From positions 1 through 64,000 of the forward strand of contig JAGWVA010000002.1 of assembly GCA_028875855.1 (NCBI GenBank): DNA of 64,000 bases, in the 5' to 3' direction. The notes beneath the pieces were generated by a model that was not told where the DNA came from, made no database searches, and was given only the letters and a program-made list of their open reading frames with translations. The stretch is from Paracoccaceae bacterium. GTDB lineage: Bacteria; Pseudomonadota; Alphaproteobacteria; Rhodobacterales; Rhodobacteraceae. This document shows positions 1 to 64,000 of this stretch, one piece after another; positions within the stretch are counted from its first letter, which is position 1; every line of letters begins with the position of its first letter. The translations under genes and the position numbers were made by a program.

Positions 1-332
1 GGGCGGTGCTGGCAAGGCAGGACCGCTCGACCGGGCGGGTGCTGTTCGACGGCGCGGTGCGGGGCGGGGCGCAGGCGGCGGGCCGGGCCTCGGGCGCGCT
101 CGAGCCGGGGCTCTGGGCGGATATGCTTGCGCTTGACGGCGCCCATGTGGATCTCGAGGGGCGGAAGGGCGACGAGCTGCTTGACGCATGGATCTTTGCG
201 GGCGACGACCGCATGGTGCGCCGTGTCTGGTCCGCGGGCCGGGCCGTGGTGCAGTCAGGACTGCACGTCGATCATGACGCGATTACAGAGGGATATCGCG
301 CGATGCTAAGGCGACTGAGGGCGCGGATATGA
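1..332 (+). CDS. hutF: Formimidoylglutamate deiminase, C-terminal part
   Basis: This is the last ~110 residues of an amidohydrolase-family enzyme that deaminates N-formimino-L-glutamate to N-formyl-L-glutamate in histidine degradation. The visible part is the C-terminal beta-sandwich tail: a GxLEPGLWADMLALD segment typical of the end of amidohydrolases, then a W-I-F-A-G-D-D stretch and a V-x-S-A-G-R-x-V-V-Q-S-G-L-H motif that is characteristic of HutF. The catalytic metal ligands lie upstream of the window, so the 5' end is cut and the reading frame is open to the first base. Its stop codon overlaps the start of hutC (ATGA), so the two are translationally coupled. Assignment rests on the tail motifs plus the HutC neighbour. 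Confidence 0.82.
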   Translation, partial: AVLARQDRSTGRVLFDGAVRGGAQAAGRASGALEPGLWADMLALDGAHVDLEGRKGDELLDAWIFAGDDRMVRRVWSAGRAVVQSGLHVDHDAITEGYRAMLRRLRARI

Positions 333-1024
333 GCGCGCCGCAGGGCTGGGAGGCAATCCGCGCCGAAGTGTTGGACCGTATCCACCGCCGCGACTGGCTG
401 CCCGGCGCGATCATCCCGACAGAGGAGAAACTGGCCGCCGAATTCGGCTGTGCGCGCGCCACGGTGAACCGCGCGCTGCGCGAGCTCGCGACGGCCGGCG
501 TTCTGGAACGGCGCCGCAAGGCGGGGACGCGCGTCGCGACCCATCCGGTGCGCAAGGCGACGCTCGATATTCCGGTGATCCGGCTCGAGATCGAAGGCCG
601 CGGCCAGCGCTACGGTTTCCGCGTGATCGACCGGGCAGAGTCCGAACCGCCCATGACCATCGCCGCACGCCTGCGCCTTGCCCCGGGCCAGCGGCTCTGG
701 CATGTGCGCACGCTGCATCTTGCCGACGGGCGGCCTTGCCTTTTCGAGGATCGCTGGCTGAATGCCGCCGTCCTGCCCGAGGGCTTGCCGGCCGATCCCG
801 ATACCACCAGCCTGAACGAATGGCTTGTGAAGACCGTGGCCTATACCGCGGGCGACATTGCCTTTTCCGCGGCGAACGCCACAGCCGAGGAGGCCGCGCT
901 CCTGGGGATCGAGCCGGGGGCTGCGCTCTTCATCATCGAACGCTCGACCTGGCTGGGCGCCGTGCCGATCACCGCGGTCCGTCTTGCCCATCCGCCGGGC
1001 TATCGCCTGAGCACCGAGATGTAG
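329..1024 (+). CDS. hutC: Histidine-utilisation repressor, GntR/HutC family
   Basis: A 231-residue GntR-family regulator of the HutC type, expected to repress histidine utilisation genes and to be released by urocanate. Residues about 8-70 form the winged helix-turn-helix (IPTEEKLAAEFGCARATVNRAL is the typical GntR recognition region, given here in part). Residues about 95-230 are a UTRA ligand-binding domain, with W-H-V-R-T-L-H-L near the middle and the closing A-V-R-L-A-H-P-P-G-Y-R-L. It starts inside the hutF stop codon, so it is the downstream gene of a hut operon. It is convergent with pyrD, the two stop codons being 3 bp apart. Any HutC operator would lie to the left of the window. Confidence 0.88.
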   Translation: MSAPQGWEAIRAEVLDRIHRRDWLPGAIIPTEEKLAAEFGCARATVNRALRELATAGVLERRRKAGTRVATHPVRKATLDIPVIRLEIEGRGQRYGFRVIDRAESEPPMTIAARLRLAPGQRLWHVRTLHLADGRPCLFEDRWLNAAVLPEGLPADPDTTSLNEWLVKTVAYTAGDIAFSAANATAEEAALLGIEPGAALFIIERSTWLGAVPITAVRLAHPPGYRLSTEM

Positions 1025-1027
1025 CGG

Positions 1028-2086
1028 CTAGAGCCAGTCCGCCCGTCCCGTCGCCACGGCCTCGGCCACGCTGGCAAATCCGTCACGGGCCAGCAGCGCA
1101 TCCAGCCCGCGCGCCACCCGCGCGGCAAGGCCGATGCCTTCATAGACCATCGCCGTGTAAAGCTGCACCGCCGAAGCGCCCGCCCGGATCTTGGCATAGG
1201 CATCTTCTGCCGAGGAAATGCCGCCCACACCGATCAGCGGCAGCTTGCCGTCGGTCAGGTGCGAGAGCCTTGCCAAAACGCGCGTGGATTTTTCGAACAA
1301 AGGTGCCCCCGAAAGGCCGCCCGCCTCGCCCTTGCTTGCACTTTTCAAACCTTCCCGCGCCAGCGTTGTATTCGTGGCGATCACCGCGTCTATCCCGGAG
1401 CCAAGCGCGACCTCGGCCACGTCCTCCAGCCCCGCGGCATCGAGATCGGGGGCGATCTTCAGGAAGATCGGGATGGGACGCGCAAGCGTCCCGCGCGCTT
1501 CGATGACGCCCGCCAGCAGCGCCGAGAGCGCGGCCTTGCCCTGAAGGTCGCGCAGCTTCTCGGTATTGGGGGACGACACGTTGACGGTCGCAAAGTCGAT
1601 CTGTGCGCCGCACATGGTCAGCACCCTGGCGAAGTCGGCGGCCCGGTCGGCGCTGTCCTTGTTCGCGCCAAGGTTCAGGCCGATCACCGCGCCCTTCGGG
1701 CGGCGGGCCAACCGGGCGGCAATTACCTCGGCGCCGTCGTTGTTGAAGCCGAAGCGGTTGATCGCCGCGCGATCCTCGGTCAGGCGAAACAGGCGCGGCC
1801 GGGGGTTGCCGGGCTGCGGGCGGGGCGTCGCAGCCCCCACCTCGATGAAGCCGAATCCCGACCGCGCAAGCGGCGCCAGCGCCACGGCATTCTTGTCGAA
1901 GCCCGCGGCAAGGCCGACCGGGTTCGGCAGGTCGAGCCCGGCCAGCGTGGTCTTCAGCCGGGGCGACGTGACGACGCCGGGCAGCGGCACCAGCCCCGAT
2001 TGCAGCGCGATCAGCGACAGGCCATGCGCGCGCTCGGGGTCGCAACGGTGGAGAAGGGCAAGCCCGAGATGTTCGATCGCGTTCAC
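1028..2086 (-). CDS. pyrD: Dihydroorotate dehydrogenase (quinone)
   Basis: Class 2 dihydroorotate dehydrogenase (352 aa), the FMN enzyme that oxidises dihydroorotate to orotate in pyrimidine synthesis and passes electrons to membrane quinone. The N-terminal helical extension that binds quinone is present (residues ~1-40). It is followed by the class 2 core: L-A-A-G-F-D-K-N-A, the N-R-x-G-F-N-N-D motif, the N-V-S-S-P-N-T segment carrying the catalytic Ser, and I-G-V-G-G-I near the FMN phosphate. It begins with GTG, and this codon overlaps the stop of the upstream DUF952 gene (GTGA), so the two genes form a coupled minus-strand operon. Confidence 0.95.
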
Positions 2087-2421
2087 AGCAGACCCTCGGG
2101 AAAGATGTGACCCGAGGCGCCGAGCGGCAGGGACTTGTCCCAGACCACATCGTCAAGCCGCAGCTTGCGGTAAAGATGGGGGAAGAGCGCCCCGCCGCGC
2201 GACACCTCCCATTTCAGATCGGCCGCGATGGCCTCGCCGTTGACGGCCACCAGCACCAGATCGCTCTCGGTGGCAAAGTGCTTGGCCGCCGTTTCTGCCA
2301 CCTGCGCGGCGGTGGAGAAATGGATATAGCCGTCCTGCAGGTCGATCGGCGCGCCCGCGGTCTCGCCCGCGGTGCGGAACTGATCCCATTCGGAGCGGCG
2401 GAAAATCTTGTAGATCAGCAT
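2083..2421 (-). CDS. DUF952 family protein
   Basis: A 112-residue protein of the DUF952 family, function not established. It starts MLIYKIF and contains the family pattern of a W near residue 12, a D-G-Y-I-H-F-S-T segment, a V-A-V-N-G central strand, and a late F-P-H-L-Y-R-K-L stretch. The fold is predicted to resemble a small ADP-ribosyltransferase-like domain, which is an inference from family resemblance only. The longer open frame starts at 2487, but the 22 extra residues look non-coding, so I chose the ATG at 2421. It is coupled to pyrD by a GTGA overlap, a common pairing in Rhodobacteraceae. Confidence 0.8.
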
Positions 2422-2625
2422 GGTTCCGATCCCTTCGTGCGGCCTTCGGTCTGGCGGAGGGATGCCCCATCGGCACGCATGGGTCAATGGCGGGGGCCCA
2501 CGCGCGCGTCAGGGGATGTCACCGTGCTGTCACGCCCCCCATGCAGAAGGATCACAAGGGTGGTGACTTGCGGCCCAAACCGGCCCAATCTTCGCCCGGA
2601 TCACAGACCATCAGGGGAGACTTCG

Positions 2626-4155
2626 ATGACCAAGACGACCAATGGCCTGCGCGCGGCGCTTCTGGGGGCCGCCGTTCTGGCAGGGGCACAGGCGCCCGCC
2701 GCGCTGGCCGCGCCCGTGCAGCATGTGAAGCTGACGATCCTCGGCGTCGGCGATCTTTACAACTTCGATGCGGGCAAGGATCGCGGCGGCTTTGCGCGGC
2801 TCAACGCGCTGGCCAAGGCCGAGAAGGCGAAGAACCCGAACTTCCTCTATGTCTTCGACGGCGACATGCTGTCGCCCTCGCTGCTTTCCGGTCTCGATGG
2901 CGGGCAGAACACGATCGATCTGACGAACCTCGTGCCCTTCGACATCGCCGTGCCGGGCAACCACGAATTCGACGCGGGCCCGAAGAACTTCTTCGAAAGG
3001 GTCAAGGCCTCGAAATACCCCTGGGCCACCGTGACCATCACCGAGCCCGACGGAAGCCAGCCGCCGGGGCTGAACCGCGTGATGTGGAAAACGATCGCGG
3101 GCCTGAAGATCGCGCTGATCCCGATCTCCGAGGATGACACCCCGGTCGTCGCCTCTCCGGGGGATCTGAAATTCCTGCCCTCGGTCCCGACCGGGATCGC
3201 CGCGGCCAAGGCCGCCCGCAAGGAGGGCGCCGACCTCGTGATCGCGGTCAGCCAGACCCCGCACAATCAGGATTTCGAACTGATGGCGAGCCATGCCTTC
3301 GACGTCATCATGTCGGGCGACGATCACGACTACATGACGGCCTATGACGGCATCACGGCCTATGTCGAAACCTCGATCGACGCGAAGTTCATGAGCCCGC
3401 TCGATCTGAACATCACCGTGTCCGAGAAGGACGGCAAGAAGGTGGTCAAATGGACGCCCGACTTCCGCTTTGTCGATACGGCGACGGTGGCGCCCGACCC
3501 CGAGACGCAGAAGATGGTGGACGCCTTCAAGACCAAGCTCGACCAGAGCCTTGGCGTGGTGATCGGAACGACCGACGTGCCGCTTGATTCCCGGCGCAAC
3601 ATGGTGCGCAGCGTCGAAACCTCGATGGGCAACCTGATCGCCGATGCGATGCGGGCCGCGACCCACGCCGACGTGGCGCTGACCAACGGCGGCGGCATCC
3701 GGGGCGACAAGACCTATGACGCAGGGGCCAAGCTGACGCGCAAGGACATCCTGACCGAGCTGCCCTTCGGCAACAAGACCGTCCTGACGCAGATCCCCGG
3801 CAGCCAGCTTCTGGCCGCCCTCGAGAACGGCTTCAGCGAGGTGGAACACGGCGCCGGTCGCTTCCCGCAGGTGTCGGGGATGAAGGTGGTCTGGGACCCG
3901 ACCGCGCCGCCGATGCATCGCGTGCAATCCGTCACGGTGGACGGCAAGCCGCTGGGCCGGGACACGCTCTACAAGGTCGCCACCAATGACTACATGCTGG
4001 CGGGCGGGGACGGCTATACCGCGCTGGGCGGCGGCAAGGTCCTGATCAACCAGACGGCCGGAAGCCTCATGGCCAACGACGTCATGGCCTATGTCGAGAA
4101 GGCCGGCCATGTGACCGAGAAGGTCGAAGGCCGCATCACCAAGGCCGGGCAGTAA
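2626..4155 (+). CDS. Periplasmic 5'-nucleotidase/metallophosphatase, variant ligands
   Basis: A 509-residue secreted enzyme of the UshA/5'-nucleotidase family. A signal peptide covers about residues 1-28 (basic start, hydrophobic run, A-L-A cleavage). An N-terminal calcineurin-like phosphoesterase domain and a C-terminal 5'-nucleotidase domain with N-G-G-G-I-R-G-D follow. GNHEFD and a D-G-D motif are present. The first metal motif, normally D-x-H, reads G-D-L-Y, and the last, normally G-H-x-H, reads G-D-D-H-D. These changes recur in a subfamily I recall from other alphaproteobacteria, so it may use metals differently or act on another substrate. The start at 2626 has GGGGAGA upstream and gives the signal peptide; the open frame runs back to 2107, but that part is antisense to DUF952. 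Confidence 0.82.
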   Translation: MTKTTNGLRAALLGAAVLAGAQAPAALAAPVQHVKLTILGVGDLYNFDAGKDRGGFARLNALAKAEKAKNPNFLYVFDGDMLSPSLLSGLDGGQNTIDLTNLVPFDIAVPGNHEFDAGPKNFFERVKASKYPWATVTITEPDGSQPPGLNRVMWKTIAGLKIALIPISEDDTPVVASPGDLKFLPSVPTGIAAAKAARKEGADLVIAVSQTPHNQDFELMASHAFDVIMSGDDHDYMTAYDGITAYVETSIDAKFMSPLDLNITVSEKDGKKVVKWTPDFRFVDTATVAPDPETQKMVDAFKTKLDQSLGVVIGTTDVPLDSRRNMVRSVETSMGNLIADAMRAATHADVALTNGGGIRGDKTYDAGAKLTRKDILTELPFGNKTVLTQIPGSQLLAALENGFSEVEHGAGRFPQVSGMKVVWDPTAPPMHRVQSVTVDGKPLGRDTLYKVATNDYMLAGGDGYTALGGGKVLINQTAGSLMANDVMAYVEKAGHVTEKVEGRITKAGQ

Positions 4156-4168
4156 GCCCTTGGCCCCG

Positions 4169-4193
4169 GCGGCCCCGCCCGGCGCGGGGCCGC
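4169..4193 (+). terminator. GC hairpin after the nucleotidase gene
   Basis: Ten-base-pair perfect stem (GCGGCCCCGC with GCGGGGCCGC) around a five-base loop, 13 bp past the stop codon and followed by TTGCCTT. The T-tract is weak, so termination may be Rho-assisted. It separates the nucleotidase gene from tRNA-Gly. Confidence 0.5.
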
Positions 4194-4232
4194 TTGCCTT
4201 GGCCGGGCCGAGGTCCTATAGGGTGGGGCAGC

Positions 4233-4306
4233 GCGGGTGTAGCTCAATGGTAGAGCAGCAGCCTTCCAAGCTGAATACGTGGGTTCGATTCCCATCACCC
4301 GCTCCA
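4233..4306 (+). tRNA. tRNA-Gly(TCC)
   Basis: A 74-base tRNA with a 7-bp acceptor stem (GCGGGTG with CACCCGC), a D arm GCTC/GAGC, anticodon TCC at 4265-4267 in the loop CTTCCAA, a T arm with GTTCGATTC, and an encoded CCA end. It reads GGA (and GGG by wobble) glycine codons. It lies alone between the nucleotidase and ABC exporter genes. Confidence 0.97.
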
Positions 4307-4391
4307 CCATCCCGACATATCGAGAAACGCGGCAAAGCTTGCCCGATGAGGCACCGCGGCATATCTCCGGCCAGTCAGCACGGGAGGCGGC

Positions 4392-6182
4392 ATGGCACGC
4401 GACACGGCCAATCTTGAACGCAGGGCGACGTCGCGCCGGATCGGGGCGCTGAGCGGGCTATGGCCCTTCGTGCGGCCCTATCGCGGCATGGCGCTGGCCG
4501 CCGCGGTCGCGCTTGTCTTCACGGCCGGGGTCTCGCTGATCCTGCCGATCGCGGTGCGGCGCGTTGTGGACAATTTCAACGGTGCCAATGCCCATCTGCT
4601 GAACAACTACTTCGCCGCCGCCCTCGGGATCGCCGCGCTCCTCGCGCTGGGAACGGGGACGCGCTATTATCTTGTCACCCGGCTGGGCGAGCGGGTCGTG
4701 GCCGATATCCGCAAGGCGCTGTTCGACCGCGTCGTCGGCATGAGCCCCGCGTTCTTCGAACACATCATGACAGGCGAGGTGCTGAGCCGGCTCACGACCG
4801 ACACGACGCTGATCCTGTCGGTCATCGGCTCGTCGCTGTCGGTGGCCTTGCGCAACGCGCTGATGCTGGTGGGCGGGCTGGGGCTGATGCTGCTGACCTC
4901 GGCCAAGCTGACGGGGCTCGTGCTGTTGATCGTGCCGGCCGTCGTGGTGCCGATCATCCTGCTGGGCCGCCGCCTGCGCAAGCTCAGCCGCGAGAACCAG
5001 GACTGGATCGCGCAAAGCTCGGGCAGCGCGTCCGAGGTGCTGCTGTCGGTCCAGACCGTGCAGGCCTTCACCCACGAGTCCGAAAGCCGCGCCGATTTCG
5101 GCCGGGTGATCGAGAAAAGCTTCCTGTCCGCCAAGGCGCGGATCGGGGCGCGGGCGCTGATGTCGGTGATCGTGATCTTCCTCGTCTTCACCGGGATCGT
5201 GGGCGTCCTGTGGATCGGGGCGCGCGACGTGCGTGCGGGCGCGATGAGCGCGGGGGCGCTGATCCAGTTCGTGATCTATTCCGTGCTCGTCGCCGGATCG
5301 GTCGGGGCGCTGTCCGAGATCGTGGGCGAATTGCAGCGCGCCGCGGGGGCGACCGAACGGCTGGTGGAGCTTCTCAACGCAACCGACACCGTGCAGGACC
5401 CGGCCCGGCCCGTCGCGCTGCCGCGCCCGGCCAAGGGGGCCGTGGCCTTCGAGGAGGTCACCTTCCGCTACCCGACCCGGCCCGAGGTTTCGGCGCTTGA
5501 TGGCATCAGCCTGAGCGTCGCGCCGGGCGAGACGGTCGCCCTTGTCGGCCCGTCCGGGGCGGGAAAGACGACGATCATCCAGCTCTTGCAGCGCTTCTAC
5601 GACCCCGAGGCAGGGCGCATCACCATCGACGGGATCGACCTGCGGACGATGACGCGCGACGACTTCCGCCGGGCCATCGCCATGGTGCCGCAGGACCCGG
5701 TGATCTTCGCGGCCTCGGCGCGCGAGAACATCCGCTTCGGTCGCCCGGGCGCCAGCGATGCCGAGGTCGAGGCCGCCGCAAGGGCCGCCGCGGCGCATGA
5801 CTTCCTGATGGACCTGCCGCAGGGATATGACACCTATGTGGGCGAACGCGGCGTCATGTTGTCGGGCGGGCAGAAGCAGCGCATCGCCATTGCCCGCGCC
5901 ATTCTGCGCGATGCGCCGATCCTGCTTCTGGACGAGGCGACCTCGGCGCTCGATGCCGAAAGCGAGCGGCTGGTGCAGCAGGCGGTCGAGGCGATGGCGC
6001 AAAGCCGGACCACGCTGATTGTCGCGCATCGGCTGGCGACGGTGAAGAAGGCCGATCGCATCCTCGTGTTCGACAAGGGCCGGATCGTTGCGCAAGGCAC
6101 CCATGCCGACCTTGTGGCCGAGGGCGGGCTTTATGCCCGGCTCGCGCGGCTTCAGTTTACCGACGGGCTGGCGGCGGAATAG
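4392..6182 (+). CDS. ABC exporter, fused permease and ATPase
   Basis: A 596-residue half-transporter of the ABCB/MsbA-like type, working as a homodimer in the inner membrane. Six transmembrane helices lie in residues ~25-320. The nucleotide-binding domain has Walker A GPSGAGKTT at about 386-394, the Q-loop V-P-Q-D-P, the signature LSGGQKQR near 490, Walker B ILLLDEATSALD near 510-521, and the switch His in I-V-A-H-R. All catalytic residues are intact. The start is preceded by GGGAGG. Proteins of this type export lipids, peptides or drugs. Sequence alone does not tell which, and no substrate-linked gene is adjacent. Confidence 0.9.
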   Translation: MARDTANLERRATSRRIGALSGLWPFVRPYRGMALAAAVALVFTAGVSLILPIAVRRVVDNFNGANAHLLNNYFAAALGIAALLALGTGTRYYLVTRLGERVVADIRKALFDRVVGMSPAFFEHIMTGEVLSRLTTDTTLILSVIGSSLSVALRNALMLVGGLGLMLLTSAKLTGLVLLIVPAVVVPIILLGRRLRKLSRENQDWIAQSSGSASEVLLSVQTVQAFTHESESRADFGRVIEKSFLSAKARIGARALMSVIVIFLVFTGIVGVLWIGARDVRAGAMSAGALIQFVIYSVLVAGSVGALSEIVGELQRAAGATERLVELLNATDTVQDPARPVALPRPAKGAVAFEEVTFRYPTRPEVSALDGISLSVAPGETVALVGPSGAGKTTIIQLLQRFYDPEAGRITIDGIDLRTMTRDDFRRAIAMVPQDPVIFAASARENIRFGRPGASDAEVEAAARAAAAHDFLMDLPQGYDTYVGERGVMLSGGQKQRIAIARAILRDAPILLLDEATSALDAESERLVQQAVEAMAQSRTTLIVAHRLATVKKADRILVFDKGRIVAQGTHADLVAEGGLYARLARLQFTDGLAAE

Positions 6183-6183
6183 C

Positions 6184-7188
6184 TCAGGCGGCGGCCGGGG
6201 TGACTTCGGCCAGCGCCGCGTCGATCACCTCGAGCCCCGCGCCCTTCAGGTTGGCCCGTTCGGACAGCAGCCGCCGCCAGCCGCGCGCACCGGGCTGACC
6301 GTGGTAAAGCCCCAGCATGTGCCGCGTGATCTGGTGCAGCCGCCCGCCCGATTGCAGGTGCCGGGCGATGTAGGGCCGCATCTCCTCGACCGCCTCGTGC
6401 CGGGTGATCTGCCGGCTCTCGCCCCACAGACGGGCATCGGCCTCCAGAAGCAGGGCAGGGTCGTGATAGGCGGCACGCCCCAGCATCACGCCGTCGAGGC
6501 CCTGCGCAAGGAAGCCCTCCACCGCATTCCAGTCGGAAATCCCCCCGTTGATCGACAGATCAAGGTTGGGGAAGCGGGCCTTCATCGCGGCCACCAGCGG
6601 ATAATCGAGCGGCGGAATCTCGCGGTTTTCCTTGGGCGACAGGCCCTGAAGCCAGGCCTTGCGCGCATGGATCATGAAGCGCGTCACCCCGGCGGCGGCG
6701 ACGGTCTCCAGAAACCGCGGCAGGATCTCGGCCGGGTCCTGATCGTCCACGCCGATCCGGCATTTCACCGTCACCTCGACCGGGCTGGCCGCGGCCATGA
6801 CGGCCACGCAATCGGCCACGCGGGCCGGGTCGAGCATCAGAACCGCCCCGAAGGCCCCCGACTGCACGCGGTCCGAGGGGCAGCCGCAATTGAGGTTGAT
6901 CTCGTCATAGCCCCAGTCCGCCGCGATCCGCGTGGCCTGCGCAAGCTCGGCTGGGTCCGACCCGCCAAGTTGCAGCGCCACGGGATGTTCGCGGGCGTCG
7001 TAATCCAGCAGCCGCGCCCGGTCGCCATGGATGATGGCGGGGGCCGTGACCATCTCGGTGTAAAGCAGGGCCCGCCGGGTCAGCACGCGGTGGAAGACGC
7101 GGCAATGCCGGTCGGTCCAGTCCATCATCGGCGCGACCGACAGGCGGTGGGGGGCGCGTGGCGTATGGATTTCGGTCGTTGCTGTCAC
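6184..7188 (-). CDS. dusA: tRNA-dihydrouridine(20/20a) synthase DusA
   Basis: A 334-residue flavoenzyme that reduces uridine 20/20a in the tRNA D-loop. Visible motifs are the FMN-binding start V-A-P-M-M-D-W-T-D, the catalytic Cys in N-L-N-C-G-C-P-S, the K-C-R-I-G region with I-H-A-R-K, and N-G-G-I near the phosphate site. The DusA-type M-M-D-W-T-D-R-H-C-R start distinguishes it from DusB. It is convergent with the ABC exporter, with one base between stop codons. tRNA-Cys lies about 130 bp upstream on the same strand, so the modifying enzyme and a tRNA gene may share transcription. Confidence 0.93.
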   Translation of the reverse strand: MTATTEIHTPRAPHRLSVAPMMDWTDRHCRVFHRVLTRRALLYTEMVTAPAIIHGDRARLLDYDAREHPVALQLGGSDPAELAQATRIAADWGYDEINLNCGCPSDRVQSGAFGAVLMLDPARVADCVAVMAAASPVEVTVKCRIGVDDQDPAEILPRFLETVAAAGVTRFMIHARKAWLQGLSPKENREIPPLDYPLVAAMKARFPNLDLSINGGISDWNAVEGFLAQGLDGVMLGRAAYHDPALLLEADARLWGESRQITRHEAVEEMRPYIARHLQSGGRLHQITRHMLGLYHGQPGARGWRRLLSERANLKGAGLEVIDAALAEVTPAAA

Positions 7189-7517
7189 ACGCTTACTCCG
7201 GTGCGACGGATGATCGAGATCGGCGCCGCCTGAACCCTTGGCCCCGATGGCCTGCGACCTCCTGACCGTTCCGTGGCGGACCTTCCAGATATGGCGCAGG
7301 TCTGCCGGGAGAACGGTGGAGGCGAGTACCGGAATCGAACCGGTCTACACGGATTTGCAATCCGCTGCGTAACCTCTCCGCCAACTCGCCTCGGGCGCTG
7401 ACCGACCTATACCAAGACAAAAAGCCACGCAAGACGTCTCATCGTGCGGACGATGTTGCCGAGCGAGTCGTTCTGTGGCAAACCAAACGAAACGAAACTA
7501 GACCGGTAAGTTCAGAC
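7189..7517. other. Intergenic region around tRNA-Cys
   Basis: This 329-bp gap between dusA and pcm contains tRNA-Cys at 7317-7390. On the left (7189-7316) I see no open frame with a ribosome binding site. On the right (7391-7517) the DNA is locally richer in A/T and carries the short repeat AAACGAAACGAAAC just before pcm. It should hold the divergent promoters for tRNA-Cys and pcm, but I could not fix a clear -35/-10 pair. Confidence 0.5.
7317..7390 (-). tRNA. tRNA-Cys(GCA)
   Basis: Reading the minus strand, the 74-base molecule begins GGCGAGTTGG and ends with an encoded TCCA. The acceptor stem GGCGAGT pairs with ACTCGCC. The anticodon GCA is at 7356-7358, in the loop ATTGCAAAT, and the T arm contains GGTTCGATTCC. 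It points toward dusA. Confidence 0.97.
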
Positions 7518-8171
7518 ATGAGCGACTTTGCGCAGCGCCGCACGATGATGGTTGACACTCAGGTCCGCCCTTCGGACGTGACGAAATTCCCGATCATCGA
7601 GGCGATGCTCGATGTCCCGCGCGAGAAGTTCGTGCCCGCCGGCCTGCAGGAAGCCGCCTATGTCGGTGAAAACCTCCAGATCGCGTCCGGCCGGGTGATG
7701 CTGGAGCCGCGGACGCTGGCGAAGATGCTGGACTGGCTCGATCTTCAGCCCGAAGAACGCGTTCTGGTGATCGGCGGGGCATATGGCTATTCGGCCGCGG
7801 TCGTGGCGCGGCTGGCGGGCAGCGTGGTGGCCGTGGAAAGCGACGCCGACTGGATCGCCACGGTCGAGGCGGCGCTGAAATCGGAAGGCATCGACACCGT
7901 GTCGCTGCACAAGGCCGCCCTTGCGGAAGGCGCGGCCGGCAAGGGGGGCTTCGATGCCATCCTTGTCGAAGGGGCGATCGAGGTTCTGCCCGAGGCCATC
8001 GCCGGCCAGCTCAAGGAAGGCGGCCGGATCGCTGCGCTGTTCCAGGAGGGGGCGCTGGGAATTTGCCGGATCGGCCACAAGATCGATGGCGCCATCGCCT
8101 GGCGCTTTGCCTTCAACGCAAGCGCCCCGGTCCTGCCGGGATATGAGAGGGCGCGCGTCTTCGTTCTGTGA
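7518..8171 (+). CDS. pcm: Protein-L-isoaspartate O-methyltransferase family protein
   Basis: A 217-residue SAM-dependent methyltransferase of the Pcm family, which repairs isoaspartyl residues by methylation. The family start M-V-x-x-Q-V-R-P-x-D-V, the P-R-E-x-F-V-P segment and the SAM-binding glycine loop [11 protein letters not shown] are visible. The loop differs from the classical G-T-G-S-G-Y, and many alphaproteobacterial members of this form have uncertain activity. It is the first gene of a run with tolC and the PopZ-like gene, an order I know from several alphaproteobacteria. It lies 48 bp upstream of tolC and is probably cotranscribed. Confidence 0.8.
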
Positions 8172-8219
8172 TAGACTGAGACTACAAAAACAATGCGGCA
8201 ACGAGCAGGAGAGACCGCT

Positions 8220-9596
8220 ATGCGAGGAACAGGCATCAAGTTCATGTTGGCCGCGGCCTCTGTTGCCGTGGTTGCGGGCACCCAGGCGTCGGCGGAAACG
8301 CTGACCGACGCGCTGGTGCTGGCCTACCGGAATTCGCACCTTCTGGAACAGAACCGCGCCGTGTTGCGCGCGGCGGACGAGGGTGTCGCCCTGTCGGTCG
8401 CGACGCTTCGGCCGGTGGTGAACTTCATCGCGCAGGGGCTTTATCAGGACCCCGCGACGGCTTCGACCTACAACAAGAACCTTTATGGCTCGCTCGCGCT
8501 TTCGGCGAGCATGAACCTTTATGACTTCGGCCGCACCGACAATGCGATCAAGGCGGCGAAGGAACAGGTTCTGGCCACGCGCGAGGCGCTGGTGGGCGTC
8601 GAACAGCAGGTGCTTCTGGCTGCTGCGACCGCCTATCTCAACGTTCGGCAGAACATGCAGACGGTGGCGCTTCAGCAGAACAACGTGAACGTGCTGAAGC
8701 AGGAACTGAAGGCCACGCAGGACAAGTTCGACGTGGGCGAGGTCACCAAGACCGACGTCGCACAGGCCCAGGCGGCGCTTGCCGCCTCGCAGGCGGCGCT
8801 GGTCGCCGCGCAAGGCAACCTTCAGGTCTCGCGCGAGGCGTTCAAGGCGGCCGTCGGCGCCTATCCGGGCCAGCTTGCCCCCCCGCCGCGCGATCCGGCG
8901 ACGGCGACCTCGCTGGCCGCCGCGCAAAGCGTGGCGCAGAAGCTGCATCCGAGCATGCTTCAGTCCCAGCATCTGGTTGCCGCCGCGAACTACACGCTGC
9001 AACGAGCGGCGGATGGCGCGAACCCGTCACTGGCGGCGGCCCTGAAATCGGGCATCGACAACAAGAGCAACACCGGGACCAGCCTGACGCTGACGCTGAC
9101 GCAGCCGATCTATGCCGGTGGCCAGATCGCGGCCGCCTATCGGCAGGCGGCGGCGCAGAACGCGCAGGTGAAGGCGGCCCAGATGCAGACGGCGCTGACG
9201 GTGTCGCAGAACGTGGGCAATGCCTGGGCCGGGCTCGAGGTGGCGCGCGCCAGCATCACCGCGAACCGCCAGCAGGTCTCGGCCGCGCAGGTCGCCTTTG
9301 ACGGCGTGCGCGAAGAGGCGAAGCTGGGCTCGCGGACGACGCTGGATGTGCTGACGGCCGAGCAGACGCTGCTGAACGCGCGCGTCTCGCTGGTGACGGC
9401 GGAAACGCAGGCCCATCAGGCGGCCTACAACCTGCTGTCGGCGATGGGCCTTCTGACCGCGCAGCATCTCAAGCTCGGGGTGCCGAGCTATGATCCGGCG
9501 GCCTATTACAATGCCGTGCGCCATGCCCCCGCTTCGGGCTTTTCCTCGCAGTCGGCTGCGCTTGACCGCATCATGAAACGGCTCGGTCAGAACTGA
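8220..9596 (+). CDS. tolC: TolC-family outer membrane efflux protein
   Basis: A 458-residue outer membrane channel protein of the TolC family, the exit duct for type I secretion and RND/ABC efflux. A signal peptide ends at A-S-A about residue 22. The two repeated coiled-coil/beta units are seen as long Ala/Gln-rich helical stretches with the typical L-x-D-A-L-x-L-A-Y-x-N-S start, N-L-Y-D-F-G, and later Y-A-G-G-Q and T-L-D-V-L-x-A-E-Q. I chose the ATG at 8220 because it gives a clean signal peptide and has AGGAGAGA at 8207-8214; an in-frame ATG exists at 8193. It could serve either of the two RND pumps far to the right, which carry no outer membrane gene of their own. Confidence 0.93.
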   Translation: MRGTGIKFMLAAASVAVVAGTQASAETLTDALVLAYRNSHLLEQNRAVLRAADEGVALSVATLRPVVNFIAQGLYQDPATASTYNKNLYGSLALSASMNLYDFGRTDNAIKAAKEQVLATREALVGVEQQVLLAAATAYLNVRQNMQTVALQQNNVNVLKQELKATQDKFDVGEVTKTDVAQAQAALAASQAALVAAQGNLQVSREAFKAAVGAYPGQLAPPPRDPATATSLAAAQSVAQKLHPSMLQSQHLVAAANYTLQRAADGANPSLAAALKSGIDNKSNTGTSLTLTLTQPIYAGGQIAAAYRQAAAQNAQVKAAQMQTALTVSQNVGNAWAGLEVARASITANRQQVSAAQVAFDGVREEAKLGSRTTLDVLTAEQTLLNARVSLVTAETQAHQAAYNLLSAMGLLTAQHLKLGVPSYDPAAYYNAVRHAPASGFSSQSAALDRIMKRLGQN

Positions 9597-9612
9597 CCGG
9601 TGATCGCGTGTT

Positions 9613-9631
9613 GCCGCCCGTCACGGGCGGC
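9613..9631 (+). other. 8-bp hairpin between tolC and the PopZ-like gene
   Basis: Perfect inverted repeat GCCGCCCG-TCA-CGGGCGGC in the 67-bp gap. There is no T-run after it, so it is more likely a transcript-stability or attenuating stem than a full terminator. Confidence 0.45.
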
Positions 9632-9663
9632 GATACAGTTCTGACAGGAACCGAGGGATCACC

Positions 9664-10359
9664 ATGTCCGACCGCATGAGCAAGAACGATATCGAGGACG
9701 TGCTGTCGTCGATCCGTCGTCTTGTCACCGAAGAAACGCAAGGGGCCGTCCAGCATGGCGTCCTGCGTCAGGTCAACGAGTCGAAGGGCCCGGCCGACCG
9801 CCTTGTGCTTACGCCCGACTTCCGGATTGCCATATCAGACACGGGCGAGGCCGGCGCCGAGGACACGACGGTCGCAGCGGAACCGACCGCGGGCGAGGGT
9901 GCGGACGGGCTTCTGGACGATGCGGAGGCCGGCTCGCTTGGCAGCCGCCTCTCCGTTCTCGAGGCGGCCATGTCGCATCATGCCGATGACTGGGACCATC
10001 TTGGCGGCGAACCCGAGGATACGGGCTCCGGCCCCATCTTCCGCCACGCAGCCGAGGACGAGGCCGCACCGGAAGACGCCTTTGAGGCAGAGGACTTGGG
10101 CGCCGCGGAGCCCGACGACTGGAAGGATCAGCCCATGCTGTCCGCCCGCCCGATCGAGCCTTCGCCAGACGCCGAAGAGGTCCTGTTCGTGGACAGCGAC
10201 GATGACGAGTCGCTGGACGAAGAGGCGCTGCGCGATCTGATCCGCGACATGATCCGTGAAGAATTGCAGGGCGAGCTTGGCGAGCGCATCACGCGCAACG
10301 TGCGGAAGCTTGTGCGGGCCGAGATCAACCGGGCGCTGGCAAGCCGCGATCTGGGCTGA
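9664..10359 (+). CDS. popZ: PopZ-like polar organising protein (DUF2497)
   Basis: A 231-residue acidic protein with three parts. The N-terminal helix (residues ~5-22) contains I-E-D-V-L-S-S-I-R-R-L-V, very like the M-E-E-I-L-A-S-I-R-R-I-I of PopZ. A long low-complexity Asp/Glu/Ala-rich linker spans ~30-180. A C-terminal helical block (~185-231) carries L-R-D-L-I-R-D-M-I-R-E-E-L then R-K-L-V-R-A-E-I-N-R-A-L. This layout (binding helix, acidic spacer, oligomerising helices) matches PopZ, the condensate-forming protein that anchors the chromosome origin at cell poles. The pcm-tolC context fits popZ loci in other alphaproteobacteria. The helices are divergent, so the role is inferred. A strong terminator follows. 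Confidence 0.65.
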   Translation: MSDRMSKNDIEDVLSSIRRLVTEETQGAVQHGVLRQVNESKGPADRLVLTPDFRIAISDTGEAGAEDTTVAAEPTAGEGADGLLDDAEAGSLGSRLSVLEAAMSHHADDWDHLGGEPEDTGSGPIFRHAAEDEAAPEDAFEAEDLGAAEPDDWKDQPMLSARPIEPSPDAEEVLFVDSDDDESLDEEALRDLIRDMIREELQGELGERITRNVRKLVRAEINRALASRDLG

Positions 10360-10390
10360 CGATCCCGTCCCGACGTGGCCCGGAAATGCA

Positions 10391-10420
10391 AAACGCGCCC
10401 CTTTGGGCGCGTTTCGTTTT
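10391..10420. terminator. Rho-independent terminator, bidirectional
   Basis: Ten-base-pair perfect stem AAACGCGCCC / GGGCGCGTTT with loop CTTT, followed by CGTTTT. It sits between the convergent PopZ-like gene and the small gene at 10447-10773 and can serve both. Confidence 0.88.
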
Positions 10421-10446
10421 ACAGCGGCGATGCGTCGGCGGCCGCG

Positions 10447-10773
10447 TCAGGCGGCTTCGGCCTGCTCCATGTCCATCGCGTGACGGCGTTCGCTTTCCTC
10501 GCGCGACAGCGCCACAGACGTCCGGATGCCCTTGCCGACGAATTCCATAAGACCCTTCACGACGCGTTCGTTCGGGTCGATCCCGGCGCAGGACAGCACT
10601 TCGCGCCCATCGCGCGAACGCGCCCAGCGGGCGATCTGCTCAGGTCCGTTGCCGTATTTCTTGTCATCTGCGATGGCATCGTCCAGCGCAGCCAGTACCA
10701 CCGCCGCAAACAGCTTGCGCGCGCGTTGGCCCTGTTCGTGGTTGAACGCGGTGCCATCAACGAAGTCGGCCAT
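10447..10773 (-). CDS. Small conserved Rhodobacteraceae protein (DUF6280-like)
   Basis: A 108-residue soluble protein with no recognised catalytic motif. It is rich in charged residues, with A-F-N-H-E-Q-G-Q-R-A-R-K-L-F at the start, a conserved-looking K-K-Y-G-N-G-P-E-Q-I-A-R-W-A centre, and N-E-R-V-V-K-G-L-M-E-F-V-G-K-G-I-R-T-S near the end, all probably helical. I recall near-identical proteins across Rhodobacteraceae, grouped as DUF6280, and that name is tentative. It is divergent from efp across 213 bp, and its own leader holds a 7-bp inverted repeat. Function unknown. Confidence 0.75.
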   Translation of the reverse strand: MADFVDGTAFNHEQGQRARKLFAAVVLAALDDAIADDKKYGNGPEQIARWARSRDGREVLSCAGIDPNERVVKGLMEFVGKGIRTSVALSREESERRHAMDMEQAEAA

Positions 10774-10802
10774 GGTGTCGTCCTATTCTTATTGCTCTTG
10801 CA

Positions 10803-10822
10803 ATTCCCGAGAGTGCGGGAAT
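10803..10822. promoter_or_regulatory. Inverted repeat upstream of the small conserved gene
   Basis: ATTCCCG-AGAGTG-CGGGAAT, a perfect 7-bp dyad 30 bp upstream of the 10773 start codon. It could be an operator or a 5' leader hairpin. No regulator is identified. Confidence 0.35.
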
Positions 10823-10917
10823 ACGGCGGTTTCGTGTCGATTCGGTATACCCGTAACCGAATGACGGCTATGCACGCGGCGTATACCTCGCGGCACGCGC
10901 TACAGCATATCGTCTCC

Positions 10918-10946
10918 TTGCCTCGGGATACCCGACCATATATAGG
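10918..10946 (+). promoter_or_regulatory. Candidate sigma70-type promoter of efp
   Basis: TTGCCT and TATAGG separated by 17 bases, ending 40 bp before the efp ATG. The surrounding DNA is unusually A/T-rich for this genome. This is a pattern match only. Confidence 0.45.
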
Positions 10947-10986
10947 GCCTGCGACGCTTCCATCAACCTCTTCGTAAGGTTTTCCC

Positions 10987-11550
10987 ATGGCCAAGATCAG
11001 TGGCAATGAAATCAAGCCCGGCACCATCATCGAACATGACGGCGGGCTTTGGGCCGCGGTGAAGACCAACCATGTAAAGCCCGGAAAAGGCGGGGCTTTC
11101 GCCCAGGTGGAGCTGAAGAACCTTCGCGACGGGCGCAAGCTCAACGAACGCTTCCGGTCGGAAGACAAGGTCGAGGCGGTGGACCTCGAGATGAAGGAAC
11201 AGCAGTTTCTTTACGAAGTGGACGGGATGCTCGTGTTCATGGACAACACGACCTTCGAGCAGATCGAGCTGCCGGCCGATCTTCTGGGCGAACGGCGTCC
11301 CTTCCTGCAGGACGGCATGACCGCGACGATCCAGTATTACGGCGACGAGGCCTTGTCGCTGCGTCTGCCGCAGAAGGTCATCTGCAAGGTGGTGGAGACC
11401 GAGCCCGTCCTGAACGGCCAGACCGCCGCCAAAAGCTTCAAGCCCGCGATCCTCGACAACGGCGTGCGCATCATGGTGCCGCCCTTCGTCGGGCCCGACG
11501 AGGATATCGTCGTTCACACCGAGCTGATGGAATATTCCGAGCGCGCCTGA
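10987..11550 (+). CDS. efp: Translation elongation factor P
   Basis: A 187-residue EF-P, the ribosome-binding factor that relieves stalling at consecutive prolines. It has the three-barrel family length, the N-terminal KOW-like domain, and the exposed loop K-P-G-K-G-G-A with the modifiable Lys34. The central E-Q-Q-F-L-Y segment and the C-terminal signature K-P-A-I-L-D-N-G-x-R-I-M-V-P-x-F then close the protein. No modification enzymes (EpmA/EpmB) are adjacent. It is convergent with ygfZ, 12 bp between stops. Confidence 0.97.
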
Positions 11551-11562
11551 CGCGCCCGGGAT

Positions 11563-12327
11563 CTAGGCCGGATCGGGCAGCCGCGTGACGCGCGCGGCGC
11601 CCGCTACCATCCCATCCTCGGCGCGGTCGAACCGCAGGTAGGCGATCGCCCGGTCGCCCGACCGCGTCATGAGCAGGCCCGCGTCCTTGCCGGCTGCCAT
11701 GATCGGCGTGCCGGGCAGGACCTCGCCTTCCACCGCGACAAGGGCCAGACCCTTGCGCAGCTCGGTCTTGTGCTTCATCCGGGCGGTGACCTCCTGCCCG
11801 ACGTAGCAGCCCTTGCGGTAGCTCACGCCGTTCAGCCGCTCGAACCCGCATTCAAGGATGTAGCTTTCATCCGGGATCAGTTCGATCCCCGTCTCGGGGA
11901 TCAGATGCGCCACGCGGATCGCGTCCCAGTCGATGGCGGGGCTGTCCCCGGCCTCGTCGGAATAAAGGCGCCAGCCAAGGGCCGGATGGCGCGGATCGGC
12001 AAAGGCGCCCGGCGGCGGATCGGCAAGGCCGCGCTGCACCTTTAGCGTCGTCGGCTCGATCCGCACATCCGCGCGCAACCGATACATCGCCAGCCGCCGC
12101 ACGAGCCCGTCGGCGAGGCTGTCCTTCACGTCGAGCAGCACCGTCTCGCCGTCGGGGATCAGCAGGAAGTCCGCCAGATACTTGCCCTGCGGCGTCAGCA
12201 GCGCGGCATAGACGGCCCCGCTTTCGAGCCCCTTCGCATCGTTACTGATCAGGCCTTGCAGGAACTTGATCCGGTCGGGACCGGTCAGCCGATAGACCCG
12301 TCGGTCCTCTGCGCGTTCACCTGCCAT
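11563..12327 (-). CDS. ygfZ: Folate-binding tRNA-modification-linked protein YgfZ
   Basis: A 254-residue member of the YgfZ/GcvT-like family, folate-dependent proteins that support iron-sulphur enzymes such as tRNA thiotransferases. The diagnostic K-G-C-Y-V-G-Q-E motif is at about residues 172-179, with Cys174. The N-terminal part (L-T-G-P-D-R-I-K-F-L-Q-G-L-I-S-N-D) is the GcvT-fold folate-binding region. A GTG four codons upstream extends the frame, but the ATG at 12327 has GGAG at good spacing, so I chose it. Confidence 0.88.
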   Translation of the reverse strand: MAGERAEDRRVYRLTGPDRIKFLQGLISNDAKGLESGAVYAALLTPQGKYLADFLLIPDGETVLLDVKDSLADGLVRRLAMYRLRADVRIEPTTLKVQRGLADPPPGAFADPRHPALGWRLYSDEAGDSPAIDWDAIRVAHLIPETGIELIPDESYILECGFERLNGVSYRKGCYVGQEVTARMKHKTELRKGLALVAVEGEVLPGTPIMAAGKDAGLLMTRSGDRAIAYLRFDRAEDGMVAGAARVTRLPDPA

Positions 12328-12394
12328 TTTTTTCTCCACAACACGGAAAGTTCATGTAGCATGACCCTAGAGGAGGAACAGGGAGCTTGTGACC

Positions 12395-12853
12395 ATGCGC
12401 GCACCGGTCTCGGTCGTCATGGCGGTGCGGGATGTCGAGCACGTCCTGCCGCTTCACTTCGAGGCGCTCGCCGAAGGCTTGTCAGAGGGTTTAATCCGCG
12501 AGTTGATCCTTGTCGACCAGGGATCGCAGGATCGCACACGCGAGATGGCCGAAGCCGCGGGGGCGATCGTGGTCGCGGGTCCGGTGGATCGCACGCAGGC
12601 CCTTCAGGCCGGGCTGGCCTTGGCCGAGGGGGAATGGGTCCTGATCGCCAGCGACCTGTCGGTTCTGCCCGAGGGCTGGACCGGCCAGCTTCTGCGGCAC
12701 ATGAAACGCTCGCCGAACCGGCAGGGCAAGCTCCGGGCGCGGCGGTTCGCGCCCCGCGGGCTGCAACGGTTCCTGCCCGCAAAACCGTGGCGGCTTGCGC
12801 CCCGTCGCCACATGATCGACGCCGAAAAGGCCCGGGCGCTGACGCCGGGCTGA
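12395..12853 (+). CDS. Short GT2-like glycosyltransferase
   Basis: A 152-residue protein with only the nucleotide-sugar half of a family 2 glycosyltransferase. The start V-S-V-V-M-A-V-R-D and L-I-L-V-D-Q-G-S-Q-D-R-T match the UDP-binding strand (usually V-D-G-G-S-x-D-x-T). The region that normally holds the metal-binding D-x-D reads I-A-S-D-L-S-V-L-P, keeping one Asp. The C-terminus is a basic Arg-rich tail rather than an acceptor domain. The related TIGR04283-type proteins are about 220 residues. It may be a reduced enzyme or a degenerate one. The ATG at 12395 is chosen over a GTG at 12389 because GGGAG lies at proper distance. Confidence 0.65.
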   Translation: MRAPVSVVMAVRDVEHVLPLHFEALAEGLSEGLIRELILVDQGSQDRTREMAEAAGAIVVAGPVDRTQALQAGLALAEGEWVLIASDLSVLPEGWTGQLLRHMKRSPNRQGKLRARRFAPRGLQRFLPAKPWRLAPRRHMIDAEKARALTPG

Positions 12854-12927
12854 GCCCGGTCGCGGGTCGGATTGACGCCACTTCGGGGGAGGTCTAGCTA
12901 CGGCGTGTAACCCCAGCGGAGCACGCC

Positions 12928-14130
12928 ATGAGCCTTGCCAACGGTCGGCCCTACCTTGCCATTCCCGGTCCTTCGGTGGTGCCGGATCGCGTGCTGAACG
13001 CGATGCATCGCGCCGCGCCGAACATCTACGAGGGGCCGCTGCATGACATGACCCGCGGCGTGATCGCCGACCTGAAGACGGTCGCGGGCACCTCGGGCAA
13101 TGTCGCGATCTACATCGTCAACGGTCACGGCGCCTGGGAGGCGGCGAACGCCAACCTGTTCTCGCGCGGGGACAAGGCTCTGGTGCTGGCCACGGGCCGC
13201 TTCGGCATCGGCTGGGCGGCTTCGGCCGAACGCATGGGCGTGTCGGTGGATGTGCTGGACTTCGGCAAGTCCTCGCCTGTCGATCTTGACCGGGTCGAGG
13301 CCGCGCTCAGGGCCGATGCGGCCCACCGGATCAAGGCGGTGCTGGTCACGCATGTGGACACGGCGAGTTCCGTCAAGGCGGATATTCCCGCGCTCCGGGC
13401 GCTCATGGAGGCGGTCGGCCACCCGGCGCTGCTGGCGGTCGATGCGATCGCGGCGATGGGCTGCGACGAGATGCGGATGGACGACTGGGGCGTGGACGTG
13501 CTGGTCGCGGCCAGCCAGAAGGGGCTGATGACCCCGCCGGGGCTGGGCTTCGTCTGGTTTTCCGAACGCGCGAAGGACCGCTGCCGGGGCGGCGATCTCT
13601 GCACGCCCTATTGGGACTGGCTGCCCCGGGCCGAGGGAACCGAGTTCTGGCAGCTGTTCTGCGGCACGGCGCCCACGCATCACCTGTTCGGTCTGGCCGA
13701 GGCGCTGACGATGATCCTGCGCGAGGAGGGGCTGCCTTCGGTCTGGGCCCGCCACGCGACGCTGGCGCGCGCGGTCTGGGCGGCCTTCGACGCCTGGGGT
13801 GCGGGCAATCCTCAGATCGCGCTGAACGTGGCCGATCCGGCGTTCCGCGGCCATTCCGTCACCGCCGCCCGGCTGGGGGCGCCCCACGCCACCGCGCTGC
13901 GCCGCTGGACCGAAGCGGAGGCGGGGGTGACGCTGGGCATCGGTCTGGGCATGGCCGAACCGGCGGACCCGGCCTATCACGGCTTCCTGCGGGTGGCGCA
14001 TATGGGGCATGTGAACGCCCATATGACGCTGGGGGCGCTGGCGGTGATGGAGGCGGGAATGAAGGCGCTTGGCGTGCCCCATGGCGCGGGCGCGCTGGAG
14101 GCGGCGGCCAAGGTCATCGCGGGCGTCTGA
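12928..14130 (+). CDS. Class V aminotransferase (serine/alanine-glyoxylate type)
   Basis: A 400-residue PLP enzyme of aminotransferase class V, most like alanine-glyoxylate or serine-glyoxylate aminotransferases. The start I-P-G-P-S-V-V-P is typical. The cofactor-lid region G-H-G-A-W-E-A follows, then V-D-A-I-A-A-M-G as the Asp that holds the pyridine nitrogen. The Schiff-base Lys is about residue 198 in S-Q-K-G-L-M-T-P-P-G. A late R-V-A-H-M-G-H-V-N segment includes the substrate-carboxylate Arg. Substrate preference cannot be read from sequence. It stands alone, followed by a repeat-like GC hairpin element. Confidence 0.85.
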   Translation: MSLANGRPYLAIPGPSVVPDRVLNAMHRAAPNIYEGPLHDMTRGVIADLKTVAGTSGNVAIYIVNGHGAWEAANANLFSRGDKALVLATGRFGIGWAASAERMGVSVDVLDFGKSSPVDLDRVEAALRADAAHRIKAVLVTHVDTASSVKADIPALRALMEAVGHPALLAVDAIAAMGCDEMRMDDWGVDVLVAASQKGLMTPPGLGFVWFSERAKDRCRGGDLCTPYWDWLPRAEGTEFWQLFCGTAPTHHLFGLAEALTMILREEGLPSVWARHATLARAVWAAFDAWGAGNPQIALNVADPAFRGHSVTAARLGAPHATALRRWTEAEAGVTLGIGLGMAEPADPAYHGFLRVAHMGHVNAHMTLGALAVMEAGMKALGVPHGAGALEAAAKVIAGV

Positions 14131-14132
14131 TC

Positions 14133-14197
14133 GGGCAGGGGGCGCTGCCCCCGCCGCCTGCGGCGGCCCCCCGGGATATTTGGGCCAAAGTGAAAGC
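14133..14197. repeat. GC-hairpin intergenic repeat, copy 1
   Basis: Two adjacent hairpins, GGGGGC-GCT-GCCCCC (14138-14152) and GCCGCC-TGC-GGCGGC (14153-14167), then CCCCGGGATATTTGGG and a purine-rich tail. The GGGATATTT tail after a GC stem recurs at 35577-35622. It probably acts as terminator for the converging genes on either side. Confidence 0.6.
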
Positions 14198-14202
14198 AGG
14201 GG

Positions 14203-15306
14203 TCAGCGCGCGGCGGCCAGGGCTTGCGGCAGGGCCCGCGCGAAGGCGTCGAGCATCTCGGGCGTGCCGCAACTGACGCGGATGCAGCGGTCCTGCGGGG
14301 CGACGAAGGGCATGCGCACGAAAATGCCGCGCGCGACCAGTTCCTTCAGGACACGCCGGGCGAAGGCGCCGTCCGCGCCGCAGTCTATGGCGACGAAATT
14401 CGTGGCGGACGGGAGGGGCGCAAGTCCGTTTTGCCGCGCAATGGCGGCGATGCGGTCGCGGGCCTCGTCCACCCTTTGCTTCACCTGGGCCAGCCAGTCC
14501 TGATCCTCGAGCGCGGCCAAGGCGCCGGCCTGGCTGATCCGGCTCATGCCGAAATGGTTGCGGATGCGGTCGAAGGCCGCGATCAGGGGCGCCGCGGCGA
14601 TGGCATAGCCCACGCGCGCCCCCGCCATGCCGTAGCCCTTCGAGAAGGTGCGCATCCGGATCACGCGGGGGTCGTCCGCGTCGATGTCGGGCGCTGTGCC
14701 GTCGGGGGCGAGGTCGATGTAGGCCTCGTCCAGCACCAGAAGGGTGCCCTCCGGCATCGCCTCCAGCATGTCGAGGAGGACGGGGGCCGGATGGACGCTG
14801 CCCATCGGGTTGTCGGGATTGGCGATATAGACGAGCTTCGCCCCCACCTCGGCCGCGCGGGCGGCAAGGGCGGCCGGGTCTTCCGCATCGCCGCGATAGG
14901 GCACCTTGTGAAGCGCGCCGCCGAAGCCCGCGACGTGGTAGTTGAACGTCGGATAGGCCCCGTCGGAGGTCACGACCGCATCGCCGGGCGCGACGGTCAG
15001 GCGCACGAGGTTGCCCAGAAGCGCGTCGATCCCTTCGCCGACGAGGATGTTTTCCGGCCTGACCCCGTGATGGGCGGCGAGCGCGTGGCGCAGATCGAAG
15101 CTTTCCGGGTCGCCGTATTTCCAGGCCTCGGCTGCCTCTGCCTGCATGGCCGCGATCGCCTTGGGCGAGGGGCCGAAGACGGATTCGTTCGCGCCAAGCC
15201 GGGCGGCGAAGGGGCGGCCGAGGGCGCGTTCCTGCGCCTCGGGCCCGACGAAGGGCACGGTGGCGGGCAGGCTGGCAACAAGCGGGGTCAGGCGGGGTCC
15301 GGTCAT
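14203..15306 (-). CDS. HisC-family PLP aminotransferase
   Basis: A 367-residue fold type I aminotransferase close to histidinol-phosphate aminotransferase. Seen are the N-terminal G-A-N-E-S-V-F-G-P-S-P (HisC: N-E-N-P-x-G-P-S), Y-x-N-P-D-N-P-like substrate segment I-A-N-P-D-N-P, D-E-A-Y-I-D-L, and the PLP Lys in R-T-F-S-K-G-Y-G-M-A-G-A-R-V-G. No other his genes are nearby and the E-S-V variant departs from typical HisC, so it may be a paralogue acting on an aromatic or other amino acid. The start at 15306 was chosen because the upstream extension runs antisense into the MFS gene. It is divergent from that gene across 112 bp. Confidence 0.82.
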   Translation of the reverse strand: MTGPRLTPLVASLPATVPFVGPEAQERALGRPFAARLGANESVFGPSPKAIAAMQAEAAEAWKYGDPESFDLRHALAAHHGVRPENILVGEGIDALLGNLVRLTVAPGDAVVTSDGAYPTFNYHVAGFGGALHKVPYRGDAEDPAALAARAAEVGAKLVYIANPDNPMGSVHPAPVLLDMLEAMPEGTLLVLDEAYIDLAPDGTAPDIDADDPRVIRMRTFSKGYGMAGARVGYAIAAAPLIAAFDRIRNHFGMSRISQAGALAALEDQDWLAQVKQRVDEARDRIAAIARQNGLAPLPSATNFVAIDCGADGAFARRVLKELVARGIFVRMPFVAPQDRCIRVSCGTPEMLDAFARALPQALAAAR

Positions 15307-15418
15307 GGCCGCACTCAAGCGGATTTCGGGGGTTCGGGCAAGGGGCGAGCCGGGGCGGGGTTCGACGGGGGTTGTCCTTTCCCGGCGAGAGGCGTCATAT
15401 CGCCGCACGGAGGGCGCG

Positions 15419-17062
15419 ATGGACGAAACGACGGCGAAGGGGGGGCGGCAGTCGGTGCTGTCGCCGCTGGCGAACCGGACCTTCCGGGGGCTCTGGATCG
15501 GGTCCAACATTTCCAACCTCGGCAGTCTGATCCAGACGGTCGGCGCGGGCTGGCTGATGACGGAACTGGCCGCGTCGGACGGGCAGGTGGCGCTGGTGCA
15601 GGCCGCCAACGTCCTGCCGCTCATGGCCTTTTCGCTGATTGCCGGGGCGCTGGCGGACAATTTCGACCGCCGCCGGATCATGATCTGGGCGCAGGTGGCG
15701 ATGCTGGTCGCCTCGGGCATCCTTGCGGGGCTTGCCTATGCGGGGCAGGTGACGCCCTGGATCATCCTGATCTTCACCTTCCTGATCGGCTGCGGCGGCG
15801 CGCTTTACAACCCGTCCTGGCAGGCCTCGGTGGGCGATGTGGTCCCGCGCGACGAGGTGCGCGGGGCGATCGGGCTGAATTCCATGGGGTTCAACCTGAT
15901 GCGCTCGGTCGGGCCGGCCTTGGGCGGGCTGATCGTGGCGCTGGCGGGCGCTGGCGCGGCCTTCGCGGTCAACGCCGTGAGCTATGTCGCGCTGGTCTGG
16001 GCGCTGGTGCGCTGGAAGCCAGAACCGAAGGAGCGCCGCCTGCCGCGCGAGGCCTTGGGCCCGGCGCTTTCGGCGGGGCTCAGGTATGTCTCGATGTCGC
16101 CCGCGCTGATGCGCGTTACCGCGCGCGGGGCGCTGTTCGGTATCGCGGCTTCGTCGGTGCTGTCGCTGCTGCCGGTCGTCGCGCGCGAGATGCTCAAGGG
16201 CACGGCCTTCACCTATGGGCTGTTGCTGGGCTGTTTCGGGCTGGGGGCCATCGGCGGCGTGCTGGCCTCCAGCCGTCTTGCCTCGCGCCTGCGCAACGAG
16301 ACGCTGGTGCGACTGGCCTTCCTTGGCTTTGCCATCGGGGTCGAGGGGCTGGCGGCAAGCAGTCTGCTGGTCCTGAGCTGCCTGTCGCTGGCGCTTTGCG
16401 GCGCGTCATGGGTGCTGGCGCTGTCGCTTTTCAACGTGACGGTGCAGCTTTCCACCCCCCGCTGGGTCGTGGGGCGGGCGCTGTCCTTCTACCAGACGGC
16501 GACCTTTGGCGGCATGGCGGCAGGGGCGTGGCTTTGGGGCACGGTGTCGGATGACTACGGCACGCCGCATGCGCTGATGATCTCGGGGCTTGGCCTCTTG
16601 CTGGGCGTCCTTGCAGGGCGCTGGCTGGGGCTGGCCGAGGTGTCGAACCTGAACCTCGATCCGATCGGCCGCTGGCGCGAGCCCGCGCTGCGGCTGGATC
16701 TGCGGGCGCGGTCGGGGCCGGTGATGGTGATGATCGACTACGAGATCGCGCAGGAGGACGTGGAGGAATTCCTGTCCGTCATGCGCCAGCGCCGCCGCAT
16801 CCGGCTGCGCGACGGGGCACGGCAATGGGCGCTTCTGCGCGATCTGGAGAACCCGGGCCAATGGACGGAAAGCTACCACGTGCCCACCTGGGTCGATTAC
16901 GTCCGCCATCAGGAACGGCGCACCAAGGCCGATGCCGAGGTGACCGAGCATCTTCTGGCGCTGCATCGGGGCGCGGGCGGGCCAAGGGTCCACCGCATGA
17001 TCGAGCGCCAGACGGTGCCGGTGCGCGATGACATGCCGCTGAAGATGACGGATGTGACCTGA
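15419..17062 (+). CDS. MFS exporter with C-terminal soluble domain (MFS_3/EntS-like)
   Basis: A 547-residue transporter of the group that includes the enterobactin exporter EntS. Residues ~15-410 hold the transmembrane core, with F-R-x-L-W-I-G at the start and the loop motif D-N-F-D-R-R-R between helices 2 and 3. Residues ~430-547 are a soluble tail starting around G-P-V-M-V-M-I-D-Y-E-I and including a W-T-E-S-Y-H-V-P-T-W segment. This looks like a dimeric alpha/beta-barrel (ABM-like) domain, and the tail is a known feature of the family. GGAGG precedes the ATG. It is divergent from the HisC-like gene. Confidence 0.83.
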   Translation: MDETTAKGGRQSVLSPLANRTFRGLWIGSNISNLGSLIQTVGAGWLMTELAASDGQVALVQAANVLPLMAFSLIAGALADNFDRRRIMIWAQVAMLVASGILAGLAYAGQVTPWIILIFTFLIGCGGALYNPSWQASVGDVVPRDEVRGAIGLNSMGFNLMRSVGPALGGLIVALAGAGAAFAVNAVSYVALVWALVRWKPEPKERRLPREALGPALSAGLRYVSMSPALMRVTARGALFGIAASSVLSLLPVVAREMLKGTAFTYGLLLGCFGLGAIGGVLASSRLASRLRNETLVRLAFLGFAIGVEGLAASSLLVLSCLSLALCGASWVLALSLFNVTVQLSTPRWVVGRALSFYQTATFGGMAAGAWLWGTVSDDYGTPHALMISGLGLLLGVLAGRWLGLAEVSNLNLDPIGRWREPALRLDLRARSGPVMVMIDYEIAQEDVEEFLSVMRQRRRIRLRDGARQWALLRDLENPGQWTESYHVPTWVDYVRHQERRTKADAEVTEHLLALHRGAGGPRVHRMIERQTVPVRDDMPLKMTDVT

Positions 17063-17085
17063 GGGAGACCCTCAGGCCGATCCGG

Positions 17086-20040
17086 TCACCCGATCTCGGC
17101 CAGGCGCTTCAGCGCGGCGCTGAGCTTGCCGGCTTCGTCCTCGCCCTGAGCCAGCTTCTCGCGCGCCTCTTCGACGACGTCTTCGGGGGCGGAGGCCACG
17201 AACTTCGGGTTGTTCAGCCGCCCGCGCAGGCCGCCAAGGTCCTTTTCCAGCTTTTCGAGCGTCTTCGACAGGCGCGCCTTTTCCTCGGCGATGTCGATGA
17301 TGCCTTCAAGCGGGATCGCGAAGGCGCCGCCCTCGACCGCGACGGTGATCGAGCCCTTGGGCGCGCTTGCCGCCTCGGTCAGCGTCTCGATCCGGGCAAG
17401 GCGCTTGATCAGCGCCTCGTTGCGCGACCAGGCCGCGCGGCCCGCCTCGTCCAGCGAAAGCTGCACCATGTCGAGCTTCAGCCCCACCGGCACATGCATC
17501 TGCGCGCGGGCCGAGCGGATATCCTCGATCAGCGCGATGACCCAGTTCATCTCGCGGTCCGCCGCCGCATCGATCAGGTCGGGGCCATAGGCGGGCCAGT
17601 CGGCATGGATCAGCGCCTTGGCGCGGGTGCCGGTGGTGCCCCACAGTTCTTCGGTGATGAAGGGCATGATCGGGTGCAAAAGGATCATGCACTGGTCCAG
17701 CACCCAGGCCATCGTGGCGCGCGTCTCGGGCGCCGTCGCGTCGTCCGACAGGAGCGGCTTTGCGAATTCGACATACCAGTCGCAGACCTTGCCCCAGACA
17801 AAGGCGTAAAGCGCGTTGGCGGCCGCGTCGAAGCGGTAGTTCCCCAGGGCCTCGTCCACCACGGCGCGCACGCGGGCGGTTTCGCCCACGATCCAGCGGT
17901 TCACGGTGGCGGTGGGCGCGGGGGCCGCGGCCTGCGTCGCGTGACCGTCCCAGACGCCGTTCATCTCGGCAAAGCGGCAGGCGTTCCAGAGCTTGGTGGT
18001 GAAGTTGCGATAGCCCGCGATCCGCTGGGTCGAAAGCTTCAGATCGCGCCCCATCGCCGCCATCGCGGTCAGCGTGAAGCGCACCGCATCCGCGCCGTAT
18101 TCGTCGATCAGCTCCAGCGGGTCGAGCACGTTGCCGAGCGACTTCGACATCTTCTTGCCCTTCTCGTCGCGGACGAGGGCGTGGACATAGACGGTGTGGA
18201 AGGGGATCTCATCGACCACGGCAAGCTGCATCATCATCATCCGGGCGACCCAGAAGAAGATGATGTCGAAGCCGGTGATGAGGGTCGAGGTCGGGAAGTA
18301 GCGCCCAAGTTCCGGCGTCTGGTCCGGCCAGCCCAGTGTGCCGATGGGCCAGAGGCCGGAGGAGAACCAGGTGTCGAGAACGTCCGGGTCGCGCCAGAGC
18401 GAGACCGAAGGGTCGGCCTGGCTGAAGCTTTCCAGCTGGTCTTCCAGCGCGGCGCTCAGGTCCGCCTTTTCATGCACATGCGCCACGCCGTAGAAGGCGC
18501 GGGCCTGTTCGGCGACCTCTTCGAAGGAGGCGCCGCAGAAGACCTTGAGGCCCTCGGCAGAATAATCCGCCTTGCCGTCGGGCTCCACCCCCGGCCCATA
18601 CCACACCGGGATCTGATGCCCCCACCAAAGCTGGCGCGAGATGCACCAGGGCTCGATGTTTTCCAGCCAGTGGAAATAGGTCTTGGCGTCGCGCTCGGGC
18701 AGGATGCGGGTATAGCCGGCGGTCTCGTCGAAGGTGCCCGCTTCCTGCGCGTCCATCCCCTTGCGCACCGCATCCAGAGCGGGGCCGACGATCTTCTGGG
18801 TGTCCACGAACCACTGGTCGGTCAGGAAGGGCTCGATGGCCACCTTCGAGCGGTCGCCATGCGGGACCACGTGCTTCTCGGGGTCGATCCCGTCCAGCCA
18901 GCCTTCGTCGCCCGCCAGCGTCACCAGCGCCTCGCGCACCTCGTAACGGTCGCGGCCGTCGAACATCTCGATGGCTTGCGCAACCCGGTCGGCGGGGCAG
19001 CCTTCGGCGAAATCGGCATTGTCCTTGAGCGCGATGGCCGCGCGGGCGTCCATGACGTTGATGACGCGCAGGCCGGTGCGTTGCCCCACGCCCCAGTCGT
19101 TGAAGTCATGCGCCGGCGTGATCTTCACCGCGCCGGTGCCCTTGTCGGGATCGGCATAGGCATCGGCCACGATCGGGATGCGCCGCCCCGTCACCGGCAG
19201 GATGACGTGCTTGCCGACCAGATGCCCGTAGCGGATGTCGTCGGGATGGACCGCGACGCCGGTGTCGCCCAGCATCGTTTCGGGCCGGGTCGTGGCGACG
19301 ACGAGGTAGTCGCGCGTCTCCCATTCCGTCGCGCGGCCTTCGTCGTCGAAGGCGACGGGATGTTCGTAGGTCGCTCCGTCCGCCAGCGCATAGCGCAGCC
19401 GCCAGAGATTGCCGTTCACCTCGACCTGTTCCACTTCGAGGTCCGAGATCGCGGTCTCGAAATGCGGGTCCCAGTTCACCAGCCGCTTGCCGCGGTAGAT
19501 GAGGCCCTTGTTGAACATGTCCACGAAGACCTTGATGACGGCATCGTGGAAGTTCGGGCCGTTCCCGGCCTCCGGATCGCCCGCGGCCCCGCCCATGGTG
19601 AAGGCCTCGCGCGACCAGTCGGCCGAGGCGCCAAGGCGCTTCAACTGGCCGATGATGGTGCCGCGGGATTTCACCTTCTGCTGCCAGACGCGGGTCACGA
19701 AGGCCTCGCGCCCCATCTCGCGCCGCGACGGCTCCCCGTTCTTCGCCATCTCGCGCTCGGTCACCATCTGGGTCGCGATGCCCGCGTGGTCGGTGCCCGG
19801 CTGCCAGAGCACGTCGAAGCCGCGCATCCGGTGCCAGCGGATCAGGATGTCCTGCAACGTGTTGTTGAAGGCATGGCCCATGTGCAGGCTGCCCGTCACG
19901 TTCGGCGGCGGGATCATGATCGAGAAGGGCCTGGCCCCCGGCTTGGCATTCGCTCCGGCCTTGAAGGCCCCGGCCCGTTCCCAGGCGGCATAGAGGCGCG
20001 GTTCTGCCGCGGCGGCATCGAAGGTCTTGTCCATCGCCAT
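17086..20040 (-). CDS. valS: Valyl-tRNA synthetase
   Basis: A 984-residue class I aminoacyl-tRNA synthetase. The HIGH-type motif is H-M-G-H at about residues 53-56 inside [10 protein letters not shown]. The editing (CP1) domain with [11 protein letters not shown] follows. K-M-S-K-S-L-G-N lies in the catalytic core near residue 565. The anticodon-binding helical domain and a C-terminal coiled-coil arm ([17 protein letters not shown]) complete it. All modules and the usual length are present. In some alphaproteobacteria valS adjoins popZ; here they are about 7 kb apart. Confidence 0.97.
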
Positions 20041-20137
20041 TCCGGCACCCTTTTCGTCTGCGTGTCTTGCCGACTGCTCTAGCGAAAGCGCGGGCCAAGG
20101 CCAAGAGCCGCGCGGCTCTTTCGCTGCCCCTTGCCGG

Positions 20138-20572
20138 TCAGATGGCCCGGTCGATTCGCGTCGAGAGCTGGATCAGGCTTTCCGACGACCGCACGCCCGG
20201 AAAGGCCCCGATCTGGTCCAGCACGCGGTCAAGGTCCTGCGTCGTCTCGGCCGCGATCTGCAGGATCAGATCGACCCGGCCGGTGGTGGTATGGGCCACT
20301 TCGACCTCTGGCGTGGCCTTCAGCCGTTGCAGGACATTCGGCCCCGAGCGGGGTTCGATCTGCAGCAGAACCGTCGCGCGGATGCGCTTGGCCAGCACGA
20401 CATTGCCCAGCCGGACCGTGTAGCCCGCGATGATTCCCGAGCGTTCCAGACGCTCGATCCGGGCCTGCACGGTCGAGCGCGCGACCTTGAACCGCCGCGC
20501 GAGGCGCGAGGTGGATGTGCTTGAATCGGCCGCAAGGGCGCTGAGAAGCTTCTCGTCCAGATCGTCCATCAT
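20138..20572 (-). CDS. Lrp/AsnC-family transcriptional regulator
   Basis: A 144-residue Lrp/AsnC regulator. The helix-turn-helix spans residues ~5-50 ([12 protein letters not shown] then [16 protein letters not shown]). The C-terminal RAM/AsnC ligand-binding ferredoxin-like domain spans ~65-140, with G-R-V-D-L-I-L-Q in the effector region. I chose the ATG pair at 20572; the open frame runs far upstream but only as antisense to the decarboxylase. Divergence from a decarboxylase across a 216-bp gap containing two dyads suggests it controls that gene in response to an amino acid. Which amino acid is not known. Confidence 0.88.
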
Positions 20573-20587
20573 TCCGCCATGTGTTTT

Positions 20588-20600
20588 CGTCATTTTGACG
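20588..20600. promoter_or_regulatory. Short dyad near the Lrp start
   Basis: CGTCA-TTT-TGACG, a perfect 5-bp dyad 16 bp upstream of the chosen lrp start; a possible autoregulatory half of an Lrp operator. Confidence 0.3.
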
Positions 20601-20612
20601 GGCATTCCGCAC

Positions 20613-20638
20613 AATTCAACTCTTTTCATCGGTGAATT
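20613..20638. promoter_or_regulatory. Candidate Lrp-type operator
   Basis: AATTCA-N14-TGAATT, a perfect 6-bp dyad in an A/T-rich patch between the divergent lrp and decarboxylase genes. Lrp-family proteins bind degenerate A/T-rich dyads of this size. Confidence 0.4.
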
Positions 20639-20788
20639 CGTCCGCCATATGCAGGACACTTCGTTTTCAGGAAAAGGGCGGCTCATACGCACCTGGCCTG
20701 GTTTGGTTGAACGCGTAAGCGGCTCCGAACTGGTGTTTCCAGGGCTGGGGTAGGCTGCGCTCTGTTGGCAGGATGAAAGGGCACGCCG

Positions 20789-21934
20789 ATGGGGCTCTCG
20801 AAAACGATCTGGACGACTCCGTCCGAATTTTTGACCCGTAATCAGCCGGATCATCCGGTCATCTTCTTCTCCCCGGCGGTGCTTCAGGCGACCGCGCGGC
20901 GCTTCATCGACGGCTTCCCGGGGCTGGTCACCTATGCGGTGAAATCCAACCCGGCGGAAATCGTGGTGGAGAACCTCGCCGCCGCGGGCATCCGTGGTTT
21001 CGACGTGGCCTCGCCCGAGGAAATCCGCACGATCCGCAGGCTCTGCCCGGACGCGGCGCTGCACTACAACAATCCCGTCCGCTCGCGCGGCGAGATTGCG
21101 CAGGCGGTGGCGCTCAAGGTGAAATCCTGGTCGGTGGACAGCCACTCGGAACTGGCCAAGCTGATCGAGATGGTGCCGGCCGAAGATTGCGAAATCTCCG
21201 TCCGCTTCAAGCTGCCGGTGCAGGGCGCGGCCTATAACTTCGGCGCCAAGTTCGGCGCGACGGTGGAACTCGCGACCGAGCTTCTGTCGCAGGTCGCGGC
21301 GGCGGGGTTCATCCCCTCGCTGACCTTCCACCCCGGCACGCAATGCACCGACCCCTCCGCGTGGGAGACCTACATCCACACGGCGGCCGAGATCGCCGAG
21401 GCGGCGGGCGTCACCATCGCGCGGCTGAACGTCGGTGGGGGCTTCCCCTCGCACCGGCTCAACGAGGTCATGCCGCGGCTTGAGGCGACCTTTGCCGCCA
21501 TCGACCGCGCCGCGACCGAAGCCTTCGGCGAGAACCGCCCCGCGCTGATCTGCGAGCCGGGTCGCGGCCTTGTGGCCGAGGCCTTCGTGCTGGCCGCCCG
21601 CGTGAAGGCGATCCGCGACGACAACCACGTTTTCCTGAACGACGGGGTCTATGGCGCGCTGACCGAACTGCCGATGATCGGGGTGATCGACCGCATCGAC
21701 GTGCGCGGGGCCGACGGCACGCAGCGCCGGGGCGAGGGCGTGAGCCGCATCTGCTTCGGCCCGACCTGCGACTCGGTCGATCGCCTGCCGGGCGAGCTTG
21801 CCTTCCCCGCGGACATGCAAGAGGGCGACTATGTTCTGTTCCGCGGCCTTGGCGCCTATTCGATGGCGACCAACACGCGGTTCAACGGCTTTGGCGACCT
21901 GACGGTGGAAACGGTCCTGTCGCTGCGCGGCTGA
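20789..21934 (+). CDS. Type III PLP decarboxylase, ornithine-decarboxylase-like
   Basis: A 381-residue group IV decarboxylase with an alanine-racemase-like barrel plus beta-domain. PLP binds Lys52 in V-T-Y-A-V-K-S-N-P. H-P-G-T-Q lies in the barrel, N-V-G-G-G-F-P follows, and E-P-G-R-G anchors the cofactor phosphate. The second-subunit motif C-F-G-P-T-C-D-S-V-D supplies the catalytic Cys, as in ornithine and diaminopimelate decarboxylases. Alphaproteobacterial proteins of this length usually make putrescine from ornithine and some also take lysine. No polyamine gene is adjacent. The divergent Lrp regulator is the likely controller. Confidence 0.85.
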   Translation: MGLSKTIWTTPSEFLTRNQPDHPVIFFSPAVLQATARRFIDGFPGLVTYAVKSNPAEIVVENLAAAGIRGFDVASPEEIRTIRRLCPDAALHYNNPVRSRGEIAQAVALKVKSWSVDSHSELAKLIEMVPAEDCEISVRFKLPVQGAAYNFGAKFGATVELATELLSQVAAAGFIPSLTFHPGTQCTDPSAWETYIHTAAEIAEAAGVTIARLNVGGGFPSHRLNEVMPRLEATFAAIDRAATEAFGENRPALICEPGRGLVAEAFVLAARVKAIRDDNHVFLNDGVYGALTELPMIGVIDRIDVRGADGTQRRGEGVSRICFGPTCDSVDRLPGELAFPADMQEGDYVLFRGLGAYSMATNTRFNGFGDLTVETVLSLRG

Positions 21935-21953
21935 TCGGTCGTTTCACCCTGAC

Positions 21954-21990
21954 AAACGGGCGGCGCCATCCGGCGCCGCCCGTTTCATTT
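21954..21990 (+). terminator. Strong intrinsic terminator after the decarboxylase
   Basis: A perfect 14-bp stem (left arm 21954-21967, right arm 21972-21985, loop ATCC), with AAA/TTT ends and then CATTT. It is one of the longest perfect stems in the window. Confidence 0.92.
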
Positions 21991-22105
21991 CGGGGGGTTC
22001 GCGCGCAGACCTGTGGAAAACTGAACCGGCTGGTCTGGACACTGGGGCAGCAAGGCTTACCCTTGGCCCAGATGCATCCGACACCATTCATCCGACGAGG
22101 GCCTC

Positions 22106-24409
22106 ATGTCGAAGTTCGGCGAAAGCCAGGCGATCAAGCGCATTGAAGACATCCGTTTTCTGACCGGCCATGGTCGTTACATCGACGACGTCGCCCCCGA
22201 GGGCGCGCTGCATGCCGTCTTTTTCCGCTCTCCCGTCGCCCATGCCGAGATCGTGACGCTCGATCTGACCGAGGTGCGGGCCGTGCCGGGCGTGCGTCTG
22301 GCGCTGTCGGTCGAGGATCTGGAGGCCGCCGGGATCGGCATCGGCCTCGAGGCGCTGCTGGTCAAGAGCCGTGACGGCCGTCAGGGCGCGAACCCCTTCC
22401 GCCCGGTGCTGGCCAAGGGACGGGTGCGCTATGTGGGCGAACCCGTCGCCGTCATCGTCGCCGAAACGATGGAGGCTGCCCGCGACGGGCTGGAGGCCGT
22501 GATCTTCGATTACGCCGATCTGCCGGTGCACATGGAGGTCGCCCCCGGCGGGGCCGAACTGCATCCCGAGGCGCCCGCCAACGTCGCCTTCGACTGGGTC
22601 TATGGCGACGAGGCCGCGACCGAGGCCGCCTTTGCCAAGGCAGCCCATCGCGTCAGCCTGCGTCTGGAAGACAACCGGGTCATCGCCAACTCGATGGAGC
22701 CGCGCGGCGCCGTCGCCGACTGGGACGGCGAGCGGCTGCACCTCGCCTATGGCGGGCAGGGCGTCTGGCGGATGAAGGCCGTGATCGCCAAGTCGCTGGG
22801 CCTGCCCGAGGAAGCCGTGCATGTGACGACGCCCGATGTGGGCGGCGGTTTTGGCATGAAGGCCGGGGCCTATCCGGAATATTTCGTCGTCTCGGCGGCG
22901 GCAAAGATGCTGGGCGCGCCGGTGCGCTGGTTCGCCGACCGGACCGAGGCGATGCTGAGCGACAACGGCGGGCGCGATCTGGTGTCCACCGCCGAACTGG
23001 CGTTCGACGAAAGCTACAGGATCACCGCCTACCGCGTGAACACGCTGACCAATCTTGGCGCCTATAACTCGGGCTTCGGCCAGTGGGTGCAGTCCGAGAT
23101 CGCCACCAAGGTGCTGACCGGCGTCTATGACGTGCAGACCGTCTTCGTGAATGCAAAAGGCATCTACACCAACACCACGCAGGTCGATGCCTATCGCGGC
23201 GCGGGCAGGCCCGAGGCGATCTATACGCTGGAACGCACGATGGACCATGCCGCCCGCGTGCTGGGCGTCGATCCGTTCGAACTGCGCCGGCGCAACTTCA
23301 TCGCGCCCGACGCTTTCCCCTACAAGTCGGCGGCGGGCGAGCTTTACGACGTGGGCGATTTCCCCCGCGTCCTGTCCCGCCTCGAGGCCGAGGCCGCGGT
23401 TGCCGATTTTCCCGCCCGCAAGGCCGAGGCGTTGACGCGCGGCAATCTTCGCGGTCTGGGGCTTTGCTACTATGTCGAGGCAATCCTTGGAAATCCGACC
23501 GAAAACGCGGCGGTAGAGTTCAACGAGGACGGGACGGTGAGCCTTTACGTCGGCACCCAATCGAACGGGCAGGGGCACGAGACGGTCTATGCCCAGTTCC
23601 TGTCGGATCGCACCGGCATCCCGGTCGAGCGCATCGTGGTGGTGCAGGGCGACAGCGACCGCATCGCCACGGGCGGCGGCACGGGCGGCTCGCGCTCGGT
23701 CACCACGCAGTCGGTGGCGACGCTTGCGACGGTCGAAAAGATGGTCGCGGCCTTCGTGCCGTTCCTTGCCGATGAACTGGGGGCGGAACCGGCCTTCGAG
23801 GATGGCGCCTTCCGCGCCCCCGGCTCGAACCGGACCCTGACCCTGATCGAGGCGGCCGATCTGGCCCGCGCGGCGGGGCGCGTGGACCTGCTGCGACACG
23901 AGGAGCGGATCACCCTGCCGGGGCGCAGCTACCCCAACGGCGCGCATCTGGCCGAGGTCGAGGTGGACCCCGAGACCGGCAAGGTGACGCTTCAGCGCTA
24001 TGTCGTCACCGACGACTTCGGCAACCTCATGCATCCGCAACTGGCCGAGGGGCAGGTGCATGGCGGCGTGGCGCAGGGCTTCGGTCAGGCGGTCATGGAA
24101 CAGGTCGCCTATGACGATGCCGGTCAGATCCTCACGGCATCGTTCATGGACTATGCCATGCCGCGTGCCGAAGATTTGCCCATGTTCCGGTTTACAACGG
24201 AACCTGTCCCCTCGACCGCCAATCCGCTTGGCATGAAGGGCTGCGGCGAGGCGGGGACGGTGGGCGCGTTGGCGGCCGTGACGAACGCGGTTCTGGATGC
24301 GCTGTGGGACCGCGGTGTGCGGATGGTGGACATGCCCTGCACGCCGCATCGGGTGTGGCAATGGCTCAAGGCCGCCGAACAGAAGGAACCGGAGGGTGCG
24401 CTGGGTTAG
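22106..24409 (+). CDS. Molybdenum hydroxylase large subunit (form II CoxL-like), orphan
   Basis: A 767-residue xanthine-oxidase-family molybdopterin subunit. The start S-x-x-R-x-E-D-x-R-F-L-T-G-x-G-x-Y-x-D-D is typical of CO-dehydrogenase-type large chains. The active-site loop is A-Y-R-G-A-G-R (residues ~362-368), the form II version rather than the A-Y-R-C-S-F-R of true CO dehydrogenase. The catalytic Glu is about residue 715 in G-C-G-E-A-G. The usual FAD (CoxM) and 2Fe-2S (CoxS) genes are not adjacent. Expected role is hydroxylation of an aldehyde or heterocycle with partner subunits from elsewhere. It ends inside the next gene (14-bp overlap), suggesting coupled translation. Confidence 0.85.
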   Translation: MSKFGESQAIKRIEDIRFLTGHGRYIDDVAPEGALHAVFFRSPVAHAEIVTLDLTEVRAVPGVRLALSVEDLEAAGIGIGLEALLVKSRDGRQGANPFRPVLAKGRVRYVGEPVAVIVAETMEAARDGLEAVIFDYADLPVHMEVAPGGAELHPEAPANVAFDWVYGDEAATEAAFAKAAHRVSLRLEDNRVIANSMEPRGAVADWDGERLHLAYGGQGVWRMKAVIAKSLGLPEEAVHVTTPDVGGGFGMKAGAYPEYFVVSAAAKMLGAPVRWFADRTEAMLSDNGGRDLVSTAELAFDESYRITAYRVNTLTNLGAYNSGFGQWVQSEIATKVLTGVYDVQTVFVNAKGIYTNTTQVDAYRGAGRPEAIYTLERTMDHAARVLGVDPFELRRRNFIAPDAFPYKSAAGELYDVGDFPRVLSRLEAEAAVADFPARKAEALTRGNLRGLGLCYYVEAILGNPTENAAVEFNEDGTVSLYVGTQSNGQGHETVYAQFLSDRTGIPVERIVVVQGDSDRIATGGGTGGSRSVTTQSVATLATVEKMVAAFVPFLADELGAEPAFEDGAFRAPGSNRTLTLIEAADLARAAGRVDLLRHEERITLPGRSYPNGAHLAEVEVDPETGKVTLQRYVVTDDFGNLMHPQLAEGQVHGGVAQGFGQAVMEQVAYDDAGQILTASFMDYAMPRAEDLPMFRFTTEPVPSTANPLGMKGCGEAGTVGALAAVTNAVLDALWDRGVRMVDMPCTPHRVWQWLKAAEQKEPEGALG

Positions 24410-25499
24410 ACGACTTTGGCAATGGGGCCGCCCCGCGCGGATCGAGGCACATGGCCCCGATCACGCGCCGCTGCGCGGCCCCATCGACCATGTCGTCATC
24501 CTCGATGGCACCATGTCCACGCTGTCGCCGGGGCAAGAGACGAATGCCGGGCGGACCTACCGGCTGTTGCGTGAACTGGCCCCTTCGGCCCGGATGTCGA
24601 TCTATTACGAGGCGGGCATCCAGTGGCAGAGCTGGCGCCACACGCCCGACGTCTTGCAGGGGCGGGGGATCAACCGCCAGATCCGCCGCGCCTACGGCTT
24701 TCTGGCCTCGCGCTATCGGCCCGGGGATCGCATCTTCCTTTTCGGCTATTCGCGCGGGGCCTATGCCGTGCGGTCGCTTGCCGGCGTGATCGACCGGATC
24801 GGGCTGGTGCGCGCGGACGAGGCGACGGTGCGCAACATCGTTCTGGCCTATCGCCATTATCAGACCGGTCCCGATACGCAGGCCGCTGCGGCGTTCCGGC
24901 GGCTGATGTGCCACGACGAAGTGGCGATCGAGATGGTCGGCGTCTGGGACACGGTGAAGGCGCTCGGTCTGCCGTTCCCGGTGGTGCGCCGCTTCAGCCA
25001 GCCCAAGCACGACTTTCACAACCACGAACTGGGGCCGGTGATCCGTCGCGGCTTCCATGCGCTTGCGCTGGACGAGACGCGCGTCGCCTTCTCGCCGGTC
25101 CTGTGGCATTGCCCCGAGGATTACACGGGCCGGGTGGAACAGGTCTGGTTCCGCGGCGCGCATGGCGATGTGGGCGGGATGCTGGGCGCGGCGCAGGCCT
25201 GCCGCCCGCTTGCGAATATCCCGCTGGTCTGGATGCTGTCCAAGGCCGAAACCTGCGGCCTTGGCCTGCCGGGCGACTGGCGCTCGCGGTTTCCGACCGA
25301 CCCGGACGCGCCGATGGTCGGCACGTGGAGCGGGATCGGCAAGCTGTTCGTCAAGCGCCGTCGCCGCCCGGTGGGGCAGGACCCGTCCGAGGCGATTCAT
25401 CCTTCGGCGGCCGCGTGGCACCGCGAACATCATCTGCGCGCCCGCTGGCACGGATTCCGGGCATCCGAACTTGGGGCGCTGCCGCTCAGCCGGCCATGA
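24396..25499 (+). CDS. DUF2235 alpha/beta-hydrolase-like protein
   Basis: A 367-residue protein of the DUF2235 family. The nucleophile-elbow motif G-Y-S-R-G-A is at residues ~117-122, with Ser119. V-I-L-D-G-T sits near the start, where other members have C-D-G-T, and V-W-F-R-G-A-H-G-D-V-G-G is the conserved late motif with Asp and His candidates. Relatives include type VI secretion phospholipase effectors (Tle) and uncharacterised bacterial proteins. No T6SS or immunity gene lies here and no signal peptide is seen, so an effector role is not supported. I chose GTG at 24396 because AAGGAA is well spaced and it overlaps the CoxL stop. Its 3' end overlaps the converging thioesterase by 14 bp. 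Confidence 0.75.
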   Translation: MRWVRRLWQWGRPARIEAHGPDHAPLRGPIDHVVILDGTMSTLSPGQETNAGRTYRLLRELAPSARMSIYYEAGIQWQSWRHTPDVLQGRGINRQIRRAYGFLASRYRPGDRIFLFGYSRGAYAVRSLAGVIDRIGLVRADEATVRNIVLAYRHYQTGPDTQAAAAFRRLMCHDEVAIEMVGVWDTVKALGLPFPVVRRFSQPKHDFHNHELGPVIRRGFHALALDETRVAFSPVLWHCPEDYTGRVEQVWFRGAHGDVGGMLGAAQACRPLANIPLVWMLSKAETCGLGLPGDWRSRFPTDPDAPMVGTWSGIGKLFVKRRRRPVGQDPSEAIHPSAAAWHREHHLRARWHGFRASELGALPLSRP

Positions 25500-25956
25500 T
25501 GATGCAGGTGGTCGAGCCTGTCGCGTAGAGCCGGCCGTCCTCGACCCCGCGGAGTTCGGCGGCGGCGACGGCGGTGCTGCGGCCGCCGTGCTGAAGGATC
25601 GCCAGCGCCTCGGCCTCGACCCCGAGCGGCAGGGCGCGGGTGATGTTCACCTTGAATTCAAGCGTCGTGTAATGCGCGCCCTTGCGCAGGCCGGACATCA
25701 CCGCGCAGCCAAGCGCGCTGTCCAGCAGCGCCCCATACCAGCCGCCATGCACCGCCCCGAAGGGATTGCAGTGCTGCGCCAGCGGGACGCCGCGAAAGGT
25801 GACGCGGCCCTCTGCGACGGAATGCAGCCGGACGTTCATCGTCTCGGCCATCCGCGCCGCGGGCGCCTCGCCGCGCAGCATGGCGTGGAGGTAATCGAGC
25901 CCCGACATCTCGTGGCGCAAGGCCGCGGGATCGGACGAGGGGGATGAATGGGTCAT
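25486..25956 (-). CDS. PaaI-type hotdog thioesterase
   Basis: A 156-residue hotdog-fold acyl-CoA thioesterase of the PaaI group. The motif G-A-V-H-G-G-W-Y-G-A-L-L-D-S (family: V-H-G-G-x-x-x-x-L-x-D) lies about residues 70-83. Then come T-L-E-F-K-V-N-I-T-R-A-L, the beta-strand pattern of the family, and the G-R-S-T-A-V-A-A region. GGAGG lies just upstream of the ATG at 25956. It hydrolyses some acyl- or aryl-CoA, but the substrate cannot be read. It is a single gene, convergent with the DUF2235 gene. Confidence 0.85.
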   Translation of the reverse strand: MTHSSPSSDPAALRHEMSGLDYLHAMLRGEAPAARMAETMNVRLHSVAEGRVTFRGVPLAQHCNPFGAVHGGWYGALLDSALGCAVMSGLRKGAHYTTLEFKVNITRALPLGVEAEALAILQHGGRSTAVAAAELRGVEDGRLYATGSTTCIIMAG

Positions 25957-26033
25957 GCTGGCCTCCTGTCCGGGCAACCTATCGGGGGGACCGGGGGAGG
26001 GGAAGGCCGCCCGGGGTGCCCGGCAAGACAAAT

Positions 26034-26096
26034 GGGCCGCGTTCCACGCGGAACACGGCCCAGGTCTCCTTGCGCGGGAAGTGAAACGCGCGCAAG
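26034..26096 (-). terminator. Two hairpins downstream of metF
   Basis: A 12-bp stem with one C-A mismatch (26034-26045 with 26050-26061, loop ACGC) and an 8-bp stem CTTGCGCG / CGCGCAAG (26069-26076 with 26089-26096). Both lie 20-85 bp past the metF stop, with no long T-run; likely transcript 3' end structure. Confidence 0.5.
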
Positions 26097-26116
26097 CAGG
26101 GAGACGGTCGGCGCCC

Positions 26117-26983
26117 TCAGGCCACCTTTTCCAGCGCGACCTCTGGCACCAGCCCAAGCGCATGGCAGACGTCGCGCGTCAGGTGGGGGCGGTTGAGCGT
26201 GTAGAAATGCAGGTTCTCGACACCTTCCTGCAACAGCGTGTCGCACAGTTCCGTGCAGAGCGCGGTCGCCAGAAGTTCTTCGCGCCCGTCGCGCCGGGCG
26301 GTCGTGAAGGCCTCGTCCAGCCAGTGCGGAACGCTTGTCCCGCACCGCGCGGCGAAGCGCTTCGTGCCTTCCCAGTTCTCGATCGGCAGGATGCCGGGAA
26401 TGATGGGCGCGGTGATGCCCGCGTCGGCGCAGGCGTCGCGGAAGCGCAGGAAGGTCTCCGCCTCGAAGAAGAACTGCGTGATCGCGGCCGTGGCGCCGGC
26501 CTCGATCTTGCGCTTGAGCCACTGGATGTCGGCGGCGGTATCGGCGGCCTCGGGGTGCTTTTCGGGATAGGCGCCCACGCGCAGGGTGAATTTGCCGGTC
26601 GCGGCCAGCGCCTCGATCAGTTCGACGGTGTCGGCGAAGCCCTCCGGATGCGCGGTGAAACGCGCGGCCCCCTTCGGCGCGTCGCCCCGCAGCGCGACAA
26701 GGTCGGTGATCCCGGCCGCGGCATAGCTGTCGGCGATCTCCATGGTTTCCGCCCGGGTGGCATCGACGCAGGTCAGATGCGCCGCAACCCGCAGCCCCGT
26801 GGCCTTGCCGATCGTGGTGACCGCCTCATGCGTGAGCTTGCGCGTCGTCCCGCCCGCCCCGTAGGTGACCGACACGAAGTCCGGCCGCAGCGGCGCCAGC
26901 ATCTGGACGGTTTCCCACAGGCGGAAGCTCGCCTCGAGCGATTGCGGCGGGAAAAACTCGAAAGACACGGCGGGGCTGGTCAT
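26117..26983 (-). CDS. metF: Methylenetetrahydrofolate reductase
   Basis: A 288-residue flavoprotein that reduces 5,10-methylene-THF to 5-methyl-THF for methionine synthesis. The start V-S-F-E-F-F-P-P-Q includes the catalytic Glu of the F-E-F-F-P-P motif. T-Y-G-A-G-G-T and H-L-T-C-V are substrate and FAD segments, and I-T-Q-F-F-F-E (barrel) and G-I-L-P-I follow. ATG at 26983 has a perfect AGGAGG nine bases upstream; the 11 extra residues of the longer frame are excluded. It is divergent from a MetR-like regulator. Its product pool is also fed by GcvT-type dehydrogenases such as those at 33129-38097. Confidence 0.95.
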   Translation of the reverse strand: MTSPAVSFEFFPPQSLEASFRLWETVQMLAPLRPDFVSVTYGAGGTTRKLTHEAVTTIGKATGLRVAAHLTCVDATRAETMEIADSYAAAGITDLVALRGDAPKGAARFTAHPEGFADTVELIEALAATGKFTLRVGAYPEKHPEAADTAADIQWLKRKIEAGATAAITQFFFEAETFLRFRDACADAGITAPIIPGILPIENWEGTKRFAARCGTSVPHWLDEAFTTARRDGREELLATALCTELCDTLLQEGVENLHFYTLNRPHLTRDVCHALGLVPEVALEKVA

Positions 26984-27027
26984 GGGAACCTCCTGTTCAC
27001 AAGCCCCTTGTCGCACGCGGCGGAACG

Positions 27028-27040
27028 TGAGACAAATTCA
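27028..27040. promoter_or_regulatory. Candidate MetR box
   Basis: TGAG-ACAAA-TTCA, one mismatch from the MetR consensus TGAA-N5-TTCA, in the 91-bp gap between divergent metF and the MetR-type gene. Confidence 0.5.
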
Positions 27041-27074
27041 TAATCTTCAAGATCAACATGAGGAATGTCGCAAG

Positions 27075-27980
27075 ATGCACATCGAGCTGCGTCACCTGCG
27101 GTCGATCCGGGCGATCCACGAGGCGGGCGGGCTGGCCCGCGCGGCGGATCAGATGAACATGACGCAGTCGGCCCTGTCCCACCAGATCAAGGGGCTGGAG
27201 GATCAGGTCGGGGTGGAACTGTTCGTCCGCCGGTCGAAGCCCATGACGCTGTCGGCCGCCGGCCTGCGCCTTCTGCGCGCGGCTGAACGTGTGCTGCCCG
27301 AGATCGAGGCGCTGGCCGAGGAATTCGCGGCGCTGAAATCCGGCAAGGTGGGGCGGCTGCACATCGCCATCGAATGCCACGCCTGTTTCGAATGGCTCTT
27401 CCCGGTGCTGGAGAAATTCCGCCACGCCTGGCCCGAAGTGGACGTAGACATCCGCCCCGGCCTTGCCTTCGGCGCCTTGCCCGCGCTGATGCGCGAGGAG
27501 GTGGACCTTGTCATCTCGTCAGACCCCGAAGACCTGCCCGGCGTCGTCTTCAACCCGCTCTTCGACTATTCGCCGGTGTTCGTCGCTTCCTCGCAGAACC
27601 CCTTGGCGCTGAAGGAATTCGTCGAGGCCGACGACTTCCGCGACCAGACGCTCATCACCTATCCGATGGAACGGTCGCGCCTCGACATCTTCTCGGAACT
27701 GCTGACGCCCGCGCGGGTGGAACCCCGCGCGGTGCGGCAGGTGGAACTGACGGCAGTGATCCTGATGCTGGTCGCCTCGAACCGGGGCGTGGCGGTGCTG
27801 CCCGACTGGGTGGTGCGCGAGGTGAAGACCAACGCCGATTACGTCACCCGGCCGGTCACGGCGCGGGGGCTGACGAAGCGGCTTTACGCCGCCACGCGCG
27901 AAGAGGATGCGGTGAAACCCTTCATGGCGCATTTCCTCAGGCTCGGGCGGACCGAGCCCGTGAAGATGCAACGCGGCTGA
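27075..27980 (+). CDS. metR: MetR-type LysR-family regulator
   Basis: A 301-residue LysR regulator. The N-terminal helix-turn-helix (residues ~3-60) carries L-R-H-L-R-S-I-R-A-I-H-E-A-G-G and L-A-R-A-A-D-x-M-N-M-T-Q-S-A-L-S-H-Q-I, a form characteristic of MetR. The effector domain has the I-E-C-H-A-C-F-E-W-L segment also seen in MetR. In E. coli MetR activates met genes with homocysteine as coregulator. Divergence from metF plus the box between them supports that role here. The ATG at 27075 gives the standard length. Its stop abuts the stop of the converging PagL-like gene. Confidence 0.87.
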   Translation: MHIELRHLRSIRAIHEAGGLARAADQMNMTQSALSHQIKGLEDQVGVELFVRRSKPMTLSAAGLRLLRAAERVLPEIEALAEEFAALKSGKVGRLHIAIECHACFEWLFPVLEKFRHAWPEVDVDIRPGLAFGALPALMREEVDLVISSDPEDLPGVVFNPLFDYSPVFVASSQNPLALKEFVEADDFRDQTLITYPMERSRLDIFSELLTPARVEPRAVRQVELTAVILMLVASNRGVAVLPDWVVREVKTNADYVTRPVTARGLTKRLYAATREEDAVKPFMAHFLRLGRTEPVKMQRG

Positions 27981-28484
27981 TCAGAAGCGTTGCAGGAAGC
28001 GCAGGCTGACCGTGTTCACGCCGGGGTTCGGCGCATAAAGGTTCGCGTTCGACCGGTGGTAGGCTGCAAGCATCACCGACGTCGTGTCGGTGACGTGGTA
28101 GCCCAGACCGAAGAGCGTGCGGAATTCCAGCGGACCGCCCAGATCCGTCGCGGCGCCGCCGTTGTGATAAAGGCCGGGGACTTCGCTGATCTCGACGAAC
28201 CAGCTGCCGAAGTCGCGCTGCGCCGTCAGCCCGATGCCGCCCCATGTGTCGTTGTGGCGGTCGAAGGACAGCGCGACGAAGGGCGAGATGCGCCACTGGC
28301 CCGGCTGCCACAGGGGCGCGGCCTGCCATTCCAGGTCGAGCGTCGCCGATGACGGCGCCCCCTTGTGCGAGAACATCGAGTCTCCGAAGCCGATGGCCAG
28401 CGTTCCGGCGGCGGCGGGCAAGGGCAGGGCTAGGGCCGCGGCCATCAGGGCCCCGGCGAGTCGGCGGAAAAATGTCATCGTCAT
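27981..28484 (-). CDS. PagL-like lipid A 3-O-deacylase (acyloxyacyl hydrolase)
   Basis: A 167-residue outer membrane beta-barrel enzyme. The signal peptide ends near A-A-A-G (~26). The strands end with R-F-L-Q-R-F, a C-terminal Phe as in barrel proteins. The active-site strand reads H143-R-S145-N-A-N-L with the following A-P-N-P-G-V-N. By the PagL pattern H-x-S-N...G-x-E, the His and Ser are present, but the catalytic Glu position (S+12) is Asn157. PagL trims the 3-position acyl chain of lipid A. Activity of this variant is therefore uncertain. Confidence 0.78.
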   Translation of the reverse strand: MTMTFFRRLAGALMAAALALPLPAAAGTLAIGFGDSMFSHKGAPSSATLDLEWQAAPLWQPGQWRISPFVALSFDRHNDTWGGIGLTAQRDFGSWFVEISEVPGLYHNGGAATDLGGPLEFRTLFGLGYHVTDTTSVMLAAYHRSNANLYAPNPGVNTVSLRFLQRF

Positions 28485-28617
28485 TCCATGGGCGAAATCT
28501 CGCTCAACCGTCTAAGCCTCCGGGGCCTTGCAATCAAGCACCCGATGGGCCTCATGGTCTTTCCTTTCCGGCGCATCGGGCCTATACGCTCGCCCTGACC
28601 CGCCAAGGAGCCCCCGG

Positions 28618-29406
28618 ATGCAAGGCAGCGCGAACCTCAACCTGATGATCAAGGCCGCCCGCAAGGCCGGCCGCAGCCTCGTGAAGGACTTCCGCGAGGT
28701 GGAGAACCTGCAGGTGTCGGCCAAGGGGCCGGGGGACTTCGTCAGCCGTGCCGACCTTGCCGCCGAGAAGATCATCCGCGAGGAACTGATGGGCGGCCGC
28801 CCGACCTATGGCTGGGTCGGCGAGGAAAGCGACGCGGTCGAAGGGCAGGACCCGACGCGGCGCTGGATCGTCGATCCGCTGGACGGGACGACCAACTTCC
28901 TGCACGGCCTGCCGCATTGGGCCGTGTCGATCGCGCTTGAACACAAGGGCGAGATCGTCTCGGCCGTGGTCTTCGATGCCGCGAAAGACGAGATCTACTG
29001 GGCCGAAAAGGGCTCGGGCGCCTGGATGAACGAAAGCCGCATCCGCGTGTCGGGCCGCAACCGGATGACCGAAAGCCTGTTTGCCACCGGCGTGCCCTTC
29101 GGCGGCCGGCCGGCGCTGCCGGCCACCCTGCAGGACCTCGCGCGGCTGATGCCGGCCTGTGCCGGGGTCCGGCGCTTCGGGGCGGCGGCGCTCGACCTCG
29201 CCTATGTCGCGGCGGGGCGCTACGAAGGCTTCTGGGAACGCGGGCTGAAGCCCTGGGACCTTGCCGCTGGCCTGTTGCTCGTGCGCGAGGCGGGCGGGCT
29301 GGTCGGCCCGATCCGGCCGGGCGACGACATCCTCGACAAGGGGTCTGTCATCGCAGCCAATGCCGAGATGTTCGAGCCGCTGGCGAAGATCCTGCGGGAC
29401 GCCTGA
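28618..29406 (+). CDS. Inositol-monophosphatase-family phosphatase (SuhB-like)
   Basis: A 262-residue Mg-dependent phosphatase. Metal ligands are visible as G-E-E-S (Glu), W-I-V-D-P-L-D-G-T-T-N-F (the two Asp and the backbone carbonyl), and near the end W-x-x-G-L-K-P-W-D-L-A-A-G. It hydrolyses inositol-1-phosphate or related sugar phosphates, and SuhB homologues also affect rRNA transcription. AAGGAG lies seven bases before the ATG at 28618. It stands alone between the PagL-like and MerR genes. Confidence 0.92.
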   Translation: MQGSANLNLMIKAARKAGRSLVKDFREVENLQVSAKGPGDFVSRADLAAEKIIREELMGGRPTYGWVGEESDAVEGQDPTRRWIVDPLDGTTNFLHGLPHWAVSIALEHKGEIVSAVVFDAAKDEIYWAEKGSGAWMNESRIRVSGRNRMTESLFATGVPFGGRPALPATLQDLARLMPACAGVRRFGAAALDLAYVAAGRYEGFWERGLKPWDLAAGLLLVREAGGLVGPIRPGDDILDKGSVIAANAEMFEPLAKILRDA

Positions 29407-29422
29407 GCCCCCCGGCGCGGCG

Positions 29423-29809
29423 TCAGCCCGCGCCACCCTCGAGGGCAAGCGTTTCTGCCGTCTGATCGCGCAGCGCGCGCAGATCGGCAATGGTCGCCTC
29501 AAGCTCTGCCTTTTGTCCGGCCAGAACGCTCAGCTGGCGATTGGCGAGGTCGATCCACGCCTCGAGTTGGGTCCGCGTGCCCTTCTGGCCGTAAAGCTCC
29601 AGCCACTGGCGAATCTCCTCGAGCGAGAAGCCGAAGCGCCGCCCGCGCAGGATCAGCGTCATCCGTGCCACCTCGCGCGGGCCGTAGAACCGGGCGCGAC
29701 CGTCCTTCTCGGGGGCGAGCAGCTCGATGTATTCGTAATAGCGCAGGGTGCGCGGGGTCACGTCGAAGCGCGCGCACATGTCCTTGAAGCTGAGGCGGTT
29801 GTCGGTCAT
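29423..29809 (-). CDS. MerR-family transcriptional regulator
   Basis: A 128-residue MerR regulator. The winged helix (residues ~7-75) has F-D-V-T-P-R-T-L-R-Y-Y-E, then R-F-Y-G-P-R-E-V-A-R-M. A coiled-coil dimer helix spans ~85-125. There are no metal-binding Cys residues, so it belongs with the organic-ligand or acyl-CoA-sensing group (LiuR-like) rather than metal sensors; this is inference. It is divergent from a thioesterase pair across 120 bp containing a perfect 12-base palindrome, and probably regulates those genes. GGAGAGA precedes the start. Confidence 0.87.
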   Translation of the reverse strand: MTDNRLSFKDMCARFDVTPRTLRYYEYIELLAPEKDGRARFYGPREVARMTLILRGRRFGFSLEEIRQWLELYGQKGTRTQLEAWIDLANRQLSVLAGQKAELEATIADLRALRDQTAETLALEGGAG

Positions 29810-29879
29810 CTGTCTCTCCCCGCACGAAATTACCCGCTCGGGCAGGCCGGCGCAATCGCCCTTCGGACGACCGGGGGTT

Positions 29880-29891
29880 GCAGCCGGCTGC
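29880..29891. promoter_or_regulatory. Candidate MerR operator
   Basis: GCAGCCGGCTGC, a perfect 12-base palindrome between the divergent MerR and thioesterase genes. A weak TTGCAG (29878-29883) overlaps it and TAACAG (29903-29908) lies 19 bases on, the stretched spacing used by MerR promoters. Confidence 0.35.
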
Positions 29892-29929
29892 GCAAGGGCG
29901 AATAACAGGCGCAGGCGAGGGAGACGCGC

Positions 29930-30355
29930 ATGACCGACAGCCGGATCGAGAACACCCGCAAGTTCATGTTGGCCCTGCCGCATTCCGCGGCGCTCGGGAT
30001 GGAGCTGGACGCGATCGGCGATGGCGTGGCGGAAGTCTCCATGGCCTATGACGAACGCTTCGTCGGCGATCCCGCGACCGGCGTCATCCACGGCGGGGCG
30101 GTGTCGGCCCTCATGGATACCTGCGGCGGCATTGCGGTGATGAGCCATCCGACCGGAGCGCTTGGCACGGCGACGCTCGATCTGCGCATCGACTACATGC
30201 GGCCCGCCACGCCGGGCCAGCGCATCCGCGCGCGCGCCGAATGCCATCACGTGACCCGCACCGTGGCCTTTGTCCGCGCCGTGGCGATGGATGACGATGG
30301 CGACCGCCCCGTGGCCACCGCCACCGGCGCCTTTACCGTGGAGCGCGCGTCATGA
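29930..30355 (+). CDS. PaaI-family thioesterase (first of pair)
   Basis: A 141-residue hotdog thioesterase, with [14 protein letters not shown] (residues ~53-66) as the active-site helix, and [11 protein letters not shown] as the family strand. GGGAG precedes the ATG. The stop overlaps the next start (ATGA), so both thioesterases are coupled. It probably removes CoA from short aromatic or fatty acyl groups. Confidence 0.87.
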
Positions 30356-30858
30356 GCCGCCCGAAGCCCGAACCCGTTCAGGTCATCAAGCAGCGGCGCG
30401 ACGCGGCGCTTAAGGCGCTGGTCGCGGGCGTGCCCTACATCCGCTTTCTGGGTGTCGAATTCGACCGGCGCGGCGATGAACTGACCGCGATCCTGCCCTA
30501 TGCCGACCGCCTCGTCGGCAATCCGCGTCTGCCCGCGCTGCATGGCGGCGCGCTGGCGGCGTTTCTGGAAATCACCGCGATCATCGAACTCTCGTGGGCC
30601 ACGCTCTGGGAGCAGATGGAGGCCGGCCAGCTTGACCCCGCGACGCTCGAAGGTCGCCTGCCGCGTCTGCCGAAGACCATCGACTTCACGGTGGATTACC
30701 TGCGCTCGGGCCTGCCGCGCGATGCCTATGCGCGGGCGCGGATCAACCGGTCCGGCCGGCGCTATGCCAGCGTGCATGTCGAGGCCTGGCAGGACAACCG
30801 CGCCCGCCCCATCGCGCAGGCGACGGGGCATTTCCTGATGCCCGAAAAGGATGGCTGA
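30352..30858 (+). CDS. PaaI-family thioesterase (second of pair)
   Basis: A 168-residue paralogue of the gene before it, with [13 protein letters not shown] in place of the V-H-G-G...D motif. The usual Asp/Glu general base is Glu here. It has a longer, basic N-terminus ([15 protein letters not shown]) and an insertion around [17 protein letters not shown] is the matching strand. Two tandem, diverged copies suggest a hetero-oligomer. It overlaps the MATE gene by 8 bp. Confidence 0.85.
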
Positions 30859-32161
30859 CACGGGACTGACCCACCGCCGGGTTCTGGCCATCGCCCTGCC
30901 CATCGTGCTGTCGAACGCGACGGTGCCGCTTCTGGGCGCGGTCGATACCGGCGTCGTGGGCCAGATGGGGCAAGCGGCCCCCATCGGGGCCGTGGGTCTT
31001 GGCGCGGTGGTGCTGTCGTCGATCTACTGGATCTTCGGGTTTCTGCGCATGGGCACGTCCGGCATGGTGGCGCAGGCCCGCGGCGCGCGCGACGAGGCCG
31101 AGGTGGGCGCGATCCTTGCCCGCGCGCTTCTGATCGGCGGGGCGGCGGGGCTGGCGGCCATCGCCTTGCAGGGCCCGCTGTTCTGGCTTGCCTTCCGCGT
31201 GGCGCCCGCCTCGGCCGAGGTCGAGCGGCTGGCCCGCAGCTACCTGTCGCTGCGCATCTGGGGCGCGCCCGCGACGATTTCGGCCTATGCCGTCACCGGA
31301 TGGCTGATCGCGACCGAGCGCACGCGCGGGGTTCTGGTCCTGCAACTCTGGATGAACCTTGCGAACATCGCGCTGGACCTGTGGTTCGTCCTCGGCCTTG
31401 GCTGGGGCGTGCGCGGAGTGGCGGGGGCCACGGTGATCGCGGATTGGTCCGGGCTGATCCTTGGCCTCTGGCTCTGTCGCGGCGCCTTCGCGGGCGGGTT
31501 CTGGCATGATGCGCGGCGGCTTTTTGACCGGGTGAAGCTGCGGCGCATGGTGCAGGTGAACGGCGACATCATGCTGCGCACCGTGCTGTTGCAGGGCTCG
31601 TTCACCGCCTTCACCTTTCTTGGCGCGGGCTTTGGCGACCGCATCCTGGCTGCGAACCAGGTGCTGATGCAGTTTCTCGAGATCACCGCCTTCGCGCTGG
31701 ACGGCTTTGCCTTTGCGGCCGAGTCGCTGGTGGGGCAGGCGGTGGGCGCGCGGGCGCGGGCCGAGCTGCGCCGCGCGGCGGTGCTGACGGGACAATGGGG
31801 CGCGGGCGGCGCGCTGGCACTGGCGGCGGGCTTCGCGCTGATCGGACCCGGCCTGATCGACGTGATGACGACCGACCCGGCGGTGCGCGAGACCGCGCGC
31901 GCCTTCCTGCCCTGGGTCGTGGCAGCGCCCCTGATCGGCGTGGCAAGCTGGATGTTCGACGGCATCTTCATCGGGGCGACGATGACGCGGGCCATGCTGG
32001 GGGCGATGGCGATCTCGGTTGCCTGCTACGCGGTGGCGCTGCTGACCTTCCTGCCGATCTGGGGCAATACCGGGCTCTGGGCCGCACTGATGGTGCTAAA
32101 CGCTGCGCGCGGGGTCAGCATGGCGACGCTTTATCCACGGGTGGAACGCCGAGCCGCCTAG
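30851..32161 (+). CDS. MATE-family exporter (DinF/NorM-like)
   Basis: A 436-residue inner membrane antiporter with about 12 transmembrane helices in two similar halves. P-I-V-L-S-N-A-T-V-P-L-L-G-A-V-D-T opens helix 1, with the Asp common to the DinF branch. G-T-S-G-M-V-A-Q-A-R-G-A follows helix 2, and G-Q-A-V-G-A-R-A opens the second half. It exports cationic drugs or other compounds with Na+ or H+. It is last in the coupled operon with the two thioesterases, and overlaps the stop of the converging LysR gene. Confidence 0.88.
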   Translation: MADTGLTHRRVLAIALPIVLSNATVPLLGAVDTGVVGQMGQAAPIGAVGLGAVVLSSIYWIFGFLRMGTSGMVAQARGARDEAEVGAILARALLIGGAAGLAAIALQGPLFWLAFRVAPASAEVERLARSYLSLRIWGAPATISAYAVTGWLIATERTRGVLVLQLWMNLANIALDLWFVLGLGWGVRGVAGATVIADWSGLILGLWLCRGAFAGGFWHDARRLFDRVKLRRMVQVNGDIMLRTVLLQGSFTAFTFLGAGFGDRILAANQVLMQFLEITAFALDGFAFAAESLVGQAVGARARAELRRAAVLTGQWGAGGALALAAGFALIGPGLIDVMTTDPAVRETARAFLPWVVAAPLIGVASWMFDGIFIGATMTRAMLGAMAISVACYAVALLTFLPIWGNTGLWAALMVLNAARGVSMATLYPRVERRAA

Positions 32162-33024
32162 CCGCGCGGGCGCGCCTTTGCGCCGAAGCGGTCGCGCAGG
32201 ATGCCAAGAATGCGCCGGTGCAGGTGACCGGGGCGGTTCTTCACATGGAGGGCCGCATAGACGGGCTGGCCGATCGGCGCGACGTCCGTGACCGCCTTCG
32301 CCCGGCCCTCGGCCACGAGCCGGTCCACGACCGGACCCGGCAGGAAGGCCGACCCGCCCATCGCCAGAAGCAACGCCTCTACCGCCGCCGTCTGGCCGCT
32401 CGAGACCGGCGTTTCGGTGAAACCGGGCAGGGCCTGATCGTGCAGCCGCGCGAAGGCGGGCGAATATTCGGTGCGGATATGCGCCTCGACCCGCAGATCG
32501 GCGCGGCGGTCAGCCTCGGTCGAGACAAGCCGATAGGGAATTTCGCCAAGCTGCTCGAAGTAGAGATCGGGTTGCGGGCGCGGCGTGAAGATGATGCCGA
32601 AATCGCTCGCCCCCTGCACGATGTCGGTGCAGATCTGGATGGAATAATCCGGCTCGATGTAAAACGCCGTCTGCGGCAGCGCGGCCCGGAACGCTGCCAC
32701 CCAGGCCCCGAGATAGAGGGCGGCGACGTCCTGCTGGATGCCGATCCGCAGGCTCAGCGCGCTTGTCGCGGTGGATTGCACGGCCCGCAGGCTTTCCGTC
32801 CATTCCCGACGCAGGCTGCGGGCGTGGGGCTCGAACTTCAGCCCCTCGGTCGTCAGCTGCGTGCCCGCGCGCGAGCGGGTGAAAAGACGCCGCCCGACCG
32901 CCGATTCCAGCGCCAGAAGCCGCGCCGAGACGGTCGATTGCGTCACGCCCATGCGTTCTGCCGTGCGGTGGAAACTGCGGGTTTCCACGAGGTCGAGGAA
33001 GGTTTCCAGAAGCTCGATCTGCAT
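32158..33024 (-). CDS. LysR-family regulator of the demethylation cluster
   Basis: A 288-residue LysR regulator. The helix-turn-helix (residues ~3-60) has F-L-D-L-V-E-T-R-S-F-H-R-T-A-E-R-M-G-V-T-Q-S-T-V-S. An effector-binding domain follows. The ATG at 33024 gives the standard start M-Q-I-E-L-L; ten extra codons upstream are excluded. It is divergent from the first 812-residue dehydrogenase gene, and the 104-bp gap carries a 19-bp dyad with T-N11-A, so it is the likely controller of 33129-40620. The inducer would be a substrate of that pathway, not identified. Confidence 0.88.
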   Translation of the reverse strand: MQIELLETFLDLVETRSFHRTAERMGVTQSTVSARLLALESAVGRRLFTRSRAGTQLTTEGLKFEPHARSLRREWTESLRAVQSTATSALSLRIGIQQDVAALYLGAWVAAFRAALPQTAFYIEPDYSIQICTDIVQGASDFGIIFTPRPQPDLYFEQLGEIPYRLVSTEADRRADLRVEAHIRTEYSPAFARLHDQALPGFTETPVSSGQTAAVEALLLAMGGSAFLPGPVVDRLVAEGRAKAVTDVAPIGQPVYAALHVKNRPGHLHRRILGILRDRFGAKARPRG

Positions 33025-33034
33025 GGAACGACCC

Positions 33035-33053
33035 TGATCGATTTTCCCGATCA
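33035..33053. promoter_or_regulatory. LysR-type operator dyad
   Basis: TGATCG-N7-CGATCA, perfect 6-bp arms, containing the inner T-N11-A core (T at 33038, A at 33050). It sits 11 bp upstream of the LysR start and about 75 bp upstream of the divergent dehydrogenase start. Confidence 0.6.
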
Positions 33054-33128
33054 ATATCCCCGCTCCGGGTGAATTGAAAGCGCCGGTATGCAGCCGGATA
33101 CTCTGCGCCGAAGCAGGGGAGGGCAGGC

Positions 33129-35567
33129 ATGAGCGGATTTCCGACGCAAGCGCGGGTGGTCATCATCGGCGGCGGGGCAGTGGGGGCCTCGGCGCTCTAT
33201 CACCTTGCCAAGGCGGGCTGGACGGACTGCCTTCTGCTGGAGAAGAACGAACTGACGGCCGGGTCCACATGGCATGCGGCGGGGAACGTTCCGACCTTCT
33301 CGTCAAGCTGGTCGATCATGAACATGCAGCGCTATTCGGCCGAGCTCTATCGCGGCCTTGGCGCGGCGGTGGACTATCCGATGAACTACCACGTCACCGG
33401 GTCGGTGCGCCTTGGCCACAGCCGCGAACGGCTGATGGAGTTCCAGCGCGTGAAGGGTATGGGGCGCTATCAGGGCATTGACCTCGAGGTGTTGACGCCC
33501 GACGAGATCCGCAGCCGCTATCCCTTCGTCGAGACGCATGAGCTGACCGGCGCGCTTTATGACCCTTACGACGGCGACATCGACCCCGCGCAGCTCACGC
33601 AGGCGCTGGCGAAGGGCGCGCGGTCCATGGGCGCGCGCATCGAACGCTTCTGCCCCGTGACGGGCGTCCGGCGCGAGGGGGGCGACTGGGTGATCGAGAC
33701 GCCCAAGGGCGAAATCCGGGCCGAGATCGTGGTGAACGCCGCCGGTTACTATGCCGCCGAGGTGGGCCGCATGTTCGGCCGCGAGGTGCCGATGATGGTG
33801 ATGAGCCATCAATACATGCTGTTCGACACGATCCCGGAACTGGAGGCCTGGTCGAAGGAGGTGGGCCACAAGCTGCCGCTGCTGCGCGACGTGGACAGCT
33901 CATATTACCTTCGGCAGGAGAAATACGGCTTCAATCTCGGGCCCTACGAGAAGGGCTGCCGCGCGCATTGGGTGACCAAGGACGACCCGATGCCTGAGGA
34001 TTTCAGCTTCCAGCTGTTCCCCGACGATCTCGACCGGCTGGAATGGTATATCAACGATGCGATGGAACGGGTGCCGCTGCTGCAACAGGCGAACCTGACC
34101 AAGGTTATCAACGGCCCGATCCCCTATACGCCGGACGGCAATCCCCTGATCGGCCCGATGCCCGGCGTGCCGAACGCCTTCGAGGCCTGCGTCTTCACCT
34201 TCGGCATCTGCCAGGCGGGCGGCGCGGGCAAGGTGCTGGCCGAATGGGTGACGGAGGGCGCCACCGAATGGGACATGTGGTCCTGCGATCCGCGCCGCTT
34301 CACCGGTTTCGAGGATCGCGACTACTGCGTGGCAAAGGGGCTCGAGGTCTATGGCAACGAATATGCCATGCACTTCCCCCGCCATTCCTGGCCGGAAGGA
34401 CGGCCCCGGAAGCTTTCGGCGGTCCATGACCGGACGCAGGCGCTTGGCGCGGTCTATGGCGCCTATAACGGGTGGGAGCGGGCGCTGTGGTATGCGCGTC
34501 CGGGCGATGACACCTCGGAGGCGGCGCAGCGGACATGGGATCGCGAGGGGCCATGGTTCGGTGCGATGCGCGACGAGGCGCAGGCGGTGCGCGACGCGGC
34601 CGGTATCCTCGACCTGCCGGGGTTCTCGCGGTTCCGCCTGACGGGGGCGGGCGCGGCCGACTGGCTGGGCCGCCAGATCACCGGCAAGCTGCCGGGCGTG
34701 GGCCGGCTGGGCCTTGGCTATTTCGCCGACGACAAGGGCCGGATCGTCACCGAGATGTCGATCTGCCGGCTGGCCGAGGACGAAATCTGGCTGATCACCG
34801 CGGCCACGGCGCAGGTGCACGACCGCGACTGGCTGATGCGCCACCTCGACCCCGGGCTGACGCTGGTGGACGAGACCGACGACTGGTCCTGCCAGATCCT
34901 GACCGGCCCAAGGGCGCGCGACGTGCTGGCGGGCGTGGCCGAGGCGGACCTGACGAAACCCTGGCTGACCTGGCAGGCCGCGCGCATCGCGGGCCGGGAC
35001 GTGATGCTGATGCGGGTGTCCTTCGCGGGCGAGCTGGGCTGGGAGATTCATTCCCGGCTGGCCGACACGGGCGCGGTCTATGACGCGGTGATGGCGGCGG
35101 GGGCGCCCCACGGGCTGAAACCCTTCGGGATGTTCGCCCTCGACAGTCTCAGGCTGGAAAAGGGCTACCGGGCGTGGAAGGGCGATCTTTCGACCGACTA
35201 CACCGTGCTGCAGGGCGGGCTCGACCGCTTCGTGGACTGGTCCAAGCCCGCTTTCCGCGGCAAGGCCGCGCTCGATGCGGAACGGCAGGCGGGGGTCGCC
35301 AAGCGGTTCGTCATCCTCGAGGTCGCGCCGGGCGAGACGGACCCGCCCTACATGTCCACGATCTGGCACGGGGGCGCCGTGGTGGGCGAGACGACATCGG
35401 GCGGCTGGGGCTTCCGGGTGGAGGCCTGCGTCGCGCTCGGGATGCTGCGGTCGGACCTCGCGGTGCCGGGGACGGCGCTGGAGGTCGAGGTGTTCGGCGA
35501 GCGCCGCGCGGCGAAGGTGCTCGACGGGGCGCCGTGGGACCCGGCGAACCTTCGGTTGCGTGCGTGA
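33129..35567 (+). CDS. FAD/GcvT dehydrogenase, dimethylglycine/sarcosine dehydrogenase-like (1)
   Basis: An 812-residue two-module enzyme. Residues ~9-400 are a DAO-type FAD domain, with the dinucleotide motif G-G-G-A-V-G at 14-19 and the covalent-FAD site His49 in G-S-T-W-H-A-A-G. Residues ~440-810 are a GcvT-like folate domain ending with an aminomethyltransferase C-terminal barrel (G-E-L-G-W-E-I, L-E-K-G-Y-R-A-W). Family members oxidise N-methyl groups of dimethylglycine or sarcosine and pass the carbon to tetrahydrofolate as methylene-THF. GGGGAGGG precedes the ATG. It is first in a four-gene run. Exact substrate unknown. Confidence 0.85.
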   Translation: MSGFPTQARVVIIGGGAVGASALYHLAKAGWTDCLLLEKNELTAGSTWHAAGNVPTFSSSWSIMNMQRYSAELYRGLGAAVDYPMNYHVTGSVRLGHSRERLMEFQRVKGMGRYQGIDLEVLTPDEIRSRYPFVETHELTGALYDPYDGDIDPAQLTQALAKGARSMGARIERFCPVTGVRREGGDWVIETPKGEIRAEIVVNAAGYYAAEVGRMFGREVPMMVMSHQYMLFDTIPELEAWSKEVGHKLPLLRDVDSSYYLRQEKYGFNLGPYEKGCRAHWVTKDDPMPEDFSFQLFPDDLDRLEWYINDAMERVPLLQQANLTKVINGPIPYTPDGNPLIGPMPGVPNAFEACVFTFGICQAGGAGKVLAEWVTEGATEWDMWSCDPRRFTGFEDRDYCVAKGLEVYGNEYAMHFPRHSWPEGRPRKLSAVHDRTQALGAVYGAYNGWERALWYARPGDDTSEAAQRTWDREGPWFGAMRDEAQAVRDAAGILDLPGFSRFRLTGAGAADWLGRQITGKLPGVGRLGLGYFADDKGRIVTEMSICRLAEDEIWLITAATAQVHDRDWLMRHLDPGLTLVDETDDWSCQILTGPRARDVLAGVAEADLTKPWLTWQAARIAGRDVMLMRVSFAGELGWEIHSRLADTGAVYDAVMAAGAPHGLKPFGMFALDSLRLEKGYRAWKGDLSTDYTVLQGGLDRFVDWSKPAFRGKAALDAERQAGVAKRFVILEVAPGETDPPYMSTIWHGGAVVGETTSGGWGFRVEACVALGMLRSDLAVPGTALEVEVFGERRAAKVLDGAPWDPANLRLRA

Positions 35568-35576
35568 GATCGGCGG

Positions 35577-35622
35577 GACCGGGGCTCTGCCCCGGACCCC
35601 GGGATATTTTCAGACAGAAAAG
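35577..35622. repeat. GC-hairpin intergenic repeat, copy 2
   Basis: CCGGGGC-TCT-GCCCCGG (35579-35595), then ACCCCGGGATATTTTCAGACAGAAAAG, written here in part by position. It lies between the two paralogous dehydrogenase genes. It shares CCCGGGATATTT with copy 1 and GACAGAAAA with copy 3. It may partly terminate or stabilise transcripts inside the operon. Confidence 0.65.
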
Positions 35623-35658
35623 GGGGCGCAGGGCGTCCCCGGGCATGAGGAACGCAGG

Positions 35659-38097
35659 ATGCAGCAACTACCGGCGAAGGCGCGGGCGGTCATCATCGGG
35701 GGCGGCGTGTCGGGCTGCTCGCTGGCCTATCATCTGGGCAAGCTGGGGTGGACCGACGTGGTGCTGCTGGAACGCAAGCAGCTGACCTGCGGCACGACCT
35801 GGCATGCGGCGGGGCTGGTGGGCCAGCTGCGCGGCAGCCAGAACATGACGCGGCTCGCCAAGTATTCGGCCGATCTCTACGTCAAGCTCGAGGCCGAGAC
35901 CGGCGTTGCCACGGGGATGCGGCAGGTGGGGTCGATCTCGGTCGCGCTGACCGAGGCGCGGCACGAGGAGCTGCTGCGGCAGGCGACACTGGCGCGGGCC
36001 TTCGACGTCGAGGTGAACGAGATCTCGCCCGCCGAGGTGAAGGCGATGTATCCCCATCTCGAGGTGGGCGATGTCGTGGGCGCGGTGCATCTGCCGCTTG
36101 ACGGCCAGTGCGATCCGGCCAACATCGCCATGGCGCTGGCCAAGGGCGCGCGGATGCGCGGAGTTGCCATCCACGAGGGCGTGAAGGTGACCGGCGTGAC
36201 CGACGACGGCGCGCGGGTGACCGGCGTCGATTGGGAGGCGGGGGGCGCGCGCGGGCACATCGCGGCCGACATCGTCATCAACTGCGGCGGCATGTGGGGG
36301 CGCGATCTGGCGGCGCAGTCGGGGGTGAGCCTGCCGCTGCATGCCTGCGAGCATTTCTACCTTGTCACCGAACCGATCGAGGGGCTGGGCCACCTGCCGG
36401 TGCTGCGGGTGCCCGACGAATGCGCCTATTACAAGTCGGACGCGGGCAAGATGATGCTGGGCGCCTTCGAGCCGAAGGCCAAGCCCTGGGGCATGGCGGG
36501 CATCCCCGAGGATTTCTGCTTCGACGCGCTGCCCGAGGATTTCGACCATTTCCAGCCGATCCTGGAAGCCGCGATGCACCGGATGCCGATGTTCGAGACG
36601 GCGGGCATCCACACCTTCTTCAACGGACCCGAAAGCTTCACGCCGGACGACCGCTATTACCTGGGCGAGGCGCCGGAGCTGAAGGGCTACTGGGTTGCGG
36701 CGGGCTACAACTCGATCGGGATCGTGTCGTCGGGGGGCGCGGGGATGGCGCTGGCGCAATGGCTCAACGACGGCGAGCCGCCCTTCGATCTGTGGGAGGT
36801 GGATATCCGCCGGGCGCAGCCCTTCCAGCGCAACCGCCGCTATCTGAAGGAGCGGGTGAGCGAGACGCTGGGCCTGCTTTACGCCGATCACTGGCCCTAT
36901 CGGCAGATGGAGACCGCGCGCGGGGTGCGCCGCTCGCCGCTGCATGGCGCGCTGGCCGAGCGAGGCGCCGTCTTCGGCGAGGTGGCGGGCTGGGAGCGGG
37001 CGAACTGGTTCGCCCTCCCCGGGCAGGAGCGCGAATACCGCTACGACTGGGGCCGGCAGAACTGGTTCGAGAACCAGAAGGCCGAGCACATGGCGGTGCG
37101 CACCGGCGTGGGCCTCTTCGACATGACCAGCTTCGGCAAGATCCGCGTCGAGGGGCGCGATGCGCTGGCCTTCCTGCAACGGGTCTGTGCCAATGACATG
37201 GACGTGGCGCCGGGGCGCATCGTCTATACGCAGATGCTGAACGCGCGTGGCGGGATCGAGAGCGACCTGACCGTCACGCGGCTGTCGGAGACGGCCTTCC
37301 TGCTGGTCGTGCCGGGGGCGACGCTCAGGCGCGATCTGGCCTGGCTCAACCGCCACGTCGGCGCGGATTTCGCCGTCATCACCGATGTGACGGCGGGCGA
37401 GGCGGTGCTGTGCCTGATGGGGCCCAAGGCGCGCGAGGTGCTGGCGCGCGTCTCGCCCAACGACCTGAGCAACGCGGGCCATCCCTTTGGCACGGCGCGA
37501 GAAATCGAGATCGGCATGGGCCTCGCGCGGGCGCATCGGGTCACCTATGTGGGCGAACTCGGCTGGGAGCTTTACGTCTCGACCGATCAGGCCGCGCATG
37601 TCTTCGAGGCGCTGACCGAGGCCGCCCCGGAGATCAGGCTTTGCGGGCTTCACACGCTCGACTCCTGCCGGATCGAGAAGGCCTTCCGTCACTGGGGCCA
37701 TGACATCACGGACGAGGATCATGTGCTGGAGGCGGGCCTGGGCTTCGCGGTCAGGACCGGCAAGGGCGACTTCATCGGCCGCGACGCTGTGCTGGCCAAG
37801 CGCGAGGCGGGGCTTGAGCGGCGGATGGTGCAGTTCCTGCTCGAGGACCCCGAGCCGATGCTGTTTCACAACGAGGCGGTGGTGCGGGATGGCAAGATCG
37901 TGTCCATCGTGACCTCGGCCAATTACGGGCATGCGCTCGGGGGCGCGGTGGGCATGGGCTATGTGCCCTGCCGGGGCGAAAGCGCCGAGGAGGTTCTGGC
38001 CTCGCGCTACGAGATCGAGATTGCCGGGCGGCGGGTGCCGGCGCGGGCCTCGCTCGTGCCGATGTATGACCCGAAAGCGGACCGCGTGCGGATGTGA
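35659..38097 (+). CDS. FAD/GcvT dehydrogenase, dimethylglycine/sarcosine dehydrogenase-like (2)
   Basis: A second 812-residue paralogue with the same module order. It has G-G-G-V-S-G at residues 14-19, the covalent-FAD His49 in G-T-T-W-H-A-A-G, a FAD domain to ~400 and a GcvT domain with G-E-L-G-W-E-L and I-E-K-A-F-R-H-W-G-H-D-I. The motif around His49 (T-C-G-T-T-W-H-A-A-G-L-V-G-Q-L) is closer to classic dimethylglycine/sarcosine dehydrogenases than copy 1, which has N-V-P-T-F. The two differ enough to suggest different substrates, for example successive N-demethylations. The ATG at 35659 was chosen because the frame upstream is antisense-like and includes the repeat element. Confidence 0.85.
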   Translation: MQQLPAKARAVIIGGGVSGCSLAYHLGKLGWTDVVLLERKQLTCGTTWHAAGLVGQLRGSQNMTRLAKYSADLYVKLEAETGVATGMRQVGSISVALTEARHEELLRQATLARAFDVEVNEISPAEVKAMYPHLEVGDVVGAVHLPLDGQCDPANIAMALAKGARMRGVAIHEGVKVTGVTDDGARVTGVDWEAGGARGHIAADIVINCGGMWGRDLAAQSGVSLPLHACEHFYLVTEPIEGLGHLPVLRVPDECAYYKSDAGKMMLGAFEPKAKPWGMAGIPEDFCFDALPEDFDHFQPILEAAMHRMPMFETAGIHTFFNGPESFTPDDRYYLGEAPELKGYWVAAGYNSIGIVSSGGAGMALAQWLNDGEPPFDLWEVDIRRAQPFQRNRRYLKERVSETLGLLYADHWPYRQMETARGVRRSPLHGALAERGAVFGEVAGWERANWFALPGQEREYRYDWGRQNWFENQKAEHMAVRTGVGLFDMTSFGKIRVEGRDALAFLQRVCANDMDVAPGRIVYTQMLNARGGIESDLTVTRLSETAFLLVVPGATLRRDLAWLNRHVGADFAVITDVTAGEAVLCLMGPKAREVLARVSPNDLSNAGHPFGTAREIEIGMGLARAHRVTYVGELGWELYVSTDQAAHVFEALTEAAPEIRLCGLHTLDSCRIEKAFRHWGHDITDEDHVLEAGLGFAVRTGKGDFIGRDAVLAKREAGLERRMVQFLLEDPEPMLFHNEAVVRDGKIVSIVTSANYGHALGGAVGMGYVPCRGESAEEVLASRYEIEIAGRRVPARASLVPMYDPKADRVRM

Positions 38098-38101
38098 CAG
38101 G

Positions 38102-38140
38102 CGCCGGGGGCTCATCCCCGAGGAGATTTGAGGACAGAAA
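38102..38140 (+). repeat. GC-hairpin intergenic repeat, copy 3, feeding the mttB start
   Basis: CGGGG-GCTCAT-CCCCG (38105-38120), then GAGGAGATTTGAGGACAGAAAA running straight into the ATG at 38141 (described by position 38119-38140). The tail shares GACAGAAAA with copy 2, and its GAGGA appears to serve as ribosome binding site. Confidence 0.5.
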
Positions 38141-39709
38141 ATGGGTGCTGGCATGGAAGAGACGGTGATCGGTTGCGCGCCCGAACGGGCGCGGCGGGCG
38201 GGCGGACGGGCGAGCCGGGTGGCTTTGCGCGCGGCGCCGCTGGCGGAGGCCCTGCGGCCGGTGCGGCCGGGCTTGCCCGGCGGGCAATACAAGCCGCTGA
38301 GCGCGGAGGGCATGGAGCGCATCCACCAATCGGCGCTGGAGGCGCTGGAGGTGATCGGCTTCGGCTCGGTGCCGCCCACGGGGCGCGAGATCCTGACCCG
38401 CGCCGGGGCGGTGATGGGCGAGGATGGGCGTGTCCGCTTTCCGCGCGCGCTGGTCGAGGACATGCTGGCCAAGGCCGCGCGGGGGATCACCCTGCATGGG
38501 CGCGATCCGAAATACGACCTGCACCTGACCGGGACCAATGTGCATTTCGGCACGGCTGGCGCGGCGGTGCATATCGTCGATCTGGAGCGTAACGACTATC
38601 GGGATTCGACCTCGAAGGATCTCTTTGACGCGGCGCGGCTGACCCATAACCTTGATAACGTGCACTTCTTCCAGCGCGCCATGGTCTGCCGCGATATCGC
38701 CGACAATTACGACATGGACGTGAACACGCTTTACGCCTGTTGCGCGGGCACGACGAAGCATGTGGGCACATCCTTTTCGGACCCCTCGCATGTAAAGGGG
38801 TGTTTCGAGCTTCTGCACATGATCGCGGGCGGCGAGAAGAAGTGGCGCGAGCGGCCTTTCGTCAGCAATTCCAACTGCTTCGTCGTGCCGCCGATGAAAT
38901 TCGCCGAAGAGAGCTGCCGCACGATGGAATTGTGCGTCGAGGGCGGGATGCCGATCCTTCTGCTGTCGGCCGGGCAGGCGGGGGCCACGGCACCCGCGCC
39001 GATCGCGCTGGCCATCGTTCAGGCGATGGCCGAATGCCTTGCCGGGCTGGTCTATGTGAATGCGATGGTGCCCGGGCATCCCTGCATCTTCGGCACCTGG
39101 CCTTTCGTGTCGGACCTGCGCACGGGCGCGATGTCGGGCGGGTCTGCGGAACAGGCCCTGCTGACGGCGGGCTGCGCACAGATGCACCAGTTCTACGGCC
39201 TGCCGGGCGGCGCGGCCTCGGGCATCTCGGACAGCAAGCTGCCGGACATGCAGGCGGGCTGGGAGCAGGGGATCACCAACGTCCTTGCCGGGCTCTCCGG
39301 GCTCAACATGGCCTATGAGGCGGTGGGGATGCATGCCTCGCTCTTGGGCTTCTGTCTGGAAAGCCTCGTGATGGGCGATGACATCCTGGGTCAGGTCATG
39401 CGCTGCGTGCGTGGCATCGAGGTGACCGAGGACAAGGTGTCGATCGAGGCGATGACGCAGGTCTGTCTGGGCGGGCCGGGCCATTACCTCGGGTCCGAAC
39501 AGACGCTGAGCCTGATGCAGACCGAATACGTCTATCCCGTGGTGGGCAACCGGATGAGCCCCAAGGAATGGGTGGAGGCGGGCAAGCCCGAGCTGCTCGA
39601 CCGGGCCATCGCGCGCAAGAACGCGATCCTTGCCAAGGCCGGGAACCTGATCGACCCGGAGATCGACGCGGCGATCCGGGCCACCTATCACATTCACGTG
39701 CCGGCATGA
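38141..39709 (+). CDS. Trimethylamine methyltransferase (MttB) family protein, pyrrolysine-free
   Basis: A 522-residue member of the MttB superfamily. The long barrel shows H-F-G-T-A-G-A-A-V-H, K-H-V-G-T-S-F-S-D-P, P-L-x-x-S-A-G-Q-A-G-A-T-A-P (as I-L-L-L-S-A-G-Q-A-G-A-T-A-P) and G-L-P-G-G-A-A-S-G-I-S-D-S-K. There is no in-frame TAG, so it lacks the pyrrolysine of true MttB and belongs with homologues such as glycine betaine methyltransferase MtgB. Those move a methyl group from a quaternary amine to a corrinoid protein. No corrinoid protein or MtgA-like enzyme is adjacent. Two ATGs lie at 38141 and 38153; the first has GAGGA seven bases upstream. The context is two N-demethylating dehydrogenases. 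Confidence 0.85.
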   Translation: MGAGMEETVIGCAPERARRAGGRASRVALRAAPLAEALRPVRPGLPGGQYKPLSAEGMERIHQSALEALEVIGFGSVPPTGREILTRAGAVMGEDGRVRFPRALVEDMLAKAARGITLHGRDPKYDLHLTGTNVHFGTAGAAVHIVDLERNDYRDSTSKDLFDAARLTHNLDNVHFFQRAMVCRDIADNYDMDVNTLYACCAGTTKHVGTSFSDPSHVKGCFELLHMIAGGEKKWRERPFVSNSNCFVVPPMKFAEESCRTMELCVEGGMPILLLSAGQAGATAPAPIALAIVQAMAECLAGLVYVNAMVPGHPCIFGTWPFVSDLRTGAMSGGSAEQALLTAGCAQMHQFYGLPGGAASGISDSKLPDMQAGWEQGITNVLAGLSGLNMAYEAVGMHASLLGFCLESLVMGDDILGQVMRCVRGIEVTEDKVSIEAMTQVCLGGPGHYLGSEQTLSLMQTEYVYPVVGNRMSPKEWVEAGKPELLDRAIARKNAILAKAGNLIDPEIDAAIRATYHIHVPA

Positions 39710-39720
39710 GGGGAGAGAGA

Positions 39721-40620
39721 ATGCACTACGGCTATATCGGACTGGGCAATCTGGGCGGGCATCTGGCCGAAAGCCTGATCCGGGCCGGGTTTCAGGTGAC
39801 GGTCTATGACCGGGACGCGAAGCTCGCGGAACGCCACCGGGCGCTTGGCGCGACGGTCGCGGGGTCGGTCGCGGACCTGGCTGCCGGTGTCGATCACGTC
39901 TTCACCTGCCTGCCGTCCCCTGCGGTGAGCGAGGCGGTGCTGGCCGAGATGCTGCCCGCGCTGCGCGCCGGCGCGACCTGGATCGAGAATTCGACGCTCG
40001 GGCGCGACGACATGCTGCGGTTGGCGGCGCTTGCCAGTGCCTCGGGCATCGATGTGCTGGAGGCGCCGGTGACCGGCGGCGTCCACCTTGCCGCGCGCGG
40101 CGAGATCACGGTGCTGGCCGGCGGACCCGAGACCTTGTTCGAGGCGCATCGCCCGGCGCTCGAGGCGATCGGGGGCAAGATCTTCCACATGGGGCCGCTG
40201 GGATCTGCCGCGGTCATCAAGGTCATCACCAACATGCTGGCCTTCATCCACCTTGTCGCCGATGGCGAGGCGCTGATGCTGGCCAAGCGCGGCGGGCTTG
40301 ACCTTGGCAAGGCCTGGCAGGCGATCACCGCGTCGTCGGGCACGAGCTTTGTCCATGAAACAGAAGGCCAGCTGATCCTGAACGGGAGCTATGACATCGC
40401 CTTCACCATGGATCTGGCGCTGAAGGATCTTGGCTTTGCCATGGGCTTCGGGCGGGAATTCGGCGTGCCGCTGGATCTGGCCGGGGTGGTGCAGCAGACC
40501 TTCGTGAAGGGCAAGGCGGCCTATGGCGGGGCGGCGCAATCGACGCAGATCGTGAAGCTTTTGGAGGATGTGCTGAACACCGACCTGCGGGCCCCGGGCT
40601 TCCCCGCGCGTCTCGAATGA
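39721..40620 (+). CDS. NAD-binding beta-hydroxyacid dehydrogenase
   Basis: A 299-residue enzyme of the 3-hydroxyisobutyrate/6-phosphogluconate dehydrogenase superfamily. The Rossmann motif G-L-G-N-L-G is at 7-12. Asp30 after the second strand suggests NAD preference. A-P-V-T-G-G-V (115-121) is the substrate loop, catalytic Lys is Lys167 in K-V-I-T-N-M, and the C-terminal helical domain includes K-D-L-G-F-A. GGGGAGAGAG precedes the ATG. As last gene of the cluster it may oxidise a hydroxy acid left from the demethylated compound. Substrate unknown. Confidence 0.85.
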   Translation: MHYGYIGLGNLGGHLAESLIRAGFQVTVYDRDAKLAERHRALGATVAGSVADLAAGVDHVFTCLPSPAVSEAVLAEMLPALRAGATWIENSTLGRDDMLRLAALASASGIDVLEAPVTGGVHLAARGEITVLAGGPETLFEAHRPALEAIGGKIFHMGPLGSAAVIKVITNMLAFIHLVADGEALMLAKRGGLDLGKAWQAITASSGTSFVHETEGQLILNGSYDIAFTMDLALKDLGFAMGFGREFGVPLDLAGVVQQTFVKGKAAYGGAAQSTQIVKLLEDVLNTDLRAPGFPARLE

Positions 40621-40632
40621 CGGGCTGGCCGG

Positions 40633-42348
40633 TCAGGCCAGCAGCACGTAATGCCCCGGCGCGTCTTCGAGCGGCCTGCCCATCGCGGGCGGCTTGCCCT
40701 GAGGCCCGCCGTGGGCGTCAAGCCAGTCGGCCCAGACCGGCCACCACGATCCCTGCCGGGCCGGCTGCGCCGCGATCCAGTCGTCCGGCCCGAGATGGGG
40801 ATCGCCCTCGACGCGGGTCGAGACGCGGTGGTGCCGGTGGGGGTGGCCCGGCTCGCTGATGATGCCCGCGTTGTGGCCGCCCGAGGTCAAGAGGAACGTG
40901 ACCTCGGTATCGCTGAGCAGGCAGATCTTGAAGACCGATTTCCAGGGCGCGACGTGATCGGTTTCCGCCCCCACCACGAACAGCGGCACCCGGATGTCCG
41001 TCAGCGCGACGGGACGGCCCTCGACCTCGAACCGACCCTCGGACAGGTCGTTTTCCAGAAACAGGTGGCGCAGGTATTCCGAGTGCATGCGGTAGGGCAT
41101 CCGCGTCGCATCCGCGTTCCAGGCCATGAGGTCGGTCATCGGCGCGCGTTCGCCCATCAGGTAGTCGTGCACGATCCGGCTCCAGATCAGGTCGTTCGAC
41201 CGCAAAAGCTGGAAGGCGCCCGCCATCTGGCTGGTGTCGAGGTAACCCTTGTCCCACATCATGTCTTCAAGGAAGGCGACCTGGCTCTGGTCGATGAAAA
41301 GCATGATCTCGCCCGCTTCGGTGAAATCGGTCTGCGCGGCGAAAAGCGTGACCGAGGCAAGGCGGTGGTCGCCGTCCCGCCCCATCGCGGCGGCGGCGAT
41401 CGCCAGAAGCGTGCCGCCAAGGCAATAGCCCACCGCCTGAACCGGCTGCTCGGGAACGATCCTGCCCACCTCGTCCAGCGCGGCCATCACGCCAAGGCGC
41501 AGGTAGTCGGCCATTCCCTTGTCGCGGTCCGCCTCGGTCGGGTTCTTCCATGAGATCATGAAGACCGTGTGCCCCCGGTCCACGAGGTATTTTACCATCG
41601 AGTTCTGCGGCGAGAGGTCGAGGATGTAGTATTTCATGATCCAGGCCGGCACGATCAGCACCGGTTTTTCCCGCACCGCCTTCGTGGTGGGCGCATACTG
41701 GATCAGTTCCATCAGGTCGTTGCGATAGACGACCTTGCCGGGGGTCGCCGCGACCTCCTTGCCGGGGCGAAAGGCCTCGCTGCCCACCGGGCTCTGGCCG
41801 CGCACGAGGCGTTGCCAGTCCTCGATCGCATTCGCCCAGCCGGCGACGAAATTCATCCCGCCCGTGCGGATCGTCCGGTCCAGCACCTCGGGATTGGTCA
41901 AAGGGAAATTCGCGGGCGACACGGTGTCGAGGATCTGGCGCGCGACGAAGGCGGTCACGTCGGCGTGGTGGGGCGAGACGCCCTCGACCCCCTTGGCGGC
42001 CTGATGCCACCATTGCTGGGTCAGCAGGAAGGCCTGCGACATGGCGGCAAAGGGCTGACGTTGCCATGCCTCGCCCCGGAACCGGCGGTCCTGCGGAAGG
42101 GGCTGGATCACGGGTTCGGGGGGCCGGGTCGTGCTTCGGGCAAGGTAGGCGGCAAAGCTCGCGCTCTTGCGGGCGGCGCGGTCGATCAGATCGGCCTGCT
42201 TGCCGGGCGAGTTCACCAGATGCGCCACCCAGTCGAGCCAGGCCGCGCTGAGCGAGGCGGGCGAGATGCCGCCCGTGAGCCGCGCCTGTTGCGCGTGGAT
42301 GGCACGGTCAAGGGGCGGGATCGGAAGGGGGGCAGGTTCGTGGGCCAT
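40633..42348 (-). CDS. phaC: Class I poly(3-hydroxyalkanoate) synthase
   Basis: A 571-residue PHA synthase that polymerises 3-hydroxyacyl-CoA into storage polyester. The lipase-box-like G-Y-C-L-G-G places the catalytic Cys near residue 309. The Asp and His of the triad lie in the G-A-E-T-D-H-V-A-P-W and S-G-G-H-N-A-G segments. The N-terminal domain (P-Q-D-R-R-F-R-G-E-A-W) is class I/II type. The start at 42348 has GGAGG upstream. No phasin, depolymerase, phaA/phaB or phaE/phaR is adjacent. It lies 60 bp downstream of the SulP gene on the same strand, so probably the last gene of a four-gene operon. Confidence 0.93.
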   Translation of the reverse strand: MAHEPAPLPIPPLDRAIHAQQARLTGGISPASLSAAWLDWVAHLVNSPGKQADLIDRAARKSASFAAYLARSTTRPPEPVIQPLPQDRRFRGEAWQRQPFAAMSQAFLLTQQWWHQAAKGVEGVSPHHADVTAFVARQILDTVSPANFPLTNPEVLDRTIRTGGMNFVAGWANAIEDWQRLVRGQSPVGSEAFRPGKEVAATPGKVVYRNDLMELIQYAPTTKAVREKPVLIVPAWIMKYYILDLSPQNSMVKYLVDRGHTVFMISWKNPTEADRDKGMADYLRLGVMAALDEVGRIVPEQPVQAVGYCLGGTLLAIAAAAMGRDGDHRLASVTLFAAQTDFTEAGEIMLFIDQSQVAFLEDMMWDKGYLDTSQMAGAFQLLRSNDLIWSRIVHDYLMGERAPMTDLMAWNADATRMPYRMHSEYLRHLFLENDLSEGRFEVEGRPVALTDIRVPLFVVGAETDHVAPWKSVFKICLLSDTEVTFLLTSGGHNAGIISEPGHPHRHHRVSTRVEGDPHLGPDDWIAAQPARQGSWWPVWADWLDAHGGPQGKPPAMGRPLEDAPGHYVLLA

Positions 42349-42408
42349 CGGGTCCTCCGGGGTCGGTCGAAGGCTGGACCGGGGCGGGCCTGCGCGCAAT
42401 GCGCCAGA

Positions 42409-44085
42409 TCAAACCGATGGTCTGGACCGGTGTTGGCGGATGGCCTCTTCCACAGAGTGGAAGACGTTGCCCTCACCGATCGCGGTCAAAAGCCCCGTGC
42501 GTCGCGCCGCCAGCGCCGCCCTCGGGCTTTCCAGGCGGGCAAGCGCGACCTCAAGCCCCTCGGCGCGCAGCCGCTCGATCATCGCGCGCAGGATGCGGGC
42601 GCCGGTGTAGTCGATGCCGATGACGGCGGTCGCCTCGAGCACGATCAGGCGCAGGTCCGGCGGGGCGGCGCGCAGGGCGGCCAAGAGCCCTGCCTCGATC
42701 TCGCGGGCGTTGAAGAAATTGACCGGCGCGCCAAGCGCGAAAACCAGAATGCCGGGCTCGCTTTCGCCCTTTTCACCGCGGGCCAGCGCCCACCAGATCG
42801 TCGTGCCCGGCACCCGCTCCAGCACCGCCGTGGCGGGCCGCGCGATGGCGTAAAGCGCATGCGCCAGCGACAGCATGATCGCAAGCCAGACCCCCTGATT
42901 GACCGGCAGCACGATCACCAAAAGCGCTGCGGCAAGGGTCAGAAGCAGCTCGGGCGGGCTTTCCCGGGCGATCTGGCGCATCGTGCGCAGGTGCAGAAGG
43001 TGCAGCCCGACCATCAGCAGGATGCCGCCAAGCGCCGCACGGGGCAAGAGCGCGAAGCCCTGCGCCCCGAAGACGACCAGACCGGCGGTCAGCGCAACGG
43101 CGATCAGGCCCGACGCCTGCGAGGTCGTGCCCGCCTCGGCCAGCATGGCGCTGCGCGGGGGGCTCGCGTTCACCGCAAAGCCGCCGAGGAGGGCCGAGAA
43201 CAGGCTGCCCAGCCCGATGGCCGCGAAGTCGCGGCCCGGGTCGCTGTCTCCGTCATCGGGCAGCGCCTGCCGGACGGCGGCCGTCTGCATCATCACGACC
43301 AGCGCCACCACCACGGCCAGGGGCAGAAGCTGCACCGCCTGATCGAGGCGCGGCAGCATCAGCCGCGGGAACGGCAGGCTGTGGGGCAGGGGGGCCAGCA
43401 TCGGCACCGTGAGGCCCATCGCCTGCACCGCGCCCGCCGCCAGCGCTATGCCGATCAGGGGTCCCGGCACGCGCCGGCCAAGCATCCCGCTGCCAAGGCT
43501 CACCGCCGCGACCATCAGGCCAAGCGCGGTGCTTGCCACATTCGCCGAGGGAAGCGCGCGCGCCATCTGCCAGAGCCGCCCGGGCAGGTCCGGCGCTGTC
43601 GGCGAGACGCTCAGGATCTCGGGCAGGGCGCCCGCGATGACATGAACCGAGATGCCGGCAAGGAACCCGGTGGTCACCGGAACGGACAAAAGGTCCGCGA
43701 TCCAGCCCAGCCGCAGCGGGCGCGCGGCGATCAGCATGAGGCCGATCAGCGTGGCGAGCATCCCCGCCAGCGCTGCGTAATCCGGGCTGCCCGGCGCGGC
43801 CATCACGGCAATCGTGGCGGCCATGATCGGCGCGATGGTGGAATCCGCGCCGACCGAGATCGCGCGGCTGAGGCCGAAGGCGGCAAAGGCCAGCGTGCCC
43901 GCGCCGAAGGCGATCAGGCCGGTGACGGGCGCCATCCCCATCAGCCGCGCGGTGGCCAGTTGCTCGGGCACGGCGATGGCCAGCAGGATCAGCGCGGCGA
44001 CCATCTCGCCCGGCAGCGCGGCAGGCCGCATCCCGCGCAGCGTCGGGAAGAACAGGCGCGGTGCGGGGCGCTGCCGGCCGTTCAT
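42409..44085 (-). CDS. SulP-family anion transporter with STAS domain
   Basis: A 558-residue inner membrane transporter with 10-12 helices in residues ~25-420 and a cytoplasmic STAS domain in ~440-545 (V-F-A-L-G-A-P-V-N-F-F-N-A ... L-E-A-T-A-V-I-G-I-D-Y-T-G-A). Helix 1 has A-I-A-V-P-E-Q-L-A-T-A-R-L-M-G, where classic members have P-Q-x-x-A-Y-A. SulP proteins take up sulphate, bicarbonate, dicarboxylates or other anions. No sulphate assimilation gene is near. Its start overlaps the stop of the beta-CASP gene by 4 bp, so it is translationally coupled to it. Confidence 0.88.
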   Translation of the reverse strand: MNGRQRPAPRLFFPTLRGMRPAALPGEMVAALILLAIAVPEQLATARLMGMAPVTGLIAFGAGTLAFAAFGLSRAISVGADSTIAPIMAATIAVMAAPGSPDYAALAGMLATLIGLMLIAARPLRLGWIADLLSVPVTTGFLAGISVHVIAGALPEILSVSPTAPDLPGRLWQMARALPSANVASTALGLMVAAVSLGSGMLGRRVPGPLIGIALAAGAVQAMGLTVPMLAPLPHSLPFPRLMLPRLDQAVQLLPLAVVVALVVMMQTAAVRQALPDDGDSDPGRDFAAIGLGSLFSALLGGFAVNASPPRSAMLAEAGTTSQASGLIAVALTAGLVVFGAQGFALLPRAALGGILLMVGLHLLHLRTMRQIARESPPELLLTLAAALLVIVLPVNQGVWLAIMLSLAHALYAIARPATAVLERVPGTTIWWALARGEKGESEPGILVFALGAPVNFFNAREIEAGLLAALRAAPPDLRLIVLEATAVIGIDYTGARILRAMIERLRAEGLEVALARLESPRAALAARRTGLLTAIGEGNVFHSVEEAIRQHRSRPSV

Positions 44086-45485
44086 GCCGGCCCGGCGGTC
44101 TGCGCCTTCAACGGCTCAAGGTCAACCGACTGGTGCAGATGGGGGATCACGACCTCGGTTCCCTTCAGATGGGCTGCGAAGGCCTCTGCCGCCTTCGGCT
44201 CGCCATGCACAAGAAAGGTCGTCGCGGCCTTCGCCGTGCTGGCCCAGCCCAGCAGGTCCGCTTGATCGGCATGGGCGGAAAATCCGTTGATCGTGAAGAC
44301 CTTGGCCCGCACCTTCACGTCATCGCCAAACAGCCGCACCTCGTCCGCGCCATCCACGATGCGCCGCGCCAGCGTGCCCTGGGCCGCGAAGCCCACGAAG
44401 ATGATCGCACTTTCCCGCTTGGCAAGGTTGTGGCGCAGGTGGTGGCGGATGCGTCCGCCGGTGCACATGCCCGACCCCGCAAGGATCACCGCGCCCGTCA
44501 CATGGTTCAGCCGGGCCGATCCCTTGGTGTCGCGCACGAGTTGCAGGCCCCGCGGGGTCAGCGGCTCGCGGTCGGCATTGAACATCGCCTTGAGCTCGGG
44601 GCGGAAATCCTCGGGGTGGTTCTCGTAGATCTCGGTCGCCGTGATCGCCATCGGGCTGTCGAGATAAACCGGCACGCCACGGGGCAGGGCGCCCGTCTTC
44701 TCGCCCTCGCGCAGGTAGAACAGCACTTCCTGCGCGCGATCCAGCGCGAAGGTCGGGATCACGGCATTGCCGCCCCGCCGCAGCGCGCCGTTGATCGCGG
44801 CGTAAAGCTCGGTCACCGAGTCGCTCAGGCTGCGGTGCTGGCGGTCGCCGTAGGTCGTCTCGATCACCAGCGCGTCGCTTGCGGGCGCAGGCGTCGGGTC
44901 GGGCAGGAGCGGACGGCCGATCCCGCCAAGATCGCCCGAGAACAGGACAGAGCGCGTTAGCCCGCCTTCGGTCAGTTCCAGCCGGATCCAGGCAGAGCCG
45001 AGGATATGGCCGGCATTGCCGAAGGTGGCCGTGATGCCGGGCACGACCTCGAAGCTGCGCCCGAGAACCGCCACGCGGCTGAACCGGTCGAAGGCGCGCA
45101 TCGCATCCATCGTGCCGTAGAGGGCCGCGGGATGATGGCGGCCTGCATGGCGGGCGGCGCGGTCGGCCTCTTCTTCCTGCAGGCGGGCGGAATCCATCAT
45201 CACGAGGCGGGCAAGCTCGCGCGTGCCCGCGGTGGCGATGATCTCGCCCCGGAAGCCGCGTTTCACCAGCAGGGGAATGCGGCCGCAGTGATCGAGATGG
45301 GCATGGGTAAGCAGCAGCACGTCGATGCTGGCCGCGTCGAAGCCAAAGGGGGCGGCGTTGTCCTCCTCAAGCTCCTGTCCGCCCTGAAACAGGCCGCAGT
45401 CGATCAGGACGCGCCTGCCCGCACATTCGACCAGATGGCAAGAGCCGGTGACGCCCCCCGCCGCACCATGAAACGAAATCCGCAT
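44082..45485 (-). CDS. Metallo-beta-lactamase/beta-CASP RNase-like protein
   Basis: A 467-residue protein with the metallo-beta-lactamase core H61-A-H-L-D-H, D-C-G at 29-31 and the downstream Asp/His ligands (S-G-D-L-G, and later N-G-F-S-A-H-A-D). The beta-CASP insert carries P-T-F-A-L-D-R-A-Q-E, and the RMMBL tail G-F-S-A-H-A-D-Q-A-D-L. It is close to TTHA0252/CPSF-type bacterial RNases. Expected role is RNA processing or decay. It is the first or second gene of a minus-strand operon and couples to the SulP gene. Linkage of such an RNase with phaC is seen in other proteobacterial clusters I recall, linked to low-energy metabolism. Confidence 0.88.
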   Translation of the reverse strand: MRISFHGAAGGVTGSCHLVECAGRRVLIDCGLFQGGQELEEDNAAPFGFDAASIDVLLLTHAHLDHCGRIPLLVKRGFRGEIIATAGTRELARLVMMDSARLQEEEADRAARHAGRHHPAALYGTMDAMRAFDRFSRVAVLGRSFEVVPGITATFGNAGHILGSAWIRLELTEGGLTRSVLFSGDLGGIGRPLLPDPTPAPASDALVIETTYGDRQHRSLSDSVTELYAAINGALRRGGNAVIPTFALDRAQEVLFYLREGEKTGALPRGVPVYLDSPMAITATEIYENHPEDFRPELKAMFNADREPLTPRGLQLVRDTKGSARLNHVTGAVILAGSGMCTGGRIRHHLRHNLAKRESAIIFVGFAAQGTLARRIVDGADEVRLFGDDVKVRAKVFTINGFSAHADQADLLGWASTAKAATTFLVHGEPKAAEAFAAHLKGTEVVIPHLHQSVDLEPLKAQTAGPA

Positions 45486-45514
45486 GTGCCCCCCTCCTTG
45501 TGGCCTGGGGCGGA

Positions 45515-46195
45515 TCAGCGGCGAGCGAGTTCGATCACCGTGTCATCCGCATCCGGATCGGCCTCCATACACCAGGGCAGGTCTGACGAGGCCGGCAGGT
45601 GGAGCAGAAGGTCCGAAATCTCGAATGTCGCATCATATGCGATGAAATTGGTCATGGCATGCACGTCGATCCACCAGCGCGCCTTTGCCGCGGCCAGGCG
45701 GCTGAGGTCGGCGTCCGTCACCTCGGCATTCAGCGGGTCGATGCGGAAGGGGATGCCGCGGGTGCTGTCCACGCGGGAATAGGGGACGTGGCAGAAGCTC
45801 TTGAACAAGGTCGTGGCCACGGCGTGGCCCTGCACGTCCACGCAGCGCAGGCGGATGGTGTAGCGCCCGATGGCGTCCACCGGATGTTCGGTTCGGATCA
45901 CGCCGCGCAGCGGTTCGCCGCGCACTGGCGGTTCGATATACATGATCGAGCGTCCGTAGATCTTGGTGCGCAGCCCGGCCCGCACGCCGCGAAAGAGCAG
46001 AAAGGGGCCGATCGCCGCGGTGATCGCCGGCACGAGCAGAAGGATGCTCTGGTGGCGGGCCTCGGGGGGCATCTGCGCCAGCCACAGGATCGATCCCGCC
46101 ATCGCCAGGGCACAGAACGAAGCCCACCGCATGGCTGTGCCGCCCTCGTCATTCACGTCCTGGCGCACATGGGTCGTGGTGTCGGCGCTGTCCAT
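45515..46195 (-). CDS. Membrane protein of unknown function, two helices plus soluble domain
   Basis: A 226-residue protein I do not recognise. After an acidic N-terminal stretch there are two transmembrane helices (S-F-C-A-L-A-M-A-G-S-I-L-W-L and L-V-P-A-I-T-A-A-I-G-P-F-L-L-F). A ~140-residue beta-rich soluble domain follows, with G-R-S-I-M-Y-I-E-P-P, R-Y-T-I-R-L-R-C-V-D and S-D-L-L-L-H-L-P. The layout resembles DUF3592-type proteins. The frame continues to 46333, but the first 46 residues look non-coding; the ATG at 46195 is my best guess, and 46132 is also possible. It is 29 bp upstream of the beta-CASP gene. Confidence 0.6.
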   Translation of the reverse strand: MDSADTTTHVRQDVNDEGGTAMRWASFCALAMAGSILWLAQMPPEARHQSILLLVPAITAAIGPFLLFRGVRAGLRTKIYGRSIMYIEPPVRGEPLRGVIRTEHPVDAIGRYTIRLRCVDVQGHAVATTLFKSFCHVPYSRVDSTRGIPFRIDPLNAEVTDADLSRLAAAKARWWIDVHAMTNFIAYDATFEISDLLLHLPASSDLPWCMEADPDADDTVIELARR

Positions 46196-46416
46196 TTCGC
46201 GGGATGGGTCCTTGGGGCGCGAGGTCTCGGGCCGGATAGCCCGCCGGAATGCTAGCGCGTCCACGACCACCGCGCCAGACGATTGTCTGTCCCGATCAAG
46301 GTATTGCCCGCCGTCGTGAATGCCGCCGTCCATGTCGCCCCGCCACCGGGCCGCCCCATGGCGCCCCCCGTCCGGGCACCAGCCTAGCCTGCGGACCTTT
46401 CTGCCCGGTTAAGCGC

Positions 46417-47655
46417 TCAGGCCCATTCGCCCTTGCGGAAGACCGGCACACGGGTGCCGTCCGAGGCGATCCCGTCGATGTCGATCCGGTCCGAGCCGAT
46501 CATCCAGTCGATGTGGATCACGCTGGAATTGCCGCCCTGCGCCGCGATCTGCTCTTTCGTGAGGTCCGCGCCGTTCAGGAAGCACTTCGAATAGCACTGT
46601 CCAAGGGCGATGTGGCAGGCGGCGTTTTCGTCAAAGAGCGTGTTGTAGAACAGCAGCCCCGATTGCGAGATCGGCGAGGAATGCGGCACAAGCGCGACCT
46701 CTCCCAGCCGCCGCGCGCCCTCGTCGCTGTCGAGCACCTTCCGAAGCACCGCCTCGCCCCGGGACGCGCGCGCCTCGACGATGCGGCCGCCTTCGAAGCG
46801 CACGGCGATGTCTTCGATCAGCGTGCCCTGATGCGACAGGGGCTTCGTCGCGCAGACCGTCCCCTCGACCCGCAGGGCGTGGGGGGTGGTGAACACTTCC
46901 TCGGTCGGGATGTTCGGGTTGCAGGTGACACCGTTCTTCGCGGTCGAGGCCCCGCCGTGCCATTCATGCCCATCGGCCAGCCCCACCGTCAGGTCCGTCC
47001 CCGGGCCCGAGAAGTGGAGCGCCGCAAAGCGCCGGTCGTTCAGCCAGGCGGTCCGCTTGCGCAGGGTCGCGTTGTGGGCGGCCCAGTTCGCCACCGGGTC
47101 CTCCCCCTCGATGCGCGAGGCGGCAAAGATCGCGTCGGCGAGCTTTTGCGTGGCCTCATCCTCGGGCAGGTCGGGGAACATGCGCCGCGCCCAGTCGGCG
47201 TTGGGATAGGCTGCGATCGTCCAGTTGATGTCGAAGCCCGCGATCTTTTCCAGCGCCGGGCGATAGGCCATCGAATTGGCCCGGTTCGCGCGGGCGACCT
47301 TTTCGGGGTCTTCGGCCGACAGCATCATCGGGTCGTCGCCCACAATTGCCATCCGCGCGCAGTTCTCTCCGTAAGCCTCGGCCATGCCGCGACAAAGCCA
47401 GTCGGCGGCGCGGTCGAAACTGGCGTCCTGCGCCGCGCGGAAGCGCGCCAGCGTCACCTCGGCATCCGACAGGATCGGCGTCACCAGCCCGGCGCCCGCG
47501 TTGTAGGCGTGATGCGCGATGCGGCGGACCAGCGGCAGGGCGGACGCAGGCGCGGTCAGGATGAGGTCCTGCCCCGGTTGCAGGTTCAGCCCCACGCGCA
47601 CCGCGACCTCGGCCAGCCGGTCGAGCTTTTCGGGGGAAATCGGATGCTGGGTCAT
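46417..47655 (-). CDS. M29-family aminopeptidase
   Basis: A 412-residue metallo-aminopeptidase of the AmpS/aminopeptidase T family. It has the typical start with L-Q-P-G-Q-D-L (often G-E-x-V-x-I). Then come T-D-L-T-V-G-L, N-P-N-I-P-T-E-E-V-F-T-T-P with the first metal Glu, and the second metal-site segment G-E-V-A-L-V-P-H-S-S. The Tyr/His pair in N-T-L-F-D-E-N-A-A-C-H-I-A-L-G and the final H-I-D-W-M-I-G-S-D complete the site. These enzymes remove N-terminal residues using two metals. GGAGG is upstream. It is divergent from the acyl-CoA synthetase gene across 243 bp that contain two palindromes. Confidence 0.92.
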   Translation of the reverse strand: MTQHPISPEKLDRLAEVAVRVGLNLQPGQDLILTAPASALPLVRRIAHHAYNAGAGLVTPILSDAEVTLARFRAAQDASFDRAADWLCRGMAEAYGENCARMAIVGDDPMMLSAEDPEKVARANRANSMAYRPALEKIAGFDINWTIAAYPNADWARRMFPDLPEDEATQKLADAIFAASRIEGEDPVANWAAHNATLRKRTAWLNDRRFAALHFSGPGTDLTVGLADGHEWHGGASTAKNGVTCNPNIPTEEVFTTPHALRVEGTVCATKPLSHQGTLIEDIAVRFEGGRIVEARASRGEAVLRKVLDSDEGARRLGEVALVPHSSPISQSGLLFYNTLFDENAACHIALGQCYSKCFLNGADLTKEQIAAQGGNSSVIHIDWMIGSDRIDIDGIASDGTRVPVFRKGEWA

Positions 47656-47725
47656 GGGGGCCTCCTGTTGCGGTCGAGCCAGACCTTATCCCGGTGCGGG
47701 ACAAGGTCAATCGGGCGGCAGGTGT

Positions 47726-47744
47726 GATTTTTCATCGAAAAATC
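47726..47744. repeat. GATTTTTC-N3-GAAAAATC palindrome, copy 1
   Basis: Perfect 8-bp arms with spacer ATC, in the divergent gap between the M29 aminopeptidase and acyl-CoA synthetase genes. The same arms recur at 54811-54831. Confidence 0.6.
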
Positions 47745-47789
47745 ATCGCTGCCCGATTTTCGGGACGAGACATCGCCGCTGTCTGCCGA

Positions 47790-47817
47790 CGCCACGTCAT
47801 GCCACGATGACGTGGCG
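47790..47817. promoter_or_regulatory. 11-bp inverted repeat upstream of the acyl-CoA synthetase
   Basis: CGCCACGTCAT and ATGACGTGGCG as perfect arms, six-base spacer GCCACG, ending 81 bp before the start codon. It could be an operator for a TetR-type regulator or a leader hairpin; no regulator gene is adjacent. Confidence 0.5.
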
Positions 47818-47898
47818 TTCGGGCGCAACGGCCGCTTGCGCGCCGTGCGAAAGTCGGGGAACGTCCCGCCGTGGATCGTCGAGGGAGGGAGGACCGCC

Positions 47899-49794
47899 AT
47901 GACCACATTCGCGTCGCTTGCCGACCGGAATGCGATCGAGGCCGAGGCGCCGTGGGATGCGCGGCCCCTGCCGGTGTCGCTGCATGCGCTCCTGTCCGAG
48001 ACAGCCGCCCGCCATGGCGATAGACCGGCTTTCAGCTTTCAGCTGACCTCCGGCCCCAGGGACGCGGCCGAGACGCTGACCTGGCGGCAGCTTGCGGCGC
48101 GGGTGACGCAGGTGGCGAACCTCCTGCGGTCGCTGGGCGTCGGGCAGACGGACACCGTCGCCTATGTCCTGCCGAATGCGACCGAGACGGCGCTGACGCT
48201 GATCGGGGGGGCGATCGCGGGGCGCGTGAACCCGGTCAACCCGCTCCTGGATGCCGAGCAGATCGGCGCGATCCTGCGCGAGACGGGGGCGAAGGTCGTC
48301 GTCACGCTCAAGGCGTTTCCAAAGACCGACATCGCGGCCAAGGTGGCACAGGCGGTGGCGCTTGCGCCCGAGGTCAGGACGGTGCTGGAGGTCGATCTCA
48401 ACCGCTATCTCGCGCCGCCGAAAAGCTGGATCGTGCCGCTTCTGCGCCCCAGGCATCCGGTGACGCACAAGGCCCGCGTTCTGGATTTCGCGCGCGAGGT
48501 CGCCCGCCAGCCGTCCGACCGTCTGACCTTTGCCGAGGGCACGGGCGACCGCGTGGCGGCGCTTTTTCACACCGGCGGCACGACGGGCATGCCCAAGGTC
48601 GCGCAGCACCGCGTCTCGGGCATGATCTACAACGGCTGGCTGGGCGCGCGGATGCTGTTCCAGTCGCAGGACGTCGTGATGTGCCCGCTGCCGCTGTTTC
48701 ACGTCTTCGCGGCCTATCCGATCCTGATGTCGGTCCTCTCGAGTGGCGCGCATGTCGTTTTCCCCACCCCCGCGGGCTATCGCGGCGAGGGGGTGGTGGA
48801 CAATTTCTGGAAGCTTGTCGAACGCTGGCGGGTGAGCTTCATCGTGACAGTGCCCACTGCCATCGCGGCGCTGATGCAGCGCCCGATCGATGCGGATGTC
48901 TCGTCCCTGCGCTATGCCTTCTCGGGGTCGGCGCCGCTGCCGGTCGAGCTATACCACCGCTTCGAGAAGGCGACCGGCGTGACGCTTGTCGAAGGCTACG
49001 GGCTGACCGAGGCGACCTGCCTCGTCTCCGTCAACCCGCCCGAAGGCGGCAAGAAGATCGGCTCGGTCGGCATTCCCTTCCCCTACACGGACGTGCGCAT
49101 CCTGCATTGCGACGACAGCGGAACGGTCGTGAAGGAATGCGTGACCGACGAGGTGGGCGAGATCTGCGTCTCGAACCCCGGCGTCTTTCCGGGCGCGACC
49201 TATACCGAGGCCGCGAAGAACGCGGGGCTTTTTGCGGATGACCGCTACCTGCGCACGGGCGATCTGGGGCGGATCGATCCGGACGGCTATCTGTTCATCA
49301 CGGGCCGCGCGAAGGATCTCATCATCCGCGGCGGCCACAACATCGACCCCGCCGAGATCGAGGAGGCGCTGGCCGGTCACCCGGCGGTGGCCTTCGTGGG
49401 CGCCATCGGCCAGCCGGACGCCTTCGCGGGGGAACTGCCCTGCGCCTATGTCGAGCTGGTGAACGGCGGCAGCGTCACGCCCGAGGAGCTCATGGCCTTC
49501 GCCGCCCGGCACATTCACGAACGGGCAGCCCTTCCCAAGCATGTCGAGATCGTGGACGAATTGCCCAAGACCGCCGTCGGCAAGGTGTTCAAGCCCGATC
49601 TGCGCAAACGGGCGATCCGCCGGGTCTATGACGCGGCGCTGGTCAAGGCCGGGGTCGAGGCGCGCGTGGCCGAGGTCATCGAGGACAAGAAGCGCGGCCT
49701 TGTCGCCCGTGTCGTGCACACCGGTCAGGCCGACGAGGCGGCGGTCGAGGCGGTGCTGGGCGAATTCACCCGGCCGTGGGAGTGGGCGCGCTAG
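47899..49794 (+). CDS. Acyl-CoA synthetase (AMP-forming)
   Basis: A 631-residue member of the ANL adenylating superfamily. The phosphate-binding loop H-T-G-G-T-T-G-M-P-K is at ~224-233. E-G-Y-G-L-T-E-A-T follows, then Y-L-R-T-G-D-L-G-R-I-D with the ribose Asp, and the hinge G-R-A-K-D-L-I-I-R-G-G-H-N-I-D-P-A. Near the end L-P-K-T-A-V-G-K-V-F-K-P has the catalytic Lys. It activates a fatty or aromatic carboxylate with ATP and CoA. An extra ~60 residues after the catalytic Lys exceed the usual length. GGGAGG lies upstream of ATG 47899. Substrate cannot be read. Confidence 0.9.
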   Translation: MTTFASLADRNAIEAEAPWDARPLPVSLHALLSETAARHGDRPAFSFQLTSGPRDAAETLTWRQLAARVTQVANLLRSLGVGQTDTVAYVLPNATETALTLIGGAIAGRVNPVNPLLDAEQIGAILRETGAKVVVTLKAFPKTDIAAKVAQAVALAPEVRTVLEVDLNRYLAPPKSWIVPLLRPRHPVTHKARVLDFAREVARQPSDRLTFAEGTGDRVAALFHTGGTTGMPKVAQHRVSGMIYNGWLGARMLFQSQDVVMCPLPLFHVFAAYPILMSVLSSGAHVVFPTPAGYRGEGVVDNFWKLVERWRVSFIVTVPTAIAALMQRPIDADVSSLRYAFSGSAPLPVELYHRFEKATGVTLVEGYGLTEATCLVSVNPPEGGKKIGSVGIPFPYTDVRILHCDDSGTVVKECVTDEVGEICVSNPGVFPGATYTEAAKNAGLFADDRYLRTGDLGRIDPDGYLFITGRAKDLIIRGGHNIDPAEIEEALAGHPAVAFVGAIGQPDAFAGELPCAYVELVNGGSVTPEELMAFAARHIHERAALPKHVEIVDELPKTAVGKVFKPDLRKRAIRRVYDAALVKAGVEARVAEVIEDKKRGLVARVVHTGQADEAAVEAVLGEFTRPWEWAR

Positions 49795-49832
49795 GCCCTT
49801 GCCCCCGGCGCCCCGCCGCCCGAAGATGGCCA

Positions 49833-49857
49833 GGGGGCTCTGACCCCGGGAGGGATC
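49833..49857 (+). repeat. GC hairpin preceding 49858, possible copy 4
   Basis: GGGG at 49833-49836 (or 49834-49837) and CCCC at 49844-49847 flank G-CTCTGA, followed by GGGAGGGATC and the ATG at 49858. It resembles the other GC-hairpin repeats only in its stem (GGGGGCTCTGACCCC); the GATATTT tail is missing. It provides the ribosome binding site. Confidence 0.35.
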
Positions 49858-50361
49858 ATGTCTCGGCGGTTCGCGATCATGGCGGTCAGTCTGGCCTTGG
49901 CGGCTGCGGCAGCCGATGCCGCGCCCACGCAGGATGCAAAGGTCGTCTTCACGGCCAAGGACTGGTCCGTCCGCCGCATCGACTGGAGCGACGGGGCAAA
50001 GGCCTGCGTCGCCGGGGTCACGAGACCGGATGCCGCGCTGACGCTCTGGGCCGACAACCGCCATCCCCTGCGCGTGCAGGTCTATGACGGGCGCTGGAAC
50101 TTTCGGCCGCGCAGCCATGCCGTGCGTCTTCAGGTCGATGCCGGTCGCCCCTTCGCCGCGGGAACGGCGCAGCTTTTCCGCCAATCGGTCATCGCCGAGG
50201 TTCCCGCCGATGCACAGGGCGCGGCCTTCCTCGCGGCGCTCGGGCGGGGCAGGGAGGTTCGGCTCCTGGCTGACGATGGCAAAGCCCTGCAATCCTTCAG
50301 CCTTGCCGGCGCGCAGGCGGCGCTTGGCATGCTGACCCGCTGCGCCGCCGGCCTGCCCTGA
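49858..50361 (+). CDS. Secreted protein of unknown function
   Basis: A 167-residue protein with a signal peptide (residues ~1-21, ending A-D-A-A). The mature part begins with an acidic/aromatic stretch (F-T-A-K-D-W-S-V-R-R-I-D-W-S-D). It has a single Cys in K-A-C-V-A-G-V and another near the end (L-T-R-C-A), which could pair in the periplasm. The closing pattern S-F-S-L-A-G-A-Q-A-A-L-x-x-L-x-x-C recalls IalB-like periplasmic proteins, but I cannot name the family. It follows the acyl-CoA synthetase by 63 bp and may share its transcript. Confidence 0.65.
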   Translation: MSRRFAIMAVSLALAAAAADAAPTQDAKVVFTAKDWSVRRIDWSDGAKACVAGVTRPDAALTLWADNRHPLRVQVYDGRWNFRPRSHAVRLQVDAGRPFAAGTAQLFRQSVIAEVPADAQGAAFLAALGRGREVRLLADDGKALQSFSLAGAQAALGMLTRCAAGLP

Positions 50362-50381
50362 ATGCCCGCGTGCAGGCCGGT

Positions 50382-50394
50382 TGACGTAACGTCA
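50382..50394. promoter_or_regulatory. TGACGT-A-ACGTCA dyad upstream of RND operon 1
   Basis: Perfect 6-bp arms around one base, about 137 bp before the adaptor gene start and overlapping a TTGACG that could be a -35 box. The arms resemble operators recognised by some MerR-family regulators. Confidence 0.4.
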
Positions 50395-50530
50395 GTGTGA
50401 CAGCGCTGCGTCCTTTCGGAAGTTTTTTCAAATTCCGTTGTGTTCGCGCAGTTTTGATCGTGGCAGAAGCGACCTATCTGTGTCCCACGCCGCCCGTTCG
50501 CGGTCCCTTGGGTGTCGAAAGAGGTCTGTC

Positions 50531-51667
50531 ATGTCGAGAGGAATGCCCGGTCACCGCTTTGCCGCGATCGTGGTGCTGATTGTCGCGGGGGCCTGGGTGC
50601 TGACCGGCAAGTTCTCGTCCGTGGGCTCGGAACAGGCAAAGGCCGCCGAGAAGCCGCAGACGGTCGCCGCCGAACAGGGCCCGACGACGTTCCGCCCGAC
50701 CGTGGCGGCGATGGCCCCCGTGTTCGAGGATCACGCCCGCGCCATCCGCATCTCGGGCGCGACCGAGGCCGACAAGACCGTGACGCTGGCCGCGCGCGCT
50801 TCGGGCGTGATTTCTGCGCTGAACGTGAAACAGGGCGAGAAGATCGCCGGGGGCGCGGCGGTGATGACGCTCGACGGCCCCGACGTGCTGGCTGGCGTGA
50901 CCAATGCCAAGGCGGTTCTCGCGCAGCGCGCGCATGAGCTTGACGTGGACGAAAAGCTTGCCAAGACCGGCAACCTTGCCGATCTGACCCTGCTGGCCGC
51001 GCGCACGGCCAAGGCTGCCGCCGAATCCGCCGTGGCGCAGGCCGAGGCCGCCGCCGACCGCCTGACGCTGCGCGCCCCCTTTGCGGGCGTGATCGACTCG
51101 GTCGCGGTCGAACAGGGCCAGTGGGTGCAGACCGGCGCGCCCGCCGCAAAGCTCATCGCGCTCGACCCGATCGTGGTGCGCGCCGAGGTCAGCGAGATGG
51201 ACGTGGCCGAGATCGGGCCCGGATCGAAGGCAGAGGTGTCGCTGGTCGATGGCCGGACCTTCACGGGAACCGTGCGTTATGTCTCGAAGCTCGCATCGAA
51301 CGTCACCCGCACCTTCCCGGTCGAGGTCGCCATCCCCAATCCCGACGGCAAGATCCCGGCGGGCATGACGGCGCAGATCACGCTTTACGCCCCGCCCGTT
51401 CGCGCGATCACGGTGCCCCGGTCGGTCATCACGCTGGACGATAACGGCAAGCTGGGTCTGCGCACGGTGGATGCGAAGGACGTGACCCATTTCACCCCGG
51501 TGACGCTGGTCGATGACACGCCCAAGGGGCTGGTTGTCGCGGGCGTGCCGCAGGGCGTGAAGATCGTCGTCTCGGGTCAGGACCTCGTGAAGGACGGCCA
51601 GCAGGTGGACGTGGTTGCCCCGCCGGAGGGCGGGCCGTCGCTCGCGGCAACCGGGGCCGGCCAATGA
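50531..51667 (+). CDS. RND efflux periplasmic adaptor (pump 1)
   Basis: A 378-residue membrane fusion protein, anchored by one N-terminal helix (F-A-A-I-V-V-L-I-V-A-G-A-W-V-L, residues ~9-23). The lipoyl half-motifs are G-V-I-S-A-L-N-V-K-Q-G-E-K-I and L-R-A-P-F-A-G-V-I-D, flanking a short coiled-coil hairpin. Beta-barrel and membrane-proximal domains follow. It links the permease to an outer membrane channel. GAGG lies six bases before ATG 50531; the frame upstream of that lacks coding character. Its stop overlaps the permease start (ATGA). No channel gene is in this operon. Confidence 0.9.
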   Translation: MSRGMPGHRFAAIVVLIVAGAWVLTGKFSSVGSEQAKAAEKPQTVAAEQGPTTFRPTVAAMAPVFEDHARAIRISGATEADKTVTLAARASGVISALNVKQGEKIAGGAAVMTLDGPDVLAGVTNAKAVLAQRAHELDVDEKLAKTGNLADLTLLAARTAKAAAESAVAQAEAAADRLTLRAPFAGVIDSVAVEQGQWVQTGAPAAKLIALDPIVVRAEVSEMDVAEIGPGSKAEVSLVDGRTFTGTVRYVSKLASNVTRTFPVEVAIPNPDGKIPAGMTAQITLYAPPVRAITVPRSVITLDDNGKLGLRTVDAKDVTHFTPVTLVDDTPKGLVVAGVPQGVKIVVSGQDLVKDGQQVDVVAPPEGGPSLAATGAGQ

Positions 51668-54600
51668 AGCTTGTCGAACTTGCGATCCGCAACGCGCGGC
51701 TCACGCTCTCGGTTCTCGTCTTCCTGATCCTTGCCGGGGCGATGGCCTATGTCTCGATCCCGAAAGAGGCCGAGCCGGACGTCAAGATCCCGATCATGTA
51801 TGTGAACATGGTCTATAACGGGATCTCGCCCGAGGACAGCGAGCGGCTCTTGCTGCGCCCGATGGAGACGCAGATCAAGACGCTGGCGGGTCTGAAAAAG
51901 ATGACCTCGACCGCCTATGAGGGCGGCGGGTCTGTCCTGATCGAGTTTCAGGCCGGCACCGACCTGCGCAAGGCCTTGGAGGACGTGCGGGCGAAGGTGT
52001 CGGACGCGCGGCCGAACCTGCCGTCGGGCATGACGTCCGATCCTTCGGTTCACGAGGTCAACATCTCGGAATTCCCCGTTCTTGTCGTGACGCTTTCGGG
52101 CGATGTGCCCGAACGCGCGCTGACCACCGCGGCGCGGGCGTTGCGCGACCAGATCGCCGACGTGCCGGGCGTGCTCGATGCCGCGTTGCAGGGCGTGCGC
52201 GACGACGTGGTGGATGTGACCGTCGATCCGGCGAAGCTTGAATCCTATCATCTGCGCCCCGATCAGCTGATTGCCGGGGCGACCGCCAACAACCAGCTTG
52301 TCGCCGCGGGCGCCATGGAGGGCAGCCAGGGCCGGTATGCGATCAAGGTCCCCGCGCTGATCGAGACGCCCGAAGACGTGGCCAACCTGCCCATCGTAGC
52401 CTCGGGCAACGCGGTCGTGCGCGCGCGCGACATCGCGACGATCACCGCGACGCAGAAGGACCCGACCACGATCACGCGGCTGAACGGCAAGCCCGCGATC
52501 GCGATCGAAGTGTCCAAGCGCACCGGCGCGAACCTGATCGACACGGTGGATGCGGTGAAAAAGCTGACGCTGGGGGCGCAGAAGCTGTTGCCGCCCGGCA
52601 CCGTCATCACCTTCAGCCAGGACAAGTCCACAAACATCCGCCAGCTTCTGTCCGACCTGCAGAACTCGGTCCTGACGGCGGTGATCCTTGTCTTCATCGT
52701 CATCCTTTACGCGTTGTCGGCGCGGGCGTCGTTCCTTATCGGCCTGGCGATCCCGGCCTCGTTCCTGATGGGCATCCTTGGCCTGTCGCTGGCGGGGCTG
52801 ACGGTGAACATCGTCGTGCTGTTCTCGCTCATCCTTGCCGTGGGGATGCTGGTGGACGACGCGATCATCGTCACCGAATTCGCCGAGCGGCGGATGGCCG
52901 AGGGGATGGACAAGCGCGAGGCCTTCGCCATGGCCAGCCACCGCATGGCCGGGCCGGTGATCGCGGCGACGATGACGCGGGTTGCGGCCTTCTCGCCCCT
53001 GCTGTTCTGGCCCGGCATCGTGGGTCAATTCATGATGTATCTGCCGCTCACGCTGATCGCCACGCTGTCGGCCTCGATGCTTTACGCGCTGATCTTCGCC
53101 CCCACGCTCGGCGCGATGATCGCCAAGCCCGTGCGCGAGATCCCGAAGGACGGCAAGAGCCTTTACATGCGCTTCGTGGCCCGCGCGATCCGCCATCCCT
53201 GGTGGGTCGTGACGGCGGCGCTCGCGCTTTTGATCGCGGTGCCCGTCGCCTATGGCAAATACGGCAACGGGGTCGAGTTCTTCCCCAACGTCGAGCCTGA
53301 CTACGGCCTGCTTTACGTCCACGCCCGCGGCAACCTCTCGGTGCAGGAGATGGACGCGCTGACCCGGCAGGCCGAGGTCAAGCTGTTGAACTGGCCGGGC
53401 ATCAAGACGGTCTATACCCGTTCGGGTCACGCCGCGGGCGCGGGCAACAACGTCGATCCCGACGTCGTGGGCGTGATCCAGTATGAATTCGTCGATTGGC
53501 GCCACCGGCCCCCGGCCAGCGAGATCCTTGCCAGCCTGCGCAAGGCGATGGTGGGCCTGCCCGGCGTGCGCATCGAGGTGTCCGTCCCGCAGGCCGGCCC
53601 GCCCAGCGGCAAGCCGATCCAGATCCAGCTCTCGGCCGTGGACCCGGCGGGGCTGAACGACCTTGCGCGCAAGGTCGCGTCGGAACTGCGCCAGAAGATC
53701 CCCGACGCGGTCGATATCTCGGACGGGTTGCCCCCGCCCGGCGTGACCTGGGAGATGAAGATCGACCGCGCCGCCGCCGCAAAGGCAGGCGTCGCGCCGG
53801 GCACGGTGGGCGCCATGGTCCAGCTTGTCACCGACGGTCTGAAGCTCACCGACTACCGCCCGCCGGGAGAGGACAACGCCGTCGATATCCGCCTGCGCCT
53901 GCCGCCCGAATACCGGACGCTGTCGATGCTTGACGATCTGCGCGTACCCACCGCCAGCGGGCCGGTGCCGATCTCTAACTTCGTGCACCGCGTGGCGGCG
54001 CCCTCCACCGGCACGCTGACCCGGATCGACGGGCAGCGCACCGTGACGGTGCAGGCCAACGTGCGCGAAGGCGCGCAGATCGCACAGGTGCAGGACGAGG
54101 TCTCCCGGATGATGACGGGCATGGGCATCGAAAAGCAGGGCTTCCGCTGGAAACTTGCCGGCTCGAACCAGGATCAGAAGGACTCGGCCGCCTTCCTGTC
54201 GAAAGCCGCTGGCGCTGCCGTCTTCCTGATCTTCGTCGTGCTGCTGGCGCAGTTCAACAAGTTCACCTCGGTCGGCCTTGTGCTGTCGGCCGTTGTGATG
54301 TCCACGATCGGCGTGTTCCTGGGGCTTCTGATCATGAACCAGCCCTTCGGCGTGGTGATGACCGGGATCGGGATCATCGCGCTGGCGGGCGTGGTGGTGA
54401 ACAACAATATCGTGCTCATCGACACGTTCGACACGCTCAGGGCCGAGGGCATGGGCAAGGTCGAGGCGATCATCGAGACTTGCCACGAACGCGCGCGGCC
54501 GGTGGTGCTGACGGCGGTGACGGCGATCCTTGGCGTGCTGCCCATCGCCTTCGGGCTGAACCTCGAGCTTTTGACGCATGAGACGACGATGGGCGCGCCT

Positions 54601-54798
54601 TCCACCCAGTGGTGGATCTCGTTGTCCTCGGCCATCGTCTTCGGTCTGGCCTTCGCGACCGTGCTCACGCTGATCGTGACGCCCTCGCTTCTGATGATCG
54701 TGACCCGGGACGAGGCGAAAGAGCGCCGCCGCTGGTTCCGCCGCAAGGCCAAGGAACAGCCGGCCAAGCCCAAGACGGAAAGCTGGAACGTCGTCTGA
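51664..54798 (+). CDS. RND efflux permease (pump 1, HAE1-like)
   Basis: A 1044-residue inner membrane pump with 12 helices and two large periplasmic loops. Helix 4 keeps the proton-relay pair in M-L-V-D-D-A-I-I-V. Helix 10, where AcrB has the relay Lys940 in A-K-N-A-I, reads V-V-V-N-N-N-I-V-L-I-D, so the Lys is replaced by Asn, as in the SwrC/YerP branch of RND pumps. The relay may therefore work differently. It is coupled to its adaptor by a 4-bp overlap and followed by the GATTTTTC palindrome. Substrate unknown. Confidence 0.9.
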   Translation: MKLVELAIRNARLTLSVLVFLILAGAMAYVSIPKEAEPDVKIPIMYVNMVYNGISPEDSERLLLRPMETQIKTLAGLKKMTSTAYEGGGSVLIEFQAGTDLRKALEDVRAKVSDARPNLPSGMTSDPSVHEVNISEFPVLVVTLSGDVPERALTTAARALRDQIADVPGVLDAALQGVRDDVVDVTVDPAKLESYHLRPDQLIAGATANNQLVAAGAMEGSQGRYAIKVPALIETPEDVANLPIVASGNAVVRARDIATITATQKDPTTITRLNGKPAIAIEVSKRTGANLIDTVDAVKKLTLGAQKLLPPGTVITFSQDKSTNIRQLLSDLQNSVLTAVILVFIVILYALSARASFLIGLAIPASFLMGILGLSLAGLTVNIVVLFSLILAVGMLVDDAIIVTEFAERRMAEGMDKREAFAMASHRMAGPVIAATMTRVAAFSPLLFWPGIVGQFMMYLPLTLIATLSASMLYALIFAPTLGAMIAKPVREIPKDGKSLYMRFVARAIRHPWWVVTAALALLIAVPVAYGKYGNGVEFFPNVEPDYGLLYVHARGNLSVQEMDALTRQAEVKLLNWPGIKTVYTRSGHAAGAGNNVDPDVVGVIQYEFVDWRHRPPASEILASLRKAMVGLPGVRIEVSVPQAGPPSGKPIQIQLSAVDPAGLNDLARKVASELRQKIPDAVDISDGLPPPGVTWEMKIDRAAAAKAGVAPGTVGAMVQLVTDGLKLTDYRPPGEDNAVDIRLRLPPEYRTLSMLDDLRVPTASGPVPISNFVHRVAAPSTGTLTRIDGQRTVTVQANVREGAQIAQVQDEVSRMMTGMGIEKQGFRWKLAGSNQDQKDSAAFLSKAAGAAVFLIFVVLLAQFNKFTSVGLVLSAVVMSTIGVFLGLLIMNQPFGVVMTGIGIIALAGVVVNNNIVLIDTFDTLRAEGMGKVEAIIETCHERARPVVLTAVTAILGVLPIAFGLNLELLTHETTMGAPSTQWWISLSSAIVFGLAFATVLTLIVTPSLLMIVTRDEAKERRRWFRRKAKEQPAKPKTESWNVV

Positions 54799-54810
54799 CC
54801 CGGGGCGCCT

Positions 54811-54831
54811 CGATTTTTCGACGAAAAATCG
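54811..54831. terminator. GATTTTTC-N3-GAAAAATC palindrome, copy 2, between convergent genes
   Basis: CGATTTTTC / GAAAAATCG perfect 9-bp arms around GAC. It lies in the 43-bp gap between the converging RND permease and DHA2 exporter genes and likely terminates both. Same arms as 47726-47744. Confidence 0.65.
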
Positions 54832-54841
54832 GGGTCCGGGG

Positions 54842-56254
54842 TCAGGCGCGTTTCGCCTCGAGCAGCGTGCCGCCGGCGTCGGGGGCAAGCTTCAGCACCC
54901 CGAAGATCGAGACGAACGACACCAGCGCCATGAGCGTGAACACCGGCGGGAAGCTTTGCGCGACGATGTCGTGCAGCCCCTCGGCCTGTTGCACCGCCTG
55001 CAGGCCGAAGGCGGCCACGGTGATGCCGATCGACCGCGAGAGTTGCTGTAGCACCGAGTTGAAGCTGGTGGCCGAGCTCATCCGGTCTTGCGGCACGTCT
55101 GAATAGGCAATTGCGTTGATCGCGGTGAACTGGAGCGACCGGCTCACGCCGCCGAGGAAAAGGACGGTCACCATCACGAGGTAGGGCGTCGTCGGGTGGA
55201 AGGCGGCGGGGGCAAGAATGAACAGCGATCCGATCACCGCGTTGACCGCCAGAACCCGGCGAAAGCCCCAGCGATTCAGGATGCGCTGCGCGGTGAACTT
55301 CATCGTCATCGCGCCGAAGCCGGTGACAAAGGTCATCATCCCGGCCTGAAACGGCGTCAGGCCGAAGCCCAGTTCGAACAGCAGGGGCAGCAGGAAGGGC
55401 AGGGAGCCCGACCCCACCCGGAAGAACGTTCCGGCGGTGGTCGAGATGCGGAAGGTCGGATAGTCGAGCAGCCGCAGATCGACCAGCGGCGCCTCGACCC
55501 GCAGGGCATGTCGGACGTAAAGGCCGACCAGCGCCAGCCCGCCGAAGGTCAGGCCGATCATCACCGCCTGCGATCCCATGCCAAGCCCGGCCAGCGTCAC
55601 GCCGGTCAGGAAGGCGGCCAGACCGGGGCCCACCAGCAGGAAGCCGAGTGCATCGAAGCGGCGCACCGTATCCGCCACGATCTGCGGGATGTAGGCGCTG
55701 ACCAGCGCGACCCCCAGCACCGCGATCGGGATGTTGATCCAGAAGATCCACCGCCAGTCGAAATAGGTGGTGATGAATCCCCCGAGCGGCGGCCCCATCA
55801 CCGGGCCGATCAGCGCGGGCACCGTCAGCCAGGCGAGCGCGTTCACCAGCGCGGATTTCGGCGTCGTGCGCAGCACGATCAGGCGGCCCACCGGCACCAT
55901 CATCGACCCGCCGATGCCCTGCAGCACGCGGCTTCCGATCAGCCAGCCAAGGCTGTTCGATGCCCCGCACGAGATCGAGCCCGCCGCGAAGATCAGGATC
56001 GCCACGCGGAAGATGTTGCGCGCCCCGAAGCGGTCGGCCATCCAGCCCGAGGCCGGGATGAAGATCGCCAGCGCCAGCAGGTAGGAGGTCAGCGCCAGCT
56101 TCAGATGGATCGGGCTCGTCCCCAGATCGGCCGCGATCTTCGGCAGCGAGGTCGCGATCACGGTCGAATCGAGGTTCTCCATGAACAGCGCGGTCGCCAC
56201 GATAAGCGGCACGATACGAGAACGCAGGAGCGCTCGGGCTGAATCTCGGGTCAC
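54842..56254 (-). CDS. MFS exporter, DHA2 type (EmrB/MdtD-like)
   Basis: A 470-residue transporter with ~14 predicted helices. Helix 1 holds the DHA2 motif F-M-E-N-L-D-S-T-V-I-A-T-S-L-P. The loop motif G-W-M-A-D-R-F-G-A-R follows, and R-V-L-Q-G-I-G-G-S is motif B with its Arg. It expels drugs using the proton gradient. It starts with GTG, and no better ATG is near. It is divergent from RND operon 2 across 270 bp and has no adaptor (EmrA) gene, so it probably works alone in the inner membrane, or with one of the neighbouring adaptors. Confidence 0.87.
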   Translation of the reverse strand: MTRDSARALLRSRIVPLIVATALFMENLDSTVIATSLPKIAADLGTSPIHLKLALTSYLLALAIFIPASGWMADRFGARNIFRVAILIFAAGSISCGASNSLGWLIGSRVLQGIGGSMMVPVGRLIVLRTTPKSALVNALAWLTVPALIGPVMGPPLGGFITTYFDWRWIFWINIPIAVLGVALVSAYIPQIVADTVRRFDALGFLLVGPGLAAFLTGVTLAGLGMGSQAVMIGLTFGGLALVGLYVRHALRVEAPLVDLRLLDYPTFRISTTAGTFFRVGSGSLPFLLPLLFELGFGLTPFQAGMMTFVTGFGAMTMKFTAQRILNRWGFRRVLAVNAVIGSLFILAPAAFHPTTPYLVMVTVLFLGGVSRSLQFTAINAIAYSDVPQDRMSSATSFNSVLQQLSRSIGITVAAFGLQAVQQAEGLHDIVAQSFPPVFTLMALVSFVSIFGVLKLAPDAGGTLLEAKRA

Positions 56255-56315
56255 GGCGCGCCGTCCTTGGAAGCCGGCACAGTTCGACGTGCCAACGGAT
56301 ATACGGAACTTTCGT

Positions 56316-56337
56316 CGATTTCCGGCGACGGAAATCG
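56316..56337. promoter_or_regulatory. Dyad between the DHA2 exporter and RND operon 2
   Basis: CGATTTCCG-GCGA-CGGAAATCG, perfect 9-bp arms, in the divergent gap. The sequence is like but not equal to the GATTTTTC palindromes. Candidate operator for either exporter operon. Confidence 0.45.
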
Positions 56338-56524
56338 CGGTTCGCTTCGTTTGACCGCCACGAGGCCTTGGAAGCGACAGAAGGCAGCTATCATTTCAAT
56401 TGCTTTTGTCCAGAGCACGAATAGATGAAGGCGCTGACGAGGGAAGTCCCCGCGGCGCCCTTCTTGCTGACGGGTCGGTATTGGTCTGGCGCGCGCAGCA
56501 CCGCGTGCTCATGGAGCGTTTGGG

Positions 56525-57763
56525 ATGAAACAGGTCACCGTTGTCGTCATCGTGGCCGCGGCTGCCGCGGGCTATTTCTTCAGGGATCATCTGGCCCCCT
56601 ATGCGCCGAAATGGGCGCAGCCCTACCTGACGACCGCAACCGCCAAGAAGGCCGCGCCGGCCGCTGGCGGGCGGGGCCATGGCGGCCCGGTTGCCGTGAG
56701 CGTCGTTGCGGCCAAGGCGGGGACCCTGCCGGTGACCTTCGGCACGATCGGCTCCATCGTCGCCGACGATACGACGGTCCTTGCGCCCCAGATCGCGGGC
56801 ACGATCGCCAGGGTCATGGTGCCGAACGGCGCCGATGTGAAGGCGGGCGATCTCATCGTGAAGCTCGACGACAGCACGATCATGGCGCAGGTCGCCAAGG
56901 ATCAGGCGCAGATCGAGAAGGATCAGGCCACGCTGGCCAATGCGCAGGCGACCTACGAGCGGACGAAGAACCTTGTGGACAAGGGGATCAGCACCGCGCA
57001 GGCGGGGGGCGATGCGCTGACCGCGGTCAAGGTCGCGCAGGGCGCGCTGGCGGTGGATCAGGCGACGCTGGCCGCCGACCGCGTGCAACTGTCCCATACC
57101 GAGATCCGCGCGCCCTTCGACGGCCGGCTGGGCGTCGTGCAGTTTTCGACCGGCGCCTATGTCGGCGTCGGCACCCAGATCGTCCGGATCACGCGGATGG
57201 CGCCGGTCACGGTGCAGTTCAGCTTGCCCGACACGCATCTGCCGCTGCTGCGCAAGACGAAGGCGGCGGGAACGCTGACGGCCTCGGTCTCGGCGGTGCT
57301 GAGCGAGGGCGGCGGCGGCGCGACGGTGACCGCGCCTGTCACCTTCATCGACAATGCCGTCGATGCGGGGTCGGCGACCGTGACGATGCGGGCAGCCCTT
57401 GCCAATGAGGGGCAGACCTTCTGGCCGGGGCAGCCGGTGAACGTGACGGTAACGGCGGGCGACGCGGGCAATCTGGTGCTGGTGCCCAACGTGGCCGTGA
57501 TGCCGACGCCGAAGGGCGCTGCGGTCTATCTTGCCAAGGCGGACGGCACGGCCGCGCTGCGTGACGTGACCGTTGCCCTGCGTGTGGGCAACATGGCCGG
57601 CATCAGCGCGGGCCTTCAGGCCGGCGACAAGGTGATCGTCGAGGGGCAGGCCGATGTGACCCCGGGCGCCAAGATCCGCATCGTGACGCCGAAGGCGGCG
57701 CCCGCCGTGAAGCAGGGGCAGGCCTCCCTCGGCGCCGTCGTGCCGGCGGTGACCAAGTCATGA
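56525..57763 (+). CDS. RND efflux periplasmic adaptor (pump 2, MdtA-like)
   Basis: A 412-residue membrane fusion protein with an N-terminal anchor (V-T-V-V-V-I-V-A-A-A-A-A-G-Y-F-F), a basic/Gly-rich linker, then lipoyl halves G-T-I-A-R-V-M-V-P-N-G-A-D-V and I-R-A-P-F-D-G-R-L-G-V. The coiled coil in between is K-D-Q-A-Q-I-E-K-D-Q-A-T-L-A-N-A-Q. The barrel domain with Q-F-S-L-P-D-T-H-L matches MdtA-type adaptors. The stop overlaps the permease start (ATGA). Like pump 1 it brings no outer membrane channel. Confidence 0.9.
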   Translation: MKQVTVVVIVAAAAAGYFFRDHLAPYAPKWAQPYLTTATAKKAAPAAGGRGHGGPVAVSVVAAKAGTLPVTFGTIGSIVADDTTVLAPQIAGTIARVMVPNGADVKAGDLIVKLDDSTIMAQVAKDQAQIEKDQATLANAQATYERTKNLVDKGISTAQAGGDALTAVKVAQGALAVDQATLAADRVQLSHTEIRAPFDGRLGVVQFSTGAYVGVGTQIVRITRMAPVTVQFSLPDTHLPLLRKTKAAGTLTASVSAVLSEGGGGATVTAPVTFIDNAVDAGSATVTMRAALANEGQTFWPGQPVNVTVTAGDAGNLVLVPNVAVMPTPKGAAVYLAKADGTAALRDVTVALRVGNMAGISAGLQAGDKVIVEGQADVTPGAKIRIVTPKAAPAVKQGQASLGAVVPAVTKS

Positions 57764-60700
57764 GCATCTCGACCATCTTCATCCGTCGCCCCGTCGCGAC
57801 GATCCTGCTGATGCTGGCGGTCATTGCCGCCGGATACGTGGGCTACAAGAACCTGCCGGTCGCGGCGCTGCCGCAGGCGGACCTGCCGACGATCCAGGTG
57901 TCGGCGCAGCTCGCCGGTGCCTCGCCCGACACGATGGCGACATCGGTCGCCACGCCGCTCATCAAGCAGTTCGAGACGATCGAGGGGATCGACTCGATCT
58001 CGGCCTCGTCTTCGCTCGGGTCCACGAACATCACGATCCAGTTCAGCCTGTCTCGCAACATCGACGCGGCGGCGGCCGACGTGCAGGCGGCGATCAGCCG
58101 GGCGCAGCGGCGGCTTCCGTCGAACATGACGCAGACGCCCAGCTACCGGAAGGTGAACCCGGCCAGCTCGCCCATCCTGATCATGACGCTGACCAGCGAT
58201 ACCGTGCCGCTCACGCAGGTGGACGACATCGCGGAAAACGTGATCTCCCCCACGCTTTCGACGCTTCCGGGCGTGGCGCAGGCGCTGATCTTCGGCCAGC
58301 AGACCTATGCCGTGCGCGTGGATGTGGACCCCAAGAAGCTGGACGCCCGCGGCCTGTCCATGAACCAGGTTGCGACGGCCCTGTCGAATGCCAACGACCA
58401 GACGCCGCTCGGGTCGATCCAGAACAACAGCCAGCAGATGACGATCTCGGCCAACACGCAGCAGACCGACGCGGCGCAGTTCCGGTCGCTGGTGGTGGCG
58501 ACGTCGAACGGGAATTTCGTCCGGCTGGGCGATATTGCGACCGTCCGGAACAGCGTGGCCGACCTCAATCAGGGAAGCTGGTTCGACGGCAAGCCGGGCA
58601 TCGTTCTTGCCGTGCAGCGCCAGCCCGACGCGAACACCGTGGCCGTGGTTGATGCGATCCGCGCCAAGCTGCCCGAGATCGAGGCGGCGCTACCCAAGGG
58701 CGTGAACGTGCGGATCGTGAACGACGCCGCCGCCCCGATCAAGGCCGCGGTCGAGGATGTGCAGGGCACGCTTCTGTTGACCATCGGCCTTGTCGTGATG
58801 GTGATCTACATCTTCCTCAACCGCCTGACGGCGACGATGATCCCGGCCGTGGCGGTGCCGCTGTCGCTGGTCGCGGCCCTGGGGCTGATGTATTTCCTGG
58901 GCTATTCCATCGACAACATCTCGCTTCTGGGGCTGACGCTGTCGGTGGGTCTTGTCGTCGATGATGCCATCGTGATGCTGGAAAACATCGTTCGACGAAC
59001 CGAACTGGGCGAGCCGCCGATGCATGCCGCGCTCGAAGGCGCCAAGGAGGTGACGGGCACGATCATCTCGATGTCGCTGTCGCTTGTCGCGGTCTTCCTG
59101 CCGATCCTGCTCATGGGCGGCGTGGTGGGCCGCATCATCAACGAGTTCGGCGTGGTCGTGACGCTTGCGATCCTCAGCTCGGCGCTGGTGTCGCTGACGG
59201 CGACGCCGATGATGGCCGCGCGGCTGCCCGTGGTGCACCACGCAGGCAGCACCAAGCGGACGATGTCCGATCGCGTGACCGACGCCTACGAGAAAAGCGT
59301 GGCATGGTGCCTGCGCCATCAATGGCTGGTCATGGCCGTCTTCGTGGGGACGGCTGTCGCGTCCTACATGAGCTTTGCCTCGATCCAGCGCAGCTTCTTC
59401 CCGCAGGAAGACCTTGGCTCGATGCTGGTGTCCACCCAGGCCCGGCAGGACATCTCGTTCGAGGCGATGAAGACGCTTCAGGCCGAGGCCGCCGCGGTCG
59501 TGCAGAAGAACCCCGCGATCGCCCATGTCGCCTCGATCCTGCGGTCGGGGCAGGCCAACCACGGCTTCATGTATGTGCAGCTCAAGCCGCGCGAAGAGCG
59601 GGCGAAGCTGCAGGTCGTGCTGTCGCAGTTGCGCCGCGAGCTGGCCGGCATCCCCGGCATCCGGTCCTTCATCATCCCGACGACCTCGATCCGCTTCGGC
59701 GGCCGGTCCACGCAGTCGAACTATCAGATCGTGCTGCAATCCATCGACGCGAACGTGGGTCGCGTCTGGGCGCAGAAGCTCGAGGACGCGATGCGGGCCG
59801 ATCCCGCGCATTTCGTCGATGTCGCGTCGGACTACGAGGCGAAGGCGCTGGAGGCGAACGTGCAGGTGGACCGCGACGCGGCGAACCGGCTGGGTGTCAC
59901 CGCCAAGGCGATCCGCACCGCGCTGGAAACGGGCTTCGGCAACTATGTCGCGACGCAGATCCAGACCACCGGGTCGAGCTATGACGTGATCCTCGAATAC
60001 ACGCCCGATTTCCAGTGGACCGAGGGCGCGCTTGCCAATCTGAAGGTGCCGTCGCTCAACGGGACGCTGGTGCCGCTGTCGTCGTTTGCCAAGGTGGTGC
60101 GGACCTCGGGACCGGTGTCGGTGAACCAGACCGGCCAGCTTGTGGCGGTCACGCTGTCGTTCAACCTGCCGGCGGGCGTGTCGCTGGGCACGGCGACGCA
60201 ACGGGTGGACGAGCTGAAGCGGGAAATCGGCATGCCGCCGTCGGTCATCACCAGCTATGCCGGGGCGGCCGCGCTTTTCAAACAGGCGAGCGGGAACACC
60301 GGCCTCTTGATCCTTGCCGCGGTGCTGACGATCTATGTCGTGCTGGGGGTGCTGTATGAAAGCTTCATCCATCCCCTCACGATCCTCTCGGGCCTGCCTT
60401 CGGCGGCGCTTGGATCGCTGCTGGGGCTGAAGCTTGCCGGGTTCGACCTGTCGATCATCGCGCTGATCGGTCTTCTGATGCTGATCGGGATCGTGAAGAA
60501 GAACGCGATCATGATGATCGACGTGGCGCTGGTGCTGCGACGGGAAGAGGCGATGAGCGCGGTGGACGCGATCCGCATCGCCGCCGCGCGACGCTTCCGC
60601 CCGATCATTATGACGACCTTCTGCGCGCTTCTGGGCGTCTTGCCCATCGCGCTTGGCACCGGGACCAGTTCAGAACTGCGCCAGCCGCTGGGCGTGGCCG

Positions 60701-60855
60701 TGGTGGGCGGGCTGGTCGTCAGTCAGGCCCTCACGCTTTACATCACGCCGGTGATCTTCGTGCAGATGGAACGGCTCTCGGCCTGGGTCAATGGGCTCTT
60801 CAAGCGGCAGCGGAAGACCCGGCCGGGCCACGAAGCGCCGGTCATGGCCGAGTGA
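57760..60855 (+). CDS. RND efflux permease (pump 2, MdtB/MdtC-like)
   Basis: A 1031-residue RND pump. The start S-I-S-T-I-F-I-R-R-P-V-A-T and V-D-D-A-I-V-M-L-E-N-I-V-R-R (helix 4 relay Asp pair) are typical. Helix 10 has the relay Lys in G-I-V-K-K-N-A-I-M-M-I-D, the MdtB/C pattern, unlike pump 1. MdtBC pumps export bile salts, novobiocin and similar compounds, and here a single permease gene replaces the B/C pair, so a homotrimer is expected. It converges with opgH, leaving 44 bp. Confidence 0.9.
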   Translation: MSISTIFIRRPVATILLMLAVIAAGYVGYKNLPVAALPQADLPTIQVSAQLAGASPDTMATSVATPLIKQFETIEGIDSISASSSLGSTNITIQFSLSRNIDAAAADVQAAISRAQRRLPSNMTQTPSYRKVNPASSPILIMTLTSDTVPLTQVDDIAENVISPTLSTLPGVAQALIFGQQTYAVRVDVDPKKLDARGLSMNQVATALSNANDQTPLGSIQNNSQQMTISANTQQTDAAQFRSLVVATSNGNFVRLGDIATVRNSVADLNQGSWFDGKPGIVLAVQRQPDANTVAVVDAIRAKLPEIEAALPKGVNVRIVNDAAAPIKAAVEDVQGTLLLTIGLVVMVIYIFLNRLTATMIPAVAVPLSLVAALGLMYFLGYSIDNISLLGLTLSVGLVVDDAIVMLENIVRRTELGEPPMHAALEGAKEVTGTIISMSLSLVAVFLPILLMGGVVGRIINEFGVVVTLAILSSALVSLTATPMMAARLPVVHHAGSTKRTMSDRVTDAYEKSVAWCLRHQWLVMAVFVGTAVASYMSFASIQRSFFPQEDLGSMLVSTQARQDISFEAMKTLQAEAAAVVQKNPAIAHVASILRSGQANHGFMYVQLKPREERAKLQVVLSQLRRELAGIPGIRSFIIPTTSIRFGGRSTQSNYQIVLQSIDANVGRVWAQKLEDAMRADPAHFVDVASDYEAKALEANVQVDRDAANRLGVTAKAIRTALETGFGNYVATQIQTTGSSYDVILEYTPDFQWTEGALANLKVPSLNGTLVPLSSFAKVVRTSGPVSVNQTGQLVAVTLSFNLPAGVSLGTATQRVDELKREIGMPPSVITSYAGAAALFKQASGNTGLLILAAVLTIYVVLGVLYESFIHPLTILSGLPSAALGSLLGLKLAGFDLSIIALIGLLMLIGIVKKNAIMMIDVALVLRREEAMSAVDAIRIAAARRFRPIIMTTFCALLGVLPIALGTGTSSELRQPLGVAVVGGLVVSQALTLYITPVIFVQMERLSAWVNGLFKRQRKTRPGHEAPVMAE

Positions 60856-60899
60856 CCGCTGCGGCCTGATGCGGCCTGAGCTTTGGCAGCGGGCGGCGG

Positions 60900-62651
60900 T
60901 CAGGCCGTGGCCCGCAGCGCCTCCCAGTCGGCAAGGATACGGTCGTGGGCGGCCACGACCGCCGGCACATGCCGGTCGGTGCACGTCCGCAAAAGCCCCG
61001 AACGCGCCGGGCGCGAGGTCCAGGCGATCAGCCAGGGTGCCGCCATCATCGGAAGCGCGACGGGCAGCAGCCACAACACCAGATCGGGCGCGAGCGCCTG
61101 TGCGGCCGCCAGAAGCGCAAGGCCCGTCAGCACGATCCAGCGCGCGGCGGCCCAGGCATCGGCCACCGACAGCGTGCCGTCGCCCCGGTTGTTGGTGGGC
61201 CAGCCCGCGTCGATCCGCATCAGCACCTGCACGACCGAGCGCGTGGTGAACATCAGCATCACCGGCGCGATCAGGCTGGACATCGCAAGTTCCCAGATCG
61301 TCGAGACGAAAGCCACGACAGCCCCCCCGAAGGGCCGCGCCCGTCCGGTGACCGCCGCCTCGATCGCGATGAGCAGCTTGGGCAGCAGCAGCAACCCGAA
61401 GACCCCGAAGGCAAGCCCGATGGCCTTCGACGTCTCGTTCGACGGAAAGACCGGGAACAGCAGGCGCGGCTCGGGGAAATAGTCGGGCGCGGGGACGAAG
61501 AGCGGCGCCGCGATGGAGGCGAGGATGAAGCCCAGCCACAGAAGCGGCGCGATATAGGACAGGATGCCTTGGAGGAAGACGAACCGGCTCCAGGGTTTCA
61601 GGCCGGGCGCCTCGATCAGGCGGGCGTGTTGCAGGTTGCCCTGACACCAGCGCCGATCGCGTTTGGCGAAATCGACGATGTTCTCGGGGCCTTCCTCGTA
61701 AGAGCCTTCAAGGTCGGGGTCGAGCCGCACCAGCCAGCCATTGCGCGCCAGAAGCGCTGCCTCGACATAGTCATGGCTGAGGATATGGCCGCCGAAGGGG
61801 GGCTGCCCGGACAGCGCGGGCAGGCCGCAGGAGGCGACGAAGGCTTCGACCCGCACCAGCGCGTTGTGACCCCAGAACGGCCCCGTGCGCCCCGCCATCA
61901 GCGCAAGACCGCGCGCATAGACGGGCGAGAAGAAGCTGGCCGAGAACTGCTGCGCCCGGCCAAAGCGCGAGCGCGCGCGGATGATCTTGGGCAGCGTCTG
62001 CAACAGGCCGAGGTCGGGCACGGCCTCCATCCGGCGGACCATCTCGACGATGGTGTCCGCCGCCATCAGGCTGTCGGCGTCAAGGATCAGCGCGTAGTCG
62101 TAGGCGCCGCCCGAGCGGGTGAAGAATTCCTCGACGTTGCCGGCCTTCTTGCCCGTGTTGCTGGCACGGCGACGGTAGAAAAGGCGCCCCTCGGCGGCAC
62201 GGCTCGTGACGAGATGGGCGAACCAGTGACGCTCGGCTGCCGCAATCGCATCGTTGCGGGTATCGGACAGGATGGCGAAATCGAACTGCGAGGCGACCCC
62301 GAGCGCCGCCAGCCCCTCGTCCATGGCGGCGACGCGGGCGAAGGTGACGACGGGGTCTTCGTTGTAAACCGGCACGAGGATCGCGGTGCGGCCCCGGATC
62401 GGCCCGTCGATCCGCGGGATGGGGCGTCTGCGCCAGAACAGGCCCCAGAGCCCCTGCACCGCGCCCCAGGCCAGCCAGAAGGTCGATCCGAAGATCAGGG
62501 CCGAGCGCACGACATCCATCGCGTCGAACCCGTCCGCCAGCCCGAATTGCAGGAACAGAAGACCCGCGCCCACCGCAAGGGCGAGGCTCAGGCCAAGGGC
62601 AATGGCCCGCCGCCACCACAGCGCGCGGGTCCCGTCATGCCTTGGGTCCAA
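60900..62651 (-). CDS. opgH: Periplasmic glucan glucosyltransferase OpgH (MdoH)
   Basis: A 583-residue inner membrane glucosyltransferase that builds the beta-glucan backbone of osmoregulated periplasmic glucans from UDP-glucose. Seen are V-P-V-Y-N-E-D, I-L-S-D-T-R-N, the L-I-L-D-A-D-S (D-x-D), S-H-D-Y-V-E-A and the product-processing R-D-R-R-W-C-Q-G-N motif. Helices flank the catalytic core. It lacks the ~140-residue cytoplasmic N-terminus of E. coli OpgH. The only in-frame start is TTG at 62651, with GGAAA eight bases upstream. It is third in the opg operon, 3 bp after the small ORF. Confidence 0.92.
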   Translation of the reverse strand: MDPRHDGTRALWWRRAIALGLSLALAVGAGLLFLQFGLADGFDAMDVVRSALIFGSTFWLAWGAVQGLWGLFWRRRPIPRIDGPIRGRTAILVPVYNEDPVVTFARVAAMDEGLAALGVASQFDFAILSDTRNDAIAAAERHWFAHLVTSRAAEGRLFYRRRASNTGKKAGNVEEFFTRSGGAYDYALILDADSLMAADTIVEMVRRMEAVPDLGLLQTLPKIIRARSRFGRAQQFSASFFSPVYARGLALMAGRTGPFWGHNALVRVEAFVASCGLPALSGQPPFGGHILSHDYVEAALLARNGWLVRLDPDLEGSYEEGPENIVDFAKRDRRWCQGNLQHARLIEAPGLKPWSRFVFLQGILSYIAPLLWLGFILASIAAPLFVPAPDYFPEPRLLFPVFPSNETSKAIGLAFGVFGLLLLPKLLIAIEAAVTGRARPFGGAVVAFVSTIWELAMSSLIAPVMLMFTTRSVVQVLMRIDAGWPTNNRGDGTLSVADAWAAARWIVLTGLALLAAAQALAPDLVLWLLPVALPMMAAPWLIAWTSRPARSGLLRTCTDRHVPAVVAAHDRILADWEALRATA

Positions 62652-62654
62652 GGA

Positions 62655-62834
62655 TCAGTTTCCAAGCAGTTGCGCGCGCAGCCACGGACCCCAGACGGGC
62701 CGCAGCCGGGCGAAGAGGCCCTTGGGGTGCTCCAACACCTGCCGGGGCATCGCAAGCGGTGCATTCGGCAATTCCCCCAGCCGCTCCGCGGGGGAACGTT
62801 CGGTCATCTCAACCGGGGAAAGGTCCTTGGCCAT
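62655..62834 (-). CDS. Small protein between opgG and opgH (OpgI position)
   Basis: A 59-residue basic protein beginning M-A-K-D-L-S-P-V-E-M and ending P-V-W-G-P-W-L-R-A-Q-L-L-G-N, with no transmembrane helix or signal peptide. The start ATG at 62834 overlaps the opgG stop (TGATG), and an alternative ATG at 62849 lies inside opgG. It sits exactly where R. sphaeroides has opgI in its opgGIH operon, a gene of unknown function, so it is likely the same gene. It could also stand in for the missing cytoplasmic N-terminus of OpgH, whose E. coli version has similar P-W/R-L-R segments; this second idea is speculative. Confidence 0.65.
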   Translation of the reverse strand: MAKDLSPVEMTERSPAERLGELPNAPLAMPRQVLEHPKGLFARLRPVWGPWLRAQLLGN

Positions 62835-64000
62835 CAGTTTCTCATCCATTGGTAAAGCCAGACTTCCGTCAGCTTGCGCCCGTAGCCTGCGATATGGGCT
62901 GTCAGTTCCACGATACTGCCCGCCGATGCCGAGACATCGATCACGAGCCGCCATATGTCGCTGCCCGAGACCTTGAACAAGGTCTGGGTGACAATTTTTC
63001 CATGCGACACGGTGACCACGGGCTGAACCTCGGCGTCACCGGGCATGTTGGCGAGCAATCCGCCCTTGAAGTCGATGACGAACTTGCGCAGGCCGGGGGT
63101 GGGCTTGCTGCCCGAGATGCCCCCGTGACCGGCGCGCGTGTCATGGACATAGGCGCGTTGGCCCCGGCTGTCGGGGGGCAGGTTGCCCCATTTCAGCCGG
63201 TAGCGGAATTCCAGTTCATCCCCCGCCTTGACGGGCGCCGAGGGGATCCAGAAGGCGACGATGTTGTCGTTCACTTCCAGCTCGGAGGGGATTTCGACAA
63301 GGCGCACCGCGCCTTCGCCCCAGTCGCCGATCGGCTCCACGTCGATCGAGGGGCGTTTCTCGTATTTGGCGCCGACATCCTGATAATCGGCGTAGTTCCG
63401 GTCGCGCTGGTGCAGGCCGAAGGTCTTGGGCGATTTCAGCGCGAAGACGGAGCTTCCCAGCCGGGGCGGGTTGTTGAGCTGTCGCCACATCACGTCGCCA
63501 TCGGCCCGCCGGATCATCAGCCCGTCGGAATCGTGCACCTGCGGGCGGTAGTCGTCGAAGCCCGCGCGGTTCACGTCGGAATAGAGAAACATCGAGGTGA
63601 GGGGCGCGACGCCAAGCTGCTGGACGGCGGCGCGGAAGAACAGCCGGGCCGTGACTTCCATCACCGTGTTCTCGCCCGGGCTGATGACGAAGCGATAGGC
63701 CCCGGTGCAGGACGGGCTTTCGAGCGCGGCATTCACCACGACGCTTTGCGCGCCCGGGGCGGGGCGTTCGAGGTAGAAGGCCGAGAAACGCGGGAATTCC
63801 TCGGCGCCGGGCAGGCCCGTGTTGATCGCAAGGCCGCGGGCCGAAAGGCCGTAGGTGTTGCCCTCGCCAAGCGCGCGGAAGTAGGACGCGCCGATGAAGG
63901 CCACGATCTCGTCAAAGATGTCGGCGCGGTTCAGCGGATAGCGCAGCCGGAAGCCCGCGACGCCCTGAAGGGCCGTCTTCGCGGGCACCTTGGCGGCCAG
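62834..64000 (-). CDS. opgG: Periplasmic glucan biosynthesis protein OpgG (MdoG), C-terminal part
   Basis: The last ~388 residues of OpgG, a periplasmic protein needed for glucan branching or release. The large beta-sandwich shows Y-F-R-A-L-G-E-G-N-T-Y-G-L-S-A-R-G-L-A-I, the D-S-D-G-L-M-I-R region, and N-N-P-P-R-L. The C-terminal Ig-like domain starts at about W-G-N-L-P-P. The signal peptide and start are beyond the right edge of the window. It is the first gene of the opgG-opgI-opgH operon. Confidence 0.93.
   Translation of the reverse strand: MAAKVPAKTALQGVAGFRLRYPLNRADIFDEIVAFIGASYFRALGEGNTYGLSARGLAINTGLPGAEEFPRFSAFYLERPAPGAQSVVVNAALESPSCTGAYRFVISPGENTVMEVTARLFFRAAVQQLGVAPLTSMFLYSDVNRAGFDDYRPQVHDSDGLMIRRADGDVMWRQLNNPPRLGSSVFALKSPKTFGLHQRDRNYADYQDVGAKYEKRPSIDVEPIGDWGEGAVRLVEIPSELEVNDNIVAFWIPSAPVKAGDELEFRYRLKWGNLPPDSRGQRAYVHDTRAGHGGISGSKPTPGLRKFVIDFKGGLLANMPGDAEVQPVVTVSHGKIVTQTLFKVSGSDIWRLVIDVSASAGSIVELTAHIAGYGRKLTEVWLYQWMRN

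Follow-up and report, generated by a model that had tools for sequence, protein, structure and literature searches.

An MttB-type methyltransferase encoded with no corrinoid protein beside it raises the question of where its methyl group goes. Such a gene lies at positions 38141..39709 of a 64,000-nucleotide stretch of DNA from a Paracoccaceae bacterium, the whole of which we call the window. The initial annotation described the product as a pyrrolysine-free MttB without an adjacent corrinoid or MtgA-like gene, and offered two ways out: either the partner is encoded elsewhere in the genome, where an MttC-type corrinoid protein with a D-x-H-x-x-G motif should be sought, or the enzyme uses a different acceptor, for example tetrahydrofolate (THF) through the neighbouring GcvT-domain enzymes. 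Here, we argue from comparisons of genes and genomes that the window MttB most likely represents an uncharacterised MttB subfamily that would pass methyl groups to a known, shared corrinoid carrier.

The window MttB and its neighbours

The open reading frame of the window MttB (38141..39709, plus strand) runs from ATG to TGA, encodes 522 residues and contains no in-frame TAG. Its product was assigned with Pfam and NCBIfam-type models. It matches PF06253 (MTTB) with 351 bits against a cut-off of 25, over profile positions 1–490 of 500, and this significant, near-full-length match places it in the MttB superfamily (COG5598, PF06253). It falls outside the class of pyrrolysine trimethylamine methyltransferases: the score to TIGR02369 is 326 bits, below the cut-off of 525, and the pyrrolysine position is occupied by Ile362. 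The description as a pyrrolysine-free MttB is therefore correct. The other pocket positions considered below are G140, F247, Y392 and E393. A structure prediction from 26 sequences (the window MttB and 25 close relatives) reached a mean pLDDT of 58.5 and a pTM of 0.66, and was not relied on.

The gene is the third of four that point in the same direction. Two fusions of DAO, FAO_M and GcvT domains (33129..35567 and 35659..38097, both on the plus strand; FAD-GcvT genes below) are followed, after a gap of 43 bases, by the MttB gene, and a 3-hydroxyisobutyrate dehydrogenase-type (HIBADH) oxidoreductase (39721..40620, plus strand) begins 11 bases past the MttB stop. Upstream of this run, a LysR-type regulator (32158..33054, minus strand) is transcribed divergently. 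The starts at 35659 and 39721 were read by eye within frames that are open from 35275 and 39568, respectively. Both FAD-GcvT proteins are dimethylglycine dehydrogenase-like, in that their nearest solved structures are dimethylglycine dehydrogenases (DMGDH): the first matches the mitochondrial chain 5l46 with 567 bits, the second chain 4pab with 453 bits. Also in the window is a gene (24297-25499) whose product matches PF09994 (T6SS Tle1-like phospholipase catalytic domain) with 218 bits; an MTHFR gene is nearby at 26117-27016.

Genes of a corrinoid system elsewhere in the genome

We searched the whole genome (3.86 Mb in 148 contigs, listed as 99.97% complete) with the profiles PF02607, PF02310, PF00809 and PF14574. 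None of the four gave a match on the contig that holds the window (C134), so that the absence of an adjacent corrinoid or MtgA-like gene is confirmed for these families. Elsewhere, the only B12-binding_2 (PF02607) match is a 232-residue MtgC-type protein on contig 45, whose sequence GDIHDIGKN contains the D-x-H-x-x-G motif; the next gene after it encodes a DUF1638 protein. The best NCBIfam matches of this protein are to MtgC and to methyltransferase-cognate corrinoid proteins, all below the curated cut-offs (206 against 370 for MtgC_2, 179 against 215 for pyl_corrinoid). Contig 79 (C79) encodes an MtgD homologue, a methyl-THF:corrinoid methyltransferase (PRK07535, 407 bits, cut-off 259), whose neighbour is a frame that matches MTHFR weakly, and also an MtgE homologue (PRK07534, 555 bits, cut-off 338). 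A RamA-type protein is encoded on contig 118 (PF14574, RACo_C_ter, 293 bits). The genome of the window MttB thus holds MtgC, MtgD and RamA, the gene set of a shared-carrier MtgBCD system. Genome-wide, PF02607 and PF02574 each gave one match; a classical MetH would be expected to raise both counts to two, so there is no sign of one.

Four MTTB genes are present in the genome, namely the window MttB and paralogues on contigs 117 (C117), 97 (C97) and 11 (C11). Among the other B12-related matches, five further proteins match B12-binding (PF02310), and the one of them that was scanned against Pfam gave B12-binding alone. From their translations we take them to be a radical-SAM B12 protein, two acyl-CoA mutases and two AerR/PpaA-like regulators, and judged all five to be something other than methyl carriers. 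The radical-SAM protein and an AerR-like protein are both on contig 60 (L092, L095), and such proteins would suit a bacteriochlorophyll-making organism. PF00809 has two matches, on contigs 24 (C24) and 79; that on contig 24 was rejected as an MtgD and is taken instead as dihydropteroate synthase, by its score and by a nearby frame that is presumably glmM-like.

The name that NCBIfam gives to the MtgE candidate is 'betaine--homocysteine S-methyltransferase'. We adopt the naming of a study of Ruegeria pomeroyi, which argues in the part drawn on here that such homocysteine methyltransferases of these bacteria are MtgE (PMC12478193). As described there, R. pomeroyi genetically requires mtgC and mtgD to demethylate glycine betaine as well as to make methionine, its RamA and DUF1638 protein are found at higher levels on N-osmolytes, and genomes carry up to seven pfam06253 genes, for which the authors suggest diverse substrates. 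The genome of the window MttB resembles MtgBCDE of R. pomeroyi DSS-3 in having an MTTB protein, a single MtgC, MtgD, MtgE, a RamA-type protein and a DUF1638 protein encoded at scattered sites, with no sign of a classical MetH (PMC12478193). Since the gene set matches this scattered layout, the lack of a corrinoid gene adjoining the window MttB is what one would expect.

Co-occurrence of window-type MttB with MtgC

The window MttB and MtgC were both used as queries against one set of 387 alphaproteobacterial genomes. Counting as window-type orthologues those with at least 51% identity and at least 552 bits (42 genomes, from 17 families), and as MtgC orthologues those with at least 336 bits (80 genomes; next score 211), we found MtgC in 41 of the 42 carriers versus 39 of the 345 non-carriers (Fisher p 9e-32, kinship ignored). 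A second sample, drawn from the order, comprised 292 genomes, with six handles in common with the first sample and all listed rows from one family. Here carriers had a best E-value of 2e-214 or lower (next 5e-116), MtgC was called at 5e-112 or lower, and it was present in 181/181 carriers versus 83/111 others. Added together, 222 of 223 carriers (five counted twice) have MtgC. MtgC is a near-obligate companion of this MttB clade in these genomes.

Such co-occurrence does not prove that MtgC makes contact with the window MttB, because kinship is uncorrected and any MTTB protein tracks MtgC: 84 of the 387 genomes have some match to the window MttB (E ≤ 0.001), and 80 of these have MtgC. No genome among the 387 has MtgC without any such match, and MtgC without a window-type orthologue is common. 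In the order sample, two genomes (G538, G642) have an MtgC orthologue and no MTTB match.

Genomes that are MTTB-positive and lack MtgC do exist, and count against a corrinoid partner. There are four in the first sample. In two of them (G006, G209) the matches are all incomplete pieces, several of which lie at the ends of contigs; a third (G062) has fragments and one frame of 452 residues that lacks part of the domain. The fourth, G147, is the sole carrier without an MtgC orthologue; it is 93% complete and has six MTTB matches in frames of 516-626 residues. Its only B12-binding_2 match is a MetH-sized frame of 1251 residues, and its congener G228 has MtgC. In the order sample, G420, G530 and G672 have another MTTB match and no MtgC orthologue; an MttB in these three may conceivably use a different carrier or do without one.

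Weighing these exceptions against the MtgC on contig 45, the MtgD, RamA, MtgE and DUF1638 genes of the same genome and the tight association across both samples, we favour the proposal that the partner is encoded elsewhere. We put at roughly 85% the probability that the window MttB is a corrinoid-dependent methyltransferase whose acceptor, the MtgC of this genome, is encoded in trans, and whose substrate is probably a quaternary methylated amine. As MtgC, which also serves methionine synthesis, is probably its acceptor, the window MttB would not be an orphan.

Neighbourhoods of relatives and the tetrahydrofolate route

Gene content was compared in 80 loci of near relatives and in 33 of distant ones, the latter being those fetched of the 42 carriers in the 387-genome sample. 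Genes were searched by blastp (E ≤ 1e-10, at least half of the query) in flanks of up to ~10 kb, shorter at contig ends, and were counted if present anywhere in the locus. With queries from the window's own genome, unrelated corrinoid families being outside the search, homologues of MtgC, MtgD, RamA and DUF1638 were found in 0/80 near and 0/33 distant loci. That mtg genes never lie within these 113 loci of the clade speaks to some extent against MtgC as the partner, for the R. pomeroyi study, as far as it is drawn on here, describes them as often colocated in other bacteria, although scattered in R. pomeroyi itself (PMC12478193).

One or more FAD-GcvT genes occur in 68/80 near and 23/33 distant loci, so that the linkage recurs across the clade. 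Where near loci extend at least 5.5 kb upstream, LysR was found in 62 of 65; among distant loci it was found in 2/33. Twelve near loci lack FAD-GcvT. Five of these (L025, L028, L031, L049, L069) start within ~100 bases of MttB and are therefore uninformative on upstream genes. The other seven (L015, L032, L041, L051, L057, L081, L082), four from Yoonia or Loktanella and three from other Rhodobacteraceae, have ~10 kb upstream and no FAD-GcvT gene in the fetched stretch; all keep the LysR-MttB pair and six also the dehydrogenase. In two further loci (L058, L060), the sole FAD-GcvT gene is more than 7 kb away. On pSymB of Sinorhizobium meliloti Ak57 (L199, 2949-10437), a 76%-identical relative has LysR and one annotated FAD-dependent gene upstream, and a 2.5-kb stretch without a listed gene stands where the second FAD-GcvT gene would be expected.

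These neighbourhoods bear on the proposal that the methyl group passes directly to THF in the neighbouring GcvT domains. In its favour, the FAD-GcvT genes are immediately upstream of MttB and are better conserved than any other neighbour. Moreover, Thr111 and Gly372 of pyrrolysine MttB (Pyl-MttB), which make hydrogen bonds to the corrinoid, are replaced by Ala141 and Leu401 in the window MttB; this would suit a corrinoid-free route and counts against MtgC as acceptor, though the corrinoid enzyme MtgB differs as well, with Gly and Phe. However, what GcvT fusions of the DMGDH type deliver to THF, after oxidation of an N-methyl amine, is carbon at the formaldehyde level and not a methyl cation. 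For that reason, the FAD-GcvT pair fits the next two demethylations and not the acceptance of a methyl group. Direct transfer would also call for constant association with GcvT and for independence from corrinoid genes. The seven relatives above keep MttB with no FAD-GcvT gene nearby, and only 1/42 and 0/181 carriers lack MtgC. The alternative acceptor put forward in the initial annotation is therefore very improbable, and transfer to MtgC is the reading that we carry forward.

The substrate pocket

If MtgC is the acceptor, the next question is which amine donates the methyl group. A known pyrrolysine-free relative is MtgB of Desulfitobacterium hafniense (2qne, 9yce), a glycine-betaine methyltransferase of the same family, which the window MttB matches with 195 bits. 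Four residues of MtgB, Y94, N199, R309 and H345, have been proposed from docking to bind glycine betaine (PMC6855144, as far as drawn on here). For the 9yce chain we assumed an offset of plus one in the numbering, and the resulting positions are indeed Y, N, R and H. The window MttB keeps 0/4 of these docking-based residues (G140, F247, G357 and E393 stand in their place), and, unlike MtgB, has no partner genes nearby. The replacements are themselves conserved, since the 33 distant relatives have G in 33, F in 32, G in 32 and E in 33. In contrast, Y/N/R/H is found in the paralogues on contigs 117 and 97 and in chain 4yyc, and S/N/R/H, with three kept, in that on contig 11.

That the window MttB is the MtgB of this bacterium would agree with its two DMGDH-like neighbours, as together they match the series betaine to dimethylglycine to sarcosine to glycine. 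Near a distant relative there is also an AraC regulator with a DJ-1/PfpI domain, which we take to be GbdR-like. The divergence of all four proposed residues and their retention in the paralogues nevertheless make this reading unlikely. Because the contig-117 paralogue matches 2qne with 410 bits, versus 195 for the window MttB, it is the better MtgB candidate. The paralogue on contig 97 (L088, 1070-9810) lies beside a LysR gene and an FMN/FAD oxidoreductase, with an NMT1/OpuAC-type substrate-binding protein ~5 kb beyond it.

The chains 7xcl and 7xcm are taken here as the pyrrolysine MttB of Methanosarcina barkeri. In a 50-row tree with its root drawn at the midpoint, MtgB, 4yyc and the three paralogues split with full support from the window clade and Pyl-MttB; the Pyl-MttB branch is very long, with unusual letter make-up, and the tool warns of long branches meeting. 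Gly110 and Tyr364 of Pyl-MttB take part in pyrrolysine activation (PMC9842639, as far as drawn on here). They correspond to G140 and Y392 of the window MttB and are kept in 33/33 distant relatives. Unlike Pyl-MttB, the window MttB has no pyrrolysine, and in the distant relatives the pyrrolysine position holds Met in 27, Ile in 5 and Ala in 1.

The substrate is thus probably not glycine betaine. We lean towards some other methylated amine, for instance a quaternary one of choline or sulfonate type, demethylated through the same MtgC. A pocket that is both divergent from MtgB and conserved within the clade points this way, as do the genes downstream in near loci with at least 2.6 kb on that side (HIBADH in 67/71, aldehyde dehydrogenase in 42/71), a choline-kinase-like gene near a distant relative and the surroundings of a 42%-identical gene of R. 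pomeroyi, both described below. Yet none of these neighbours persists throughout the clade: among 31 distant loci, aldehyde dehydrogenase and HIBADH were found once each. In addition, R179, which is kept in 33/33 distant relatives, might provide a binding site for a carboxylate in another part of the pocket.

Relatives with other neighbours

The R. pomeroyi gene is on the megaplasmid (L200, 8917-18237, SPO_RS21400 to SPO_RS21380), and its product, WP_011242090.1, has a LysR gene beside it and two FAD-dependent genes downstream, similar to the window locus. It differs from the window MttB at pocket positions 320, 392 and 393 and in having a class III aminotransferase and a ThDP enzyme as neighbours. 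The ThDP enzyme scores 401 bits to the sulfoacetaldehyde acetyltransferase (Xsc) model, below the cut-off of 620. Judging from these genes, the megaplasmid locus may serve to break down an N-methylated aminosulfonate or an amine of similar kind, which hints, by inference only, at aminosulfonate-like substrates in the sister group of the window clade. In a distant alphaproteobacterium (L145), a choline/ethanolamine-kinase-like gene at 10478-11359 adjoins a window-type MttB. The pair recalls the choline-kinase and MthB route of Eubacterium limosum, as outlined in the part of that report drawn on here (PMC12155760).

A proposed pathway and its implications

In the pathway that we propose, a methylated amine, probably a quaternary one, would give up one methyl group to the window MttB, which would transfer it to the Co(I) corrinoid of the single MtgC of the genome. 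MtgD could then pass the methyl group from MtgC to THF, or MtgE could use it to form methionine, while RamA and the DUF1638 protein would maintain the cobalt in its reduced state. On the amine left by the first step, the FAD-GcvT pair would carry out two further demethylations and so form methylene-THF. The four co-directional genes could form an operon, and might be co-regulated with the genes of the carrier.

Although it resembles MtgBCDE of R. pomeroyi DSS-3 in its gene set, the system differs from it in that the window clade lacks the proposed glycine-betaine pocket. Our search of the literature found no description of this clade, which does not prove that none exists. We see about an even chance that it is an unrecognised branch of the MttB superfamily, with a pocket like that of Pyl-MttB, no pyrrolysine, a substrate other than glycine betaine, and, jointly with the two DMGDH-like enzymes, a full N-demethylation operon that feeds the corrinoid of methionine synthase.

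The apparent exception presented by this locus is thereby removed: a lone MttB gene in an aerobe is not evidence of corrinoid-free chemistry where the genome has a shared MtgC. The analysis also brings out a widespread subfamily of MttB whose pocket speaks against a glycine-betaine label and points to another methylated amine, from which bacteria of many alphaproteobacterial families may draw one-carbon units.
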